64,000 nt of DNA, from positions 248,001-312,000 of the forward strand of contig CAKKRE010000016.1 in assembly GCA_919902505.1 (NCBI GenBank), written 5' to 3'. Shown here piece by piece: positions 1 through 64,000 of this stretch. A model generated the notes under the pieces. It did no database searches. It was not told the DNA's origin and worked only from the letters and a program-made list of their open reading frames with translations. The stretch is from Nitrospiraceae bacterium. Its GTDB lineage: Bacteria; Nitrospirota; Nitrospiria; Nitrospirales; Nitrospiraceae. Position 1 is the stretch's first letter, and each line of letters begins with the position of its first letter. A program made the position numbers and the translations under genes.

Positions 1-2937
1 GACCTCAACCGGGTGTCCTGGGATACGGCCTTCACCTATGTCGCCAAAGCCGCCGTGCTCATCGCGACGCGCTACAGCGGTGAAGCCGGTGCCCGTCGTC
101 TCCGCGAGCAGGGCTATGCTCCGGAAATGATCGAAATGATGAAGGGTGCGGGCGTGCGGACGTTCAAGCATCGCGCCGGTATGCCGGTGCTCGGCATCGT
201 CGGTAAGATGATGAACACCCGCTTCAACGGCGGATGTTTGCCGTTGCTGGACTCCTGGATCCGCAAAGTCGATGCGGATAAAGCCCAGGGAGGAAAGTAC
301 TACTCCAACTACACCTGGCACGGCGACCAAGATCCTTCCCATCCGTTCTGGAACGGGACCCAGAACTGCGACGTCGACCTCTCCGACATGCGCTTCTCCA
401 AGCTGAACACCAGCTGGGGTAAGAACTTCGTCGAGAACAAGATGCCGGAAGCGCACTGGAAGCTCGAGTCCATCGAGCGCGGCGCGCGGATCGTCGTCAT
501 TACGCCGGAGTACAACCCAACGGCCTACCGCGCAGACTACTGGATTCCTGTGCGGCCGGAGACCGATGGCGCGAACTTCCTCGGTGCCTGCAAAATCATT
601 TTCGACGAAAACTTGCAGGACATCGATTACATCAAGGAATTTTCCGACCTGCCGTTGCTCGTACGGACGGATACGCTCCAGTATCTCGATCCGCGCGATG
701 TGATTGCGGATTACAAGTTCCCGGATTTCTCGAAGAGCTATTCGGGACGCATCCAATCCTTGAAGCCTGAGCAGATCGAACGGCTCGGCGGCATGATGGT
801 CTGGGACCTGGCGAAGGGGAAAGCTGTTCCTCTGCACCGGGAACAGGTCGGATTCCACTTCAAGGAGAGCGGCATTGATCCAGCACTGACCGGAACCTTC
901 CGGGTCAAGCTGCTCAACGGTCGCGAGATCGACGTGATGTCGATCTACCAGATGTATCAAGTCCACTTGCAGGACTACGATCTGGACACCACGCACCAAA
1001 TCACCCGTGCGCCGAAGGACCTCATCGTCCGTTGGGCGCGTGATTCGGGCACGATCAAGCCGGCCGCGATGCACAACGGCGAAGGCGTCTGTCACTATTT
1101 CCACATGACGGAAATGGGCCGGGCGGCTGCGTTGGTGATGACCATCACCGGCAACATCGGAAAGTTCGGGACGGGCTGCCATACCTGGTCTGGTAACTAC
1201 AAGGCCGGTATCTGGAACGCCGTTCCTTGGTCCGGCGCGGGACTCGCGGTGCATACCGGTGAAGATCCCTTCAACCTGACCTTGGATCCGAATGCCCACG
1301 GCAAAGAGATCAAGACCCGTTCCTATTACTATGGTGAAGAAGTCGGGTACTGGAACCATGGTGATACGGCCTTGATCGTCAACACGCCGAAGTACGGACG
1401 CAAGGTGTTCACCGGCAAGACCCACATGCCGAGCCCCAGCAAAGTCCGCTGGGTGACCAACGTGAACATTCTGAACAACGCCAAGCACCACTATGACATG
1501 GTGAAAAACGTCGATCCGAACATCGAGATGATCGTCACGCAAGACATCGAGATGACCTCGGACGTCAACCATGCCGACGTGGCGTTTGCATGTAACTCGT
1601 GGATGGAATTCACCTATCCGGAAATGACTGGCACGGTCTCCAATCCGTGGATTCAGATCTGGAAGGGTGGTATCCGCCCGCTGTACGACACCCGTAACGA
1701 TGCGGACACCTTCGCCGGCGTCGCAGCCAAGTTGGCTGAAATGACCGGAGATGCGCGGTTCCGCGGCGTGTTCCACTTCGTGTACATGAACCGCGTCGAT
1801 GTATATCCGCAGCGGATGCTGGATGCCAGCGCCACCTGCTACGGGTACAGCGCTGACGTCATGTTGAAGTCGGAAAAGGGCTGGATGGTCATGGGTCGTA
1901 CCTATCCGCGCCACCCGCTCTGGGAAGAGACCAACGAGTCCAAGCCCCAGTGGACGCGGTCGGGTCGTATCGAGACCTACCGTATTGAGCCGGAAGCCAT
2001 CGAATACGGGGAAAACTTCATTTCACACCGGGAAGGCCCGGAGTGTACCCCGTATCTGCCGAATGCGATTTTCTCGAACAATCCGTTCATTCGGCCGGAT
2101 GACTACGGTATTCCGATCACCGCGCAGCACCATGATGACAAGCACGTGCGAAACATCAAGCTGCCGTGGGCGGAAATCAAGCGGCATCCGAACCCGTTGT
2201 GGGAAAAGGGCTACCAGTTCTACTGCGTCACGCCCAAGACCCGGCACCGGGTGCATAGCCAATGGTCGGTGAACGACTGGGTGCAGATTTACGAGTCGAA
2301 CTTCGGCGATCCGTACCGTATGGACAAACGGACACCGGGTGTCGGCGAACACCAGTTGCACATCAACCCGCAAGCGGCGAAAGACCGCGGCATCAACGAC
2401 GGCGACTACGTCTTTGTCGACGGTAACCCGGTGGACCGGCCCTATCGCGGCTGGAAGCCCTCGGATCCGTTCTACAAGGTGTCCCGTTTGATGATTCGTG
2501 CCAAGTACAACCCGGCGTATCCGTACCACGTCACGATGGCAAAGCATGCCCCGTATGTGGCCACGGCGAAGTCGGTGAAAGGTCACGAGACGCGGCCAGA
2601 CGGACGCGCCATTGCGGTGGACACCGGTTATCAGTCCAACTTCCGGTACGGCGCTCAACAGTCGTTCACCAGAAGCTGGTTGATGCCGATGCACCAGACC
2701 GACTCACTCCCCGGCAAACACACGATTGCCTGGAAGTTCAAGTGGGGCTATGCCATCGATCACCATGGCATCAACACGGTTCCGAAGGAATGCTTGATCC
2801 GCATCACCAAGGCGGAAGACGGCGGTATCGGAGCGCGTGGTCCGTGGGAACCAGTCCGGACCGGCTTCACGCCAGGTCAGGAAAACGAGTTCATGATCAA
2901 GTGGCTTAAGGGTGAACATATCAAGATCAAGGTCTAG
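1..2937 (+). CDS. nxrA: Nitrite oxidoreductase alpha subunit NxrA, 5' end missing
   Basis: Catalytic molybdopterin subunit that oxidises nitrite to nitrate, a member of the type II DMSO reductase family. The frame is open to base 1, so the GTG at 13 is internal. About 978 residues are present; known Nitrospira NxrA is close to 1150 residues, so roughly 170 N-terminal residues, including the region expected to hold the export signal and the [4Fe-4S] cysteines, lie outside the window. The visible part has the long molybdopterin oxidoreductase body and the C-terminal dinucleotide-binding domain (for example the HQLHINPQAAKDRGINDGD stretch). nxrB follows after 108 bases. Identity is firm from overall sequence and the adjacent nxrB. 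Confidence 0.95.
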   Translation, partial: DLNRVSWDTAFTYVAKAAVLIATRYSGEAGARRLREQGYAPEMIEMMKGAGVRTFKHRAGMPVLGIVGKMMNTRFNGGCLPLLDSWIRKVDADKAQGGKYYSNYTWHGDQDPSHPFWNGTQNCDVDLSDMRFSKLNTSWGKNFVENKMPEAHWKLESIERGARIVVITPEYNPTAYRADYWIPVRPETDGANFLGACKIIFDENLQDIDYIKEFSDLPLLVRTDTLQYLDPRDVIADYKFPDFSKSYSGRIQSLKPEQIERLGGMMVWDLAKGKAVPLHREQVGFHFKESGIDPALTGTFRVKLLNGREIDVMSIYQMYQVHLQDYDLDTTHQITRAPKDLIVRWARDSGTIKPAAMHNGEGVCHYFHMTEMGRAAALVMTITGNIGKFGTGCHTWSGNYKAGIWNAVPWSGAGLAVHTGEDPFNLTLDPNAHGKEIKTRSYYYGEEVGYWNHGDTALIVNTPKYGRKVFTGKTHMPSPSKVRWVTNVNILNNAKHHYDMVKNVDPNIEMIVTQDIEMTSDVNHADVAFACNSWMEFTYPEMTGTVSNPWIQIWKGGIRPLYDTRNDADTFAGVAAKLAEMTGDARFRGVFHFVYMNRVDVYPQRMLDASATCYGYSADVMLKSEKGWMVMGRTYPRHPLWEETNESKPQWTRSGRIETYRIEPEAIEYGENFISHREGPECTPYLPNAIFSNNPFIRPDDYGIPITAQHHDDKHVRNIKLPWAEIKRHPNPLWEKGYQFYCVTPKTRHRVHSQWSVNDWVQIYESNFGDPYRMDKRTPGVGEHQLHINPQAAKDRGINDGDYVFVDGNPVDRPYRGWKPSDPFYKVSRLMIRAKYNPAYPYHVTMAKHAPYVATAKSVKGHETRPDGRAIAVDTGYQSNFRYGAQQSFTRSWLMPMHQTDSLPGKHTIAWKFKWGYAIDHHGINTVPKECLIRITKAEDGGIGARGPWEPVRTGFTPGQENEFMIKWLKGEHIKIKV

Positions 2938-2953
2938 GACAGAGGTACATAGT

Positions 2954-2973
2954 CTGAGAGGCATGCCTCTCGG
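2954..2973 (+). promoter_or_regulatory. Hairpin in the nxrA-nxrB intergenic region
   Basis: A perfect 16-base palindrome, GAGAGGCATGCCTCTC at 2956-2971, is extended by a U-G and a C-G pair, giving an 8-pair stem with a CATG loop 17 bases after the nxrA stop. There is no T run, so it does not look like a terminator. It may protect or process the nxrAB messenger; that role is inferred. Confidence 0.45.
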
Positions 2974-3045
2974 CACTTCGTCCTCGGTACTTGAAACGAA
3001 TGCGAACCATTAACTACATGATCATGTTCAGAAGGAGGATTCACA

Positions 3046-4335
3046 ATGCCAGAAGTCTATAACTGGCAACTGGGACGGAAGATGCTGTATCCCTACGAGG
3101 AACGGCATCCGAAGTGGCAGTTTGCCTTTGTGTTCAACATCAATCGCTGTTTGGCTTGTCAGACCTGTTCGATGGCCGACAAGTCCACCTGGCTCTTCTC
3201 GAAGGGGCAGGAGTACATGTGGTGGAACAACGTGGAAACCAAGCCGTACGGCGGGTATCCGCAGTTCTACGACGTGAAGATCACCCAGCTCATCGAGCAG
3301 GTGAACCCGGGCGGGCAGGTGTGGAACGTCCGCGTCGGACGCAAGCACCATGCGCCATACGGGGTGTTCGAGGGAATGACCATTTTCGACGCCGGCGCCA
3401 AAGTCGGACAGGCGGCGATCGGGTACATCCCCACGGACCAAGAATGGCGGTTCGTGAACATCTATGAAGACACGGCGACCTCGATGCGCGCCCTGGTCGA
3501 AAACATCGACAAGTCCGGCTTTACGCGCGATGAACCGTGGCGTCTCTCCGGCAGCAGCTTGCCGGAGCACGAGACGTATTTCTTCTACCTGCAGCGGATC
3601 TGTAACCACTGCACCTATCCGGGCTGCCTGGCAGCCTGCCCGCGGAAGGCGATCTACAAGCGGCCGGAAGACGGCATCGTGTTGATCGACCAGAACCGTT
3701 GCCGCGGGTACAAGAAGTGCGTGGAACAGTGTCCGTTCAAGAAGCCGATGTACCGGGGAACCACACGCGTCTCTGAAAAGTGTATCGCGTGTTATCCGCG
3801 CATCGAAGGCAAAGACCCGCTGACAGGCGGCGAGCCGATGGAAACGCGTTGTATGGCGGCCTGCGTGGGTAAGATCCGCATGCAGTCGTTGATGCGCATC
3901 GGGGAAGACGGCCTGTGGGCGGAAGACCGCTGGCATCCCCTGTACTACACGATTCGTGTGGAGCAGGTGGCGCTCCCGCTGTATCCGCAGTGGGGTACCG
4001 AGCCCAACGGCTTCTACATCCCGCCACGGCATAGCCCACGGGGCTACGCGCGGCAGATGTTCGGCCCGGGCGTGGATAACGCCATCGAGAAGTACCTCGT
4101 GCCCAGCCGCGAACTGTTGGCCGTCCTCCAGCTCTGGAGAGCCAGCCAGCAGATCGTCTTCCGGTACGATGTCATTCCTGGACCGAAAGTGTTTGAAACC
4201 CAGATCCATGGGAAGCGTTTCGACATGTACAACGATACCGTGTTGGGCTTCAACAAGTCGGGCAAGGAAGTGGCGCGTATTCAGGTCGAAGAGCCGATCT
4301 ACATTCGGCCGGCCGAGCGCGTGAACTGGCTGTAA
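3046..4335 (+). CDS. nxrB: Nitrite oxidoreductase beta subunit NxrB
   Basis: Iron-sulfur subunit (429 aa) that carries electrons from the molybdenum site of NxrA to the haem subunit. Four cysteine groups are visible: CLACQTC near residue 31, CNHCTYPGCLAACP near 186, CRGYKKCVEQCP near 220 and CIACYP followed by CMAACVGK near 246-280, the NarH/NxrB arrangement of several cubane clusters. There is no signal peptide, as expected if it is carried across the membrane with NxrA. Length and sequence fit Nitrospira NxrB, which is widely used as a marker gene. The ATG at 3046 has a strong AGGAGG site nine bases upstream. A strong terminator hairpin follows. Confidence 0.96.
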   Translation: MPEVYNWQLGRKMLYPYEERHPKWQFAFVFNINRCLACQTCSMADKSTWLFSKGQEYMWWNNVETKPYGGYPQFYDVKITQLIEQVNPGGQVWNVRVGRKHHAPYGVFEGMTIFDAGAKVGQAAIGYIPTDQEWRFVNIYEDTATSMRALVENIDKSGFTRDEPWRLSGSSLPEHETYFFYLQRICNHCTYPGCLAACPRKAIYKRPEDGIVLIDQNRCRGYKKCVEQCPFKKPMYRGTTRVSEKCIACYPRIEGKDPLTGGEPMETRCMAACVGKIRMQSLMRIGEDGLWAEDRWHPLYYTIRVEQVALPLYPQWGTEPNGFYIPPRHSPRGYARQMFGPGVDNAIEKYLVPSRELLAVLQLWRASQQIVFRYDVIPGPKVFETQIHGKRFDMYNDTVLGFNKSGKEVARIQVEEPIYIRPAERVNWL

Positions 4336-4390
4336 GACTCACACTGACGAGAGAGGGCAACTTCGCTCGGCAGTGAAGGACCGCAGCACA

Positions 4391-4433
4391 AGGAAGGCAG
4401 GAAGTTCGAAAGAACTTCCTGCCTTCCTACTTT
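4391..4433 (+). terminator. Terminator of the nxrAB transcript
   Basis: A perfect 17-base-pair stem (4391-4407 with 4412-4428) has a GAAA tetraloop and is followed by TACTTT. The stem is unusually long, while the T tract is short and broken, so it may also act as a 3' stabiliser of the nxrAB messenger. Confidence 0.85.
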
Positions 4434-4719
4434 CAGGCAAGAGGCAGACGTTCACAGAACCGGCAACTGCACCTATTCAGGACCTTCCCTTCCCCAGCTG
4501 AACAAAGAGCGCCGAAGCGCCCACGATCACAACGGCTGAGCTGCATACCCCACGAGAACTCCCTCCTACTTAGTTCTCCCAAGAAACGGGCCCGATCCCC
4601 CCCTCCAGTACCAGGTTTCATCGTCACGGCGAAGTCTTGGATACATTGCCTTTCCCAACATCTGGCTGGCCATAGGAAACACCCGGCTCATCCCATCATA
4701 GAGGGGATCTGTGCAGATG
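4434..4719. other. Intergenic stretch without a recognised gene
   Basis: No open frame here has both a ribosome site and recognisable sequence on either strand. One short inverted repeat is present (GAGAACT at 4554-4560 with AGTTCTC at 4572-4578), of unknown meaning. Confidence 0.6.
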
Positions 4720-4748
4720 TTGACAGGCTCCCCTTTGACGGCTATACT
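4720..4748 (+). promoter_or_regulatory. Sigma-70 type promoter of bfd
   Basis: TTGACA at 4720-4725 and TATACT at 4743-4748 are separated by exactly 17 bases. This is the best consensus match I found in the window. The expected start point is near 4755, just upstream of a Fur-type palindrome. Confidence 0.8.
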
Positions 4749-4757
4749 CACCATAGT

Positions 4758-4772
4758 TGATAACAGTTATCA
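4758..4772. promoter_or_regulatory. Fur-type operator in front of bfd
   Basis: TGATAACAGTTATCA is a perfect 7-1-7 inverted repeat. It matches the classical 7-1-7 Fur consensus TGATAATNATTATCA at all but one position per arm. It starts about ten bases after the -10 box, so a bound regulator would cover the transcription start and repress bfd when iron is plentiful. Confidence 0.7.
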
Positions 4773-4838
4773 GTATCGAGAAATTGAGTACATCAGACGC
4801 CCGCAAGGACAACCGATCATCAGTGGGAGATGCCACTC

Positions 4839-5045
4839 ATGTATGTCTGCTTATGTAAGGGCTTAACGGAATCAGATGTGCGGGCGGCCGGTCGTCAGGG
4901 CTTCCTGACCACCAGACAAATCGTTGCTGAATTCGGCTTGCGTGAGAGCGGATGCTGCGGCCGTTGCGCGAAGAATATCCACGAACTTGTGTCGCTGGCA
5001 AAGAGCCAGCTGGAGACTACCTGTCAAAATCCTGTGCGATCCTAG
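4839..5045 (+). CDS. bfd: BFD-like [2Fe-2S] ferredoxin
   Basis: Small (68 aa) bacterioferritin-associated ferredoxin-type protein. The cysteine pattern is the BFD one: CLC near the N-terminus and CCGRC about 35 residues later, which together can bind a [2Fe-2S] cluster. BFD proteins donate electrons to bacterioferritin to release stored iron, or serve as domains of nitrite and nitrate reductases. The ATG at 4839 is preferred over the in-frame ATG at 4830 because GGGAG lies nine bases before it, whereas it touches 4830. The consensus promoter and Fur-type box upstream fit an iron-starvation gene. No bacterioferritin gene is in the window. Confidence 0.8.
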   Translation: MYVCLCKGLTESDVRAAGRQGFLTTRQIVAEFGLRESGCCGRCAKNIHELVSLAKSQLETTCQNPVRS

Positions 5046-5064
5046 AATCCCGATTCAGAAGCAA

Positions 5065-5697
5065 TCACGGCCCGCTCGAATCGGCCCCATTTCCTTGTGA
5101 CTCGAATCCCTTCTTGACCGCACCGGCAACGTCGGCCACGCGCCGACCCAACTCGCGGGCTCCGGTCAGCTCTTGCGCATCAATGCCAGGACTGTCGCCT
5201 TCTGTTGTCGCAGAAGCGCCAAACGCACCACCACCGCTGACGACAATCATCTGATTCCCGAGCATGGCCGCAAGAAGAGAGAGCATCGTGAGCTCCTTCC
5301 CACTGGAAATCTGGCCGCCGGTTGCAAATGCAGCCCCTACCTTGTTCTTCAATTTGAATTCCGGAAACACGCCGAACTTGAATTGCCAGTCGTCGATAAA
5401 CGTCTTCACCTCGCCGGCCATGTTGGACCAATAGACAGGAGACCCGAGCACAATGGCATCGGCGGCGAATAATTCCTCAGCCGTCACTTTCCCCACACGC
5501 TTCAGGACAACATGCGTCCGGGGCACCGATCGAGCGCCCTCTGCAACCGCCTCGGCCATTCGCTCGGTGTGCCCGGAAAGAGAGTGATACGCCACCAGCA
5601 CATTGATCGCCGGCGGGCTATCAGCCGCTCGGCCAATGATCGGCCAGGCCAGAAGACTGCTGACGCACAGAAGCAGCACTCGCCACAGCTGAATCAT
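5065..5697 (-). CDS. Exported flavodoxin / WrbA-like FMN protein
   Basis: A 210-residue protein of the flavodoxin fold. After the leader it shows the phosphate loop SLSGHTERM (FMN binding), then GSPVYWSNMAGEVKTFIDDW and a glycine-rich ATGGQ segment, as in WrbA and NAD(P)H-dependent FMN reductases. The ATG at 5697 is chosen because AGAGGTG precedes it and it begins a good signal peptide (hydrophobic residues 5-18, then GRAADSP); a longer frame to 5838 adds sequence that looks untranslated. A signal peptide on a flavodoxin is unusual and points to the periplasm. It converges on bfd with 19 bases between them. The electron partner is unknown. Confidence 0.75.
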   Translation of the reverse strand: MIQLWRVLLLCVSSLLAWPIIGRAADSPPAINVLVAYHSLSGHTERMAEAVAEGARSVPRTHVVLKRVGKVTAEELFAADAIVLGSPVYWSNMAGEVKTFIDDWQFKFGVFPEFKLKNKVGAAFATGGQISSGKELTMLSLLAAMLGNQMIVVSGGGAFGASATTEGDSPGIDAQELTGARELGRRVADVAGAVKKGFESQGNGADSSGP

Positions 5698-5838
5698 GAC
5701 GCACCTCTTACTGGAGAAGAAAACAACCTGACATCGGCTGGGCCAGGCCGTGAGCGGCCTGGCATGAACTAGTCGCAACTTCGAATCGAGGACTGGGGAC
5801 TGGAACTCAGGAAAACTCGCCCAACCGGACCGTAGCAC

Positions 5839-6024
5839 TTACCGGCGAATGATTTCTTCGTCCATGTGCTCTTCAACCGACACTTGGGTCAACGTCCCGC
5901 GGTAATCACACTTGTGGCAACGGATTCTGAACTCCTCAATCCACTTTTCCTGCACATATGATTGGCGGCACTTCGGACAGACAAATACGCCTCGCATGTA
6001 CACCACACGTCGCGTTTCTTTCAT
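5839..6024 (-). CDS. Small zinc-ribbon protein
   Basis: A 61-residue protein with two CxxC pairs, CPKC near residue 16 and CHKC near residue 36, spaced as in a zinc ribbon, followed by an acidic tail. The start ATG has a strong GGAGGGG site. No specific family is recognised; such proteins bind nucleic acid or protein partners. It lies 141 bases upstream of the exported flavodoxin on the same strand and may be cotranscribed with it. Confidence 0.65.
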   Translation of the reverse strand: MKETRRVVYMRGVFVCPKCRQSYVQEKWIEEFRIRCHKCDYRGTLTQVSVEEHMDEEIIRR

Positions 6025-6163
6025 GAATCCCCTCCATCCAAGTCAAATGATAGGGCGAGGATGGCATAGGGGCCGGCGGAATTGCAAGACAGCGTCGCAC
6101 ACGGAGCTACGAGACCAATTCAGGCGCCTTGACGGCTCGCAGGGCGCCCGCTAGGATGCAGCC

Positions 6164-6676
6164 ATGACGCTCAAACCGACAGTTGCTCTTGATAAAGCAC
6201 GATCCCCAGCACTGCCGGCCCGTGCGATGTTGTGGTTATGGGGCATCACCATACTGGCTGTGGTCTCATCCAGCTGGGCCGCTGATCTGCCCACCGACAC
6301 ACTCATCACAGTTAAAACACCGACCGGCACGCTGATTCAGGCTGAATTAGCTGATACGGCCTTGAAACGTGCCCAGGGATTGATGTTTCGGGAGCATCTG
6401 GCGGATGACCGAGGCATGCTGTTCATCTTCGGCGACGCCCAGCCCTGGACATTCTGGATGAAGAATACCAAGACTCCCCTCGATATTATCTGGATGGACG
6501 CGAAGAAAACGATCGTCCATATCGAGCGAAACGTCCCCATTTGCACCAGACAAGACGATGGCTGCCCGCAGTACCACTCAGAGGAAGGAGCGCTGTACGT
6601 ATTGGAGCTTGGCGGGGGCCGCGCGGCGGCACTGCAGCTTCAACGCGGTATGAAACTGAGCTTCAAACAGCCCTGA
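6164..6676 (+). CDS. Exported DUF192 protein
   Basis: A 170-residue protein. Residues about 20-40 form a signal peptide ending in SWAAD. The rest is a DUF192 domain: an ELADTALKRAQGLMFRE segment, then RGMLFIF, WTFWMKNT and PLDIIW, the most conserved blocks of the family, and the usual closing LELGGG. DUF192 proteins are small exported beta-barrels of unclear biochemical role. It converges on the mechanosensitive channel gene with 16 bases between the stops. Confidence 0.85.
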   Translation: MTLKPTVALDKARSPALPARAMLWLWGITILAVVSSSWAADLPTDTLITVKTPTGTLIQAELADTALKRAQGLMFREHLADDRGMLFIFGDAQPWTFWMKNTKTPLDIIWMDAKKTIVHIERNVPICTRQDDGCPQYHSEEGALYVLELGGGRAAALQLQRGMKLSFKQP

Positions 6677-6692
6677 CCAGCCTTCAGCCTGA

Positions 6693-8207
6693 TTACTGCG
6701 CCTTGCGCGCCCCCCAGAAAAAGTTCTGAATACGCTCGACGAGGGAACGCGTGTGTGTGACTGTCGAAAGGGCGGCCGCATCACGAGACAGTTGCGCTTT
6801 CGCTGCCGCCGTCGCCGCCTGCCGACGGGCCACCACCTCGCCGATCCGCTCGATCAATCGCCGGTCTTCCTGAACGACCTGTAACAACGCCTGCTTCCCC
6901 ACGGCAATGACCAACAACTCCGTCGCGGCCAATACCGTGGCCGAACGCGGCTCACCGGTTAACAGAGACATTTCGCCGAAAAACTTCCCTGCGTCAAGCG
7001 TCGTCACCGTGGAACTAAGCCCCCCCTGTTCCAACCGCACATCAGCTTTTCCGGAAGCGATGACGTAGAGGACCTCTCCGGGCTCCCCCTGACGAACAAC
7101 CCGTTCACCAGGCAAGTAGGACTCCCATCGCGCTTCTTTTGCCAACGCTTCGAGCTGCTTGGCATCGAGCGCACCCAAAAAGTCGACCGCCGCGAGTTGG
7201 ACAACCATGCGTCCGACCGCCTGCCCGTTCGCAACGACCTCCGGTTCGACCGTCTGATGCACCACACGCTGAGGAAAGGGAATCTCGATTCCATTGCGCG
7301 CAAAGGCATGCCAAATGTACGTCCGCATCCGGCTCTCGATCATATCCCGCTGTGCGAAATCACCGATCGGAAATTTGATTCGATACTGAATCGCCGATTC
7401 ATTAAATGCCGTGACCAGAGCGGTCGCTTTCGGGTCCTGCAATACCCCCGGCACCGCCACAGCCGCCTCAAGCAACGTCGCACAGACCTGCTCAGGCAGA
7501 GTGCGATAGGCGGCATCGACATACACGCTACAGAAATGCGTCGTCGTGGGCCTGCTAAAATTCGTCACCCCGCTCTGGATCACCAGATCGTTAGGCAGCG
7601 ACACGAGATCGTGAGCGCGAGTCAGCAGCGTCACATGCTCCATGCCGATGTGGGTCACCATCCCTTCACGATCAACCACCGTGATCCACTCCCCCACCTT
7701 CACAATCTTTCCCAGCTCAATTCCGGAAAAGAAACGCGTCAGCGTATCTTTCAACGCGACACCGACCATCGCCGCCGCAACGGTCGGCAACGCCACCAGG
7801 GCCACGAGGTTGATCCCCATGACCAGCCAGAGGATCAACACTCCGGCAGCCACCACTTCCGCGCCGATGAGCAGCTGCCGGACAATATCGGGGATATAGC
7901 GCTGCCCTCGTTCGATCAGCCATTCGCCGATGATCAGGACATCAAGAATCGTGAAGAGGAAAAAAGATGCGCCCAGCCAGGCCGCGACATCGAGTCCCGA
8001 CCGGACAAAGTGCGGAATGTGGCTCACGAGTTCGCTGCGGCCGACCAACGCGGCGGTGACGAGCACCAGTGCCACACCGCCGGCATAGAACGGGAACGGC
8101 GGCGCCGACCTGCCGCGTCGAGCCACCAGATAGGTCAGGCCCATCAACACCGCGGCCATGACGGCAAGCATCGCCATCACCGTGCCGACCAGTAGACCGA
8201 GGCTCAT
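6693..8207 (-). CDS. MscS-family channel with cyclic-nucleotide-binding domain
   Basis: A 504-residue membrane protein. About four to five hydrophobic segments fill residues 1-170, followed by the MscS beta domain (GIELGKIVKVGEWITVVDREG) and a mixed alpha/beta domain. The last 150 residues form a cNMP-binding domain with the phosphate-cassette-like FGEMSLLTGEPRSATV. This is the bacterial cyclic-nucleotide-gated (bCNG) architecture, in which a ligand may modulate an osmotic safety valve. The ATG at 8207 is preferred over 8237 because GGTGAG precedes it. It lies 48 bases downstream of rel and probably shares its transcript. Confidence 0.85.
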   Translation of the reverse strand: MSLGLLVGTVMAMLAVMAAVLMGLTYLVARRGRSAPPFPFYAGGVALVLVTAALVGRSELVSHIPHFVRSGLDVAAWLGASFFLFTILDVLIIGEWLIERGQRYIPDIVRQLLIGAEVVAAGVLILWLVMGINLVALVALPTVAAAMVGVALKDTLTRFFSGIELGKIVKVGEWITVVDREGMVTHIGMEHVTLLTRAHDLVSLPNDLVIQSGVTNFSRPTTTHFCSVYVDAAYRTLPEQVCATLLEAAVAVPGVLQDPKATALVTAFNESAIQYRIKFPIGDFAQRDMIESRMRTYIWHAFARNGIEIPFPQRVVHQTVEPEVVANGQAVGRMVVQLAAVDFLGALDAKQLEALAKEARWESYLPGERVVRQGEPGEVLYVIASGKADVRLEQGGLSSTVTTLDAGKFFGEMSLLTGEPRSATVLAATELLVIAVGKQALLQVVQEDRRLIERIGEVVARRQAATAAAKAQLSRDAAALSTVTHTRSLVERIQNFFWGARKAQ

Positions 8208-8255
8208 GCGGATCTCACCTGATGCTGGGAGGAGCACACACGAACACCTCTCGGG

Positions 8256-10439
8256 CTAGGAACGCTCTTGCCACGAGCGAACACGTCGCACGGTGATAAT
8301 GCCATCGACCCTTTCGATCGCCTTGAGCACCCGAGCCAGATGTGCAGTGTCCAGGACCTCGATGATGAAATCCAGCATCGCCTTCCGGTCCTCACGCGTC
8401 GTAATTTCAGCCCGACTGATATTGGCCTGGCACTCGGAGATGGCCGTCGAGACGTGCGCCAGCACTCCGGTCTTGTCCACGGCGACGACCGAAACCTTCA
8501 CGGAGTGTGTGCTGGGTGTGGAATGGTCCCACTCGACTTCGACCAGCCGGTTCTTGTCATAGTCCAACGCTTCCAAATTGGGACAATCCACGGTATGAAT
8601 CGTGAGCCCACGCCCCCTGGTGATATACCCCAAGATGCGGTCCCCCGGCACAGGGTTGCAACAACGGGAGAGTTGCATCAACAGGTCCCGCGCGCCTTTG
8701 ACCTGCACACCCGTGTCATCGGTCCGTCCGGTGACCGGTTTCGACGGTGGCGGAACCTCAGGGGCGACCGTCTGTCCTTCCGTCGCGACGGGCGGATTGA
8801 TTTTGCTCATCACCTGCGAGGTCGGCACATGGCCGAAGCCGACGGCTGCGGCCAGTTCCTCCGGCGTTTCATATCCGACCTGTTTGGCCACGGCCAGGAG
8901 CTGTTCCGACCGCATCATCTGGGCCGGCGCCAGGCCATGCCGGCGGAACTCGGCTTCCAGCAACCGCTTGCCGATCTCGATGCTACGGGATTGTTCTTCG
9001 GCCTTGATCCAATGTTTGATCTTGGTTTTCGCGCGCGACGTGCGGACGAATTTCAACCAGTCCCGGTGAGGCGTTTGATTGGCGGCGGTCAGGATCTCCA
9101 CCATATCTCCGCTTTCCATCATGTGTTTCAGCGGAACGATCTTGCCGCTCACCTTCGCCCCCACACAGTGGTCGCCGATTTCGGTGTGGACGGAATAGGC
9201 AAAATCCACCGGAGTGGAGCCTTTGGGCAATTCCTTCACCATGCCCTGAGGGGTAAAGACGTAGACGACATCGTGAAAAAGATCCAGCTTCACCGAATCC
9301 ATGAACTGACGATTGTCCGGCAAATCCTGATTCCATTCCACGAACTGTCGTAACCAGCTGAACACCTTTCCATCTTTCTCGTCGATCCGCCCGTGTTCTT
9401 TATACTTCCAGTGTGCGGCAATGCCTTGCTCCGAGACGCGATGCATCTCCGCCGTGCGAATCTGAAACTCGACATGTTCACCCTTGGGTCCGACGACCGT
9501 GGTGTGCAACGACTGATACATGTTCGATTTCGGAATCGCGATGTAGTCCTTGAACCGGCCCGGCAGCGGGCGCCACAGCGAATGGATGACACCGAGGAGC
9601 GCATAACAGTTCATCTTGATGTCGGTAATGATCCGCAGCGCGGCAAGATCGTACACTTCCTCGAATGAGATCGATTGCTTCTCCATCTTCTGGTAGATGC
9701 CGTACAGGTGTTTAGGCCGGCCTGAGACTTCACCCTGCAAGCCGGCCTCGGCCATGGCCTTCTTCACCAGGTCGATGACTTCAATGATGTACTGCTGCCG
9801 GTCTTCATCCCGCTTCGCCACCCGAACGCGCAGCGATTCGTAGACATCCGGTTTGAGATGTTTCAGACAGAGGTCTTCCAGCTCGTTCTTAATCCAACCG
9901 ATCCCCAGCCGATTGGCCAGCGGAGCATAAATCTCCAGCGTCTCCTGGGCGATTTGTTGCCGCTTCCCCTCGCTCAGATATTCCAGGGTCCGCATGTTGT
10001 GGAGCCGATCCGCCAGCTTGATGAGGACGACGCGGATATCGTCCGCCATCGACAAGACCATCTTGCGGAAATTTTCCGCCTGCTTTTCCTCGTAGTTCCG
10101 GAAGGTAATCTTGCCGATCTTGGTCACGCCGTCGACCAGATGCACCACGTCCTTTCCGAATCGCTGCTCCAACTCAAGCGGCGTGGCCAGCGTATCTTCC
10201 AACGTGTCGTGCAGCAGACCCGCGACGATGGCCGTGACATCCGTCTTCAAATGGGTCAAAAGGCCGGCGACCGCCAGGGGATGCCGAAAGTAAGGCTCAC
10301 CGGATCGGCGCATCTGCCCTTCATGCGCCTTAGCCGAAAAATCATAGGCCCGGCGCACAAGATCGAGGTCCGCCTCGACGTTGTAGCTCTTCACCCGATC
10401 GATCAGCTGACTCAGCTCTGTCACCGTCTCATGCGGCAT
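8256..10439 (-). CDS. rel: Bifunctional (p)ppGpp synthetase/hydrolase
   Basis: RelA/SpoT homologue (727 aa) that makes and degrades the stringent-response alarmone. Domains in order: HD hydrolase (HDTLEDT at residues 77-83), synthetase (RFKDYIAIP near 290 and EFQIRT near 325), TGS (near 390-450), a helical and zinc-finger-like region with RCCNPVPGD near 600, and a C-terminal ACT domain. The RFKD form of the RxKD motif and the intact HD box indicate both activities. It starts two bases after the recJ stop, so the two genes are cotranscribed. It is the only long RSH gene in this window. Confidence 0.95.
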   Translation of the reverse strand: MPHETVTELSQLIDRVKSYNVEADLDLVRRAYDFSAKAHEGQMRRSGEPYFRHPLAVAGLLTHLKTDVTAIVAGLLHDTLEDTLATPLELEQRFGKDVVHLVDGVTKIGKITFRNYEEKQAENFRKMVLSMADDIRVVLIKLADRLHNMRTLEYLSEGKRQQIAQETLEIYAPLANRLGIGWIKNELEDLCLKHLKPDVYESLRVRVAKRDEDRQQYIIEVIDLVKKAMAEAGLQGEVSGRPKHLYGIYQKMEKQSISFEEVYDLAALRIITDIKMNCYALLGVIHSLWRPLPGRFKDYIAIPKSNMYQSLHTTVVGPKGEHVEFQIRTAEMHRVSEQGIAAHWKYKEHGRIDEKDGKVFSWLRQFVEWNQDLPDNRQFMDSVKLDLFHDVVYVFTPQGMVKELPKGSTPVDFAYSVHTEIGDHCVGAKVSGKIVPLKHMMESGDMVEILTAANQTPHRDWLKFVRTSRAKTKIKHWIKAEEQSRSIEIGKRLLEAEFRRHGLAPAQMMRSEQLLAVAKQVGYETPEELAAAVGFGHVPTSQVMSKINPPVATEGQTVAPEVPPPSKPVTGRTDDTGVQVKGARDLLMQLSRCCNPVPGDRILGYITRGRGLTIHTVDCPNLEALDYDKNRLVEVEWDHSTPSTHSVKVSVVAVDKTGVLAHVSTAISECQANISRAEITTREDRKAMLDFIIEVLDTAHLARVLKAIERVDGIITVRRVRSWQERS

Positions 10440-10441
10440 AA

Positions 10442-12148
10442 TTACGACACCTCACCGCTCATGCGGAGAGCCTTGATACGCAACTGCACCCGATCGTAGC
10501 CATTCCAATGATTGCGCTCGGGGCTGAAGGCCAAATCCACCGGTTGACCGGCTCTAAGCCCCAGTTCTTCAAACGAGCCCATGCGAAAGCCGATGCTATC
10601 GAAGATAAACGACCGCCCTTGCCGCACACGCAACTTCAGATGCTTCTCGCCGACGACTCGCGCGTCCACCACATCCAGGCCGCGAACCGCCAACGTGGGT
10701 TCGGGATTGCCGGCCCCGAAGGGATGCAGGGATTCCAGTTCCTGGATCAGATCGAAATTGACATCCGTCAGCTTCACCTCGGCATCGACGTGCAGGGTCG
10801 GCACCGTGCGAGCACTCCCGGCCCACTGAGCCGCCACCTCACAGAACCGCCGGCGGAATTCCTCCAACCGCGATTCCTTGAGCGTCAGTCCAGCGGCACT
10901 CGGATGGCCGCCATAGGCCTCCAGCAGATCCTTGCACTCCGACAACCCCTGATACAGATCGAACCCCTCCACCGTCCTGGCCGAGCCCTTTCCTATGCCC
11001 TGCCCATCGATCGCAATCACGATGCTCGGACGATGAAACCGGTCCACCAAGCGAGCGGCAACAATCCCCACAACACCCAGATGCCAGTCACGCGAGCCCA
11101 AGACGATCGCCGCGGCCGGCTCATCCTGCTTCAGATAGGTTGCCGCCTCACCGGTAATGCCTTCCTCGATCTGTTGCCGCTGCCGGTTCAACTGCTCCAA
11201 CTGTTCGGCAATCTGCATGGCCTCCTGATCGGACTCCGTCGTCAACAGCCGCACACAGAGCATGGCATGATCCAGCCGTCCTGCGGCATTCAACCGTGGG
11301 CCCAGACGGAAACCGATCGTCTCGCTCGTGCAGGCCTTCGCGATGCCGGCGACCTGCTTGAGCGCGCGAATTCCAGCGCGGGCCCCGCGCGTGATGTGGG
11401 TCAGGCCTTCCCGCACCAGAATCCGATTCTCGTCCTGAAGCGGCACGATGTCGGCCACCGTTGCCAACGCGACCAGATCCAAACAGGAGTCAGGCTCTAC
11501 TTCACCGGATCCATACCGTTGCTGATACGCCGATACCACCTTATACGCCAACCCCGCCGAGCAGAGCCCTTTGAACGGATAGATCGCATCGCGCCGGTGC
11601 GGATTGAGCACGGCCAGGGCGGCCGGCATCGTGGCATCAGTTTGATGATGATCCGTGACGATCACATCCATGCCGAGCTCCCTGGCGACCGCAATCTCAT
11701 GATGCGAGGTCGTCCCGCAGTCGGAAGTGACCAGCAGCGAAATCCCCTCTTCCGCTAAGCGACGAACCGCCCCCTCGTTCAACCCGTAGCCTTCGCGAAC
11801 CCGATGCGGAATGTAGCCACAGGCATTCCCGCCGAGACCTTGATAGAACGACAGATAGAGACTCGTCGCCGAGACCCCATCGACATCGTAGTCGCCGTAA
11901 AAACAGACCCGCTCCTGGCGAGCGAGGGCCTGATGTAACCGCTCGACAGCCGGTTCCATATCAGGGAGCAAAAATGGATCATGCAGCCCGCCCTGCACGC
12001 TGGACATCCAACGGGTCGCTTCATCGGGAGTCGTGACCCCACGCGCAAGCAACACCGACGCCGTTACCGGCGAGATCGACAATTGCTGCGACAGATTGTG
12101 CTGCAAGGCACGATCGGCCGCTCGAAACACCCACAACTTGTCCTGCAT
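10442..12148 (-). CDS. recJ: Single-strand DNA exonuclease RecJ
   Basis: A 568-residue 5'-3' single-strand DNA exonuclease used in recombination and mismatch repair. The DHH phosphoesterase motifs are visible: DYDVDGVSA near residue 102, a TSDCGTT block, TDHHQTD near 168 and the DHHA1 motif GGHPSAAG near 410, followed by the OB-fold C-terminal part. The length matches typical RecJ. It has its own promoter upstream and runs into rel with only two bases between. Confidence 0.95.
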   Translation of the reverse strand: MQDKLWVFRAADRALQHNLSQQLSISPVTASVLLARGVTTPDEATRWMSSVQGGLHDPFLLPDMEPAVERLHQALARQERVCFYGDYDVDGVSATSLYLSFYQGLGGNACGYIPHRVREGYGLNEGAVRRLAEEGISLLVTSDCGTTSHHEIAVARELGMDVIVTDHHQTDATMPAALAVLNPHRRDAIYPFKGLCSAGLAYKVVSAYQQRYGSGEVEPDSCLDLVALATVADIVPLQDENRILVREGLTHITRGARAGIRALKQVAGIAKACTSETIGFRLGPRLNAAGRLDHAMLCVRLLTTESDQEAMQIAEQLEQLNRQRQQIEEGITGEAATYLKQDEPAAAIVLGSRDWHLGVVGIVAARLVDRFHRPSIVIAIDGQGIGKGSARTVEGFDLYQGLSECKDLLEAYGGHPSAAGLTLKESRLEEFRRRFCEVAAQWAGSARTVPTLHVDAEVKLTDVNFDLIQELESLHPFGAGNPEPTLAVRGLDVVDARVVGEKHLKLRVRQGRSFIFDSIGFRMGSFEELGLRAGQPVDLAFSPERNHWNGYDRVQLRIKALRMSGEVS

Positions 12149-12199
12149 GAATCCTCTATCTTTACCTGAAATAATCAGAAGTTACTAAGAAGTGAGGGA

Positions 12200-12228
12200 A
12201 TGGTATCGACTCACCTATTTTTTGTCAA
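12200..12228 (-). promoter_or_regulatory. Promoter of the recJ-rel operon
   Basis: Reading leftward, TTGACA (complement of 12223-12228) and TACCAT (complement of 12200-12205) are 17 bases apart, about 50 bases before the recJ start codon. The -35 box is perfect and the -10 box matches at four of six positions. Confidence 0.55.
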
Positions 12229-12336
12229 ACGAAGCTCGTTGGACGGGAGCGTTCCGCGGGGGACGGTGACGATCAGCGCTCTGACAGACGAACGGCGTCT
12301 CAGGTGAACAACAGGAGGGCCAGACAGGGAGCGGAT

Positions 12337-12369
12337 AAAAAAAAGGAGGGGACTACTCCCCTCCCTTTT
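12337..12369 (-). terminator. Terminator built into the end of pup
   Basis: On the minus strand an 8-base-pair GC-rich stem (12357-12364 with 12345-12352) is followed by a run of eight T residues (12337-12344). The rising arm is the coding sequence for the last Gly-Gly-Glu residues of Pup, and the stop codon sits in the four-base loop. This is a canonical intrinsic terminator that overlaps the gene it ends. Confidence 0.85.
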
Positions 12370-12550
12370 GCACATAATTCTTCACGAACTCTTCGGCATT
12401 TTTTTCGAGTACGTCGTCGATTTCATCGACCAGTTTGTCGATGTCCTCTTTCATTTTCTTTCCGGATTCGACGACCTTCGGATTCGGCTTGACCTCTTCC
12501 TTCTGATGAGACTCTTTCCTGGATTCCGGTCTCCTCTCCTGTTTCTCCAT
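12353..12550 (-). CDS. pup: Prokaryotic ubiquitin-like protein Pup
   Basis: A 65-residue, highly charged protein that marks other proteins for the bacterial proteasome after ligation to lysines. The second half, with DIDDVLEKNAEEFVKNYVQ followed by the Lys-Gly-Gly-Glu end, is the Pup signature: a helix that binds the proteasomal ATPase and the conserved Gly-Gly C-terminus. Because it ends in Glu rather than Gln, it would not need deamidation by Dop before ligation. The ATG at 12550 is chosen because GGAGG lies seven bases upstream; the TTG at 12568 has no such site. The proteasome, PafA and Dop genes are not in this window. Confidence 0.92.
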   Translation of the reverse strand: MEKQERRPESRKESHQKEEVKPNPKVVESGKKMKEDIDKLVDEIDDVLEKNAEEFVKNYVQKGGE

Positions 12551-12713
12551 CGGAGCACCTCCAGTCAATCAGAACCTGTTCGAACCACCCACTCCTTGTC
12601 ACCTTACTCTAGGGTCGTCGAACGCGTCAAGCCAAGGAACACATTGTGTACGGAGCCGCTCGCATAGCGCCCGGAACGCCTCACTAGCGACCAACCCCAC
12701 CTCACACCCGCAG

Positions 12714-14768
12714 CTATTTCACAATGAGCGAGACGATCAGCAGCGCGACAATGTTAATGACCTTGATCATCGGATTGATCGCCGGCCCGGCCGTATCCTT
12801 GTACGGGTCGCCGACCGTGTCCCCGGTCACCGCCGCCTTATGCGTATCGGTCCCCTTCAGACCCTGCTCTTCGATGTACTTCTTGGCATTGTCCCACGCG
12901 CCGCCGCCGCTCGTCATGGAGATGGCCACAAAGAGACCCGTCACGATACTCCCCACCAGCACGCCGCCAAGCGCCTGAGGTCCGAGGACCACACCCACCA
13001 GAATCGGGGCCACGACGGGAATCAACCCCGGAATCATCATCTTCTGAATCGCCGCCTGCGTCACGATATCCACGCAGGTGCCGTACTCCGGCTTTCCGGT
13101 ACCTTCCATAATGCCTTTGATCGTCCGGAACTGACGCCGAACCTCCTCCACGACCAGCCCGGCTGCCTGACCGACCGCTTTCATGCACAACGCGCCGAAG
13201 ATGAACGGCAGCATTCCCCCGAGAAAGAGCCCGACCAGTACCAAGGGATTGGAGAGATCGAAGGTGCTGGCTTGGCTACCCTTGGCCACCTCACGGGCGA
13301 ATTCCGCAAACAAGACCACCGCCGCGAGTGCGGCAGAGCCGATCGCATACCCTTTGGTGACCGCCTTTGTCGTATTCCCAACCGCGTCGAGCGGGTCCGT
13401 GATGTCACGTACCTCCTTGCCCAGGTGCGCCATTTCGGCGATCCCGCCGGCATTGTCCGTAATCGGACCGAACGCATCGATCGCCACCACAATCCCCGCC
13501 ATCGAGAGCATCGACACTGCCGCCACGGCCACACCGTACAAACCACCTGACTCCGCTCCACCGCAAATCCAAAAGCTGCCGAGAATCGCCGCACCGATGA
13601 CGACCACCGGAGCGGACGTCGACTGCATCCCCACTGCCAAACCGGCAATGATGTTCGTCGCGTGGCCGGTCTCGCTGGCCTTGGCAATATCCTTCACCGG
13701 CGCATACTCCTTGGACGTGTAATAGTCGGTGATGAACACCAGCGCGAGCGTCACGGCCAATCCCATCAATGCGGCCAGGTAATAACTCACGCCGCTCACC
13801 CCTCCGACACCCTCCATAATCTTCGAGGTGATCGGAAAAAATGCCACAGCGGCAATGCCGCCGGCGACAAACAGCCCCTTGTACAAAGCCGGCATAATTT
13901 CACCGCCAGGGCTGACTTTCACAAACAAAATGCCGATGATCGTCGCGAAGATCGTCACTCCACCCAACGCCAGCGGGTAGAGGATCGGCGCGCTGACACC
14001 CTTGAACATCGTGAACGCCAGGACCATCGCCGCCACCGTCGTGACCGCGTAGGTTTCAAACAAATCCGCTGCCATGCCTGCGCAATCACCGACGTTGTCG
14101 CCCACGTTGTCGGCAATGACCGCCGGATTACGAGGGTCGTCTTCAGGAATACCCGCTTCGACCTTCCCCACAAGATCGGCACCCACATCGGCCGCTTTGG
14201 TGTAGATGCCGCCGCCAACGCGCGCAAACACGGAGATCAAGCTGCCGCCGAAGCCGAGGCTGAGCAACGCATGAATCGCTTTTTCCTGCCCGGCCATCTG
14301 CGAGGCTAGTGTGTAGAAACTTGTAATCGCCAAGAGGCCTAACCCGATCAGCAAGAGGCCTGTCACCGCACCGCCTCGGAATGCGACGGTCAACGCCGCG
14401 TTCATGCCGTCGTGCGCTGCTTGCGCCGTTCGCACGTTCGCCCGGACCGCGATAATCATACCCACATAACCGGCGAGTGCCGAGGCCCCGGCGCCGATTA
14501 AAAATCCAATGGCCGTCAGCATCCCGAACTTATCCGATACGGCGCCCGCCCCCCAGAGCACCACGAACAACACGGCCGCCACCACGCCCACTGTCTTGTA
14601 TTGGCGGTTCATATAGGCACCGGCGCCCTCTTGAATCGCTTTCGCAATTTCCTGCATCTTCGCATTCCCCGCGTTGAGCTTGAACACCCACATCGCGAGA
14701 TAGAGGCCATACGCAATCCCGGCAACCGCCGCAACCAGAGCAAAAGTCACAATCGCTGAGTCGCTCAC
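12714..14768 (-). CDS. hppA: Membrane-bound proton-translocating pyrophosphatase
   Basis: A 684-residue integral membrane pump that couples pyrophosphate hydrolysis to ion transport. About 16 transmembrane segments are evident. The catalytic block [14 protein letters not shown] is present, as is DNVGDNVGD. The position that distinguishes the two types reads [10 protein letters not shown]; Lys at this site is the mark of the potassium-independent, proton-pumping class. The start is GTG with AGGAGGAG ahead of it. The gene stands alone; it fits a chemolithotroph living near the energy limit. Confidence 0.95.
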
Positions 14769-14985
14769 AGTGTTCTCCTCCTGTTAACAGAATGGTGAAA
14801 CTGAGAATCCAGCTAAAATGTGTCGGTGGATACTCCGTCGCTGACATGAACCAGTCACGTACAACGGTCGATGAATGTCACAGAATCTCCGTGGTCCAAA
14901 CCCATCGCGAGCTGAGAACGCAGCGGGAAGAATGGCTGCGGGCCCGACAACAGACACGGGTGTAAACAAGCGGGAAAGTGGCGCC

Positions 14986-15014
14986 ATTCTATAGCGAGGT
15001 CGGAATCGGATCAA
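14986..15014 (-). promoter_or_regulatory. Possible promoter of hppA
   Basis: On the minus strand TTGATC and TAGAAT are spaced 17 bases apart (complement of 15009-15014 and 14986-14991). It would give a leader of about 210 bases. I see no riboswitch or other structure in that leader, and no gene between 14769 and 15061. Confidence 0.3.
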
Positions 15015-15061
15015 GGCGAAAGATGGGAAATCAGGCCCTCTATCGAGAACCGATCGAACGA

Positions 15062-15586
15062 TTATAACCGTTCCACCAACCCATACATCGCCTGTTGCGG
15101 CCACATGAGCGCCCCGTTCGCTCTGCAGGGGCGCTCGTTTAGGGCTAGAGAAGTCGCGATCGGGTCGAGATCCATCACATTGGCGGTTCTATTCAGCATG
15201 CCGTACTTGAGGTCATCCGCAGCAACACGCATCGAACCGAGCACAGATCGATCGGTACTTCGATGAACCTCCAATGGCCCAAGCATCAAACCAACACGGA
15301 CAATCCGTTCACGCGTCAGCCCCTGCGCCTCCAACACGGCAAGAAACAGATCGCGATGCCGGTGTCCAAGTTCGGCCAACTGCGGAGCACGCAGACCCGG
15401 CATGAACAGCACATAGCGAGTGATGTCGTGACAGAACAGCACGCACTGACGGCGGTCGAGCGTCAACAGATGCCCATGCCAGCTACTCAATGGACCTGCT
15501 TGGGCATCACGCTCAGCGACCACTTCAGGCAGATCAGTTGCGGAAGGAATCCGGGGTATCAGCTTCTGAGTGCAGTGGAGAATCAC
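15062..15586 (-). CDS. DUF6933-like protein
   Basis: A protein of 174 residues that begins with the block ILHCTQKL followed by a conserved segment around RYVLFMPGLRAPQLAEL, which resembles the DUF6933 family as I remember it. No function is known. I start it at the GTG at 15586, just before ILHCTQKL, with an AGAGG site about ten bases upstream; the longer frame to 15685 would overlap the metallopeptidase gene and gives meaningless sequence. It is the last gene of the leftward defence island. Confidence 0.6.
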   Translation of the reverse strand: MILHCTQKLIPRIPSATDLPEVVAERDAQAGPLSSWHGHLLTLDRRQCVLFCHDITRYVLFMPGLRAPQLAELGHRHRDLFLAVLEAQGLTRERIVRVGLMLGPLEVHRSTDRSVLGSMRVAADDLKYGMLNRTANVMDLDPIATSLALNERPCRANGALMWPQQAMYGLVERL

Positions 15587-15648
15587 AGATACGCGGCCTC
15601 TGGACTGATAGTAACTGCAGCAACCTAAATCGAGCGGAGCACCGGGGC

Positions 15649-16353
15649 TCACAGCTCCATCGCCGCGCCGTTCTTCTTGAGCCACTCTTTTCGATCGCGA
15701 TGATTGGGCAAGATCTTATCCACTTCGTTCCAAAACGCCGCAGTGTGATCGAGAGAGTGGAAATGACAGAGTTCATGTACCACGATGTAATCAATGATGG
15801 TGGGCGGCGCCATCATGCATTTCCAATGGAATGCAAGGCTGCCCGTTGGTGAGCAAGACGCCCACCGATGCCCAAGCTCTCGCACATCGACGTTGCGAGG
15901 AGTAACCCCGACTTTGGGCGCATAATAGCCGACTCGCTGGGTGATACGCTCGTGGCCACGGGCAATGAAATAATCCCGAAAGGCAGCTTTTGCGGTCGCC
16001 ACTTCACCATGATCCACCAAGTTGCGGCGCAAGCAGAATCGCCCATTCCTGAGCAGCAATGGCTCATCCTGATCTGCAACCAGCGAGAGGCGGTACGATC
16101 GTCCAAGATAGAGAAAGCCCTCGCCGTTGCGATACTCCCGCACCACCCGGGTAGCATTGAGATCGCGCCACTCTGCGAGCGTTTTGTAGATCCAGTACTG
16201 CTTCGCCTGGACGATATCTTCAATGCGTTCGTCCGGAAGGCCGGCCGGCGCACGAACAATCACGCGCCCGTCGCGCTCAACCACGATATCTGCAGTCGTA
16301 CGGCTGCTACGTACGACCCCATACGAGAGAGCAGGATTACGCGAAGCCTTCAT
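15649..16353 (-). CDS. YgjP-like metallopeptidase (DUF45/WLM)
   Basis: A 234-residue predicted zinc hydrolase. The motif HELCHFHSLDHTAAFW near residue 190 supplies the HExxH zinc site and the third histidine; RELGHRWASC upstream is another family hallmark. YgjP-type genes are frequently found beside hsdR in type I restriction loci. The gene overlaps the hsdR stop by four bases (ATGA), so it is translationally coupled to hsdR and probably functions with it. No substrate is known. Confidence 0.85.
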   Translation of the reverse strand: MKASRNPALSYGVVRSSRTTADIVVERDGRVIVRAPAGLPDERIEDIVQAKQYWIYKTLAEWRDLNATRVVREYRNGEGFLYLGRSYRLSLVADQDEPLLLRNGRFCLRRNLVDHGEVATAKAAFRDYFIARGHERITQRVGYYAPKVGVTPRNVDVRELGHRWASCSPTGSLAFHWKCMMAPPTIIDYIVVHELCHFHSLDHTAAFWNEVDKILPNHRDRKEWLKKNGAAMEL

Positions 16354-19300
16354 GTCGTCAGTTCCTCGTGACGCTTCTCTGCAAGTTTAACGATTTCGAC
16401 GGCGAGGCGCTCGTGCTGCTCAGTGAGTTGCGGAATATCGGCGAGAAGAATCTCCGTGTCGATGTTGCCACGCAGCCGCTTGACTTCAATCGGCTTCTTC
16501 CAAAAATCGATAATTCCAATCGTCGCCTGGAGTATCTCCACGATACGGAGCATGAGTGGCTTCAATCGTGTCCGGTCCGGGGAGGACATATCACCGTCAC
16601 CGAACGCCACCTGCGTCACATAATCATAGAACGTCGTGGCTTCCCTGGTCAGCCCTTCAACGGCTTCGCCGCGCCCCGCCAACGCGTCCGCTCGGAGCTG
16701 TTCATACCCCTCCGCCAACGCGTCCCAGTTATTCCTGTGCTCCTGAATGAGTGTTTCCAATTTATCGCTCAGCCGCTTATAGAAGGCCGGATCTTCATCG
16801 AAATGCACCGTACAGTGCTTACGGAGGGCGTGCTCCATCTCGCTAGCCTTGGCCTCAGGAGCCCCGGCCGCGTGCTTCCGCACGTGAGCCAAAAAGTCGG
16901 CCGAGAGCAATTCAATGGGCGGAATCTTCGGGTCGATGCCGAGATCGATCAGGTGCTCATTGATAAGCGCCTTCACCTTCGCCCCGGCATCCGCAAGATC
17001 GAGCGAATCGTCCTTGTACCGCTCCTTCACCATGCGTAGGAGATACCCGAACCGCCTGGCCGGCCCTCGATACGGATGACCGGCCTCGTGCGGCAGGATC
17101 AGGTTCAAGCTCTGGAGAAATGTCTTCAAATACACCTCAAAATCAGCCCGCCGCTTGAGATCCTCCATCGCGCCGACCGCCGCATGCACGACGGCCACCT
17201 CCTCTTCCGGCCCCTTCAATACCCCTGTGACGAATCCCTCGATTTTAAAGATGCCAGCAGAACGAAAGTGCTGCAGAAGCCGCTGGTACCGTTCGTCCAA
17301 AATAGGCACCTCGGTGAGCAGATTCTTCAACCCCTGCTGAATGTCCTGCGCATCTTCCTTGGCATAAATGGACAAGGCATGGGCCAGGTGATTAGCCAGG
17401 CCGATGTAGTCCACGATGAAACCCCGCCCCTTGCCGTTCGACACACGGTTCACGCGGGCGATCGCTTGTAGAAGATTGTGCTCCCGCACACGCTTGTCGA
17501 GATACATGACCTGCTCAACCGGCGCATCGAAACCGGTCAGCAGCATGTCGCACACAATCAAAAAGGCAATGCCGCTGAGATCCTTATCCGGATCATCGAG
17601 ATCAAACGGCCTACAGAAATTCTCGACCGCATTCCAGCGTTTGGCTTCTTTGCGGGCCTCGATCACGACCGCTAACTCATTGGTGGCATCAGACGAGACG
17701 ACCACCACCGCTTTCAGGAAGGCCATGCGCCGGATCAAGTCTGCATTGGGCGTCGGTTGGCGGCGTTCACCATCCACCCGCTCGGCAAGCGCCGCCCGTA
17801 TGGCTTTCTGATACCGAATCGCCGCCAACTTGGAGTGGCACACCACCTGAGCCTTAAAGCCATCCGGCAAGATGTTCTCGACGTAATGCTTCACTAAGTC
17901 GCGGGAGATGGCCTCAATCCGCTGTTCCGATTCAAGAATGTCGCCACTTGCGCCGTATTTCTTCTTGATCGCCAGTAGTTCCTCCTCGGTCCGCTCCTTG
18001 AACAAATCCTCAAACTTCGTATCGAAACCATGCTTGTCCTTCAGTGCGGTATCCGCCGTGCGACCTTCGTAGAGAATCTGAAGCGTCGTGCCGTCATGCA
18101 CGGCGTCCATCAGTTTGTAAGTATCGATATATTCCCCGAATCGTTTCACGGTCCGCTTCGTACCGTGCTGTTCAGAAATGAGAGGAGTCCCCGTGAAGGC
18201 AATCCTGGTCGCATGCGGGAAGGCCTCGAAGAGATTGTCTCCTAAATCGGAGCTTTGCGTACGGTGTGCCTCGTCGATCATCAGGAGAATCCGCTCGGAC
18301 CGATTCACCACGCCAAAGGTTTCTGCCGTGGGAGCCTTCCCATAGCGAGCCAGCGTCTCCGCCACCATCAGCGGGACATCGTCCGCCCGCTCCATGAACT
18401 TGTGGACCATCACCATATTCACATCGGACGCGTCGGTGCCCAGGTGCTCCCGGAGCTGAGCCGTGCTCTCGATCACATTCACTTTTCCACCGATCAAACG
18501 GGCGGTCGCGGACAGCTGCGTTTCAAGGTCGATCCGGTCGTTGACCATCACAATCTTGAAGTCAGCCAGATCGGCAGACGCTCGCAGCATTCGGGCGACA
18601 AACACCATCGTGAGCGATTTACCGGACCCCTGCGTATGCCAGACGACACCGGACCGTTCCTCTGCGGTCTTGCCCATGCGCAGCCGCTCAACAATGCGTC
18701 GGGCCGCGCGGTATTGCTGATAGCGACAGACCACCTTGACGCGTTTACCGGCATCGGTATCCATGAAGACCGTGCAGGTACGCAGCACATCCAACAGCGT
18801 ATCCGGCGCAAGCAACCCTTGAATCATTCGTTCCTGTTCGCGCTCGACCCCAAGCGGCGGCCGGTAAGAACGCCGGGGCTCAGGCCAGATGTCTTTCCAG
18901 GCGGAGAAATGCTCGTGTCCGGACGTGATCGTGCCGAACTCGGCCTTCTCGCCGCAGGTACGAATGAGCAGGAGCGTTGAGTAGAACAAGCGCGGCTCAC
19001 CTTCGCGCAACCCGGCAGCGGCCGTCTCAGGACGTCCATTCCTGTAGCGGAGCAACTGCTCAAAGGCCGCGTGCATCGGGTTGGCCGTATTCGGATCGCC
19101 GATCTTCGCCTCGACCACCACCAGCGGAATCCCGTTCACAAACAGGACGATGTCCGGAATGATGCAATGCTTCACGCATCCCGGCGTATCGATCCGGAAT
19201 TGGTTGATCGCATGAAAGACGTTTCGCTCCGGGTGGGTGAAATCGATCAACTGCGCGACCGGGTCTGGCTCCCCGGTGAGTTCGTTCACATCGACTTGAG

Positions 19301-19604
19301 CCTTGAGAAAGAGCGCCTGCACCGCCTCGTTGGCTTCAAGCGCTGTGCGGCTGGGATGGCGAAGAATCTGATCCCGCAGATCGTCGAGCTGGCGATCGGT
19401 CAGCCAGGCCCGTCCATCGGAAGTGCGATTGAGCGAGCGGACCGCCTGCCGAAAGACATCCGGCAGGAGCCACTCACGAAAACTCCCACGCAAGCTGGTT
19501 GCAGGGTCCGACGGAATCAGCCCGTGACCCTGGTCAATGATCGTCCAGCCTAGCGTCGCAAGCTGGTCCAGGAAGGGCTTTTCGACGTGCAGGTATTCAG
19601 ACAT
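16350..19604 (-). CDS. hsdR: Type I restriction enzyme R subunit
   Basis: Motor and nuclease subunit (1084 aa) that translocates and cuts unmethylated DNA. The N-terminal nuclease domain shows D(x)n-EAK, in the segments DIVLFVNG and VVVEAK near residue 155. The helicase core follows: Walker A in HTQGSGKSLTMVF near 320, DEAHRTQ near 450, FTGTPL near 475, and a C-terminal helical part that docks to the methylase. The ATG at 19604 is chosen since the longer frame runs into the preceding AbiEii stop; the gap is then four bases. hsdR is separated from hsdS and hsdM by the AbiE pair. Confidence 0.93.
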   Translation of the reverse strand: MSEYLHVEKPFLDQLATLGWTIIDQGHGLIPSDPATSLRGSFREWLLPDVFRQAVRSLNRTSDGRAWLTDRQLDDLRDQILRHPSRTALEANEAVQALFLKAQVDVNELTGEPDPVAQLIDFTHPERNVFHAINQFRIDTPGCVKHCIIPDIVLFVNGIPLVVVEAKIGDPNTANPMHAAFEQLLRYRNGRPETAAAGLREGEPRLFYSTLLLIRTCGEKAEFGTITSGHEHFSAWKDIWPEPRRSYRPPLGVEREQERMIQGLLAPDTLLDVLRTCTVFMDTDAGKRVKVVCRYQQYRAARRIVERLRMGKTAEERSGVVWHTQGSGKSLTMVFVARMLRASADLADFKIVMVNDRIDLETQLSATARLIGGKVNVIESTAQLREHLGTDASDVNMVMVHKFMERADDVPLMVAETLARYGKAPTAETFGVVNRSERILLMIDEAHRTQSSDLGDNLFEAFPHATRIAFTGTPLISEQHGTKRTVKRFGEYIDTYKLMDAVHDGTTLQILYEGRTADTALKDKHGFDTKFEDLFKERTEEELLAIKKKYGASGDILESEQRIEAISRDLVKHYVENILPDGFKAQVVCHSKLAAIRYQKAIRAALAERVDGERRQPTPNADLIRRMAFLKAVVVVSSDATNELAVVIEARKEAKRWNAVENFCRPFDLDDPDKDLSGIAFLIVCDMLLTGFDAPVEQVMYLDKRVREHNLLQAIARVNRVSNGKGRGFIVDYIGLANHLAHALSIYAKEDAQDIQQGLKNLLTEVPILDERYQRLLQHFRSAGIFKIEGFVTGVLKGPEEEVAVVHAAVGAMEDLKRRADFEVYLKTFLQSLNLILPHEAGHPYRGPARRFGYLLRMVKERYKDDSLDLADAGAKVKALINEHLIDLGIDPKIPPIELLSADFLAHVRKHAAGAPEAKASEMEHALRKHCTVHFDEDPAFYKRLSDKLETLIQEHRNNWDALAEGYEQLRADALAGRGEAVEGLTREATTFYDYVTQVAFGDGDMSSPDRTRLKPLMLRIVEILQATIGIIDFWKKPIEVKRLRGNIDTEILLADIPQLTEQHERLAVEIVKLAEKRHEELTT

Positions 19605-19608
19605 CGGG

Positions 19609-20523
19609 CTACCCGTACAGTACGCGCCGCAAGCGCTCAACCGCTTGCTTACGCTTCGCAGGCGTCATGCGTCGAACATTCACCAGCTTCCACTGAACAG
19701 CCGGCAAATCATGCGCACCTGGAACGCCTAAGAGTTCCCAAGCAGGTTCACCACGCTTGAACGTCAACAGGAACTGACGGTGGCGCTCCGTCAAGTTGGT
19801 CCGAATGAGAGCAATCATCGTTTCACGGGCCTGGGTGAGTTCCTCCAGCGTGACCAGCCTCAACGCCATCCCGCGAAACTGCTCCTCGAATACCGCCGCA
19901 ATTGGCTGTCGAGCAGGAGCCAGCATATCGGCAAGAGAGCGATCACTACTCAGCAGATACACGAGAAAGACCTCGAATAACTCGTCGCTGACGCCTTCCT
20001 GTTCCAGCAGCACCTGCACATCAAAGAGATCACGCGGATGTTGCCGGTCCAGCGCAGCGCACAACTTGCCGGCATAAAGATCGTGGTGGTGCAGCGTCGG
20101 CACCTCGATATAGCCAAACTCTGCTTCCACCGACGGGCACACACCGCGCACAGCCGGCTCGCGCACACAACCGCGTAACACGGGTGAGACCTCGATCTTG
20201 ACGCGCACGGGGCCTCGCCACGCCAGCAACTTGGCGACTTCGCCCTCAGCACGCATCCGGTCCACACGAATATTCTTCATTTGTCGTTCGATGGACAACG
20301 CGATGCGTTCCAATGCCTTCCCGACTGCATCCAGGCTGGTCGCCCGATCGTGCACCGGAACATAGGCGAGATCGATATCCACGGACAAGCGCGGCAGATC
20401 TTGAACAAACAGGTTGATGGCCGTGCCGCCCTTGAGGGCGAAACAGCGTTCCTCCGCGACGAGAGGCAACACATCCAACAGGAGTACCACCTGTGGACGA
20501 TAGAGATTATCCCTGGGCAACAC
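19609..20523 (-). CDS. abiEii: AbiEii/AbiGii-type nucleotidyltransferase toxin
   Basis: A 304-residue protein of the DNA polymerase beta-like nucleotidyltransferase superfamily. It carries the GGTAINLF motif near residue 39 and DIDLAY near 55, which provides the metal-binding Asp pair, plus a conserved IEVSP block. This is the toxin of the type IV AbiE abortive-infection system; AbiEii/MenT relatives transfer nucleotides to RNA targets. I start it at the GTG at 20523, which has GGAGG six bases upstream, rather than the TTG at 20550. It overlaps abiEi by 17 bases, showing coupling, and ends four bases before hsdR. Confidence 0.85.
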   Translation of the reverse strand: MLPRDNLYRPQVVLLLDVLPLVAEERCFALKGGTAINLFVQDLPRLSVDIDLAYVPVHDRATSLDAVGKALERIALSIERQMKNIRVDRMRAEGEVAKLLAWRGPVRVKIEVSPVLRGCVREPAVRGVCPSVEAEFGYIEVPTLHHHDLYAGKLCAALDRQHPRDLFDVQVLLEQEGVSDELFEVFLVYLLSSDRSLADMLAPARQPIAAVFEEQFRGMALRLVTLEELTQARETMIALIRTNLTERHRQFLLTFKRGEPAWELLGVPGAHDLPAVQWKLVNVRRMTPAKRKQAVERLRRVLYG

Positions 20524-21319
20524 TGTAGGCCTCCGGGACCGTAATTCCAAATGTCTTGTCCAGCCGCCCCCCGCGGGTCACGAGTCGTTTGCCTTGTCCC
20601 AGCAGGACACGCTCCGTCCTCAGCTTGCGGCTCCACGGCGTATCCTGACGGGTCGCTAAAAAGAGAAAGAGCCGTTTGACTTTGATGCTGGCACAGCCTT
20701 CCAGCAATTGCTGCACGAGCGCAGGCCTCAGCGGAGGCAATCCTTCGAATAACTCGGCCGCGTGCGTGAAACTCGCCGCCGACTCATCCACCAGGCTCAG
20801 CACTTCCAGAATTGCCCGCTCCGGCGCAGCCACGGCGAGGCCCCAGTCGCGCACACGGGTCGGCACAGACGTCAGTCCCTCGCCGTGGACCGCCGGGTCA
20901 AAGAGTTGTTGGGGATGGAACACAAACTGCTGCGGGAGAGAGACAGCCGAAACCCACGCCGGCAGACGTGTCGGACCTTTCCCATGACTCCAGAGATGGA
21001 TACGCGTCTCGCCGCCCAACGGCAGGTAGTGAGCCAGGCCCTGGAGATTCAGCGCCGAAAGTCCACCGACATGGACAGGCTGTCGCGCCAGTCGCTGGAG
21101 TGTCAGCACCACCCCCTGCCAGTCGACCGATACCGCCGGGCGCGCATAGGCGCCGTGCGCTAATGCCGTGAGCCAGCCGCTCGCGACATACTTGCGCACG
21201 AGTTGGGGAGAGATCCCCTGCGTCGATAACCAGGCACTGGGAACCGCCACCCCTTCCGGCAGCTCTTTGAGCAAGTGACTCAGCAGCCGGTTTGGGATAG
21301 AGTTGTTTTGTATACCCAT
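20507..21319 (-). CDS. abiEi: AbiEi-type antitoxin and autoregulator
   Basis: A 270-residue partner of the AbiEii toxin. The N-terminal 60-80 residues form a winged helix (SAWLSTQGISPQLVRKYVASGWL), followed by the AbiEi core with GALARGAYARP-like and GGLSALNLQG segments, and a charged C-terminal domain. AbiEi proteins neutralise the toxin and repress their own operon by binding inverted repeats. Here three inverted repeats lie directly upstream, one touching the start codon. No ribosome site precedes the ATG at 21319, so translation may be weak or leaderless. The pair lies between hsdS and hsdR. Confidence 0.82.
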   Translation of the reverse strand: MGIQNNSIPNRLLSHLLKELPEGVAVPSAWLSTQGISPQLVRKYVASGWLTALAHGAYARPAVSVDWQGVVLTLQRLARQPVHVGGLSALNLQGLAHYLPLGGETRIHLWSHGKGPTRLPAWVSAVSLPQQFVFHPQQLFDPAVHGEGLTSVPTRVRDWGLAVAAPERAILEVLSLVDESAASFTHAAELFEGLPPLRPALVQQLLEGCASIKVKRLFLFLATRQDTPWSRKLRTERVLLGQGKRLVTRGGRLDKTFGITVPEAYSVAQG

Positions 21320-21419
21320 GGTTTATCTATTTGAGAGAACGTAAACCATTCCAGGCCACCGGTTTACAATTTCAATGAATAATATACCGCAGGTTTATAA
21401 ATATCCAGTTCAGTAAACC
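21318..21419 (-). promoter_or_regulatory. Three-site operator of the abiE operon
   Basis: Three inverted repeats share the form GGTTTA-N16-TAAACC: site A at 21320-21347, site B at 21361-21388 (right arm TATACC, one mismatch) and site C at 21392-21419. The centres are 41 and 31 bases apart, close to four and three turns of the helix, so all sites face the same side. Site A overlaps the start of abiEi. They are the likely binding sites of AbiEi; the surrounding sequence is AT-rich and must hold the promoter. Confidence 0.7.
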
Positions 21420-21488
21420 GATAGTTTGAAATGGGGCTGGTTTCCAGAGATAGGCACTGCAAACCACGAGGTCGATAAACCGTGTGGG

Positions 21489-22835
21489 TCAGCCAGCGGA
21501 GGTTATGGCCTCTCCCGACACCTTCACGCGCACGCGACCGGTCAGGAGGTCCTGCATGAGGCCATGTTTTTGCTGGCGGAGCTTAACCACTTCTTGCTTA
21601 TGGCATTCGATGGTCAGGTCCACCTCATCCAGCATGGCCGCGACCCTCTTTGGTTCCAAGTCATCGAGTGGTTTCACGACAAGTATTTTCCCAACGGCAG
21701 GCAGATTCAAGCCAGCCTTGGCACCGGAATCGTTAAGACGGAGAAATTGCTTATAGACGCGTACCGTAGAAAGAAAGTGGCCTAGAAAGCGACTAACTTC
21801 CGGCTCCACTCTGGGGCGAACGAGGGCGATATGCTGATTCACGTATGCCTCTCCAAGGGCATTGCCTGCCACCGCGACGATTCCCAGGTCGGCAGTGATC
21901 GAGATCAGAATATCGTTCGGCAGGACAGCCGTCCTTTGCCCCTCAGTGAACTTCGGAAGCGATACTCTTGTCACACTGTCCCAGCGGAAGTTGATGTGCT
22001 CCCGAGTAAGGTTTCCGATTCGAATGAATTGAGGGCCGACTTCGCTGTAATACTCTGCCCACCCACGCGACCCACTGGTTATGAATTGAGTCACGCTGCT
22101 GAGCGGTACAACCTCCCACTCTTTCGGAATCCAGCCGAGGGGGGAGTCTTTATAGAGGTGAGGAGCTTGGGCGCGGGTGGGCCGAAGATTGCCATTGGCG
22201 GTGGCACCGCGGGTGAAGAGATCGTGCATCAGTCCCAACTTTATCTGCTGATACTTCGCAATCAGCGCCTCCGACTGCCGGGTCGTTTCATCCAGCGTCC
22301 GAACGATGTCGCCGATTCTTCGTTGCTCTTTTGGTTTCGGCGCTCTCAGCCGTATACGCTTCAGCGTTGAAAGGGAAATTCGCGTGCGAGTCGTTCCAGT
22401 GGCCAACCGCTCGGCCTCACGCCGAAACTCTGTCCCATTGATGGCAGAACATATGAAGGTTGCGTCGTGCTCGCGGTCCAACCGAAGCTTGATCAAATCG
22501 GCGACGATCAAACCTTTCGCCAAATGCGGTGGCACAATACAGGCACGAGCCAGCGGATCAGCCATCTTTGCAATTAGCAAATCGCCTGGTCTCACCAAAC
22601 ATCTTGACAGAGATTGCGCCTTTCGCTCAGGAGCATACTTGACGTTGTCATCGAGAAAGTAACCGTCACCGAGATTCTGAAGCTGAAGAATTCGCACCCC
22701 GCTTTCAGCATAATCGGAAACTTTGAGGTCAGAGCCAAAAGGGCCGTCAACAAATGACGTGGGTTCGTGTGCAGCAAAGGCGTTTAAAGGAGCTTCACTC
22801 CAATTGAATAGCTGCGTCTTCTGAAGCTCACTCAT
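21489..22835 (-). CDS. hsdS: Type I restriction-modification specificity subunit
   Basis: DNA-recognition subunit (448 aa) with the expected two half-repeats: a first target recognition domain (about residues 20-180), a conserved helix containing [26 protein letters not shown], a second recognition domain (about 225-400) and a second helix containing [32 protein letters not shown]. The helices separate the domains by a fixed distance and bind HsdM. Its ATG overlaps the hsdM stop by eight bases. The two recognition domains differ from each other, so the target should be bipartite and asymmetric. Confidence 0.92.
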
Positions 22836-25290
22836 ACCCCAACTCCGACAGGAATGCCTTCAGCTTCGCCGCTTCCGCGTCGCGTTTAACCTCAATGGCC
22901 TTGGCAGTCACGGCGTATTTCGCGTGCAGATTCTCCAGAGCGGCGGTACAGGCTCGTTGATCGGCCCGGAGATAACCTTCGTAGGTCTGGACAAGGATAC
23001 GATGCAGCCGGTCGAGGATCACTCGGCGGGCTTCATTACGATCGATCTTCTCGCGCGCGGCGGCCACCAGTTCTTCTTCCTTCTTTTCCGTCGCGCTCAG
23101 GTCGGCCTTTAACTGCCTGGCTTCATCCTCCAGCGCTTTGTGGCAGGCCAGCCGTTTCTCGGCCGCTTCGACGCGGGCCAGGAATTTAGATTGGCTACGT
23201 TGTTCCTTCTTTGCGAGCTTCGCCTGGGCCCTGGCTTCCTTGATCTCTGCCTTGAGGGCCTTTACCTCACTGTCGGGAAGCACACCGGTGTCGTCACTGT
23301 CTTCGTAATCCTCTTCATCAGCAGCGGCAAAGAGCGCCTGGAGTTCGGCTAGTCTGCCCCGCTGCTGCTCCATCTCGGCCAGGATCTCCGGGAACTGGCT
23401 CTGGAGAATCTCGTCGTCGGGGATCAGCTCGGGGCCCCACCCGCTGAAGGCGATGGATTTGAATTCCGGCTTGAAGGACTCGAAGTAGCTGGCCAGCGCG
23501 CCGCGAATCTGATGCTCAGTCAGCAGATCCTGCCTGACGAAAGCGGAGGCAATGCTCGCCAGCAATTGGCGGCGGAGTTCATAGGCATTGCCCCGCTTAC
23601 CGTTCTTGGGCGCGAGGGCTTCGATGAGCGGGAGATGCTCCTTCCACCACCACTCCAACTTCTCTACAAAACGGGCATGGGCCTTGGCGACGCCGGGATC
23701 AGTCTTCACCATCTCCGCCATCCCGCGCCGATCGGTGACAGCGGGCGCAAAGTCTGAGTAGGTCTTGTCCTTCGCTCGCAGCGCGAATACCCGCTCGCGC
23801 AGGCCGGCATAGTTCTTCCAGAAATGTTCGAGCGCGTCGATTTCCACGACAGGTACCCCGCCGTGCAGGTGCGCGCGCACGTCGTGCGGCTCAGGCGGCG
23901 GCGCATTGTCCACGTAGCGGCGGATGTTGCAGTTGTATTCTTCCGCTTCGATCTCTTTGACCGGCACCAGCCTGGCGTAGCCCTCAACATTCTTTCGCTC
24001 GCGATAGACGTGGACGATCTTGGAGATGTCTTCGGAACGGAGGAAGTTCTGTGCTTTGCCCTCGCGATAGTCCCGGTCGGCGTTGATGAAAAAGACGTGC
24101 TGACGGTCTTTCGCCCCTTGTTTGTTCATCACGAGCACGCAGGCCGGAATGCCCGTGCCGTAGAACAACCCGGCAGGCAGGCCGATGATCGCCTCCAGCC
24201 AGCCCTTTTCGATGAAATGCCTCCGCGCTTCTCGTTCTTCGCCGCCACGGAACAACACGCCGTGGGGCATGATGGTGGCCATCTTCCCATCGGCCTTCAG
24301 CACGGCCAGCATGTGCTGGACGAACATGAGGTCGGCCTTCTTGCCCTTCTCCGGCATCCACACGGCGAAGCGCCCTGGATACTCAATGTCCTTCTTAATG
24401 TAGTTCTGGCTGAAGGGCGGATTGGCCAGAACGCGGTCGTAGCGCTGGAGTTCGTTGTTCTCGGCCTTGTGTTGCGGACGCCGGAGGGTGTCTTCCTGAC
24501 GGATATCGGCGTGCGCGATGCCGTGGAGCAGCATGTTCATCTTGCAGATGGACCAGGTGGTGCCGATGCTCTCCTGCCCATAGAGCGAGAGGTCTCGCGG
24601 ATCGCCGCCGCATTCCCTGATGTAGTCCCGGGTCTGAATGAGCATGCCGCCGGACCCGCAGGTCGGGTCATACACGCTCATGCCGGGCTTGGGATCGACG
24701 ATCTCGACGAGGGTCCGCACCACATCGGCCGGGGTATAGAACTCGCCGGCCTTCTTGCCTGCGGAGTCGGCAAAAAACTTGATGAGATATTCATAGGCGG
24801 CGCCAAGCAGATCGGGGAACTCGAAGTTCTCATCGCGAAGCGGGATCTTTTCGAAATTTTGCACGAAGTTGGCCAACGTGTCGTCGTCGAGCGTGCGCTG
24901 GCCGATCTTGCGATTGAAATTGATGTGCTTGAGAACATCCTGAAGCGCCTCGACGTTAGCATCCTCCAGAGCTTCGAGCGCCTTGTTGAGGCCACTTCCG
25001 ACATTGGTCTTGAGGTGGCGAATCTTCGACCAATGGGATTCCGTCGGGACAAAGAATGTGTATTTGTCCGGGTTGATCAGTTGCGCGGCGATTTGCTTCT
25101 CAGGCATCCCTCGTGACGTGAGATCTTTGGCGAGCTGTTCTCGTTCCTGATCGAAGAGGTCGCTCATCCGCTTCAGGAAGAGCATGCCGAAGATGTATTC
25201 CTTGTACTCGGACGCATCCATGTTTCCGCGCAAGTCGTCGCACGCGCGGAAGAGGAGACTGGAGAGCTGGCTGAGGGTGAGCGTGTTCAT
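22828..25290 (-). CDS. hsdM: Type I restriction-modification methylase subunit with C-terminal coiled coil
   Basis: N6-adenine methyltransferase subunit (820 aa). An N-terminal HsdM helical domain is followed by the SAM-binding motif [10 protein letters not shown] near residue 208 and the catalytic NPPF in [10 protein letters not shown] near 290. It is longer than the common 500-residue HsdM: after residue about 640 there is an acidic stretch and then a long Lys/Glu/Ala-rich coiled coil to the end. That extension is seen in some subfamilies and could replace contacts to HsdS or HsdR. No good ribosome site precedes the ATG. Confidence 0.93.
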
Positions 25291-25397
25291 CTCGGAAGCG
25301 AATCAAAACAGACACAGGTAGGCCGAAGAATACCCCGTTTGCTCATAGGATTGCACCTTGCTCGCCGACGAGCACAGGCCAAAGCCAACCGGCTGGT

Positions 25398-25426
25398 TTG
25401 CGGAAGCAGAGGGACTTTGTTATAGT
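25398..25426 (+). promoter_or_regulatory. Possible promoter of the 84-residue protein gene
   Basis: TATAGT at 25421-25426 with TG just before it is a good -10 box; the -35 at 25398-25403 (TTGCGG) is weak, with a 17-base spacer. It would start transcription about 17 bases before the start codon of the downstream gene. Confidence 0.4.
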
Positions 25427-25449
25427 GCGCGCGGATTGAGGGGTACGTG

Positions 25450-25704
25450 ATGGGACTGGCGCCGGAATATATCCTGATCGATCAGCAAAAGTTCAGCAAA
25501 ACCAAGCTGGCGCTGGACAATCACGTGTATAAGAATTGCGAGATCGACGACTGCGATGTGTACTACAGCGGCGGACAGTACGAATTGATCGATACGCACA
25601 TCACCAACTCACGACTCATCCTCAACCACCCGGCCAAGGGCATCTACAGCGCCATTCAAATCTTCAAGATGAAGTCCCCCGGTTCCAGCATCGTCTCCGA
25701 GTAA
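25450..25704 (+). CDS. Small conserved-looking protein, function unknown
   Basis: An 84-residue protein without signal peptide or membrane segment. The middle alternates short strand-like repeats with Asn/Cys/Asp turns (KNCEIDDCDVYYSGGQYEL), which recalls a single layer of a parallel beta-helix. I do not recognise a family with a function. The ATG at 25450 has GAGGGG six bases upstream and a promoter-like -10 box. It stands alone, divergent from hsdM and convergent with the cytochrome gene. Confidence 0.6.
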   Translation: MGLAPEYILIDQQKFSKTKLALDNHVYKNCEIDDCDVYYSGGQYELIDTHITNSRLILNHPAKGIYSAIQIFKMKSPGSSIVSE

Positions 25705-25793
25705 TCCACATATCGTAGCGCGTCGTTGCCGCCTCGTGTGCGCAGAGGACAGGTGGTCTTGGACGAGATGCGCGTCACGAATAACGGGCAATG

Positions 25794-27041
25794 CTACCTG
25801 GCGATCGGAATATTTTCGCTGAACTTCGCGATGGGGATGGATTGAAACACAGGGTCCTGCGCACCCTTGGATGATTCCGCCTCAATGCGTTGCAAAAAGG
25901 CAGATGGCCCGGTCACAGGAGCATACCCGAGGACGGCCTCGACGTCGAAGGTCTTGGTGTCCTTCGGTGTCGCGAAGGTGAACGTTTCCACGCGCTTTTC
26001 TTCCGGCTTGAGCACCGTTTCTTCAAGCACCTTGACGGCCTCAAAATCGAACACCGTCTTCTGGCCTTTGGCGTCGGCGTACGTCCGTCCGTAGACGCGT
26101 TTGTCGTTGAACACGGTCTTCAGGTTCTTGCCCTTGATATCCAATTCCAAGACGACACTCGCCCAACCGGGGTGGGTGGTCGGCAGGTTGTGCGGGACCA
26201 GGCTCTGCACCGCTACCGTCACGGTCGTTTTCTCCCCTTCTACTTTGGTCGAGACTTCCAGCTTGGCCGCTTCCTGCCTGAGCTGACCGATGCGGCCCGG
26301 GAACGTATGATTCGCCACCTTCCGCTTGGCTTCTCCATTGGCGGATTCCCCGACCTGTTCAGGCATGTGACACGTCTGGCATTCCTTGCCCGACTTCACC
26401 GCTTTGCTCTGGTCCCAATTCCCCAACAAGTCGTTACTCTTGCCAAGGTCCGCCGCAGCGGGCACCACCTGGTGGCAATTCAAGCACAAATCAGACTTGT
26501 GGAAGAGCCCCAATTCCATGGATTGATGCGCGAGGTTCTGCGCGAAATCTTTATACGGGCCATACATGGTCTTGCTGCCGAGATCGTACTTCGGCTCAGG
26601 CGGTTGTTTCGTCCGATCGACCTGTTTGATGAGGTGACATTGCGCGCAGGCCACACCATCCAATGACGGCTCACCGGATTGGGCCTGGGTCACGAACAAT
26701 TGGGCCTGGTCGGCAAACTCGCGTACATGCGGGGCGTGGCAGCGAAAACACAGCGCCTTATCTTTACCGGCCGACGCAGTCAGGTAGGCATCAAGGGCAG
26801 CACGGAACGTCGGCGTATGTATCGAACGCGAGAGCGGCGACGTCTCCCACTCTTCGAACACCCGCTCATGACAGCGCTTACACTTGCTCGAGCTGGGAAA
26901 AGCCTTTTCGATGGTGGCCTGGGCCTTGGCATCTTGGGCCAATCCCTGCTGCACGCCGTAGCTGGTGATGGCCACGACCACCAACACCAGGCCGATCACG
27001 AATCCCTGCAGTAATCCTCGTCGATTCTTCACCGTCCGCAT
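25794..27041 (-). CDS. Pentahaem cytochrome c, cytochrome c554-like
   Basis: A 415-residue exported cytochrome with an uncleaved or cleaved N-terminal hydrophobic segment (residues 10-35). Five haem c motifs are visible in order: CKRCH, CFRCH, CAQCH, CLNCH and CQTCH, all in residues 50-235, and the C-terminal 180 residues form a beta-rich domain. The haem spacing resembles the cytochrome c554/hydroxylamine oxidoreductase family. It is a paralogue of the gene just upstream, with the same haem order, so the two arose by tandem duplication. Probable role: periplasmic electron carrier. Confidence 0.85.
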   Translation of the reverse strand: MRTVKNRRGLLQGFVIGLVLVVVAITSYGVQQGLAQDAKAQATIEKAFPSSSKCKRCHERVFEEWETSPLSRSIHTPTFRAALDAYLTASAGKDKALCFRCHAPHVREFADQAQLFVTQAQSGEPSLDGVACAQCHLIKQVDRTKQPPEPKYDLGSKTMYGPYKDFAQNLAHQSMELGLFHKSDLCLNCHQVVPAAADLGKSNDLLGNWDQSKAVKSGKECQTCHMPEQVGESANGEAKRKVANHTFPGRIGQLRQEAAKLEVSTKVEGEKTTVTVAVQSLVPHNLPTTHPGWASVVLELDIKGKNLKTVFNDKRVYGRTYADAKGQKTVFDFEAVKVLEETVLKPEEKRVETFTFATPKDTKTFDVEAVLGYAPVTGPSAFLQRIEAESSKGAQDPVFQSIPIAKFSENIPIAR

Positions 27042-27100
27042 ATCCTCCGCACAGTACTCACTCCTCGCTGCCTGTGGTGCACGGCCCGCTGCAGGGGAGC

Positions 27101-28408
27101 TTAGAGTGATTTGGCCCGATAGGTCAGCATACGGGGCTGAATGTATTCCTCAATGACCTTTTTTGCGGTCGCCCGCTCCTGATCGTTCGCCAGGGTCGCC
27201 AGATACTTCGCCTTGAGCTCCGCGTCCGGTTCCGGGATCAATGCATAACTGAGCACGACCTCAATCGTCGCCGGCGCGGCGCCATCCTTCAGCGTTTGGG
27301 AGAACGGGACACGGCGTGTATTGCCGCCCTTGATGAACGGGTCCGGAATCGGGCCGCGTAGAATCTTGTCGTACGGAAGACCGAATCGTTTCGTGTCTTC
27401 ACCCAACACATTCCCTTGCGCATCCTTAATTGCGATCGAGAGGAAGAACTGCTTCAACACCGGATCGCCGTCGGGGAAACTATGCGGCAGACTGCCGACT
27501 TTCACCAACACAGTGCCTTCCACTCCCGCGCCGGATTTCGTGGCGTCGATCTCGATACGCGGCATCCATTCCGCCTGCAGGTTGCGGTTCTTCAGCAACG
27601 TCCCGGGAATGACCACGCCTCGGAACCAATGGCGGCCGATCGCGCGAGTCATGGCGCCGCGTTTCGACGTGGAACTCCCCGTGGAAGGCTCCATATGGCA
27701 ATCCTGACAGATGGTCCCTTGCAGAATCTCGCCGGGTAAATCCTTCTGCGTGACATCCTTCACCTTGTCGAAATGGCAGGACGTGCAGAAATTCGCGCCC
27801 CGAAACAGCGGCAACTGCGTGGCCGGATGTACCAAGTTCTCTTCCGGATCGGCATAAGGACCGTAGAGCATCTCACCCGGCTGCACCTTGTAGGTTGGTG
27901 GCGGCAGCGGCGTCGTTTCGACCGCGTTGATGAGGTGACAGGACGCACAGCCGATGCCCTCGACCTGCGGCTTGCCTGACAGGATTTGCGCGCTGATCTT
28001 CTCGACATGCTGCGGGAAGACCGTCACGGCCGGGGCATGGCACGACAAACAACGTTGTCGCTCCTGCATCGTCGGATTGGTTTGCATCCATACCCCCAGC
28101 ACCGTCCGGAACACCGGCGATTCGAACGAGGTCCCATGCAACAAGGCGGCATCGACCCGCCCGAACGATTTCAGGTCCGGGGTCTGCTCGCGCATGCCCT
28201 TCCATTCTTCGTAATGACGATCGTGGCACTGTTTGCAATCTTCCGATCGGATGAAGATCTTTTCGATCTCGGCCACCCAGTCAGCCGGCATCTGGCCATC
28301 GGTCTTCTGCGCGATCGCCCGCTCATGAAAGGTGATGTTGAGCAGTGCCATGAACAGCAGCACCCCACCCATCGCCAATTTTTGAATCGATCGTCCCTTG
28401 TCGCTCAC
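27101..28408 (-). CDS. Pentahaem cytochrome c, tandem paralogue
   Basis: A 435-residue relative of the next gene downstream. The N-terminus has one hydrophobic segment; five haem motifs follow: CKQCH, CLSCH, CASCH, CTSCH and CQDCH, and then a beta-rich C-terminal domain. The start is GTG with a weak ribosome site. It follows the PDZ protein gene by 24 bases and precedes its paralogue by 59 bases, so the three probably form one unit. A role in transferring electrons between periplasmic enzymes and membrane complexes is inferred from the family and from the NxrC-like neighbours. Confidence 0.85.
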   Translation of the reverse strand: MSDKGRSIQKLAMGGVLLFMALLNITFHERAIAQKTDGQMPADWVAEIEKIFIRSEDCKQCHDRHYEEWKGMREQTPDLKSFGRVDAALLHGTSFESPVFRTVLGVWMQTNPTMQERQRCLSCHAPAVTVFPQHVEKISAQILSGKPQVEGIGCASCHLINAVETTPLPPPTYKVQPGEMLYGPYADPEENLVHPATQLPLFRGANFCTSCHFDKVKDVTQKDLPGEILQGTICQDCHMEPSTGSSTSKRGAMTRAIGRHWFRGVVIPGTLLKNRNLQAEWMPRIEIDATKSGAGVEGTVLVKVGSLPHSFPDGDPVLKQFFLSIAIKDAQGNVLGEDTKRFGLPYDKILRGPIPDPFIKGGNTRRVPFSQTLKDGAAPATIEVVLSYALIPEPDAELKAKYLATLANDQERATAKKVIEEYIQPRMLTYRAKSL

Positions 28409-28432
28409 GTTGCGCTCATAACCGGTTCGGAT

Positions 28433-28903
28433 TTAGTCCCGCTTGCACCCGACAAAATGAAAGTTCACGCCCCAGCCGACCGGATCGCCCGGATCTGCCG
28501 GCTCATAGGTCCCGACGGTAAAATTGCACTCTTTCATCGCCGCCTTGATGGCCTTCCCGAAATCGATCAGGTTGCGGACTTCCTTCTTGTCGATCTCCTT
28601 GATCACCGACCGCACCTTGATCCCCGCGTAGTCCGCTCTGGAATTGCCGATCACTTCAAAGACCGCCACGCCCTCGGGTCGCTGTAACTTGAGTTCTTTC
28701 TGTACCTCTTCATCGACTTCACCGACCACGATCCCGAATTCTTCCCCAAGTTGCACAGCTTCCTCCGCCGTCATCTCGCCGTTCGCACCGGTACCCGCAT
28801 CGGCCTGGAAGCCCCATGTCGCGGTGAACAAGACCCCACACACACAAAGAGCCCTTCCGAGAGAAAGGGCTCTGGTGAACATCGCTCGATTCTTTTTGGA
28901 CAT
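28433..28903 (-). CDS. Exported PDZ-domain protein
   Basis: A 156-residue protein. A signal peptide (about residues 8-37) precedes an acidic linker and a PDZ domain with GVAVFEVIGNSRADYAGIKVRSVIKEI, the usual ligand-groove and helix blocks. There is no protease domain, so it is likely to be an adaptor or a scaffold in the periplasm. The ATG at 28903 is assumed; GGAGG lies very close before it. Position between an NxrC-like gene and the multihaem cytochrome genes suggests a helper in assembling or holding these proteins. Confidence 0.7.
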   Translation of the reverse strand: MSKKNRAMFTRALSLGRALCVCGVLFTATWGFQADAGTGANGEMTAEEAVQLGEEFGIVVGEVDEEVQKELKLQRPEGVAVFEVIGNSRADYAGIKVRSVIKEIDKKEVRNLIDFGKAIKAAMKECNFTVGTYEPADPGDPVGWGVNFHFVGCKRD

Positions 28904-28986
28904 TCCCTCCAACGGGTTCGCCTCATCCGCACAGGTTGAACCGCAACTGGCACGTCCTGCCGACAGTCACATCCTACCAGGAAGAA

Positions 28987-29820
28987 TTATGTCTTTGTGG
29001 CCGGATCCAGCGCGAGTTGAAACCAGGGGGCAATGGCTTTCTGTCCGTTGCGCTCTTTGTTCTCACCGTTCCACACGGCAAAAGACACGACCTGAATACG
29101 TCCCGGAATCAGCTTGGCTTCATTCTCCTGCTCTTCACTTGACAGGGGACGACGCATCACGACTCGCCACGTGCCGTCTTTCCACGTCGCTTTTCCCTGC
29201 ACGCGCCCCTGCTTCTCTTTGGTGGTCAGGGTGCTGAACCCGCCGCCGATCAAGTCTTCCACCGAGGACGCCCGCCGCGGAATGACCTCAAAACGCCGGG
29301 GTTCACCGCTGGCCGCCTTGTCTTTTTCCGTGGTCCTGGAAGCACGCCGGTCGATGTCGCTCTGCCAATCGGCTTTCCAATGCCAGATATTGATGTAATG
29401 ATCGAGCTGACCCATACAGAAAAATGCCGGCGCATCGCCGAGCGGCAATCCCAGCGCAACACCGTCACGGAAGGTGCCCGGCGTCAGGCGGTCGTTTTTC
29501 GTATTGTCCTGCCACTCCAATAAGAAGGCGATGTCGGTTCCGTTGTGCACGGCGCGGACCGCCAACGCATGGGCCGTCGGCTCCGGCCACACCGGCCGGG
29601 TGATCACCTGGCCGCTCAACGGCAACGTCATGGGCGCAATTTTCTGCCAGAGGGGATCTTCGGGAGCCGTCGGGATGTCCCCCGAGAGGGCCTGTGCACG
29701 GATGATCATGCCTTCTGAGCTGACGATGGGGATACCGAGACCGCCCAGAATGAGGGCGAGAACGAACAGGCTGGAGAGAAGTGTCAGTAACCGGGTGCGG
29801 GATGTGTGAACCGATGTCAT
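28987..29820 (-). CDS. NxrC-like haem-binding protein (ethylbenzene dehydrogenase gamma fold)
   Basis: A 277-residue exported protein related to the haem b-binding gamma subunit of type II DMSO reductase enzymes, the family proposed as NxrC in Nitrospira. Residues 10-40 form the signal peptide. The family blocks are present: LPLSGQVITRP, LEWQDNTKND, a methionine/Cys segment FFCMGQ, INIWHWKADWQ (possible haem ligands Met and His) and the closing FAVWNGENKERNGQKAIAPWF. It is about 40 residues shorter than the paralogue at 35.6-36.6 kb and only moderately similar. The ATG at 29820 is chosen because GAGGCGA precedes it. Confidence 0.8.
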   Translation of the reverse strand: MTSVHTSRTRLLTLLSSLFVLALILGGLGIPIVSSEGMIIRAQALSGDIPTAPEDPLWQKIAPMTLPLSGQVITRPVWPEPTAHALAVRAVHNGTDIAFLLEWQDNTKNDRLTPGTFRDGVALGLPLGDAPAFFCMGQLDHYINIWHWKADWQSDIDRRASRTTEKDKAASGEPRRFEVIPRRASSVEDLIGGGFSTLTTKEKQGRVQGKATWKDGTWRVVMRRPLSSEEQENEAKLIPGRIQVVSFAVWNGENKERNGQKAIAPWFQLALDPATKT

Positions 29821-29904
29821 TCGCCTCATGTCCCGACGCAATCCGCTAACCGCGAAAACTCCCGCACCTCTTGCCTGCGCGGGACGCTGAATCCGTTCCT
29901 CAAA

Positions 29905-31158
29905 TTACCACAGCTTGGCGCGACGAATCTTATTTTCACCCCGCTCACAGATATACAGGGACCCCTGCGTGTCGAGCGTCAGCCCCACCGGGGAATTGAC
30001 CACCGCCTCGACGGCGAGCAGACCATCGCCATGCTTCAGCGCGCCGGCCGCATCTTTGGCGACAAACCGCGCCGCGCCACAGCCACCCATGTTCTTATCA
30101 TCATACCCGCTGTCACCGTTGCCGGCCACCGTGCTGATAAAGCCCGTGTCCGCATCCACCTTCCGGACTCGATGGTTGCCGGTGTCAGAGATATAGGCGT
30201 GATTGTGTTGATCGAAGACGATGGCTTCCGGCGCGTGCAACATCGACTTCGCCGCCGGCTTCCCGTCTCCATCGTATCCATACCGGCATACACCGGCGAG
30301 GGTGGAAATCAGCCCGGTCTTACGATCGATCTTGCGCACTCGATTACTGCCTTTGTCGACGATATACACATCACCGGCATTGTCGACGGCGATACCGACG
30401 ATATCGTACAGCCGCGCCTCCATGGCCGGATGTCCGTCATCGAGGTACATCGACAAACTGAGCCCATCCGAACAGACCGGCATCAGCCACCCGTTGTCGT
30501 CACTGAAGTCGATGCCGATCGCATCGCCGGACAACACCACCAGGTTGCGCGCCACCAATGGCTGCTCCCGGGCTTCGTCTTCCGCGGTCCAGCTTCCCGC
30601 GATGGTTTCCACCAGTCCGGTGCGCGAGTCGTACCGACGAATCCGGTGCGCCTGCGTGTCGGCGATATACATTACATCGTCCGCGTCGAAGGCAATCGCC
30701 GCAGGCCAGGTCAAATTCACTTCCAACGCCAGGCCATCACCATTAAACCCATGTTCACCGGTGCCCACGACCGTGGTGATAATTCCGGTGTCACGATCGA
30801 TTTTTCGAATCCGGTTACTGCCGGAATCACAGACATAGAGATCGTTGCGGGAGTCACAGGCGACGTCCAGCGGCAGATACAGTCCGGCTTCTCCGCAAGG
30901 CCCTTCGTCGCCGCTGTAGCAGGTCTCACCGATCCCGGCAAAATTATGGACGGTACCCTCCGTGAGATTGACGCGACGAACCCGGTCGCTGCCTGATTCG
31001 GCGAAATACAGCCAGCGCTCGTCCCGATCCAGCGCGACATGGTGCGGCAGCGGAATGCCTGCTTTCACCGCGCGCTTGCCGTCCCCCGTGCTTCGCGCCT
31101 TCCCGTTTCCGGCAAAGGTTTCAATGTATCCGACCGCTAACTGAACGTCCGTTTCCAT
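29905..31158 (-). CDS. NHL-repeat beta-propeller protein
   Basis: A 417-residue protein made of tandem NHL repeats, each with a VRRVN/IRKID-type strand, a glycine turn such as TGDG or GYDGDG, and a DSGNHRVRKID-like motif, about six to seven repeats forming one propeller. No signal peptide is visible after the ATG at 31158. The longer frame to 31365 would add an arginine-rich stretch that overlaps tatA in another frame and is rejected. NHL propellers bind proteins or ligands; nothing in the sequence points to catalysis. It lies 46 bases downstream of tatA. Confidence 0.8.
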   Translation of the reverse strand: METDVQLAVGYIETFAGNGKARSTGDGKRAVKAGIPLPHHVALDRDERWLYFAESGSDRVRRVNLTEGTVHNFAGIGETCYSGDEGPCGEAGLYLPLDVACDSRNDLYVCDSGSNRIRKIDRDTGIITTVVGTGEHGFNGDGLALEVNLTWPAAIAFDADDVMYIADTQAHRIRRYDSRTGLVETIAGSWTAEDEAREQPLVARNLVVLSGDAIGIDFSDDNGWLMPVCSDGLSLSMYLDDGHPAMEARLYDIVGIAVDNAGDVYIVDKGSNRVRKIDRKTGLISTLAGVCRYGYDGDGKPAAKSMLHAPEAIVFDQHNHAYISDTGNHRVRKVDADTGFISTVAGNGDSGYDDKNMGGCGAARFVAKDAAGALKHGDGLLAVEAVVNSPVGLTLDTQGSLYICERGENKIRRAKLW

Positions 31159-31204
31159 AACTGTGTCAATCCGTTCTATGCTGGGCCCATTGTGCCGAAG
31201 GATG

Positions 31205-31498
31205 CTACGCGCGCGCGGCCGGGGGCGCTGCGGCGACCGGCTGCTCAACGACCGGCGTCGACATCGCCACCGGCGGCGGGGCCTGAATAGCCTGTGCCTG
31301 CACCGGTTCGGCCTGTTGAGCCTGCGCTTGCGCCTGGGCTTCAGCCTCGATCGCATCCGCCTCATGAACGGATTTCTTAAAGCCCTTGATCGCTTTACCG
31401 ATCCCCTCGCCGAGCTGCGGCAACTTCCCTGCTCCGAAGATAATCAGCACGATAAACAGGATCAGGATCAACTCTGTAAAACCAAGGCTGCCAAACAT
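31205..31498 (-). CDS. tatA: Twin-arginine translocase subunit TatA
   Basis: A 97-residue protein with one N-terminal membrane helix ([20 protein letters not shown]), the conserved [22 protein letters not shown] amphipathic segment and an Ala/Gln/Pro-rich tail. It supplies the pore of the Tat system, which exports folded cofactor proteins. GGAGAC precedes the ATG. No tatC is nearby. Being within the cluster of NxrC-like proteins, chaperone and a ferredoxin with an RRDFLK motif suggests a dedicated copy for molybdoenzyme export. Confidence 0.92.
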
Positions 31499-31522
31499 GG
31501 TGTGTCTCCTTTGCTCACATGT

Positions 31523-32335
31523 TCAGGATGCGGCTCCCTCTTTGGCTTTCTTTGCGAATCGTTCTTTCAAGCGCTGGCGAGCCTGTTCGGCCTGCTCGAA
31601 CATCTTGCACTTGTCGTAGACGCTGATCAAGTTGTAGTAGGCGAGAGGCTCGTCCGGGCTGTGCTCCACCGCGCTCTCCATGACCTTGATCGCCAAATCC
31701 GTCTTCCGATGATTGAGAGCGATTTCCATCAGTTTGAAGCTCGCCTCCAGATGCTTCGGATCCAACTCCAGGACACGAAGATAGCACTGGATCGCCATGT
31801 CCATCGTGTTGTAATCGGAGACTTGTGGATTGTCGAGTTCCACGTACACACCGGCGAGATTGTACCACGCCATCGGATCGTCCGGCGTGATCTCGACGAG
31901 CCGCTCGTAGTAATTCTTCGACTCCATGTACTTTCGTTTGTCCGCCTGCACGCGGCCCAGATTGAACAGAGCAAGCACATCGTAGGCATGCACATCGAGC
32001 GCGCGCTTGAATTCCGCTTCAGCCTCGTCGATCATACCCTTGGTGGCATAGATGGTCCCGAGGTTGGAGTAATACATCGCGAGCGACCGGTTCATCTCGG
32101 TCCGGAGCCCCTCCGCCATCTCGATCGACTTTTTCACTTCGGTGAGCGCGTCGTCGAGCCGGCCTTTGCTGAAATACAGTTCCCCCAGCCGGCACCGTGC
32201 CTGAAAATCGTCGGGCTCGGCACCGAGCAACTTTTCAATCTCCGCAATTTCTTCGTCGGGGCTCAACGGTTGATCGCCAGAATCCACCGCCGCACTCCCC
32301 TGCTCTGCTCCGCTTGCCTGTGTCTGTTCATCCAT
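31523..32335 (-). CDS. TPR-repeat protein
   Basis: A 270-residue protein of about six tetratricopeptide repeats (for example MYYSNLGTIYATKGMIDEAEAEFKRAL and AWYNLAGVYVELDNP regions), with a Gln/Gly/Glu-rich N-terminus and a basic C-terminus. There is no signal peptide or membrane helix, so it is cytoplasmic. TPR proteins are assembly scaffolds. It lies 24 bases upstream of tatA and 33 bases downstream of the membrane protein gene, so it belongs to the same transcript. Confidence 0.85.
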   Translation of the reverse strand: MDEQTQASGAEQGSAAVDSGDQPLSPDEEIAEIEKLLGAEPDDFQARCRLGELYFSKGRLDDALTEVKKSIEMAEGLRTEMNRSLAMYYSNLGTIYATKGMIDEAEAEFKRALDVHAYDVLALFNLGRVQADKRKYMESKNYYERLVEITPDDPMAWYNLAGVYVELDNPQVSDYNTMDMAIQCYLRVLELDPKHLEASFKLMEIALNHRKTDLAIKVMESAVEHSPDEPLAYYNLISVYDKCKMFEQAEQARQRLKERFAKKAKEGAAS

Positions 32336-32368
32336 AACAACGTATCCTAATCTGGGTGACTCATAAGA

Positions 32369-33490
32369 TTAAATTTGTCCACCAACGAGAGATTCCTGCG
32401 TGCCGACGATGGGGGGCCTGGTCACCGCCGCCTGTTCCGTCACCGCACCTTTGGGACGATCAAGCGTCATCAGCATCACCCCGAGCACCACCATCAGAGT
32501 CAAACTGGAAAAGAGCAATGCATAGCCGGCAATAAACATCAACGCCAAGCCGTATCCCGCAAGACGCCCCATCGTCACGAGCCTGATCACGGTGTACGAC
32601 CAACAGAGCAGCCCCGCGACATAAAAGGCAAAGGGCAGGTAAAAGGTATACCCCATGCCCATCTGAAAGATCCAGCTGATCCCCTCCCCGGCTTTCCGGA
32701 TGGAATGGGCCAACACCGGGTTGTAGAGCCCCAGGAAATAATCCATAAACAACAAGCCAAAGAACACCACCGCCGAGACGGCGCCGAACCAGATCGCGCG
32801 CCGGCGCTGCTGTCGATTCCTGGTACGGAACGACACCCCGCGCCCATAGGCCCAGAACACCAGAATGCTGGCAAGCACCATGAGCGCTTCGCCGAGACGA
32901 TTGGCTTCATACACAAACGGCGGCGCCGCAATTACGCCCATCCATCCGTAGGTGGTGGAGAAAATTTGATAATAGAGCCACCCGGAAATGCCGAAGTAAT
33001 AGACCGCGCCCATCACTCGCTTCGACCATTCCTGCTGCTGGGAGAGATACTCCAGCATCAGCGCGGTGAGTGCAATGAGGGTCACGACATTGTAGACGAT
33101 GGAGCCCAGCATGGCCGGCGGCACAATCAGAAAGGAAACCGTGAGGATCAACAGGAGGGCCACACTGGGAATCGTGACGGTATTAAACCCCGTGATGCCC
33201 TTGGCGCGAGCCCTGTTCACCAGCAGAACCACCAGGGCCAGAAAGACAAAGATCGCGACGACATTCAACAAGGCGAAGCCGACAGACGTCAGCAACTGGA
33301 AGATCGTTCCGACCCACTCATGCTGGGCCGCAATCTTGCTGATATGCATGCCGAGTCGGGATACCAGGCGATAGAGGACGAGTTCGAAAAATCCGACGAA
33401 CAACACCAGCTTGATGGTGTATTCGAACAACAGTCCCTGATCTTCGACCCGCCCGGTTGACCGTTCGACGGCGGTGGCTACAGCAGACAT
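32369..33490 (-). CDS. Polytopic membrane protein, function unknown
   Basis: A 373-residue protein with about nine to ten predicted membrane helices and almost no polar loops; the N-terminus (about 25 residues) is cytoplasmic and the C-terminus is Pro/Thr-rich. No transporter or enzyme motif is recognised. Several His and Tyr residues lie at helix ends, but no pattern for haem ligands is clear. The ATG at 33490 is preceded by AGGGGG. Its place between the radical SAM gene and the TPR/tatA genes suggests a membrane component of the same maturation or electron-transfer unit. Confidence 0.7.
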   Translation of the reverse strand: MSAVATAVERSTGRVEDQGLLFEYTIKLVLFVGFFELVLYRLVSRLGMHISKIAAQHEWVGTIFQLLTSVGFALLNVVAIFVFLALVVLLVNRARAKGITGFNTVTIPSVALLLILTVSFLIVPPAMLGSIVYNVVTLIALTALMLEYLSQQQEWSKRVMGAVYYFGISGWLYYQIFSTTYGWMGVIAAPPFVYEANRLGEALMVLASILVFWAYGRGVSFRTRNRQQRRRAIWFGAVSAVVFFGLLFMDYFLGLYNPVLAHSIRKAGEGISWIFQMGMGYTFYLPFAFYVAGLLCWSYTVIRLVTMGRLAGYGLALMFIAGYALLFSSLTLMVVLGVMLMTLDRPKGAVTEQAAVTRPPIVGTQESLVGGQI

Positions 33491-33579
33491 CTCCAGCCCC
33501 CTGTGCAAAACGTTGATGATAATCCTCTGGCCACAACCGGTCAACGCGGCAGGAGCCTGCCCTGATGACCGCACGAACG

Positions 33580-35361
33580 CTAAGAGCCGGTCGGCTGTGG
33601 TACCTGCAACGCTTGCGACTTGGCCCGAGCGATATAGAGCAGCCCGTCGGCCATGGAATAGTTAAACGGCAATTCGCACACGACTTCGCTGATTTTTTCG
33701 TAGACCTGCTGATAGAGTTGCTCGGCCTGAGCAGGGGTCATCCCCTCCTGCACTTCGTAAAAGAAGCCCAGGCTCAGGTCTTCGGTCGCCGGCCGCATGA
33801 TCCGACGGATGCCGTAACTGCCCGGATCACTCATGATCGGCGCCTCTTTTTCCAGGTCGAACAAGCAGGGCTGACAGGAGAACCCGTAGGACTCGTGGAG
33901 CTTCTTATTCCCCACCACAAAGTTCATGGTATCGAGGGCTTCCTCTTCCTTTTCCGTGGGGAACCCGACGATCACGTAACAGTGCACGGCAATCCCGAGA
34001 TCGACGCAGTCATCGACGATCCGGCGTACGGATTCCTGCTTGATCCCCTTCTTCATGAAATCCATGACTCGCTGATTGAACGACTCCAGTCCGAACACAA
34101 TTTTCAAACAGCCGGCGTCCCTCATCTGGCCAAGCAATTCACGCGTGAGGTTCTTCTCGAAACGCAACTCGCAGGTCCACTTCACATTCACTTGCCGATC
34201 GATCATCTGCTGGCACAAACGCTTGGTGGGAGAGAGGGCGAAACATTCGTCGGTGAAGAAAAAGGACTGGGCTCCATAGCGCTCTTTCAGCCAGACCAAA
34301 TCGTCCACCGTCTTCCCCGGATCACGTTGCCGGAAATTCTGATGATCCAGCGTGAGGGCGCAAAACGCGCAATCTTTGTAGTAGCAGCCGCGTGAAAATT
34401 GTACCGGCAGGACAGGCTCGGGGGACAAATACAGATCCAGCGGAAAGCCGTCGTAGTTCGGCGCTGTGAGCTGGTTGATATTCTCAGAGTAAAAGGGCTG
34501 ATTGACCGTAATCTTGCCGTTCTGGCGATAAATCAGATTCGGAACCTTGCTGAAATCCCGCTTGCCGTCCATCTGGTTCACAAGTTCCAGCAGGGCTGTT
34601 TCGCCTTCAAACACGACGAAATCATCGACGAGGTCGAATAACCATGGGCATCGCCGCAAATTATCGACCAACCGGGTGAAGATACTTCCACCTACCGTCA
34701 CATGCAGTTCCGGCGCATGCTCCTTGATCAACCGGCAGAGCGTAAGCCCGGGAATAATCTGCGAGGTCGCTGTAATCGAGACACCGACCAGATCCGGACG
34801 ATCAGTCAGGAGAGAAGGCAACACATGCTCGCGGAAGAGACTAATATAGGGATTCTGCCCTTCGTCACGAATGGCCTTGATCAGATCTTTTGAGGAGTAG
34901 ATCGAATAGTCGCCGAATTGGTTATCGACCACTGTCATGCGCGTCGGAAAGTACAACGAGGAGAGAACCTCAAGCCATTTATCGATCAGAAAGAGACTAT
35001 TGCGGTACGCCTCAATATCGTAAAACCCTTCACCTCGCAGCGTCTCTTTCGCCAGTTCGATTCGTTCAAACAAATAGGGAAACCGGTCGAGCGATTCGAT
35101 CACGCGAGCAAGTTGCTCTGCGCTCCCGGGCCCCCTCTCACCGGTTCGCTCTCGCTCCAGACTTTGCTGTTTGTCCACCAACTGCTGGTAGAGCCCATGC
35201 GCAAAGGATTGCGTCAGAACCTTGTCCAACAGCTCAATGCCGAGGTCGCGTTGAGAGACGTTTTTGACTCCGGCTTGGGTGAGGAATCCGGTGAGTGATG
35301 GAAGGCTGAGGTACGGTTGGGATGGGTGCCACGTAGGAGGAAACAAGAGTGAAACTTTCAT
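33580..35361 (-). CDS. B12-binding-type radical SAM protein
   Basis: A 593-residue protein. The N-terminal 200 residues form a cobalamin-binding-like Rossmann domain (VGVSITATSQIIPGL near 190). The radical SAM domain starts near 325, where the cysteines read CYYKDCAFC, a CX4CX2C spacing rather than the common CX3CX2C. Further family blocks include FFTDECFALSP and IVFGLESFNQRVMDFMKKG. Such proteins perform methylations, cyclisations or other radical chemistry; the substrate is unknown. It ends 89 bases before the polytopic membrane protein gene. Confidence 0.82.
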   Translation of the reverse strand: MKVSLLFPPTWHPSQPYLSLPSLTGFLTQAGVKNVSQRDLGIELLDKVLTQSFAHGLYQQLVDKQQSLERERTGERGPGSAEQLARVIESLDRFPYLFERIELAKETLRGEGFYDIEAYRNSLFLIDKWLEVLSSLYFPTRMTVVDNQFGDYSIYSSKDLIKAIRDEGQNPYISLFREHVLPSLLTDRPDLVGVSITATSQIIPGLTLCRLIKEHAPELHVTVGGSIFTRLVDNLRRCPWLFDLVDDFVVFEGETALLELVNQMDGKRDFSKVPNLIYRQNGKITVNQPFYSENINQLTAPNYDGFPLDLYLSPEPVLPVQFSRGCYYKDCAFCALTLDHQNFRQRDPGKTVDDLVWLKERYGAQSFFFTDECFALSPTKRLCQQMIDRQVNVKWTCELRFEKNLTRELLGQMRDAGCLKIVFGLESFNQRVMDFMKKGIKQESVRRIVDDCVDLGIAVHCYVIVGFPTEKEEEALDTMNFVVGNKKLHESYGFSCQPCLFDLEKEAPIMSDPGSYGIRRIMRPATEDLSLGFFYEVQEGMTPAQAEQLYQQVYEKISEVVCELPFNYSMADGLLYIARAKSQALQVPQPTGS

Positions 35362-35521
35362 AGGATTATCTTTATATTAAGCAGGAAAATCAGTATTTTC
35401 AGAAGAATCGCACCGTATCGGTATATACACTCCGCTCCAGTCCGAATGCAACCCTCCGCCCTCTGCACGCCAAGAAATTTCAGGCCTTCCTGAGGTTGAG
35501 CCACTCTCTGTCAAAACGCAC

Positions 35522-35569
35522 GAAGGCCCCGAATCACTTTGCCATCTCTGGCAACGACTCGGGGCCTTC
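35522..35569 (-). terminator. Terminator-like hairpin after the NxrC gene
   Basis: An 11-base-pair outer stem (35522-35532 with 35559-35569) encloses a second 6-base-pair stem (35539-35544 with 35549-35554). It lies about 70 bases after the NxrC stop on the minus strand, but has no T run, so termination may be partial. The 276-base gap from 35362 to 35637 holds no gene that I can see. Confidence 0.6.
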
Positions 35570-35637
35570 CTGTTACGAATCACCACACGATTCCTACCCG
35601 GCACAGGAGTAGGATTGGCCACTTCAGGCCACTAGGC

Positions 35638-36591
35638 TCACGGCATCTTCAGCGTGAACCAGGTGGAGAGCGCCTTCATACCGTTTCGCTCAATGTTGGA
35701 ACCATCCCAGACTGCGAAGGCGATTGGCACCGAAGCGCCCGCCTTGAACTGGGTGTCGTTGGCATCGCTGGTCTCCAGCGAACGCTTCACGACTACACGC
35801 CAGGTCGGGCCGGTGTATCCACCGCCCTTGAGGGACCCGGACGGCTCCCACACACCATTGCCGATCACATCCTGATGGGCCTGGGTGGTCAAGGTGCTGA
35901 ACCCGTTGGCATTCAGATCCTCGACGGAGCTGACGCGCAGGGTCGGGTCGGACATGATGTTACCGGACCAAATGCCGGAATTGAATGGGCCAAGGCTCCG
36001 GCCGATACGATCCGGATAGGTCACTCCACCAGCTGGCTCTTCGAAATAGTAATCCCAGAAGATGCCAGGGTATTGGTCATCCACGTCCCACATCCCAGCG
36101 CTATCCTTGCCGAGATCCTTCTGCCACTCCGCGTTCCAACGCCAGATGTTGACCGTCCCACCTGACTGGCCCATGCACTGGAACGGCGGGGCGCCCGCAG
36201 TGTTGACCGGGAACATGACGGCGGCTTGGTCCCGGAAATCCTGCGGACCGATTGCCGTGTCGTTCTTGGTCTGGTCGCTCCAATCAAGGCGCAACCCCAA
36301 ATCCTTCCCATTGCTGACCGCCTTCACAAACACCGACTTCACCGAAATATTCGGGTGCATCGGGGTCGTGATGGTCTGGCCGCTCAATGGGATGATGACA
36401 CCTGGCACTCCTTCCCAGATGGGGTTTGCACCATCCATCGGGATTGCCCCCTTGATCGCCTTCACGGGAATGGTCACCGGTTGGCTGACCGCGAGAGGCA
36501 CCTGCCCGATCGTCAACATAATGCCGACGATCAGCGCAGAGAACAAAATGCCAAACACCAAACGCTTATTGCGTGTCTGCACCAGTCTCAT
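35638..36591 (-). CDS. nxrC: NxrC-like haem-binding subunit (putative nitrite oxidoreductase gamma)
   Basis: A 317-residue exported protein of the ethylbenzene dehydrogenase gamma / DMSO reductase haem family. An N-terminal hydrophobic leader (residues 10-36) is followed by the family blocks PLSGQTITTP, LDWSDQTKND, FQCMGQSGGTVNIWRWNAEWQ and the closing FAVWDGSNIERNGMKALSTWF. The gamma subunit passes electrons from the iron-sulfur subunit through haem b to cytochrome c. Nitrospira genomes carry several nxrC candidates away from nxrAB, and this is one. It is directly downstream of torD and has an AGGAGGG ribosome site. Which alpha-beta pair it serves is inferred. Confidence 0.8.
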   Translation of the reverse strand: MRLVQTRNKRLVFGILFSALIVGIMLTIGQVPLAVSQPVTIPVKAIKGAIPMDGANPIWEGVPGVIIPLSGQTITTPMHPNISVKSVFVKAVSNGKDLGLRLDWSDQTKNDTAIGPQDFRDQAAVMFPVNTAGAPPFQCMGQSGGTVNIWRWNAEWQKDLGKDSAGMWDVDDQYPGIFWDYYFEEPAGGVTYPDRIGRSLGPFNSGIWSGNIMSDPTLRVSSVEDLNANGFSTLTTQAHQDVIGNGVWEPSGSLKGGGYTGPTWRVVVKRSLETSDANDTQFKAGASVPIAFAVWDGSNIERNGMKALSTWFTLKMP

Positions 36592-36650
36592 TGCGTATGC
36601 CCTCCTCTGAAAGATTAATAAGAAAAAGAACTGGGAACGTATAACGTCTG

Positions 36651-36684
36651 CCGAAAACCGAATACTGCACTGCCCGAAAACCGA
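36651..36684. repeat. Short direct repeat before nxrC
   Basis: CCGAAAACCGA occurs at 36651-36661 and again at 36674-36684, 23 bases apart, in the 99-base gap between torD and nxrC. It may be a slippage duplication or a paired protein site; nothing decides between them. Confidence 0.35.
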
Positions 36685-36690
36685 GAACTC

Positions 36691-37668
36691 CTACGCAGCC
36701 CCGACTGGGCCTTCGCTCTTCCCGCCGGCCTTCTCTTTCGTCTGTTGGTCCATGAAGGACTCAGCGCCGACCTCACTCAGCAACATGCTGAGCTCATTCC
36801 CCTTGTCCTGCGCCCCGCACTCGTAGGTTTGACCTTCCGGAGCATTGAAGGTAGCTGGTCTATAGTCCGCCTCAGAGTACGGTTGCACGGTGACTCCGAG
36901 GAAGGCGACCTCAAAATCCATCCACTCCGACATACAGTCGGCAATCAGCTTGAATAAGCCCGTATCCGACTTCTTCGCCAACATTCTGCAGAACAACGGC
37001 ACCCATCGGCCGATATGATTGTTGATAAATTTCTTTTGCGCATCGACCACGATCTCCGTCTTGTCGATGCCGTCATGGCAGCGCGAATAGGACTCTTTGT
37101 AGGTCAGAAAATGCATGAACTCGAGCTCGACACTCAGGTGATCGAGACGCTCGTGCACGTCCTTGGAGAGCTCGACTCCGAAGGCTTTGTAGAAGCCGGC
37201 GATGTCGCCCATCACGTGGGACTGCGCAAAAACGTGATCGTTACCGAAGAGTGTTTCGTAGGGCGGACAATCCAGCGTGATCACATTGGTGAAGACCCGC
37301 CGATGCTCCGTCTGAAGATCGCCGATCTGCCAATTGACACACTCAGCCGAAACCAGTTTCTCGATCTGGTCGAACTGTTTTTTCATCAGGGCGATTTTCT
37401 GGCTGGCCCGATCACCGCCGATGCCATCGAGTGCGAGACGCAATCCGTCCAATGCGGCACGACCATCTTCGACGAATTCACCACACTGGAGATAATCCAG
37501 GAACTCCTCGTCCTCAGGATACAATAAACTCCACGAGAACAAGAGATATATTTTGCTGCGATTGAGCGCCCGTTCGACGGCCGGCGAATCTTTTATCGCG
37601 ACCGCCTGCGGGGGAGCGATTGCGGTGGAGGACGGGGAGGTGGGCTGCACGACCTGTTTCGATGTCAT
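36691..37668 (-). CDS. TorD/NarJ-family molybdoenzyme chaperone
   Basis: A 325-residue cytoplasmic chaperone for insertion of the molybdenum cofactor into a DMSO reductase family enzyme before Tat export. It carries the all-helical TorD/DmsD blocks YLLFSWSLLYPEDEEFLDYL, EHRRVFTNVI...CPPYETLFG, GDIAGFYKAFGV and DHLSVELEFMHFL. The C-terminal 60 residues are an extra acidic tail. I start it at the ATG at 37668, with AGGAG ten bases upstream. It is followed by an nxrC-like gene and has its own promoter and a structured leader. The partner is probably NxrA or a paralogue. Confidence 0.85.
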   Translation of the reverse strand: MTSKQVVQPTSPSSTAIAPPQAVAIKDSPAVERALNRSKIYLLFSWSLLYPEDEEFLDYLQCGEFVEDGRAALDGLRLALDGIGGDRASQKIALMKKQFDQIEKLVSAECVNWQIGDLQTEHRRVFTNVITLDCPPYETLFGNDHVFAQSHVMGDIAGFYKAFGVELSKDVHERLDHLSVELEFMHFLTYKESYSRCHDGIDKTEIVVDAQKKFINNHIGRWVPLFCRMLAKKSDTGLFKLIADCMSEWMDFEVAFLGVTVQPYSEADYRPATFNAPEGQTYECGAQDKGNELSMLLSEVGAESFMDQQTKEKAGGKSEGPVGAA

Positions 37669-37692
37669 ACGTATTTTGCTCCTCACCTCAAC

Positions 37693-37726
37693 ATGTTGCG
37701 CATTTTTTTCGCACACTACGCAACAT
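37693..37726 (-). promoter_or_regulatory. Inverted repeat in the torD leader
   Basis: ATGTTGCG at 37693-37700 and CGCAACAT at 37719-37726 form a perfect 8-base inverted repeat with an 18-base loop. It lies between the promoter and the ribosome site of torD, so it would form a hairpin in the leader RNA or be an operator downstream of the start point. Confidence 0.45.
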
Positions 37727-37751
37727 CTGAGTCCTGCGGCACAGGAGGCGT

Positions 37752-37780
37752 ATGATAGGTAAAGGAGGGAGGGATGTCAA
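37752..37780 (-). promoter_or_regulatory. Promoter of torD-nxrC
   Basis: On the minus strand TTGACA (complement of 37775-37780) and TATCAT (complement of 37752-37757) are 17 bases apart. The predicted start point is near 37745, about 75 bases before the torD ATG. It separates torD-nxrC from the ferredoxin gene upstream. Confidence 0.65.
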
Positions 37781-37878
37781 GCATGAACTCTCTCTCCTTT
37801 GCCCTCGCCGCAAGTGCCGATGTTTCACTACTCTGCCTGATCATTTCGCATTCCGGAACGAGTACATACACACTGCGT

Positions 37879-38484
37879 TCAGTAGCCCAGCGCACCGGCA
37901 GACAGGTTCCTTGCCGGCGTCACCTTGATCGCAATACGATCATTGACCGTCTTGCAAATCTGCTCACACATACCACATCCGACGCACCGCTCTGGAGCCA
38001 CCACCAGATGCAGCGCGTGAAAATCCATCGAGAGGGCCTCAACAGGGCATTTCGACACACAGGCATGACAACCCTGGCCCGCCGTACACACACGGTGCGA
38101 CACCGTTGCCACACCCATCCGCACATCAAAACAATCAGCCACCGGCAGGAGCGCCTCGGTCGCACAGGCGGCAATACAGGGAAAATCGTCGCACAATTCG
38201 CATGCGACCTGATTCGAAAAAATGACCGGCGTACCGTTCGACACATCGCTCACGATCGCTCCCGGCGGGCACGCCTCAATGCAATCGCTACAGCGCGTGC
38301 ACCGATCGAGAAACGTGGCCTCATCCACAGCACCCGGAGGACGCAGCCAATCTGTTCGCACGGGCGCAGCCGGTTGCTCGCGGGGCGCGTCCTTATGCGC
38401 CGCAAATTCCCGCGCCGCCTTCGCCACCGACACGACGGAGTCTTTCAGAAAATCACGACGCCCGTATTTAGGATCAGCGGCCAC
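37879..38484 (-). CDS. NapG-like ferredoxin with four [4Fe-4S] groups and a twin-arginine motif
   Basis: A 201-residue iron-sulfur protein. The N-terminus reads GRRDFLKDSV, a Tat-type motif, although the hydrophobic part after it is weak. Four cysteine groups follow: CTRCSDCIEACP, CELCDDFPCIAAC, CTAGQGCHACVSKCP and CVGCGMCEQIC, each fit for one [4Fe-4S] cluster. This is the NapG/NapF-like pattern of electron carriers that feed or drain periplasmic molybdoenzymes. The start is GTG. It follows the HELLH protein gene by 12 bases. Confidence 0.8.
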   Translation of the reverse strand: MAADPKYGRRDFLKDSVVSVAKAAREFAAHKDAPREQPAAPVRTDWLRPPGAVDEATFLDRCTRCSDCIEACPPGAIVSDVSNGTPVIFSNQVACELCDDFPCIAACATEALLPVADCFDVRMGVATVSHRVCTAGQGCHACVSKCPVEALSMDFHALHLVVAPERCVGCGMCEQICKTVNDRIAIKVTPARNLSAGALGY

Positions 38485-38496
38485 CGTGCACCCCGA

Positions 38497-39528
38497 TTAC
38501 ATCACACCGTCGGCCCGTAACTTGTACACTTCCACGCAACGGTCACAGGCCCCGTACTCGACATCCCAGCCCGGATGGTTCTCGCGGATGAAGTCCAAGA
38601 TATACTTCTCCAACTTGGTCTCCATATCTTCCACCCAGGTGTAGGTCGGGAACCGGCAGAGCGGACAAGGAAACCCCGGCATGAGCATCACCTTATTGGT
38701 GGTCTCCGGAATTTCTCCGCCCTCGACATCCACCGCGCGATCCAGGATACGCAGGGTGTCGGTGGCCATTTCCACCAATTCGGAATGGGTAAAATAGCTC
38801 GTCTGCCACAACCCCTCAAATACGGATTTCAACTGAGCCGGCGGAATCTTTCGATACCACGACCGGAACTCCTTGAATCGATCTTCCTTCTGGAGCATCG
38901 GCTCCTTCCCGGAAGCGATCAAGCGGCTATCGACGCTGATATTCCAAAGAATACGATAGCGGTGCAGGATGAGTGTTTCTTCGCCGGGATTCTGTCCGAC
39001 CCGTGTATCGGGATCGTACCCGAATGCCGGGTCGAGCATGTCATGGATGTGCAGGAGTTCGTGACGACAGTACCGCGTCAACGCCGGATCGTAGAACCGC
39101 CGCGGAATCAGCTTGATCCCGACTCCCTTCAGTCCCTTCTCCTCGAATTGCTTCGCCAGGTCGTGCTCGACGGAGCCCCATTTGCGCAGGACGTCGACCC
39201 CTTCCTGATCCTCCTTGAGCACCCCCTTGACTAGGACGATTCCGACTCGCTGCCTCAGCTCTGGAAATTCATTGAACGCGTCGCGGATGATATCGGAGAA
39301 CCCCCAGATACCGAATAAGTACTGATACAGCTTCTTGAACTCGGCCTCACGATCGTCCAGCGTGAACTTTTCATAGATCGGGTCGGCCAGTTCATGGAAC
39401 TCTTTATAGTAGGTCGGATCCCCTTCCCGCTCCGTCTTTTCAATAAAGGAGTCGATGACTTCCTGCAGTAAGGCCGGCTGAAAACGGATCTCCATCGACG
39501 GCTTGGAAACTTCTACTCCGGTTGCCAT
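38497..39528 (-). CDS. HELLH-motif protein with C-terminal cysteine pairs, function unknown
   Basis: A 343-residue cytoplasmic protein. The segment RHELLHIHDMLD near residue 176 has the HExxH shape of a zinc-dependent hydrolase, with further His and Glu residues in the next 40 positions. The C-terminal part has two pairs, CPLC near 290 and CDRC near 330, which look like a zinc knuckle or a metal site. I do not recognise the family. It is the first gene of the leftward cluster and is closely followed by the NapG-like ferredoxin, so a link to metalloenzyme maturation is possible. Confidence 0.65.
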   Translation of the reverse strand: MATGVEVSKPSMEIRFQPALLQEVIDSFIEKTEREGDPTYYKEFHELADPIYEKFTLDDREAEFKKLYQYLFGIWGFSDIIRDAFNEFPELRQRVGIVLVKGVLKEDQEGVDVLRKWGSVEHDLAKQFEEKGLKGVGIKLIPRRFYDPALTRYCRHELLHIHDMLDPAFGYDPDTRVGQNPGEETLILHRYRILWNISVDSRLIASGKEPMLQKEDRFKEFRSWYRKIPPAQLKSVFEGLWQTSYFTHSELVEMATDTLRILDRAVDVEGGEIPETTNKVMLMPGFPCPLCRFPTYTWVEDMETKLEKYILDFIRENHPGWDVEYGACDRCVEVYKLRADGVM

Positions 39529-39728
39529 AAGACCTCACATGTTCTGGTTCGGTGAAGGGATGAAACCCGCACGGGTCCTGTGCTTGACTTGCTCCCAGTC
39601 GTTCTCTTACGATCATCGAAACGACCGCCGATTATACAAACCCCTGAGCGATTTTTGCAAACCGTTGAGGGTCCGGCCGGGGCTCAGTGGCCCCCGCTCA
39701 GCACAGCGACGACGAGGCACACACTTTT

Positions 39729-40838
39729 ATGAGCAATCCAACGACCGTCCCCCTGACTACCCCATCAAACGGACAGCTGAACAACCAGAGCGGGACCGCA
39801 CAGGCCCCTGCCCCCGTCGACCATTTGGAATATTGGAAAGCAGGGTTTCGGGAGCTCAAGACGTTCCGCGGACACTCGCACGGCGTGTGGACCGTTGCCT
39901 ACGCTCCCGATGGCCAGACGATTGTCAGTGGCGGCGTCGATCGATACGTCCGCGTCTGGGACATTGAAACCGGGCGACTCCTGCGTTCGCTGAGGGGCCA
40001 CACCGCCGACATTCGCGCCCTGGTGTTCACGCCGGACGGCCGCACGCTGGCCTCAGGCAGCGAAGATCGGACCATCCGCCTGTGGAACCCGAAAACCGGC
40101 GAGCCGACCAAGCTGCTATTTACCCGCTACGATCACAATGTCTGCAGCCTGTCGCTGTCTCCCGACGGCCTCATGCTCGCCCGCGGCAGCCACAATAAGG
40201 ACATCAAGATCTGGGAAATCACGACCGGCACCGACCTCATGACCCTGCTGGGAAAAGACCAATACGATCACCACTGGTCGGTCTGTGTGGCGTTCTCGCC
40301 GGACGGCATGCACCTCGCGAGCGGGTCCGACATCGGCAAAATCAGAATCTGGGAAGTCCTCCCGAGCGGAGAGGAAAAAATCCTCCATAACGGCCATTGG
40401 GAAGAATCGGCCGAAGACTCAACGGAGACCCGCGGCTTCTTCATCGAAGACGACGGAGGCTTTCAGAAGCCGATGGAATATTGGGTCGGCGCGATGGTCT
40501 TTACGCCGGATGCCAAAATGCTGATCACCGGCAGCCGTGACAACACGATCCGCTTTTTCGAGATGCCGACGATGAACGAACTGCGCGTCGTGCGCGGGCA
40601 TAATGGATGGGTTCGGTCGTTAGTGGTCTCGCCCGACGGAAAAGTGCTCATCAGTGCAGGGGATGACAACACCATCCGCTTCTGGGACATCGCCACGGGC
40701 CGAAATTTCCGGACCGACAAGACCCATGGCGGAGCGGTACGCGGTATCGCCCTCTCGCCGGACGGACTACGCCTGGCCAGCGCCTCCTGGGATCGTACGG
40801 TGAAGCTCTGGGAAGGTGGCGTGGAGCCCGCCGAGTAA
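39729..40838 (+). CDS. WD40-repeat protein
   Basis: A 369-residue protein with seven WD40 repeats from about residue 45 to the end, with typical endings such as RVWDIETG, IRLWNPKTG, IKIWEITTG, IRFWDIATG and VKLWEGG. These form a single propeller. The N-terminal 40 residues are Thr/Pro/Asn-rich and disordered. No signal peptide is seen. The ATG at 39729 is preferred over 39687. It is divergent from the HELLH protein across a 200-base gap and converges on the response regulator with one base between stops. The binding partner is unknown. Confidence 0.88.
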   Translation: MSNPTTVPLTTPSNGQLNNQSGTAQAPAPVDHLEYWKAGFRELKTFRGHSHGVWTVAYAPDGQTIVSGGVDRYVRVWDIETGRLLRSLRGHTADIRALVFTPDGRTLASGSEDRTIRLWNPKTGEPTKLLFTRYDHNVCSLSLSPDGLMLARGSHNKDIKIWEITTGTDLMTLLGKDQYDHHWSVCVAFSPDGMHLASGSDIGKIRIWEVLPSGEEKILHNGHWEESAEDSTETRGFFIEDDGGFQKPMEYWVGAMVFTPDAKMLITGSRDNTIRFFEMPTMNELRVVRGHNGWVRSLVVSPDGKVLISAGDDNTIRFWDIATGRNFRTDKTHGGAVRGIALSPDGLRLASASWDRTVKLWEGGVEPAE

Positions 40839-40839
40839 C

Positions 40840-42291
40840 CTACTCATCCTTCTCCTCCGCCTCACCCTTGGCGGAGGAGAGACCGTACCGCTTACATTTG
40901 TCCCACAAGGCTTTTCGGGATAATCCCAAGATCGTGGCGGCATTCGTCCGGCTACCGCCTACCTGTTTCAAGACTGCGGCAATATAGTCCCGTTCGAATG
41001 CCTCCCGCGCCGTCGCGAGCGTGGCAGGAGCTGTGGACTCCGGTTTCTCAACCTTCGCCGTCAGTCCTTCCGCACAAAAACCGCAACCTGCTTGAGGTGC
41101 CCCGCCGAGATAGGGACAGGTCTGGAAGCCGCACAGGTCCCACGGCTGTAGCGATTCCCCGTCCCGCCCCAAGGCGGCGGCTCGCTCCACCATCTGCTCC
41201 AGTTCACCGACATTGCCGGGAAACGAATAGCGCAGGAGCAGATCGCGACTCGGTTGCGCAAACCCGTCGAGCGACTTGCCGAGAGCCGCCGACCTCGCCT
41301 CCAGCATATGCTCGGCGATCACCAGCACATCTTCCCGCCGCTCGCGCAACGGCGGCACCACGATCTGCACGGCCGTGAGCCGATCGGAGAGTTCTTTGTG
41401 GAACCGTCCCTGGTGAGCCATCTCCTTCAGGTCATGGTTCGACGCACACACGATACGGACGTCCACATCAATGGGTTCACGCCCGCCGACGCGCTCGAAT
41501 CGCCGCTCCTGAAGCACGCGCCACACCCTTGCCTGCACATGTGGAGAGACCGCATCGATATCATCAATAAGCAATGTTCCCTTGTGCGCCAATTCGAACC
41601 GTCCACGTCGTTGGCGCAGCGCCCCTGGGAACGCGCCCTTTTCATGACCGAATAACTCTGCCTCCAGAAGCGCCTCGGGAAGGTCCGCGCAACAGACCTT
41701 AATCAGGGGCTGATCGCGCCGGGGACTATTCAAATGAATGGCATGGGCCACCAACTCCTTGCCCGTCCCGCGCTCCCCGACAATCGACACCGGCGAATCG
41801 GTTGCGGCTACCAACTTGATCTTCTCCAGCAGGGCCCGCATCTGATGATTGCATCCGAGGATCCCGCCGAAACTGAACCGGTCTTCCAGCACCTCTTTCA
41901 GTTCGAGATTCTCCCGTCGCAACCCAAGAATTTTCCCGACACGCTCGACGATCAGCAGCAACTCGTCCATTTGAAACGGTTTGGTGATGTAGTCGTACGC
42001 ACCCAGCTTGATCGCACCGACCGCCGTATCCACCGACCCATGGGCGGTAATCAGGATCACTTCCGTCGTAGGACTCCGCTCCTTGCAGGTCTTCAAAACC
42101 GTCAGTCCGTCGGCGCCGGGAAGGCGCAGGTCGGTAATCACGATATCGAACTGACGCGTGCCCAGAATCGCTACCCCCTCCGTTCCAGTGGCGGCTGCCA
42201 TGACCTCACAGCCGATGCCTTCCAAGGCATCCAGCATGGACAGTCGCATCAACGGCTCATCATCAACGATCAGAACTTTAAGGCCCTTCAC
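40840..42291 (-). CDS. NtrC-like response regulator with altered GAFTGA loop and cysteine linker
   Basis: A 483-residue regulator: receiver domain (residues 1-120, phospho-acceptor Asp54), AAA+ domain (about 140-370, Walker A GERGTGKE), linker and a Fis-type helix-turn-helix (about 440-475, GGSRTNAATILGLSRKALWDKCKRYGL region). The loop that normally reads GAFTGA and contacts sigma-54 reads GAFPGA here (residues 219-224). The linker holds four cysteines, C387, C392, C403 and C406, in a CX4C...CX2C pattern suited to binding a metal or a cluster. The start is GTG with GGAGG upstream; it overlaps the kinase gene by four bases. Confidence 0.88.
   Translation of the reverse strand: MKGLKVLIVDDEPLMRLSMLDALEGIGCEVMAAATGTEGVAILGTRQFDIVITDLRLPGADGLTVLKTCKERSPTTEVILITAHGSVDTAVGAIKLGAYDYITKPFQMDELLLIVERVGKILGLRRENLELKEVLEDRFSFGGILGCNHQMRALLEKIKLVAATDSPVSIVGERGTGKELVAHAIHLNSPRRDQPLIKVCCADLPEALLEAELFGHEKGAFPGALRQRRGRFELAHKGTLLIDDIDAVSPHVQARVWRVLQERRFERVGGREPIDVDVRIVCASNHDLKEMAHQGRFHKELSDRLTAVQIVVPPLRERREDVLVIAEHMLEARSAALGKSLDGFAQPSRDLLLRYSFPGNVGELEQMVERAAALGRDGESLQPWDLCGFQTCPYLGGAPQAGCGFCAEGLTAKVEKPESTAPATLATAREAFERDYIAAVLKQVGGSRTNAATILGLSRKALWDKCKRYGLSSAKGEAEEKDE
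40851..40880 (+). terminator. Hairpin after the WD40 gene, inside the regulator gene
   Basis: A perfect 11-base-pair stem (40851-40861 with 40870-40880) with an 8-base loop lies 13 bases after the WD40 stop. It is also coding for the C-terminus of the response regulator on the other strand. There is no T run on the plus strand, so it may stall or protect rather than fully terminate. Confidence 0.4.
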
Positions 42292-45200
42292 GAAAACCTC
42301 CCGATGGCGTGCCGTTCCGTCGCAAGCGGAATGGAGACGGTAAAGGTGGTCCCTTTCCCGACTTCGCTCTCGACAAAAATCCTCCCTCCGTGACGCTCCA
42401 CAATGCCCAGGCTGACGGACAGGCCCAGCCCGGTACCCTCCCCTTCATTTTTCGTGGTGAAGAACGGATCGAAAATCCGCGGCAACACCGAGGAGGAAAT
42501 GCCGCAGCCTGAATCCTGAATCCGCACTAGGCAGTGCGCCTCGTCCATCGACGTGCGGATCGCCAGGACTCCACCGGCCCGCATCGCTTGAATGGCGTTC
42601 AACACAAGATTCATCAACACCTGCTCCATCATATGCCGATCGATCATCAACTCCGGGATGTCGGGCGAAAGCGCCGTCTCCAGCTGCACACGGTGGGGCA
42701 CAAACAGGTGGTCCGTCAGAAGCAATACCCGATTGACGACTTGATTGATATCGGCCAGGGCGAGTTCCGGATTGTGCTGTTGTGAAAAATCGAGGAGTTG
42801 CCGAACGATCCGTTGCACCCGTCGCAATCCGTCTTCCATCGACGCCAGGTACTCCTCCTGCCTGGACGGCGACAGGGTTCCCTTACGCATATTGTACAGA
42901 CAATTGAGAATGCCCCCGAGTGGGTTGTTGATCTCGTGCGCAACCCCCGCAGCCAGTTTTCCGACCGACGCCAGCTTCTCGGAGTTTCTGATTTGTTGCT
43001 CCAGCTTCTTCGTGTCCGTCATATCGCGGGCGATTCCCAGCACGCCTAGGATCTCCCCCTCCACGCCATGAAGCGGGGAGACGCTGACCATCACGGAACG
43101 CGGCTCGCCGGACTTCGTCAACACTTCGACCTCATAGACCTGTTTTACACCGATATCCAGCGTCGATTTCAACCGGCGCCCACGATGCCGTTTCGACAGT
43201 AACCCCAGATACGGACGCCCCAACAGATCTTCCTTGGCGTAACCCCACGCCAACACCTTGCTGTTCACATACGTGAAACACTGCTCGCTATCGAGCGTGT
43301 AAATGACGTCATTAGCGTTCTCCAGCAGGTTCTCAAGGTACTGTTTGGTCTCTTCAATCTCGCGGGTTCGCTCGCTGACCTTCGCTTCCAGCTCCTGCTG
43401 GTAGGTATGCATCTGCCGTTCAAGACGTTTCCGGTCGGTGATGTCGCGAAGCTGAACCATGACCCAGGTATGATCGCTGCCGCGCACCAAAATCAGGTCC
43501 ATCTCCACCGGCGTTTCCCTGCCGGTCGCATCGCGTACGGTGATTTCCTGAGTCGGCACCTGGCGCTCGCCGGCACGAATCTTTTCCAACAACACCCGCA
43601 TGTCGTCATGGTGAACCGGTTCGACCACGTTGAGAATGCTGCTTCCGACGACCTGTTGCTCCGAATAGCCCAGCGCCTGCTCTTCCCGTTTGTTGACGGC
43701 CACAATCACGCCGTCTTCACCCACCATAAACACCGAATCCGCCACCAGGTCGAACAACGCCTTATACCGTTCTTGCGAGGCCACCAGTTGCCGTGTGCGC
43801 TCGTTGACCGCCTGTTCCAGTCTGGTCGTGTACTGATGGATTTGCGCCTCCAACAGACGCCGCTCCGTGACATCACGGACAAACGCGCGCGAGTGAACCA
43901 GACCGCCACCGCTTTCGAATAGAGCCGTCGCATGAATTTCCACGTCGATCGGGTGGCCGTCCCCGGCCACAAACACCGTCTCTATCGTGCTGCGCCCCTG
44001 CGAGACCAACCGTTCCAGGTAGGCCAATACCTCCGCCTCACGGCCCTTGGGAACGAGATCCCAAAGGCGCATCTGCAGCATCTCCTCCAGGGAATACCCA
44101 AGCTTGTCCAGGCCGGTCTTATTCACGTGCACAAACTGGCCGGCCTTGTTCAACTGGTAGATCATCTCCGGGGAATGTTCGATGAGATCGCGATATCGCG
44201 CCTCCAGCTGGCGGACATCTTCCATCCGCTGCTCGATCTGTTCGAACGAGATGCGCAGGTTCGCCGCCATCTTATTGAAGGCGTCCGCCAGTTGCTCGAT
44301 TTCATCGCCGGTCTTGAGATTCAACTGCTGATCCAGCCGTCCACTTCCAATGCGCTGCACCCCCTCATGTAACAGCCCGATCGGACGGGCGATGCGTCGC
44401 GCGACCGTCAGCCCCGTCAGCAACAGCACACCGAACACTCCCAGCCCATACACCGTCACTTGCACCACCAGCCTCGAGAGCGGCGCATAGGACTCGGCAG
44501 GATCTTGCCGCACAAAAGTCACCCAGCGCTTGCCACCCAGGCTATCCGGCGTTAGTTCAGTCCCCAGCCGGACCGGCGCGAACCCCACGATCGAGTTCTG
44601 TCCCCCATGCGAATCAGACACGACAGTGGTCCAACCGGCGGCGCTTCCGCTGATAGCGCTCACCAGCTCAGGCTTCACCGCATGTTCTTCCGGCGCCAGC
44701 ACCGGACAGATCAACGGGACCCCGTCCGAATTGAATAACATGGCATGCCCCGTCTGCCCCACGGTGGCTTCCGATACAGAATGGAACAGGGTATCCCGAC
44801 GCAAAAGAACCGTGACCGCACCGATCGTCACATGCTGCTCATCGTCGATGATCGGCGCCGACACGTTGACGACGTGGGTGCCGAAGGCCGGATCGAAAAA
44901 GATATCGCTGACAAAGACCTTGCCCGTGCTGCGCTTCATCACCGCCTGCCACCAGGTGGCCTTGCCATGGTAATACTCGACCTGCGGGATCGAACTCACC
45001 ACAAGCGCACCGCGGTTGTCCGTCACAAAAATCCCCACATAGTCGGCCTTCCGGATGTCGTGCCATCGAATCAGATAGTTGGTCACGATCCGGTTGATGA
45101 ACAGCGGGAACTCGCTCTGCTTGTCCCGTTGACGCCACCGCTGCTGCCACGCTTTGATCATGGACTGGACGGTCTTTTCGTCTTTGTCCAGGTAGGTACG

Positions 45201-45464
45201 ATTGGATTCGGTCACCGAGGTACGGAGGAAGGGGGTGGCGGCGAGCTGTTGGGCCTCATTGACGCCACGCGTCACCTGCATCTCAATTCGCCGGGCGGCT
45301 TCCACCGCCACTTCTTTAAAATTGGCCCCGATGGTTTCTCGAAGCGCCCGGCGTTCTTCGATATATGTGAGCACGAGGGAGAGGCACAACGGCAGGAGCC
45401 CGACCATCACGATGGCCGTAATGATCTTTCGCTGGAGACTGTGAGACCGGCTCCAGATCAGCAT
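42288..45464 (-). CDS. Membrane sensor histidine kinase with PAS domains
   Basis: A 1058-residue kinase. A first membrane helix (about 13-32) precedes a large periplasmic dCache-like sensor with the YFHGKATWWQAVMKRSTGKVFVSD block, then a second helix near 345, a HAMP domain (RIGSGRLDQQLNLKTGDEIEQLA), three PAS domains (near 430-520, 575-690 and 700-820), and the kinase core. The H box reads AAGVAHEINNPLGGIL, followed by the N, G1 (DSGCGIS) and G2 (GTGLGLS) boxes. It is coupled to the response regulator by a GTGA overlap, so they form one pair. The ligand is unknown. Confidence 0.92.
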   Translation of the reverse strand: MLIWSRSHSLQRKIITAIVMVGLLPLCLSLVLTYIEERRALRETIGANFKEVAVEAARRIEMQVTRGVNEAQQLAATPFLRTSVTESNRTYLDKDEKTVQSMIKAWQQRWRQRDKQSEFPLFINRIVTNYLIRWHDIRKADYVGIFVTDNRGALVVSSIPQVEYYHGKATWWQAVMKRSTGKVFVSDIFFDPAFGTHVVNVSAPIIDDEQHVTIGAVTVLLRRDTLFHSVSEATVGQTGHAMLFNSDGVPLICPVLAPEEHAVKPELVSAISGSAAGWTTVVSDSHGGQNSIVGFAPVRLGTELTPDSLGGKRWVTFVRQDPAESYAPLSRLVVQVTVYGLGVFGVLLLTGLTVARRIARPIGLLHEGVQRIGSGRLDQQLNLKTGDEIEQLADAFNKMAANLRISFEQIEQRMEDVRQLEARYRDLIEHSPEMIYQLNKAGQFVHVNKTGLDKLGYSLEEMLQMRLWDLVPKGREAEVLAYLERLVSQGRSTIETVFVAGDGHPIDVEIHATALFESGGGLVHSRAFVRDVTERRLLEAQIHQYTTRLEQAVNERTRQLVASQERYKALFDLVADSVFMVGEDGVIVAVNKREEQALGYSEQQVVGSSILNVVEPVHHDDMRVLLEKIRAGERQVPTQEITVRDATGRETPVEMDLILVRGSDHTWVMVQLRDITDRKRLERQMHTYQQELEAKVSERTREIEETKQYLENLLENANDVIYTLDSEQCFTYVNSKVLAWGYAKEDLLGRPYLGLLSKRHRGRRLKSTLDIGVKQVYEVEVLTKSGEPRSVMVSVSPLHGVEGEILGVLGIARDMTDTKKLEQQIRNSEKLASVGKLAAGVAHEINNPLGGILNCLYNMRKGTLSPSRQEEYLASMEDGLRRVQRIVRQLLDFSQQHNPELALADINQVVNRVLLLTDHLFVPHRVQLETALSPDIPELMIDRHMMEQVLMNLVLNAIQAMRAGGVLAIRTSMDEAHCLVRIQDSGCGISSSVLPRIFDPFFTTKNEGEGTGLGLSVSLGIVERHGGRIFVESEVGKGTTFTVSIPLATERHAIGRFS

Positions 45465-45540
45465 GGGTGCGGCTTACCCCGATCAATGGCCCTCTCACAA
45501 CAGCAGACAGGCCTGAGTCTAGGCTCGGATGATCCGAGCC

Positions 45541-46458
45541 CTAGCGACGCTTCATGAGCCCCCCGGCACTGCCGGGCCACAGCAGCAACAACGGGCTCGC
45601 CACGAAGATCGATGAATAGGTACCGAACATCACGCCCCCCAGTAACGCCAGGGAGAAATCGTGCAGCACCTCGGCACCCGCGAGCACCAATGGAATCAGC
45701 ACGATGACCACGGTGAAACTGGTGACGATGGTGCGGCTCAGCACCTGATTAATGGCCTGGTTGATGATCGTTTCTTCATCCTCACGCCGGCGGGTCCGTA
45801 AATTCTCACGGATACGATCGAAGACGACCACTGTGTCCGTCAACGAATACCCTGCCAAGGTCAGCAAGGCCGTGATGACCAGCAGCGTGATCTCTTTATC
45901 CAGCAGATAAAAGACACCCAGTACGGCCAGCACATCGTGAAACGTCGCCAACGCGGCCGCCACGCCGAATCGCAATTCGAAGCGGATCGCTATGTAGATG
46001 ACGATCCCGACGAACGAAATCAGGACTGCGATCATCGCATCTTCCTGGAGCTTCTTCCCGATCGTCGGGCCGATTTCCATGCTCGAATCCACCACAAACT
46101 TGTTGGCGGGAAATTCTTTACTGAATACCGCCACGACCCGTTCGGCGACTTTCTCTTCGATCGTCGTCGACGCCTTCACACGAACGAGCAACTTGTTGTC
46201 TTGCGTAAATTCTTGCAACTCCGCTGACCCCAAACCGTTGGCTTCCAGCGCACGCCTCGCCTCGTCGATCCGGATCGCCTGATCGAACTTCAACTGCACC
46301 GCCGTTCCACCGGCAAAATCGATTCCCAGATTCGCCGCGCCGCGCGCGATTTGCAGCACTGCGATGAGACCCAGAAAGGCCAGGATGCCGGAAATCACAA
46401 ACGTGATGGACCGCTTCCCCATAAAATCAATATTCGTCTTCCCCAAAATCTCGAACAT
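45541..46458 (-). CDS. secF: Protein translocase subunit SecF
   Basis: A 305-residue membrane protein of the SecDF accessory complex, which uses the proton gradient to help move proteins across the membrane. Family blocks: NLGIDFAGGTAVQLKF near residue 35, GPTIGKKL near 130, and the C-terminal membrane blocks including SLTDTVVVFDRIREN near 205. Six membrane helices are predicted. It follows secD by 12 bases and has a GGAG ribosome site. Confidence 0.96.
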   Translation of the reverse strand: MFEILGKTNIDFMGKRSITFVISGILAFLGLIAVLQIARGAANLGIDFAGGTAVQLKFDQAIRIDEARRALEANGLGSAELQEFTQDNKLLVRVKASTTIEEKVAERVVAVFSKEFPANKFVVDSSMEIGPTIGKKLQEDAMIAVLISFVGIVIYIAIRFELRFGVAAALATFHDVLAVLGVFYLLDKEITLLVITALLTLAGYSLTDTVVVFDRIRENLRTRRREDEETIINQAINQVLSRTIVTSFTVVIVLIPLVLAGAEVLHDFSLALLGGVMFGTYSSIFVASPLLLLWPGSAGGLMKRR

Positions 46459-46470
46459 GCCGGCTCCTTC

Positions 46471-48120
46471 CTAGATACTGAGCTGCTCAATTTTCCTGCG
46501 CTGATTGAACAGGTCGAACACCACTTTGGTCCCGACCAGCGCCGTAAAGAGGTTGATCGCGATACCGAGGCAGAGCGTCACGGCAAAGCCTTTGATCGGC
46601 CCGGTACCGAAGAGAAACAGGGCGAACCCGGTGATCAGCGTCGTTACGTGCGAGTCCACAATCGTCAGCAAGGCCTTGTCGTAGCCCGCATCGATCGCCA
46701 CGCGAACGGCCTTCCCCTGCCGCAACTCTTCGCGGATGCGCTCAAAAATCAAGACGTTCGAGTCCACGCCCATACCGATCGTCAGAATGATGCCGGCAAT
46801 GCCGGGCAACGTCAGCGTGGCGTTCAACCCCGCGAGGGCCCCGATCAGGCAAATGAGGTTCAGGAGCAATGCAAAGTTGGCGATCACACCGGACAGGCGG
46901 TAGTAGATCGCCATGAACACGATGACAAGAAGACCCGCAAAGAGGGTGGCCTTCACGCCTTTCTCAATCGAATCCCGCCCGAGTGACGGACCGACGGTCA
47001 GGTCCTGAATGATCTTGAGGGGCGCAGGCAATGCACCGGCTCGCAACACGATCGAGAGGTTGTTGGCTTCCTCCATCGAGAACGTCCCGGTGATCTGGGC
47101 TCGCCCGCCACTGATGCGCTCCTGAATGACCGGCGCCGAATAGATCGTATTATCGAGTACGATCGCCATACGCTTCTTGACGTTCTCGCCTGTGATCCGG
47201 TCAAATTCCCGCGCGCCTTTCGCATCGAACGTCACGGACACATAGGGCTCATTAAATTGACCGATGGAGACGCGCGCATCGCTCAACACGTCGCCGGCCA
47301 GCATCACCCGCTTTTTCACCAGATAGGGCGCCAGCCATTCCTGCCCGCTGTCCTTTTCGACGATCCGCTCGAACAGAATCTGGTCGCCTTCCGGCACCTT
47401 CCCCTCGACCTGCTTCAAGAACGCGTCTTCACGCTCCTTGCCCTTCTGAATTCGGCCGGGGAGATCCAGCTTGAGCTGGTTGTCATCGTCCAACATTTTG
47501 AATTCGAGCAGCGCAGTCTGCTTGATGAGATCCTTCGCGAGTTTGGCATCCTTGATGCCGGGCAACTGCACCACCACCTGCTTGAGGCCCTGTCGCTGAA
47601 TCAGCGGCTCGGCGACACCGAACTGGTCGATGCGATTCCGGATCGTCTCCAACGCCTGATTGATGGCGGAATCCTTGATGCGCTTGATCTCCGCGTCCCG
47701 CAACTCCCAGACGGCCTTGTTCGCGGACCCGGCCGACTCCACCTCGACATAGGTCGGAAAGTCATCCAACAGCTTCTGGACCTGTGCCTTCAATTCGGCA
47801 TTTTGAAACCCGATCGTGATCTGCGCCGGGCCGGTTCGCTTCACCGATTCCGCGGGAATTTTCTTTTCCACCAACAGATCCTGAAGTCCCGCCGCCGACC
47901 GCTCCACCGCGATCTCTACCGCCCGATCTTCCTCCACCTCCAACACCAGGTGGATGCCGCCCTGCAAATCCAGCCCCAAGGTAATGCCCTTGTCCGGCAG
48001 GACCTCACGCACCCATCGCGGCAGCTCCTTGTACAGAGGTTGATATGAGGGCAAGAAAAAGATGATCGAGGCGACCACCATCGTCACTAGGGCTAACAAC
48101 CGTCCGCCGACTTTTTTCAT
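46471..48120 (-). CDS. secD: Protein translocase subunit SecD
   Basis: A 549-residue subunit of SecDF. The sequence shows the N-terminal helix, LGLDLQGGIHLVLEV near residue 45, the large periplasmic domains with GVAEPLIQRQG and VQLPGI, then the six-helix membrane domain with GPSLGRDSIEKG and SNVLIFERIREEL. I start it at the ATG at 48120; the frame is open to a TTG at 48159 that overlaps the yajC stop, which is a possible alternative. It forms the yajC-secD-secF order common to many bacteria. Confidence 0.95.
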   Translation of the reverse strand: MKKVGGRLLALVTMVVASIIFFLPSYQPLYKELPRWVREVLPDKGITLGLDLQGGIHLVLEVEEDRAVEIAVERSAAGLQDLLVEKKIPAESVKRTGPAQITIGFQNAELKAQVQKLLDDFPTYVEVESAGSANKAVWELRDAEIKRIKDSAINQALETIRNRIDQFGVAEPLIQRQGLKQVVVQLPGIKDAKLAKDLIKQTALLEFKMLDDDNQLKLDLPGRIQKGKEREDAFLKQVEGKVPEGDQILFERIVEKDSGQEWLAPYLVKKRVMLAGDVLSDARVSIGQFNEPYVSVTFDAKGAREFDRITGENVKKRMAIVLDNTIYSAPVIQERISGGRAQITGTFSMEEANNLSIVLRAGALPAPLKIIQDLTVGPSLGRDSIEKGVKATLFAGLLVIVFMAIYYRLSGVIANFALLLNLICLIGALAGLNATLTLPGIAGIILTIGMGVDSNVLIFERIREELRQGKAVRVAIDAGYDKALLTIVDSHVTTLITGFALFLFGTGPIKGFAVTLCLGIAINLFTALVGTKVVFDLFNQRRKIEQLSI

Positions 48121-48155
48121 ACGTGCGCCAATCCTTCCCGTCTCCGTCGCGTGCG

Positions 48156-48476
48156 TCAATCTTCTTCGTCACCGCGCAGCCGAGCAATATGCTCTTTCTG
48201 GATTTTGATTTTCGTCGTGTCCGCAATCTGGAGCGTCACCGTGTCTTTTCCCAAATTGGTGATGGTCCCCCAGATTCCGGAGGCCGTGACCACCTTGTCG
48301 CCCTTCTTCAAGGTCTCCATCATCGTCTTCAACTGCTTCTGGCGTTTCTGCTGCGGCAGAATCAGCATGAAATAGAAAATGACGAAAATCAGGACGAACG
48401 GGACCAACGAGAGGAGGCCTCCCCCTGCGCCAGCGCTCCCTGATGTTCCCTGCGCCCATGCCACCGAATCCCACAT
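48156..48476 (-). CDS. yajC: Preprotein translocase accessory subunit YajC
   Basis: A 106-residue protein with one membrane helix (residues 22-42, VPFVLIFVIFYFMLI) and the conserved PQQKRQKQ...LKKGDKVVTASGIWGTI block after it. It associates with SecDF. The ATG at 48476 has GGGGG five bases upstream. It lies between tgt and secD, its classical place. Confidence 0.95.
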   Translation of the reverse strand: MWDSVAWAQGTSGSAGAGGGLLSLVPFVLIFVIFYFMLILPQQKRQKQLKTMMETLKKGDKVVTASGIWGTITNLGKDTVTLQIADTTKIKIQKEHIARLRGDEED

Positions 48477-48499
48477 AATGTCCCCCGCCTGTGCCGCCG

Positions 48500-49657
48500 T
48501 TAAGAACCGTTCGTACTCTGCATGTCCGATCGACCATCATCTGCCGGCCGATCCACAACATACGTCCGATGAAACTCACGGCGAAATTCCTGAAAGGTTC
48601 CGCCTCGCACGGCGCTCCGGATCTCCTCCATCAACTTCGCGAAAAACCATAAGTTGTGAATCGTATTCAGCCGGGCGCCCAACATTTCTTTCACGCCGAA
48701 CAAGTGATGCAAGTACGCCCTGGTGTACCGCGTGCACACCGGACACCGGCAAGCCGGATCGATTGGCTGCTCATCGCGCGCATAGCGGGCCTGCTTGATC
48801 ACCACACGCCCGAACGAGGTAAACAACCAGCCCGTGCGGCCGTGACGCGACGGCACGACGCAATCGAACATATCGATGCCGCGCGCCACGCCTTCAACCA
48901 GATCCTCGGGCATGCCCACGCCCATCAAATAGCGAGGTTTGGCCGACGGCAACTCGGGCACCGTCACATCCAGCATGCCATACATGTCGGCTTTGTCTTC
49001 GCCCACCGACAACCCACCGACGGCATATCCGTCAAACCCCACCGAGACCAGATCACGCGCCGACTCCACCCGCAAGCCGGCATCCAGGCCGCCCTGAACG
49101 ATCCCGAACAACGATTGATCCGTCCGCCGTTTGGCACTGACGCACCGTCGCGCCCACAGCGACGTCCGCTTGGAGGCATCACGGACCTGATCCAGGGAGG
49201 ACGGCAATGCCACGACATGATCGAACGCCATAATGATGTCCGCGCCTAAGGCTTCCTGAATTTCAATGGAGGTTTCCGGACTGATAAACCGCGACGACCC
49301 ATCGATATGGGATTGGAACATCACTCCTTCGTCGGAGATCTTGCAAAACTTTGCCAAACTGAAAACCTGGAACCCACCGCTATCGGTGAGAATAGCGCCG
49401 GGCCATGCCGTAAACCCATGCACCCCGCCCAACTCCTCCACCACTTTATGTCCGGGACGAAGGTACAGATGATAGGCGTTATTCAAGATGAGGCCGTACC
49501 CCATCTTGAGCAATTCCTCTCCATCGACACTGCGCACATTGCCCAGCGAGCCGACCGGCATAAACGCCGGTGTCGCGATCTCACTGCGGGCGGTGGTCAA
49601 CACGCCGACGCGCGCGCGTCCGCCGGATTCTTCATGGGTGATGCGGAAGGTTAACAT
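48500..49657 (-). CDS. tgt: tRNA-guanine transglycosylase
   Basis: A 385-residue enzyme that inserts the queuosine precursor preQ1 at position 34 of tRNAs with GUN anticodons. Motifs include the catalytic Asp region LTDSGGFQVFSL near residue 92, GGLSVGE near 215, MGVGMPEDLVEGV, CVVPSRHGRTGWLFTS and the zinc site CRCPVCTRYTRAYLHHL near 305. Complete length for the family. It follows argS by 13 bases. Confidence 0.96.
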   Translation of the reverse strand: MLTFRITHEESGGRARVGVLTTARSEIATPAFMPVGSLGNVRSVDGEELLKMGYGLILNNAYHLYLRPGHKVVEELGGVHGFTAWPGAILTDSGGFQVFSLAKFCKISDEGVMFQSHIDGSSRFISPETSIEIQEALGADIIMAFDHVVALPSSLDQVRDASKRTSLWARRCVSAKRRTDQSLFGIVQGGLDAGLRVESARDLVSVGFDGYAVGGLSVGEDKADMYGMLDVTVPELPSAKPRYLMGVGMPEDLVEGVARGIDMFDCVVPSRHGRTGWLFTSFGRVVIKQARYARDEQPIDPACRCPVCTRYTRAYLHHLFGVKEMLGARLNTIHNLWFFAKLMEEIRSAVRGGTFQEFRREFHRTYVVDRPADDGRSDMQSTNGS

Positions 49658-49670
49658 GGGATCGGCAGTC

Positions 49671-51425
49671 CTACATCTGCTCGGGGGCTGACACGCCCAA
49701 CACGTTCAACCCGTTTCGGACCACCTGCTGCACCGCCCACATGAGTGCCAGCCGGGCACCCGTCAGGCCCGGCGTCATCACCTCAGTCGTCCGGCCTGAG
49801 GAGCCGGACTGCTCTGTGGATGAGACGGCTGCTGCCTCGCTGTCTGGTGCCGGAGGTAAAATCCGGTGCTTGTTATAAAAGGGGTGCAGCATGCCCGCCA
49901 ACTCACGAAGGTAATACGCCATCCGATGCGGCTCTAACTCCACGGCACTCGCCTGCAACACCACCGGGAAGGCCGACAGTTTTCGAATCAACGCGAGTTC
50001 ATCGGGGTCTTCCAACAGATTGAGATCGGCCTGACTCGGGAGCGGACAAGCAATCCCTCGCGAGGCCGCTACACGCCGGAGACTGGCTATCCTGGCATGC
50101 ACATATTGCACGTAGTAGACCGGGTTCTCTTGCGATTGCTGCTTAGCCAATTCCAAATCGAAATCCAGATGTGTGCTCGAGTCGCGCATCAGAAAGAAAA
50201 ATTTGGCGGCATCCGACCCGACCTCGTCCATCACCTCACGCAGCGTGATGAACTCTCCGGACCGTTTGGACATCTCGACCTTCTGACCGCCGCGCAGGAG
50301 ATTCACCATCTGCACCAGCACGACCCGCAGCCGCTCCTTCGGGTAACCGTAGGCCTGCACCACCGCCTGCATCCGAGGAATATACCCATGATGGTCGGCG
50401 CCCCACACATCGACCAGGAGATCGAAGCCACGTCGTAGTTTATCTCGGTGATAGGCAATGTCGGAAGCCAGATAGGTATAGTCCCTCTCCTGCTTCCGAA
50501 CAACGCGATCTTTTTCGTCACCGAAGGCCGACGATCGAAACCATTGCGCGCCATCCTGATCGAATACAAGATCTCTGCTTCTCAGCTCACCCAATACCTC
50601 CTCCACCGCGCCGGAGGACAACAGCGAGGCTTCACTGAACCAGGATTCAAAGACGATCCCGAACGTCTCCAGATCTTGCCGAATCAGCGCCAGCAATTCC
50701 CGGTAGGCGAACGCTTTGCTGCGCTCTTCCGCATCAACAGCGGGAAGCGAGAGGAACGCGGTACCCTGTTCCTCCTTCACATGTTCGGCGACTGCGCGAA
50801 TATACCCGCCGTGGTAGCCGTCCTCTGGAAAGACTCCGGCTTGCCCGCACGCCTCGAGATATCGAGCCAGGACCGATACGCCCAGCAACTTCATCTGCCG
50901 ACCCGCATCGTTAATGTAATATTCACTGACGACATCATGCCCGGTAGCCCGCAGCAGACGGACCAGCGCTTGCCCCACGGCCGCACCGCGGCCATGTCCG
51001 ACATGCAACGGCCCGGTCGGATTGGCGCTGACGTACTCCACCAGCACTCGCCGTCTTTGCCCCAGTTGACTGTGGCCATACCCTGCGCCCTGCGCTTCGA
51101 TCTCGCGCAGAACATCCATCCAGAACTGCGGTTTGACCGTGAGATTCAAGAATCCCGGACGAGCGATCTCCGCCCGGCTGAACAACGCGTCTCGCTGCTC
51201 GATGTGATCGAGAATAATCTGTGCAATTTCAAACGGAGGCCGACGTTCCGAGGCAGACAAGGACATGGCGACGGTACACGACACATCACCCCATTCTGGC
51301 CGCTTTGGAGCTTCAAGATTGATAACCGGTATCTGCTCAAGCTTGAGCATGCCGCGTTGCTGCGCCGATCGAAGTGCCCCAAGCAACGCCTGACTGACCT
51401 TGTCTTGCACCACACCCTGAGTCAC
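49671..51425 (-). CDS. argS: Arginyl-tRNA synthetase
   Basis: A 584-residue class I synthetase. The N-terminal Add1 domain is followed by the HIGH signature as ANPTGPLHVGHGRGAAVG near residue 132, the KMSKS-like VEMSKRSGEF near 375 and a C-terminal DALR helical domain. A low-complexity Ser/Thr/Glu insertion lies near 540-560. The start is GTG with AGAGGGG ahead. It sits between the glycosyltransferase and tgt genes on one probable transcript. Confidence 0.96.
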   Translation of the reverse strand: MTQGVVQDKVSQALLGALRSAQQRGMLKLEQIPVINLEAPKRPEWGDVSCTVAMSLSASERRPPFEIAQIILDHIEQRDALFSRAEIARPGFLNLTVKPQFWMDVLREIEAQGAGYGHSQLGQRRRVLVEYVSANPTGPLHVGHGRGAAVGQALVRLLRATGHDVVSEYYINDAGRQMKLLGVSVLARYLEACGQAGVFPEDGYHGGYIRAVAEHVKEEQGTAFLSLPAVDAEERSKAFAYRELLALIRQDLETFGIVFESWFSEASLLSSGAVEEVLGELRSRDLVFDQDGAQWFRSSAFGDEKDRVVRKQERDYTYLASDIAYHRDKLRRGFDLLVDVWGADHHGYIPRMQAVVQAYGYPKERLRVVLVQMVNLLRGGQKVEMSKRSGEFITLREVMDEVGSDAAKFFFLMRDSSTHLDFDLELAKQQSQENPVYYVQYVHARIASLRRVAASRGIACPLPSQADLNLLEDPDELALIRKLSAFPVVLQASAVELEPHRMAYYLRELAGMLHPFYNKHRILPPAPDSEAAAVSSTEQSGSSGRTTEVMTPGLTGARLALMWAVQQVVRNGLNVLGVSAPEQM

Positions 51426-51508
51426 AAAACCCCTCTAAGTCTGCGTGGAAACAGCGAAAATCAAACTGGGAATCTAACACACCATGACATGAGAGACAAG
51501 GTCGCGAG

Positions 51509-52543
51509 TTACGTGGCAGGAACCGTCCGTCGCTCTGCCAATAATAGTCGGCAGGCCTCGATGATGCGCTCCGGAGGAATCTGGAGACACCGTCGGTCAC
51601 GACACCCTCCCACGGCACTCCACGTGGGGCAGGCACAGGACTCCCCAGACACAATCGACAGGGTGCAACCAAGCGGAGCCCAGCGGCGGGAATCCGTCGG
51701 ACCAAAACAGGCAATCGTAGGAACCGACAAGGCCGCCGCAAGGTGCGTCACGCCAGAATCGTGTCCCACGTAGAGTTTCGCATGCGACAGCACCCCTGCC
51801 ATTGTGGACAAATCCAGCCCACGGATGACCGGCACGTCGATCTTTATAGTCGCGAGGACGCGCTCCACAGCCTCACGATCAGACGGGCCTTCCAGCAACA
51901 GAGGAGCCATGTCGGCCTGGAACAACCACTCAATCACGGGCACGAGAAGCCGTGCATCTAAACACTTATAGGGGCTCCCGCTCCCCGGATGAATCACCAC
52001 CACCGTGTGCCGACTGTCGCTAGTGAGCCCTCGAAGAATCAGCCCCCCGCGTTCTCGAATAACTGTCGAGAGAATGAGTGGCGTGCCGACTGCTTGACTA
52101 GCGCCGCTCACCTGAATGGCATCACGATACCGAGCCGCTTGATGTTCGGCATCTAGATCAGCGGATGAAGCGGACTTGAGACAGACGGACTGAACACCTG
52201 TGGCACGAAGTGCCGCTGAGAGGGCGCCTTCTGTGTCCGGAAGCCATCCGACTGCCAAATCGCAGTTACGAAGCCATGTTCGGAAGTCCGGACGAAGGCT
52301 ATCCACTCCGGCCCATAATTCACTCAGATAGGTGGATTCGAGCGGGAAAACTCGATCGACCTCTCCAGCTTCACACAACAGCGCCCCCACGGATTGTCCG
52401 ACCAGGAGCGCAATCTCATGTTGAGGAAACAGATCTCGAACTGTGGAAATCGCGGGACGGGAGAGCAGCACATCGCCGAGGGCACCGGGATGGATCACTA
52501 GCACCCCGCGCTTGCTGAAGTCCTTGGGCGCGTGAATTGTCAC
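51509..52543 (-). CDS. Family 9 glycosyltransferase (heptosyltransferase-like)
   Basis: A 344-residue enzyme of the lipopolysaccharide heptosyltransferase family, which transfers sugars to the lipid A core at the inner membrane. The N-terminus shows VIHPGALGDVLLSRPAI, and the C-terminal domain shows VVIHPGSGSPYKCLDA near 185 and YVGHDSGVTHLAAALSVPTIACFGPTD near 255, the ADP-sugar binding block. The start is GTG and overlaps the mobA stop by four bases (GTGA), so the two are coupled. The exact acceptor is not known. Confidence 0.85.
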   Translation of the reverse strand: MTIHAPKDFSKRGVLVIHPGALGDVLLSRPAISTVRDLFPQHEIALLVGQSVGALLCEAGEVDRVFPLESTYLSELWAGVDSLRPDFRTWLRNCDLAVGWLPDTEGALSAALRATGVQSVCLKSASSADLDAEHQAARYRDAIQVSGASQAVGTPLILSTVIRERGGLILRGLTSDSRHTVVVIHPGSGSPYKCLDARLLVPVIEWLFQADMAPLLLEGPSDREAVERVLATIKIDVPVIRGLDLSTMAGVLSHAKLYVGHDSGVTHLAAALSVPTIACFGPTDSRRWAPLGCTLSIVSGESCACPTWSAVGGCRDRRCLQIPPERIIEACRLLLAERRTVPAT

Positions 52544-53160
52544 GGCTTGTCAGAGATCGGCGATTCGGCAACCGCCAGGTCTTCGGGAGTATTGATGTTC
52601 TGAAACGAGCGGACCCCTGCACGGAGAATAGAGAGATCCCTCACGCCTAACACGGTCACTCGAAGCCCTTCCGTCAGAAACAGTTTTTGGATCTTCAGAT
52701 CCTTCCGTTCAGCCATCGCTTTCAGGAATGGGACGCAACGTTTGGAATAGACTGCGTGCATGGGTTGGAACCGCCCACCGAGCTCAGCAACCACCACGTC
52801 GGCCGCTTCATCATGTGACACCATGAAACGAACCACCCCTGTATCAAGAAACGGCATGTCACAGGCTACTGCAAATATCCGAGGCTGCGAAGCCGAGATG
52901 AGCCCCGTATACAAACCGCCCAGACTCCCCGCGCTAGGAATCGCGTCATACACAACGCGGCACCCGCGCACATCCAGCAATTCGATTGGTTCAGCAAGCA
53001 CCACGAGCGTCTCTGCGAAGGTCTTCATCAAGAGAGAGAGCGTCTGATCAAACACACTCCTTCCCCTCACCTGCAGGAAGCGTTTGTCGCGCCCCATTCG
53101 CCGACTCTTCCCACCGGCGATCAAAACTCCTGTGACTTTCTCTAGTACCCCTTCGCTCAT
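52540..53160 (-). CDS. mobA: Molybdenum cofactor guanylyltransferase
   Basis: A 206-residue nucleotidyltransferase that adds GMP to molybdopterin, making the guanine dinucleotide form of the cofactor used by DMSO reductase family enzymes such as nitrite oxidoreductase. The signature LIAGGKSRRMGRDK is near residue 13, with a DMPFLD block near 103 and the VYSK segment near 140. It is the first gene of the leftward argS-tgt-sec run and starts after the oxidase operon's terminator. Its product is needed by NxrA at the other end of the window. Confidence 0.92.
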   Translation of the reverse strand: MSEGVLEKVTGVLIAGGKSRRMGRDKRFLQVRGRSVFDQTLSLLMKTFAETLVVLAEPIELLDVRGCRVVYDAIPSAGSLGGLYTGLISASQPRIFAVACDMPFLDTGVVRFMVSHDEAADVVVAELGGRFQPMHAVYSKRCVPFLKAMAERKDLKIQKLFLTEGLRVTVLGVRDLSILRAGVRSFQNINTPEDLAVAESPISDKP

Positions 53161-53186
53161 CCCGCACTATTCCATCAATCGATATT

Positions 53187-53221
53187 AAAAAAACGAGGGG
53201 GTGAGTTTCCTCACCCCCTCG
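53187..53221 (-). terminator. Terminator of the oxidase operon
   Basis: A perfect 12-base-pair stem (53194-53205 with 53210-53221) with a four-base loop is followed on the minus strand by seven T residues. It lies 31 bases after the stop of the dihaem cytochrome gene and just before mobA. Confidence 0.95.
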
Positions 53222-53251
53222 CTCCAACACAACCTCTAGCTCGACTATCGC

Positions 53252-55036
53252 TTAGAGGACCTTACCCTTCTTCTTGTTGGCACGGCGGGTCAGCATCCAG
53301 CCTTCCAAAAACACCACGCCAACAGCGATCACCGCCGGATAGATATACACTTCCTGCGGGATCGGAGGTTGCAAGATGGTGTAATAAAATGCCGACACAG
53401 CCATCTTGCGTCCAGCATCTCCGTTGTGTCCGTCCCAGGCAAAAAAGACCATCGGAATGTACTTACCGATGTCGAACCGAGTGTACTCATCATAATCATC
53501 CTTGTCGCCCTTCAGCGGACGGGAGATCATGACAGTCCATTGCCCATTCTTCCACTCGGACTTCAGCAGCTTAGTTTTTTCTTCGAAATCGTCACGCTCC
53601 TCGAAGTCCTGATCCCAACCCGTTCCCTTGAAGGAACGGAGCGAACCATCCGCCTCCCACTTCAAAATGTCGGCGTTGAACTTCGCATCTCCCCACAAAT
53701 ATCGTGGCTTGAATGGGGCAGGGATCTCCTGCCACTTGATCGGGAATTGGAACGCGATACCATCGTTATAGACGGCATAGTTGTTCTGAGCAGCCGCGAT
53801 TGACCCTTCTTCTCCGGTCTTAGGCGCTTGCTCCTTCACACCAAAGTTCTCAACATTGACTTGGATAGGCGCCCAAGGAAGTTTCCCCTCGGCGACACTC
53901 TTCGTCCGGTCATCCCACTGGATCAAGTACACCACGTTTTTCTCGTTGTACAACGACTTGACCCAGATATCATCGATACGATTGACGAAGTTACGAGGCT
54001 TGTGGGTGATCTGACCGCCCATCGCAACATAACGACGGCCCTGCTTCTTCCACATCTCATTCTCGGGGTCGTTCGAAATTTCACCCTCGACTGGAGCAGA
54101 AGGAACAACGAAGTTGATCTTCGGTTTGTCGGTCAAAGGATCAATGCCAAGAGGCTTACCCTCGGCATCGCGCTCACACAACGAGTTTACGAAGTTCGCA
54201 ATGCTCCAACGGTCTTCAACCGACGTGCTATCCGCGAATGACGGCATGGGCGTCCCGTTTACACCCGTGGAGAAGGTACGGAAAATATTCCGCACGTTAT
54301 AAGGATCTTGGCGACTGCCACGGAAATTCCAACACTTGTGCCAATCGGCCGGTTGAATTGAAAAGCCCCAGTCATCTTTCAAATTGAAGGCATTGCCGTC
54401 CCCACGCCCTTCCACGCCGTGGCACTCAATGCACTTCTTATCGACAATCAACTGAGCGCCCTTCTTAATGCTTTCTTCCGTTGCCTCAGCTGGCTTGAGA
54501 GTACCGAGCTGCAGAATGGTCTGCGTCTCAGATTGCTTGTCAGTAAATTTTCGATCCTTGACGAGTTGAGTCGTCACGAATGACAACACCTGGATCCGCT
54601 GCTCCTCAGTGAGGATGCCTTCCCACGGGGGCATGGCAGATCCGGGGAGACCATGCGTAACCGTATCGAGCAGGTCATTCTTCCCAGAATCAGGATTCTT
54701 CTCGTTGTAATTGAACAGGGGCAACTCTCCGCTCGCTGTGTGACGGATTTTGAATGTGCCCTGGTTGAAATTTCTCGGCCGTGGCCAGAGCCGATCGGCA
54801 CCTGGCCCATCACCGGCACCATCCACGCCGTGACACCAGACACACTTGGTAAAATAGACACGCTTCCCTGCTTCAATCATCTCGGCAGGAGGAGCTGGTG
54901 CCAATTCTCCCTTGGCAAAGCCTTCCGGAAGATCTTCGGCATGGCCCAATCCCGCCGCAGTTGCAGACAGGATAAGGGCCCCTAAGGCTGCTCCGATAAT
55001 CGGCGTCGCCTTTACGTTCATACGAAGTTTGCTCAT
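53252..55036 (-). CDS. Dihaem cytochrome c fused to an NxrC-like domain
   Basis: A 594-residue membrane-anchored protein. A signal peptide (residues 10-33) is followed by two cytochrome c domains with haem motifs CVWCH (C65) and CIECH (near residue 200), each with a following Met-containing PMP/MPPW-type segment. Residues about 330-560 form an ethylbenzene dehydrogenase gamma-like haem b domain with the closing FFAWDGHNGDAGRKMAVSAFYY. One C-terminal membrane helix and a Lys-rich end follow. The ATG at 55036 has GAGGTTAACA upstream. It is the last gene of the operon and probably carries electrons to the oxidase. Confidence 0.85.
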   Translation of the reverse strand: MSKLRMNVKATPIIGAALGALILSATAAGLGHAEDLPEGFAKGELAPAPPAEMIEAGKRVYFTKCVWCHGVDGAGDGPGADRLWPRPRNFNQGTFKIRHTASGELPLFNYNEKNPDSGKNDLLDTVTHGLPGSAMPPWEGILTEEQRIQVLSFVTTQLVKDRKFTDKQSETQTILQLGTLKPAEATEESIKKGAQLIVDKKCIECHGVEGRGDGNAFNLKDDWGFSIQPADWHKCWNFRGSRQDPYNVRNIFRTFSTGVNGTPMPSFADSTSVEDRWSIANFVNSLCERDAEGKPLGIDPLTDKPKINFVVPSAPVEGEISNDPENEMWKKQGRRYVAMGGQITHKPRNFVNRIDDIWVKSLYNEKNVVYLIQWDDRTKSVAEGKLPWAPIQVNVENFGVKEQAPKTGEEGSIAAAQNNYAVYNDGIAFQFPIKWQEIPAPFKPRYLWGDAKFNADILKWEADGSLRSFKGTGWDQDFEERDDFEEKTKLLKSEWKNGQWTVMISRPLKGDKDDYDEYTRFDIGKYIPMVFFAWDGHNGDAGRKMAVSAFYYTILQPPIPQEVYIYPAVIAVGVVFLEGWMLTRRANKKKGKVL

Positions 55037-55083
55037 TGTTAACCTCACCACCTGTTCTCCCAGGTTGTTTGTAAGATTCAGGA

Positions 55084-56121
55084 TTAGTCCCATGTCCGAG
55101 GATAGTATCCCGTGTGCCAATACTCGAACAGGATCACCTTCCAAATTTCGTCCGTCGTCAGGTGCTGTTCCCATGGTGGCATAACCGAAGCCCACGGGAA
55201 TCCTTCGTTCGGCAGACCAATTCCGCCCTTAGCCACGCGCCAGAAAATGAAGGTTTCCTGCAACTGTGCAATCGTTCCCGGGTCTGTGAAGTTAGCGGGA
55301 ATCGGATTGAACGCAAAGGCATGGAGACCGCGGCCGTTAAGATTGTCACCGTGACAGAAGTGACAATTCTGGAAGAATATTTCGCCACCTTCCCGAACGT
55401 ACTTCAGATACCCCTCAGCCTTGTCATCCCATGGGTTGGCATTGGGTGCCATCAATCGTCCCATCCCCTGTTCGACGATCAGCTTGTTGCTGTACGCCTG
55501 GTCAAACTTGCCCTCGAGATTAACCCGGTACGGGTTCTGTGACGTTTGTAGGGTGTAGGTCTTGCCGTGCACTTTCGTGCTAGCTGGCGGTGCCGGATGT
55601 ACCGTCCGGAGCTCAATCGGCTCATCCACATTCGGCTTCATGGTCATGAAGGAGAATCCGCCGATAAGAATCGGCAAGAGAATGAGATACATCGTCCTGA
55701 GTGCCTTATGGAATCCAGTGTTGGCGTCCAGAACATTGAGAATTGGCTGACGAAATTTCTTCCAATCCTCTTCATTGGCGGAGACCCACATGAATACGGC
55801 TACGAACGATACGGTTCCGTACATGGCACGAACGCTGAATGGAATCGGCGGATAGATACGGAACTTGAGATAGGCCTGAATAAAGGCCCAAAACAACACA
55901 CCCTGCCAAAACCGAGGGAAGGCAATTCCCATTGAGTTGGCCAGATAACTCAGGCCGGTGAACCCGGCCACGAAGATGGCCAGCTCACTCAATACCTGCA
56001 TGGGCATGTAGCCCTCAACGAGCCTGACGGTGTTCGAGGGCACTACTCCGAAGATCATTCCGATCAACATGAGCGACCCCAGGACGCCGATCAATGCCAC
56101 GACCGACATTAATGCTTTCAT
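55084..56121 (-). CDS. Membrane-anchored monohaem cytochrome c
   Basis: A 345-residue protein with about four to five membrane helices in residues 1-175 and a C-terminal periplasmic cytochrome c domain with the motif CHFCHGDN near residue 249 and a likely distal ligand in ASVMPPW near 312. The fusion of several membrane helices to a single cytochrome c domain is seen in cytochrome c subunits of respiratory complexes. It lies between two other cytochrome genes in the oxidase operon. Confidence 0.82.
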   Translation of the reverse strand: MKALMSVVALIGVLGSLMLIGMIFGVVPSNTVRLVEGYMPMQVLSELAIFVAGFTGLSYLANSMGIAFPRFWQGVLFWAFIQAYLKFRIYPPIPFSVRAMYGTVSFVAVFMWVSANEEDWKKFRQPILNVLDANTGFHKALRTMYLILLPILIGGFSFMTMKPNVDEPIELRTVHPAPPASTKVHGKTYTLQTSQNPYRVNLEGKFDQAYSNKLIVEQGMGRLMAPNANPWDDKAEGYLKYVREGGEIFFQNCHFCHGDNLNGRGLHAFAFNPIPANFTDPGTIAQLQETFIFWRVAKGGIGLPNEGFPWASVMPPWEQHLTTDEIWKVILFEYWHTGYYPRTWD

Positions 56122-56173
56122 GTCCTCATCTCCCTTTCTTCCGCAGTAGCAATCAGATCCCTACTCCATGCAG

Positions 56174-57487
56174 TTAGGAGGCCTTGGGCGGCTCTTTGCC
56201 TTCCTGTACCTGCGAGAGGTAATCTACAAGTTTCTTGAGCGCACCGGCGCTAAGCTTTTGCCCGAACACCTTGGGCATGGTGTTGTCCGGGAATCCCTTC
56301 ACAACGTAGGCGCTCGGCTCAACAATCGATTCCATGATGTACTCGGCCGCACTCTTGGCCTTACCCTTATATTCCTTATCCTTTATCCGGAGAGGTGCAT
56401 TCGTCCCCTCAACCAACTTCGGACCGATCGTACCGATCGCCCCAGCGATGCCAGGGATGGTATGGCAGGCGACACATTGGCCTTTGGCAAAAATCTGATC
56501 CACTGGCTCAGTCCCGTCAGCCATCAAAGCGCTGGCTCCCGGCTTTGCATCACCCTCCGTAGGCGGCTTAGGGCGATCTGACTCCGGAATGAATTTCTCA
56601 TAGGATTTGACAATTTCATCAAAGCTCGGCGCATCTCGCCCTTCGCGCGCATAGAGCCAGGTATCGACCGCAGCCAGTTCTGGCAAAGACAAGGAAATCG
56701 GTGGCTTGTGGATGGACGGCATCGGGCTGACTTTGTCATTGGTACCCTTTACACCGTAACCCGCCACCACGAAGCAGCTCGGGCACGAGTGTGACTCAGC
56801 GATGTATTCCTGTCCATTCTCAGCCGTACCTGAGCCTGGGAATGCTTCCTTTTGATCAGAATCACGAGCCGCAGGATTACCCTTGTGATAGCGAGCATCG
56901 TTAATCTGGGTTCCCGCGCGCTCCGGAAGTCCGTCAAGATTTGGCGCGCGCTCACCCAGCATGCCCTTATGGAAAGCGTGGCAGAGCGGACATTGCCCCT
57001 TCCCGATGGCACCCTGCACTTTATTCTGCCCTACGCCACCGAAGATGATTTTCTCACCTTCGTCGGCGAGCTCCGTCTGTGGCATGTTGCTGAAATCTTT
57101 CTTTTCCTCGACAGGCGGGAATCCACCCTCTACCTGAGGCAACCAGTTCCCATAGCCAGAAAGCGCGGCGGCGATAAAAAACATGAATCCGCCGATTTTC
57201 AGCAAGGCGCTGATGTTGGTGAAATACAGCGCCATCATAAATGTCATGGACGTAATCAACACGAGAGACACCGGCAGAAGCCTGGACTCTTCAAAGAAAT
57301 TCATCTTGTAATTGGCGATAGCCATGAAGAAAAGCATGGCGCCAATAGTGCCGATGAATGTCTTGAACACCGCACGCTTGTTGGCAACTGGGTCTGAAAT
57401 GGAGGCCTTAAAATAAAACATTAGGGCCACAAGAATCCCCAATGCAGGCCAGCCCATCGCTACGGCCGCTTTAATGAGTTCAATCAC
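56174..57487 (-). CDS. Membrane-anchored cytochrome c with a CPSCF site
   Basis: A 437-residue protein. Three to four membrane helices lie in residues 1-115, followed by periplasmic cytochrome c domains. Two canonical haem motifs are present, CPLCH (near 166) and CVACH (near 335). Between them is CPSCF at residues 235-239, which keeps both cysteines but has Phe where the haem-ligating His belongs. Its neighbourhood with PMPSIHKPPISLSLPEL looks like an intact cytochrome fold. The start is GTG with GGAGG eight bases upstream inside a palindrome. It follows the bd-like oxidase gene by 86 bases. Confidence 0.82.
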   Translation of the reverse strand: MIELIKAAVAMGWPALGILVALMFYFKASISDPVANKRAVFKTFIGTIGAMLFFMAIANYKMNFFEESRLLPVSLVLITSMTFMMALYFTNISALLKIGGFMFFIAAALSGYGNWLPQVEGGFPPVEEKKDFSNMPQTELADEGEKIIFGGVGQNKVQGAIGKGQCPLCHAFHKGMLGERAPNLDGLPERAGTQINDARYHKGNPAARDSDQKEAFPGSGTAENGQEYIAESHSCPSCFVVAGYGVKGTNDKVSPMPSIHKPPISLSLPELAAVDTWLYAREGRDAPSFDEIVKSYEKFIPESDRPKPPTEGDAKPGASALMADGTEPVDQIFAKGQCVACHTIPGIAGAIGTIGPKLVEGTNAPLRIKDKEYKGKAKSAAEYIMESIVEPSAYVVKGFPDNTMPKVFGQKLSAGALKKLVDYLSQVQEGKEPPKAS

Positions 57488-57495
57488 AGCTCAAA

Positions 57496-57509
57496 CCTCC
57501 TGCAGGAGG
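57496..57509 (-). promoter_or_regulatory. Palindrome containing a ribosome site
   Basis: CCTCCTGCAGGAGG is a perfect 14-base palindrome in the gap between the oxidase and the following cytochrome gene. Its GGAGG arm is the ribosome site of the cytochrome gene, so folding or pairing could limit translation. Confidence 0.4.
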
Positions 57510-57573
57510 GGAAGGCTCCGGCCACCATGATGACCAGACACCCTCCCTCATTGATTCATTTCTTGCGCTTTGA

Positions 57574-59505
57574 TTAGTGACCAACTGCCGGCGCTGTCGC
57601 CCGACCGGGCACAGCGGCCTTCGCTTCGACAGGAGCTTTCTTAGCAGCGAGGGCCCCCAACCAAAAGACGAACATGATGGAAATCCAGAAAAATAGCACG
57701 TTGGCCGAAATCATGTTCGCAGCGAATCCCACCGTGTGCGTGTAGGCCCACGGTGAATTGTCGCGCATAATTTCATTGACGTGCCAAAACAGGCGGACGG
57801 ACGACCTGATATAGCCCATCAGGCCCATCATCCACGTAAATGCCGTGGCCAACATAATGAGCGCGTATTGAGACCGGGCTGAAATCTTACCCCACTCAAT
57901 TGGTCCCATCTGCTTGGCACCCTTCATCATGACGCTGTTAAGCGCGAACATGAAGAACAGGCAGGACAACGTCGTGGCCACCTGCGGAACAGACAATCCG
58001 ACGCGTACGTTGGCCGGAATGTAGTAGCCGTATATGGCCAACAGAATAATATTGAGGTAGGCGAAGAAGAAGAAGCAACCCATGAAGATGTTGCCGAACT
58101 TCGCCCATGACACCGTAGATACCTTATTGCCTCGCATGTACCACACGAAGCTCAACACAGTTGTCGTGATAATCACGTTGATGCCGCCATTTTTGGCCGA
58201 CATAACCCCGTAATTACCAAGCACCGGGTGCTGCTGACCTCCCATTGCCTTCAACTCCGCCGGAGTCATGACGATGGTATGCGGGGTGATAAAGACCAGA
58301 AATCCGCAGGTCAACAAGAACACGAGATACTTAATGTAACGTTGATACTTTTCCGCACCACGCATCCGTCCAAGCGCCTGCCAGAGGTAGTAGTTGGTGC
58401 TCAGGAACAGAATTCCGATCATGGTGGCCTGAATGATGAACAACCACGCCAACAGGCCGCCCATCAAGGTGATACCCATCTGCTGCCGATAGGCATAGAC
58501 TTCGCGCATCAACCAGTAACCAGCGAATGGTAGGGGAATCAGGAATGCCACGCCGAGCGCCATCGCAATGTAACCCATCCAGTCATAGTGGGCACGTTCT
58601 TCGTCGGTTTTTGCCGACAAGAATCGGTAGGCCGCATAGGCTGCGACGACACCGCCGCCGAACGCCATGTTACCCAAGATGCGGTGAAGATTGAGCGGGT
58701 TCCACAAGGCCGTGTGGATCACGTGCCAGATGTTACCCAGATACCGACCCTGCTCATCGACACCGGCGGGAGACATCATGAAACCGATCCATGAGTTCGC
58801 CAGGAACATCAGGATGGTACCGATGACGTTCAGGACGACGGACATGCTGAGGTGAATCCACTTCAGGAATCCCTCTTTCATCTTGTCCCAGCCGTAGTAG
58901 TAGATGTACAGCGTTCCACTCTCGGCCACGAACATCAATGCATAAATATGCATGACCGGCCTAAAAATACCCGAGAGGTACTGGAAAAAAGCAGGGTAGA
59001 GAGTGAGGAAGGTAAAGATCAGAATACCACCCAGAATAGCCGTCAGCGAGTAGGCCGTCAGACTGATCTTAATGAAGTCATAGGCCAGCTGATCGTAACG
59101 CTTGGCCATCGCCTTATCCTTAGTGACGACCCCCATGAATTCGATGACCATGCAGAAAATAGGAACAGCCAACACGAAGCTGCCGTAGTAAAGATGCTGC
59201 TGGTTGGCAAACCAGAGCAGGACGCGGCTCTCAAAATTGTAACGCGGATAGTCCTTGTCGCTGTCCGTGGTCTTGGGGGCCGGAGGACCCGAGACAATGC
59301 CTTCCGTCTTATAATAAACGTCCTTGCCCTTCTCAACCTTCTTCTCAACCTTTGCATCACCGCCCTCCGCCTTCGCACCAGCAGCAGGAGCGCCACCGTC
59401 GCCGGCAAGGGCAGGGATCGCAACCAGAATAGGCATGAGGAGGAGGCCGATCATCGCGCACAGCGCCATGACCGACATCAACTTCGTGCGGGTTACAGAG
59501 CCCAT
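57574..59505 (-). CDS. Cytochrome bd-like oxidase subunit
   Basis: A 643-residue polytopic protein with about 14 membrane helices after a signal-like N-terminus and an Ala/Glu/Lys-rich linker. Parts resemble subunit I of bd oxidases: QQHLYYGSFV, RPVMHIYALMFVAESGTLY, ANSWIGFMMSP, NLHRILGNMAFGGG and PFAGYWLMREVYAY, with His, Met and Glu residues as possible haem or copper ligands. Nitrospira genomes are known for such a bd-like terminal oxidase with associated cytochrome c genes. A strong AAGGAGG site precedes the ATG. The oxygen-reducing role is inferred from family work and operon content. Confidence 0.82.
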   Translation of the reverse strand: MGSVTRTKLMSVMALCAMIGLLLMPILVAIPALAGDGGAPAAGAKAEGGDAKVEKKVEKGKDVYYKTEGIVSGPPAPKTTDSDKDYPRYNFESRVLLWFANQQHLYYGSFVLAVPIFCMVIEFMGVVTKDKAMAKRYDQLAYDFIKISLTAYSLTAILGGILIFTFLTLYPAFFQYLSGIFRPVMHIYALMFVAESGTLYIYYYGWDKMKEGFLKWIHLSMSVVLNVIGTILMFLANSWIGFMMSPAGVDEQGRYLGNIWHVIHTALWNPLNLHRILGNMAFGGGVVAAYAAYRFLSAKTDEERAHYDWMGYIAMALGVAFLIPLPFAGYWLMREVYAYRQQMGITLMGGLLAWLFIIQATMIGILFLSTNYYLWQALGRMRGAEKYQRYIKYLVFLLTCGFLVFITPHTIVMTPAELKAMGGQQHPVLGNYGVMSAKNGGINVIITTTVLSFVWYMRGNKVSTVSWAKFGNIFMGCFFFFAYLNIILLAIYGYYIPANVRVGLSVPQVATTLSCLFFMFALNSVMMKGAKQMGPIEWGKISARSQYALIMLATAFTWMMGLMGYIRSSVRLFWHVNEIMRDNSPWAYTHTVGFAANMISANVLFFWISIMFVFWLGALAAKKAPVEAKAAVPGRATAPAVGH

Positions 59506-59568
59506 GGGTTACCTCCTTGATACATCGCGCATGTGAACAACAACTTCAAATCCCTACCCCTCGAAGCA

Positions 59569-59691
59569 TTACTTCCGCAGGAGATACCAAAAGTCCAAGC
59601 CCTGTGCGTCCATCAAAAAGTGGTCAACAGCCGCAAAAAACGAGACGCAGATCACTACCGATACGACGACATACACAATTGTTTGGCCCAT
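59569..59691 (-). CDS. 40-residue membrane microprotein upstream of the oxidase
   Basis: A small frame starting at an ATG with AGGGGGG six bases upstream. The 40-residue product has one membrane helix (about residues 4-22), then an acidic and aromatic end (DFWYLLRK). It lies 63 bases before the bd-like oxidase in the same direction. Small single-helix subunits (CydX, CcoQ) are common in terminal oxidases, and this is a candidate of that type. No sequence family is recognised. Confidence 0.6.
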   Translation of the reverse strand: MGQTIVYVVVSVVICVSFFAAVDHFLMDAQGLDFWYLLRK

Positions 59692-59741
59692 CTCAAACCC
59701 CCCTCAACAAGATGAACAATTTCCCAGGCCAGAATACCGGA

Positions 59742-59861
59742 TCAGCATGGGCACTGAATGCCGCCGAACCAGTAAAAAAACCAAAGGCCGACTGCCAGGG
59801 TGATGTAGAAAATCATTTTGCCGATCTTAACCTTGACGTCATCCTGAGCAGCTTCCATCAT
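59742..59861 (-). CDS. 39-residue membrane microprotein, first gene of the oxidase operon
   Basis: A small frame of 39 residues with a charged N-terminus (DDVKVKIGK), one aromatic membrane helix and a short end with two cysteines (CPC). Two adjacent ATG codons start it, with GGGGAG close upstream. It is 50 bases before the second microprotein gene and likely on the same transcript as the oxidase. It resembles small oxidase subunits in size and layout; function is inferred from position. Confidence 0.6.
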   Translation of the reverse strand: MMEAAQDDVKVKIGKMIFYITLAVGLWFFYWFGGIQCPC

Positions 59862-59879
59862 GATTCTCCCCAACGGTTT

Positions 59880-59891
59880 AAATACGTATTT
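59880..59891. promoter_or_regulatory. Palindrome between divergent small genes
   Basis: AAATACGTATTT is a perfect 12-base palindrome in the 99-base gap between the leftward oxidase operon and the rightward 34-residue gene. TTGACA lies just to its right (near 59896), a possible -35 box for the rightward gene. It could be an operator for both directions. Confidence 0.35.
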
Positions 59892-59960
59892 TGAATTGAC
59901 ACACCAACTACGCTGTGTTAATCAAAATCCCTCACGCACATGATTTCTAAAGGGATTTTT

Positions 59961-60065
59961 ATGGCTAAAAATTCAAAAGTGTTCGACATTATAGTTTTGG
60001 CTGGAATGGTTGTCAATATCATTTTGGCCGTGTTCCTGATCCTCTACTACTTTGATTTCCTATAA
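59961..60065 (+). CDS. 34-residue membrane microprotein
   Basis: A rightward frame starting at an ATG with AAGGGA about six bases upstream. The product is a basic N-terminus (AKNSK) and a single hydrophobic helix ending in YYFDFL. It is divergent from the oxidase operon, and its last 47 bases overlap the end of the first FGE-fold gene on the other strand. The ribosome site and helix support a real gene, but no family is known. Confidence 0.45.
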   Translation: MAKNSKVFDIIVLAGMVVNIILAVFLILYYFDFL

Positions 60066-60972
60066 TTTTCTCCGACCCCATTTCCTCGGATGACCGGCCA
60101 TTCTCCGCACTTGACTGAGCGCAACGAAAGCCGATTGTTTCATCCCGAAAATCCAGCATCATCTTGCTGCGCGCGGTAATGCGTAAATCCGATCCCGAAC
60201 TGGTATACGCCGCCCCGCGCAGCACCTTATAGGTCCCGTATTCAGGACTTTCGGGGTTGCGATCAGAGGCCGCAGCATAGGCCCCCTCAAGGTACCAATC
60301 GTTCACCCATTCCATCACATTGCCCGCACCATCCATAACCCCATAGGGACTGGCGTCACTCTTCACTCGCCCCACCGGCGCCGCCACTTCAAACCCATCG
60401 TCCACCCGAGCCCAATTCGCTGCGTTCGGCACTTCCACGTTCCCCCATGGCCACAGGCGACCATCAGGCCCGCGCATGGCCTTCTCCCATTCCGCTTCAG
60501 AGGGCAACCGCCTTCCGCGCCACTCGCAATAGACCTTGGCATCCTCCCAGGACACATAGACCGCGGGCTGATTCACCCCTCGCATACGCAGCGTATTTTT
60601 CGCATAGCGTGAGGACGGTCCTGACTTTCGATGTCCCGTTGCCTTCACAAACGCAGCATATTGCGCATTAGTCACCTCGTAGCGATCAATCAGGAACCGG
60701 TCGAGGTAAATCGTGCGCTCAGGCTGCTCATCAAACCCACCCCGATTGGTTCCAAGCACAAATGGCCCCGCAGGAATTGCAACGAGCTCTTCTTCAAGAG
60801 GCTCTTCAGCGGAGGCCGACCCAGGATTGGAGACGTCCTGATCCTGCTCGGCATGCTGGGGCTCAGCCTCAAATGGAGTGGATATCGTCCCGCGAAGAAT
60901 CGCAATGACGGGCAAGCTGGCGGCAAACAGCACCACCAGAAGAAAGATCACTTTGAATCGCGTTTCGAGCAT
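60019..60972 (-). CDS. FGE-fold (SUMF1-like) membrane-anchored protein, no catalytic cysteines
   Basis: A 317-residue protein. An N-terminal membrane helix (residues 8-28) is followed by an acidic linker and a formylglycine-generating-enzyme-like domain: IPAGPFVLGTNRGG, IDRYEVTNAQYAAF, YVSWEDAKVYCEWRGRRLPSEAEWEKA, GNVMEWVNDWY and a closing IGFRCA. The active-site cysteine pair of true FGE, which lies in the GGS-like loop, is missing (the loop reads GAAYTSSGSD). It is therefore not expected to make formylglycine; a binding or structural role in the periplasm is more likely. A paralogue lies directly upstream. Confidence 0.85.
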   Translation of the reverse strand: MLETRFKVIFLLVVLFAASLPVIAILRGTISTPFEAEPQHAEQDQDVSNPGSASAEEPLEEELVAIPAGPFVLGTNRGGFDEQPERTIYLDRFLIDRYEVTNAQYAAFVKATGHRKSGPSSRYAKNTLRMRGVNQPAVYVSWEDAKVYCEWRGRRLPSEAEWEKAMRGPDGRLWPWGNVEVPNAANWARVDDGFEVAAPVGRVKSDASPYGVMDGAGNVMEWVNDWYLEGAYAAASDRNPESPEYGTYKVLRGAAYTSSGSDLRITARSKMMLDFRDETIGFRCAQSSAENGRSSEEMGSEKIIGNQSSRGSGTRPK

Positions 60973-60983
60973 GACGTGACCGA

Positions 60984-61898
60984 CTACTTAACGACCACAT
61001 CTGCCTCGATGTCTTTCGCGCAGCGAAAGCCGACGGTAATGTCATGTCGCCACGGTTTTGCCTGGAACCGCTTCGATGAACGCACATTTCGCTTGGTCTC
61101 CCGCCAGGAGCCGCCGCGAATAACCCGCTGCTCACCCTGATCAGGGCCCTTCGGGTCGCGATAAGGAGAGCCTCGATAGGAATTCTCATCGTAGAAATCC
61201 GCGACCCACTCACCGACATTGCCCGTCATATCGTAGATTCCATAGGGACTACGACCTGACTCGAACGAGCCCGGGGGAGCAAGGTAACGAAATCCATCCT
61301 CATTTCCATCGATGTTCGCGTATCCCATCACAAATTCATCACCCCAGGCATAGCGGCGCTTCCCCTCTCCGCGAGCGGCCTTTTCCCACTCCGCCTCCGT
61401 CGGCAACCGCTTACCGGCCCATTTGCAATAGGCTTCCGCATCATCCCACGTCACAGCAATCATGGGGTACTCAGGCTTGAGCAGTTTGGCGGGATCCTCT
61501 TCAAACACTTCGATCTTTCGCTTGAGTCGCTTCGTCATCTTGGCAAAGCGATCATAAGCGTCCTGCGTGACCTCGTGCCGATCCAGAAAATAGGATTTCA
61601 GATACACCTGGTGCTCAGGCTTTTCATCTGGATCACTATCGTTATCCCGGCTGCCCATCACAAACGGCCCCTCAGAAACTTGCACCATGTCACGGCCGTC
61701 GTCGCCGACAAGTGCCTTATACATTGAGAAGTCCTGCGCCGCAGCCGCGACAACCGGCGTGGCCTCCGTGGTGATCGACTGCGCCAGTTGGCGCATCTGC
61801 TTGGCCTTATAGGATTCGTAGACCAAGGCGCCAATCATCAGGATAAACGACCCGAACACAAAGATAATCGACCCGATCAGCACACCCCTATTTTCCAT
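60984..61898 (-). CDS. FGE-fold membrane-anchored protein, paralogue, no catalytic cysteines
   Basis: A 304-residue relative of the next gene. One N-terminal membrane helix (residues 8-30) precedes an FGE-like domain with VSEGPFVMGSRDNDSDPDEKP, FLDRHEVTQDAYDRF, AVTWDDAEAYCKWAGKRLP, GNVGEWVADFY and IRGGSWRETKRN followed by VGFRCA. As in the paralogue, the cysteine pair of catalytic FGE is replaced. The two genes are 11 bases apart and probably arose by duplication. They lie between two copies of the bd-like oxidase, so a role in that complex is possible. Confidence 0.85.
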   Translation of the reverse strand: MENRGVLIGSIIFVFGSFILMIGALVYESYKAKQMRQLAQSITTEATPVVAAAAQDFSMYKALVGDDGRDMVQVSEGPFVMGSRDNDSDPDEKPEHQVYLKSYFLDRHEVTQDAYDRFAKMTKRLKRKIEVFEEDPAKLLKPEYPMIAVTWDDAEAYCKWAGKRLPTEAEWEKAARGEGKRRYAWGDEFVMGYANIDGNEDGFRYLAPPGSFESGRSPYGIYDMTGNVGEWVADFYDENSYRGSPYRDPKGPDQGEQRVIRGGSWRETKRNVRSSKRFQAKPWRHDITVGFRCAKDIEADVVVK

Positions 61899-61913
61899 CG
61901 CGCTACCTGCACC

Positions 61914-62315
61914 TCATGATTTGGTGACCGCTGAGCGTGCGGCAAGTGTGCCATCACTCGCTTCCAGCGCCGCGGCTTTGCGCGCCGCACGTATGTCCAA
62001 CAACATCGAAATCTGCACGCCGAGGAATCCTCCCATCGCCGCGCCAGCTCCCGCCCCAAACGAGACTTTTTCGAATCCCGCGACCAGCCACGCCAGCAAG
62101 CCACCCAGAACTGTCCCGACTAAAATGCTGACCAGGAATCGACGCCCACCGAGAAAACCGACGACGGCACCAAGCGCCAACCCGAGACCGGAGGCCAGGG
62201 GAATGGACGAGCCGCCCAAAATAGTCCCAATCAGGGCTCCGACGGTGCCCATGACGACCACTCCAAAGACGACGTCGAACCACGCCCTACGTGACGGTCG
62301 GGTCATCGCTTCCAT
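61914..62315 (-). CDS. Small glycine-rich membrane protein
   Basis: A 133-residue protein with three to four hydrophobic segments rich in Gly and Ala, of the glycine-zipper type (GTVGALIGTILGG, LALGAVVGFLGG, GAGAGAAMGGFLG), and a polar C-terminus. No enzyme motif is seen. The start is uncertain between the ATGs at 62345, 62315 and 62306; I use 62315, which has GGGGC upstream. It is 15 bases before the FGE-fold gene, so it shares that transcript. Confidence 0.6.
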   Translation of the reverse strand: MEAMTRPSRRAWFDVVFGVVVMGTVGALIGTILGGSSIPLASGLGLALGAVVGFLGGRRFLVSILVGTVLGGLLAWLVAGFEKVSFGAGAGAAMGGFLGVQISMLLDIRAARKAAALEASDGTLAARSAVTKS

Positions 62316-62349
62316 AGACGCCCCATCTGTCCGCGGGACAAGCATACAC

Positions 62350-63012
62350 TCACTTGGCCTGACTCACCGTGACCGCACCAAAATCGATCTCGACTCCAGG
62401 GCCGGCAAACAGGGAGATGCCCCAGGCTTTTTCCGCCGGCTCATGCTTATGAATGCGCTTGAAGTCCTCGTACACATTCACGCGTTCTTCGACCCATTCC
62501 CCGACCGGAAGCACGCCGCTCTGTACAACCAACTCAGATCCGCTGAACATCCCACCCTCCACGAACGTCCCCTCCGGCTTTCCGGCACTCCAGATGTATT
62601 TCGTGAACACCGGAATAAACATCAGATCGGTATCCAACGAGGCATAGAGCGCCGCGATCGGCTCCGAACCGGTTGGGGCCTTATGGAGACGCCACCGCCA
62701 GGTCAGTACGGGATAGGTCTTCGGATCCCAGTCGATTTTGCGTTTCTTTACACGCTGCCCCGCATCTTTGGCGGCGAGAAACTTCTTCCCGTCCTGCGAC
62801 TGAATCCTATAAGCGTCACGCCCCTTCGCTTGGCTACGCTGGTTCTCATGCTGCCAATCGATCGGAAACCCATCCTGATCCGCCGACTGAAAATCCTCCA
62901 GCACCAACACACCGGCCTCACCCGCATAGGCCGGGGCATCAGATCCCATCGCACCGCACAAGCCCACCACACCCCATAATCCGATCGCCGCAACAACCAT
63001 CCTCATAGCCAT
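62350..63012 (-). CDS. Exported DUF3047 protein
   Basis: A 220-residue protein with a signal peptide (residues 1-30, ending near PAYAGE). The remaining sequence has the DUF3047 layout: an N-terminal block VLVLEDFQS...GFPIDWQ, YPVLTWRWRLHK in the middle, a conserved IKYIWSAGKPEGT-like stretch (TKYIWSAGKPEGT here) and GISLFAGPGVEIDFGAV near the end. It is a beta-sandwich of unknown function. GAGGG precedes the ATG at 63012. It lies 23 bases after the second oxidase gene. Confidence 0.8.
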   Translation of the reverse strand: MAMRMVVAAIGLWGVVGLCGAMGSDAPAYAGEAGVLVLEDFQSADQDGFPIDWQHENQRSQAKGRDAYRIQSQDGKKFLAAKDAGQRVKKRKIDWDPKTYPVLTWRWRLHKAPTGSEPIAALYASLDTDLMFIPVFTKYIWSAGKPEGTFVEGGMFSGSELVVQSGVLPVGEWVEERVNVYEDFKRIHKHEPAEKAWGISLFAGPGVEIDFGAVTVSQAK

Positions 63013-63035
63013 CTCACATTCCCTCATCAACGTCC

Positions 63036-64000
63036 CTATCCCTCATGAGACGGAGACGGCAGAAAGCCTGCCTCCTTCTCCGCACTCACATCTTCATGCA
63101 TCACCGGCTGCTGCCCGCGCTGACAGACCCAAAACAGGAAGAATACCGCCCCCCAAAACAGGGCCATGTTGATCGTGACCATTTTTGCCGCGAATCCAAG
63201 CGATGGCGTAAACGCCCAGGGGGACGTATCCGGCATCAACTCGTTGACGTGCCAGGCCAACCGGCCGGAAGAGCGGATATACCCCATCAACCCCATGACC
63301 CAGGTGAACGCGGCCGCTAATCCAAACAAGCCAACCATTCCGCGAACCGAAATCTGGCCCCACTGTACAGGACCGTGGATCGTGGCACCACGCAACATAC
63401 GCCGGTTCAGCAGCAAACCCAGCGTGACCACGAGCAATGTGGTGATGGCCTGCGGGCCGGACAGCCCTACGCGCAGACTGGCAGGAAGATAAAATCCATA
63501 GACCGATAGACCGATGATGTGCGCCGTTCCGAGGCCGAACAGAGCCCCCAGGATAACATTTCCTGCTTTGGCCCACGAGATCGTCATCGTCCGATTTGCG
63601 CGTCGATAAAAAATGTAACTCAAGGCGGTGATGCAGATCATCACGTTGACCGCGCCGTTCTTCGACGACATGACGCCGTAGTTTCCAATGACCGGATGCT
63701 GCGCCCCGCCCATGGCTTTGACTTCTGTCCCCGTCATCAAAATGGTGTGAGGCGTCAACCAGATAAACAGACAACCCGTCAGCGCAAGCAGGAGATACTG
63801 ATAGTAGGGCTGATAGCGCTCACCGCCGCGAATCCGTCCCATGCTCTGCCAGAGATAGTAATTCACGCCGAGAAAGAGCGCGCCGATCAGAAGCGCCTGC
63901 ACCACGAAGAGCCAGGTCAGCAACCCGCCCATCATCGTGACACCCATGCTTTGACTGTACGCATAGACGGAACGCATCAACCAATAACCGGCGAACGGCA
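63036..64000 (-). CDS. Second cytochrome bd-like oxidase subunit, 5' end outside the window
   Basis: The last 321 codons of a paralogue of the oxidase at 57.6-59.5 kb. The frame is open to base 64000 and reads PFAGYWLMRSVYAYSQ before the ATG at 63980, so that ATG is internal. Shared blocks with the first copy include GGLLTWLFVVQA, TPHTILMTGTEVKAMGG, HPVIGNYGVMSSKNGAVNV, MGLMGYIRSSGRLAWHVNELM and DTSPWAFTPSLGFAAKM. The C-terminus is shorter and lacks the Ala-rich tail. It heads the group with the DUF3047 and FGE-fold genes. Confidence 0.82.
   Translation of the reverse strand, partial: PFAGYWLMRSVYAYSQSMGVTMMGGLLTWLFVVQALLIGALFLGVNYYLWQSMGRIRGGERYQPYYQYLLLALTGCLFIWLTPHTILMTGTEVKAMGGAQHPVIGNYGVMSSKNGAVNVMICITALSYIFYRRANRTMTISWAKAGNVILGALFGLGTAHIIGLSVYGFYLPASLRVGLSGPQAITTLLVVTLGLLLNRRMLRGATIHGPVQWGQISVRGMVGLFGLAAAFTWVMGLMGYIRSSGRLAWHVNELMPDTSPWAFTPSLGFAAKMVTINMALFWGAVFFLFWVCQRGQQPVMHEDVSAEKEAGFLPSPSHEG

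Follow-up and report, generated by a model that had tools for sequence, protein, structure and literature searches.

Three small membrane proteins encoded beside a bd-like terminal oxidase of Nitrospiraceae: candidate oxidase subunits, one overlapping a conserved promoter-like sequence

The DNA analysed here, hereafter the window, is a stretch of 64,000 nucleotides from a Nitrospiraceae bacterium (GCA_919902505.1, contig CAKKRE010000016.1). It carries a gene for a bd-like oxidase subunit, genes for c-type cytochromes downstream of it and two very short frames, mp39 and mp40, upstream on the same minus strand (Table 1). An earlier note, made from the letters alone, had drawn attention to these two frames; they are present and encode MMEAAQDDVKVKIGKMIFYITLAVGLWFFYWFGGIQCPC (mp39) and MGQTIVYVVVSVVICVSFFAAVDHFLMDAQGLDFWYLLRK (mp40), each with a single hydrophobic helix by hydropathy, as the note had said. 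Of its two lengths, 39 and 40 codons, the second holds for mp40. mp39 opens with ATG-ATG and most relatives possess the second ATG alone, so that position 59858 is the likelier start and 38 residues the likelier length. The ribosome sites, previously called strong, are moderate in both cases (GGGGAG and GAGGGGGG); among mp39, mp40 and the oxidase, only the oxidase has a perfect one (AAGGAGGT). The statement that the frames fall below usual gene-calling limits is loose: at about 120 nt they are short yet callable, and in several other Nitrospiraceae genera mp40 reaches 67-96 residues with two helices. The window therefore carries the shorter of two mp40 architectures, devoid of the extra N-terminal helix.

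Table 1. Features of the window and of related loci; positions without a prefix are those of the window
Feature	Position	Strand	Remarks
Two-haem cytochrome c + EB_dh (NxrC-like) protein	53252..55195	-	downstream; start uncertain
Membrane cytochrome c, 345 aa	55084..56121	-	
Membrane cytochrome c, 437 aa	56174..57487	-	adjoins oxidase wherever sequence suffices
CydA-superfamily bd-like oxidase subunit, 643 aa	57574..59505	-	
mp40	59569..59691	-	40-aa membrane protein; its single helix is followed by a conserved D...M..QGL tail
mp39	59742..59861	-	membrane protein of 38 (39) aa with a single helix; ends in Cys-Pro-Cys
Promoter-like element facing div34 (TTGACA ... TGTTAAT)	59896..59924	+	inside the inferred 5' leader of the operon
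div34	59961..60065	+	34-aa membrane protein with a single helix; divergent; the most strongly conserved of the small proteins
Sigma70-type consensus promoter sequence TTGACA-N17-TATAAT	59988..60016	-	antisense inside div34; faces the mp39-mp40-oxidase operon
Paralogous bd-like subunit, 54%	63036..64000	-	runs past window end; no own trio
Damaged bd-like_4 type paralogues	G004:C1:1500586-1502184; G023:C11:48611-49512		
Stand-alone mp39-like	L090 4821-4910; L091 2333-2422; L092 7141-7230; L093 6735-6824; L094 3957-4046; L095 6550-6639		

The substitution pattern of mp39 and mp40 is that of coding sequences. Among 25 loci of the genus, mean pairwise identity at codon positions 1, 2 and 3 is 0.91, 0.95 and 0.76 for mp39 and 0.93, 0.98 and 0.72 for mp40, and the gaps following the two genes show 0.77 and 0.80. 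Changes are strongly synonymous, with a median pairwise dN/dS of 0.10 for mp39 and 0.04 for mp40 (pairs are not independent), and the frames are intact in every copy of the 48 family loci examined in detail. Judged by these patterns, which are unambiguous, mp39 and mp40 are protein-coding genes under purifying selection. The signs that the earlier note had named as refuting its view, broken frames or a lack of coding-type substitutions in relatives, did not appear. The search of related genomes that the earlier note had recommended found both to be widespread: in a set consisting mostly of drafts, mp39 is found in 132 and mp40 in 129 of 147 Nitrospiraceae genomes, each in 21 of 22 genera and nearly all with E <= 1e-9. 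Shuffled controls gave no profile match. The consensus cores are GP..F..........FF.WF for mp39 and F..LD..LM..QGL for mp40. The mp39 tail ends in Cys-Pro-Cys in Nitrospirales, is His-rich in several other groups and is short elsewhere.

The pair is real but incomplete, since a third small gene, div34, had escaped notice. Encoded on the plus strand (MAKNSKVFDIIVLAGMVVNIILAVFLILYYFDFL), it shows 82-100% identity through Nitrospiraceae, no amino-acid change at all within the genus (median dN/dS of 0) and the consensus core D..I..GM.VN...I...L.YY. In the window its 3' end overlaps an FGE-like gene antisense; at two loci (L069 and L070) it lies clear of this gene, and conservation of the protein persists there. 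div34 shares the operon strand, upstream of mp39, in 18 loci of other phyla and in two Nitrospirota loci from other classes. The three proteins, referred to below as the trio, have a charge bias favouring an inside N-terminus (100 of 120 copies of mp39, 87 of 130 of mp40 and 103 of 110 of div34), which points to an N-in/C-out topology. None of them matches a Pfam, NCBIfam or PDB family, whether searched as single sequences or as profiles. Two FGE-sulfatase-like proteins (60019-61898, minus strand) are encoded between the two bd-like genes of the window, a position conserved through the family.

The oxidase matches PF01654 with an E-value of 7e-20. Its AlphaFold2 model (mean pLDDT 83, pTM 0.82) found significant Foldseek matches among cytochrome bd subunits only and aligned with ten CydA chains at Z 30-34, thus identifying a CydA-type protein. 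Its resemblance to ActF of alternative complex III, at Z 21-22.5, is weaker than that to CydA and clearly exceeds that of unrelated rows; no Act genes were seen in the stretch examined. c-type cytochromes are encoded beside the oxidase in place of CydB, as in the OR-N type. By gene order, following PMC6606698, the oxidase would correspond to bd-like_2/OR-N2 (NIDE0901-like), the proposed complex IV. According to passages in PMC12342949 and PMC10839748, the OR-N group probably takes electrons from cytochrome c. The source genome, of 4.24 Mb, has four bd-like genes, as described for Nitrospira moscoviensis (PMC6606698). The paralogue at 63036 is a candidate for the second CydA-type partner (OR-N1) within the window. 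The most distant paralogue, of bd-like_4 type, is interrupted by an in-frame stop or split in two genomes of the genus.

The trio accompanies this oxidase far beyond the family. When 198 Nitrospirota genomes were searched with profiles, mp39 and div34 turned up in the sister family as well as in further orders of the class, and the order mp39, mp40, oxidase, both cytochromes c is the same in the sister-family and other-order loci mapped. With the oxidase alignment as query, a scan of 84,980 species genomes yielded at least 541 relatives, of which 80 loci were examined; these include Nitrospirota, Nitrospinota and many Proteobacteria (Gallionella, Mariprofundus, Nitrosomonadales, Rhodospirillaceae, Thiodiazotropha). 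With profiles built from Nitrospiraceae only and E <= 1, the zone of 1.5 kb upstream of the oxidase holds most of the matches in other-phylum loci: 40 of 44 for div34, 21 of 25 for mp39 and 48 of 49 for mp40. This zone makes up 17% of the sequence searched, and shuffled sequence gave no match. The other-phylum homologues are about 20-40% identical to the small proteins. Iterated profiles recovered the full trio in 100 of 125 loci having at least 1000 nt upstream (45/45 in the family, 10/15 in other Nitrospirota, 45/65 in other phyla); as they were trained on upstream matches, the unbiased figures are those from the family-only seeds. At L122, one of the loci counted as incomplete, diverged frames resembling mp39 and mp40 stand at the expected place. 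Four Nitrospinota loci (L139-L142) carry the oxidase and cytochromes c with no recognisable trio. In three genomes (G002, G009 and G011) trio and orthologous oxidase are both missing, a joint absence that may reflect assembly gaps.

The three bd-like paralogues in this genome have no trio member nearby, and neither has a second oxidase copy with 78% identity in genome G021 (L096, 1968-3911), which also stands without cytochromes c. The trio therefore follows the module made of the oxidase and two cytochromes c, and gene neighbourhood ties it to this module across phyla. A second CydA-type partner was found in five of the 12 proteobacterial genomes searched, which are drafts, and in none of the other seven. 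Hence the presence of the trio seems independent of the proposed OR-N1 partner. In the five genomes concerned, those of L153, L158, L161, L163 and L190, the second CydA-like gene encodes about 715-765 aa, and in three of them it shares the contig of the oxidase at a distance of 5-6 kb. In five genomes, mp39-like proteins also occur alone, as open frames of 64-93 aa ending ...WFFYWLNGIQCPC; no oxidase was found within the stretches fetched around them.

The intergenic region and div34 itself contain two promoter-like sequences facing each other. The one embedded in div34 is the sole exact match to TTGACA-N17-TATAAT in the window, and 100 shuffles gave none. All 12 positions agree in 45 of 46 Nitrospiraceae loci, from 19 genera, and in all seven sister-family loci, and 11 of the 12 agree in the remaining Nitrospiraceae locus; the sequence is not kept in other-phylum loci. 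Its conservation depends on synonymous third positions, in the ATT ATA and GTT GTC codons. In 45 of 46 family loci, the gap between div34 and mp39 contains a sequence directed at div34, TTGACA with a TGyTA-type element after it; TTGACA is present in 3% of shuffled gaps. From the predicted transcription starts, the two transcripts would overlap head-on over about 50 nt if both promoters are used. In Nitrospirales, a strong promoter antisense inside div34 would drive the operon, and div34 and the operon would be transcribed head-on from one short region. It is conceivable, if a little short of probable, that div34 serves two purposes, encoding an invariant oxidase subunit and carrying the full-consensus operon promoter on its other strand. 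Its own promoter would lie in the operon leader. Each promoter would fire across the other, so that div34 and the oxidase are supplied in a coupled manner, in a face-to-face layout kept across Nitrospirales. A weak Rfam nuoG match covers the mp39 leader (59852-59930, minus strand; 21 bits against a gathering score of 33); it lies below this score, is probably due to chance and was set aside.

The earlier note had suggested that the microproteins could be missing subunits of the oxidase, and the oxidase-specific link across phyla supports this suggestion. We consider it likely that all three proteins, mp39, mp40 and div34, serve the OR-N type (bd-like_2/TO_1) terminal oxidase as small single-helix subunits, and we infer that they belong physically to the complex. 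Each helix would insert N-in/C-out and pack against the CydA-like bundle, the trio helices standing in for CydB and for CydX-type helices, which are missing. The short tails on the periplasmic side (Cys-Pro-Cys or His-rich in mp39, D...M..QGL in mp40) could be situated close to the haems or to the face on which the two cytochromes c dock, and help to hold or load these cytochromes. The four Nitrospinota loci without a recognisable trio and the stand-alone mp39-like proteins speak against this reading. The Cys-Pro-Cys tail, being confined to Nitrospirales, cannot be a universal catalytic ligand.

The main competing view, which we regard as improbable though deserving attention, is that the three proteins are assembly or maturation factors, loading haem, copper or cytochrome c and then leaving. 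Co-localisation fits a subunit and an assembly factor alike, the same genomic pattern being expected, so that sequence cannot separate the two. The Cys-Pro-Cys or His-rich tails of mp39 could indeed hold metal and stand-alone mp39-like proteins exist; however, such tails are not universal, profile searches revealed no resemblance to known assembly factors, and three distinct co-conserved helices coming first in an operon are more typical of structural subunits. Small frames preceding an oxidase, with a 5' leader well conserved in the genus (0.91), could also be regulatory leader peptides, whose translation rather than product controls the operon. This we find very hard to accept, given that selection acts on the amino acids, whole helix included, that the mp39-mp40 spacing varies from 26 to 226 nt and that many genomes have div34 far upstream or on the opposite strand.

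The conservation of div34 might alternatively follow from two elements that it overlaps in the window, the promoter and the antisense 3' end of the adjacent FGE-like gene. Yet the protein is conserved over its whole length, including where the FGE-like overlap is missing, and its other-phylum homologues lack the promoter, leaving this explanation with a slim chance at best. As for chance open frames or a conserved RNA without protein product, the shortness of the frames and the sub-threshold Rfam match are what such a reading can draw on. It is already refuted by the substitution pattern and its probability is practically negligible: codon periodicity, dN/dS, intact frames in 48 copies and the divergent homologues of other phyla all go against it. 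We thus retain a role as oxidase subunits as the preferred reading.

A bd-like oxidase is the presumed respiratory enzyme of nitrite oxidisers and comammox Nitrospira; its subunit make-up (PMC6606698, PMC10839748) and the composition of the OR-N type as such (PMC10839748) are described as unconfirmed. If the trio members are subunits, purification, heterologous expression and structural work would need three small genes that annotation will probably overlook, and the same would hold for the relatives of this oxidase in iron- and sulfur-oxidising Proteobacteria. The trio would also provide markers by which the oxidase in its complete form can be recognised. Moreover, a promoter conserved inside a coding sequence would be a rare and testable case.

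Small single-helix subunits are familiar companions of terminal oxidases. CcoQ is a single-helix accessory subunit of the cbb3 oxidase. CcoM of cbb3, with 36 aa and a single helix (PMC10433244), and subunit IIa of the ba3 oxidase (PMC3128077) are likewise single-helix accessory subunits of cytochrome c oxidases, and all three resemble the trio in size and topology. They nevertheless serve heme-copper enzymes and have no sequence match to it. The same oxidase with cytochromes c appears, in passages of PMC6606698, PMC12342949 and PMC9040806, as the OR-N CydAA', bd-like_2 or TO_1 terminal oxidase of Nitrospirota. The main texts of the literature searched make no mention of small subunits for it, although Murali et al. 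2021, on the bd superfamily, may do so.

CydX of cytochrome bd, together with CydY and CydZ/DUF2474, offers the closest parallel in form: these proteins are small, single-helix, N-in/C-out and encoded with a CydA-type oxidase. For CydX this topology has been reported and forms with two-helix N-terminal extensions exist too (PMC4325964). Yet CydX-type genes lie downstream of cydB, whereas the trio lies upstream of the CydA-like gene, in an operon without cydB in the mapped stretch, and comprises three different families without Pfam match. The conserved Trp of CydX/CydZ is found where the helix begins, on its N-terminal side; mp39 has its conserved Trp at the far end, and mp40 and div34 have none there. 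Comparing 77 members of the trio families with the Pfam oxidase small-subunit models gave no match at E <= 0.5, the short models having limited sensitivity; the nearest match in this test was one weak FixP_N, at 0.17. The analogy drawn in the earlier note with CydX and CcoQ thus stands for size, helix and topology and fails for descent and gene position. As gene position, signature residue and profile match all differ from CydX/CydZ, we propose that the trio represents new families within a familiar kind of component, of which the threefold set and the predicted promoter arrangement would be the unusual traits.
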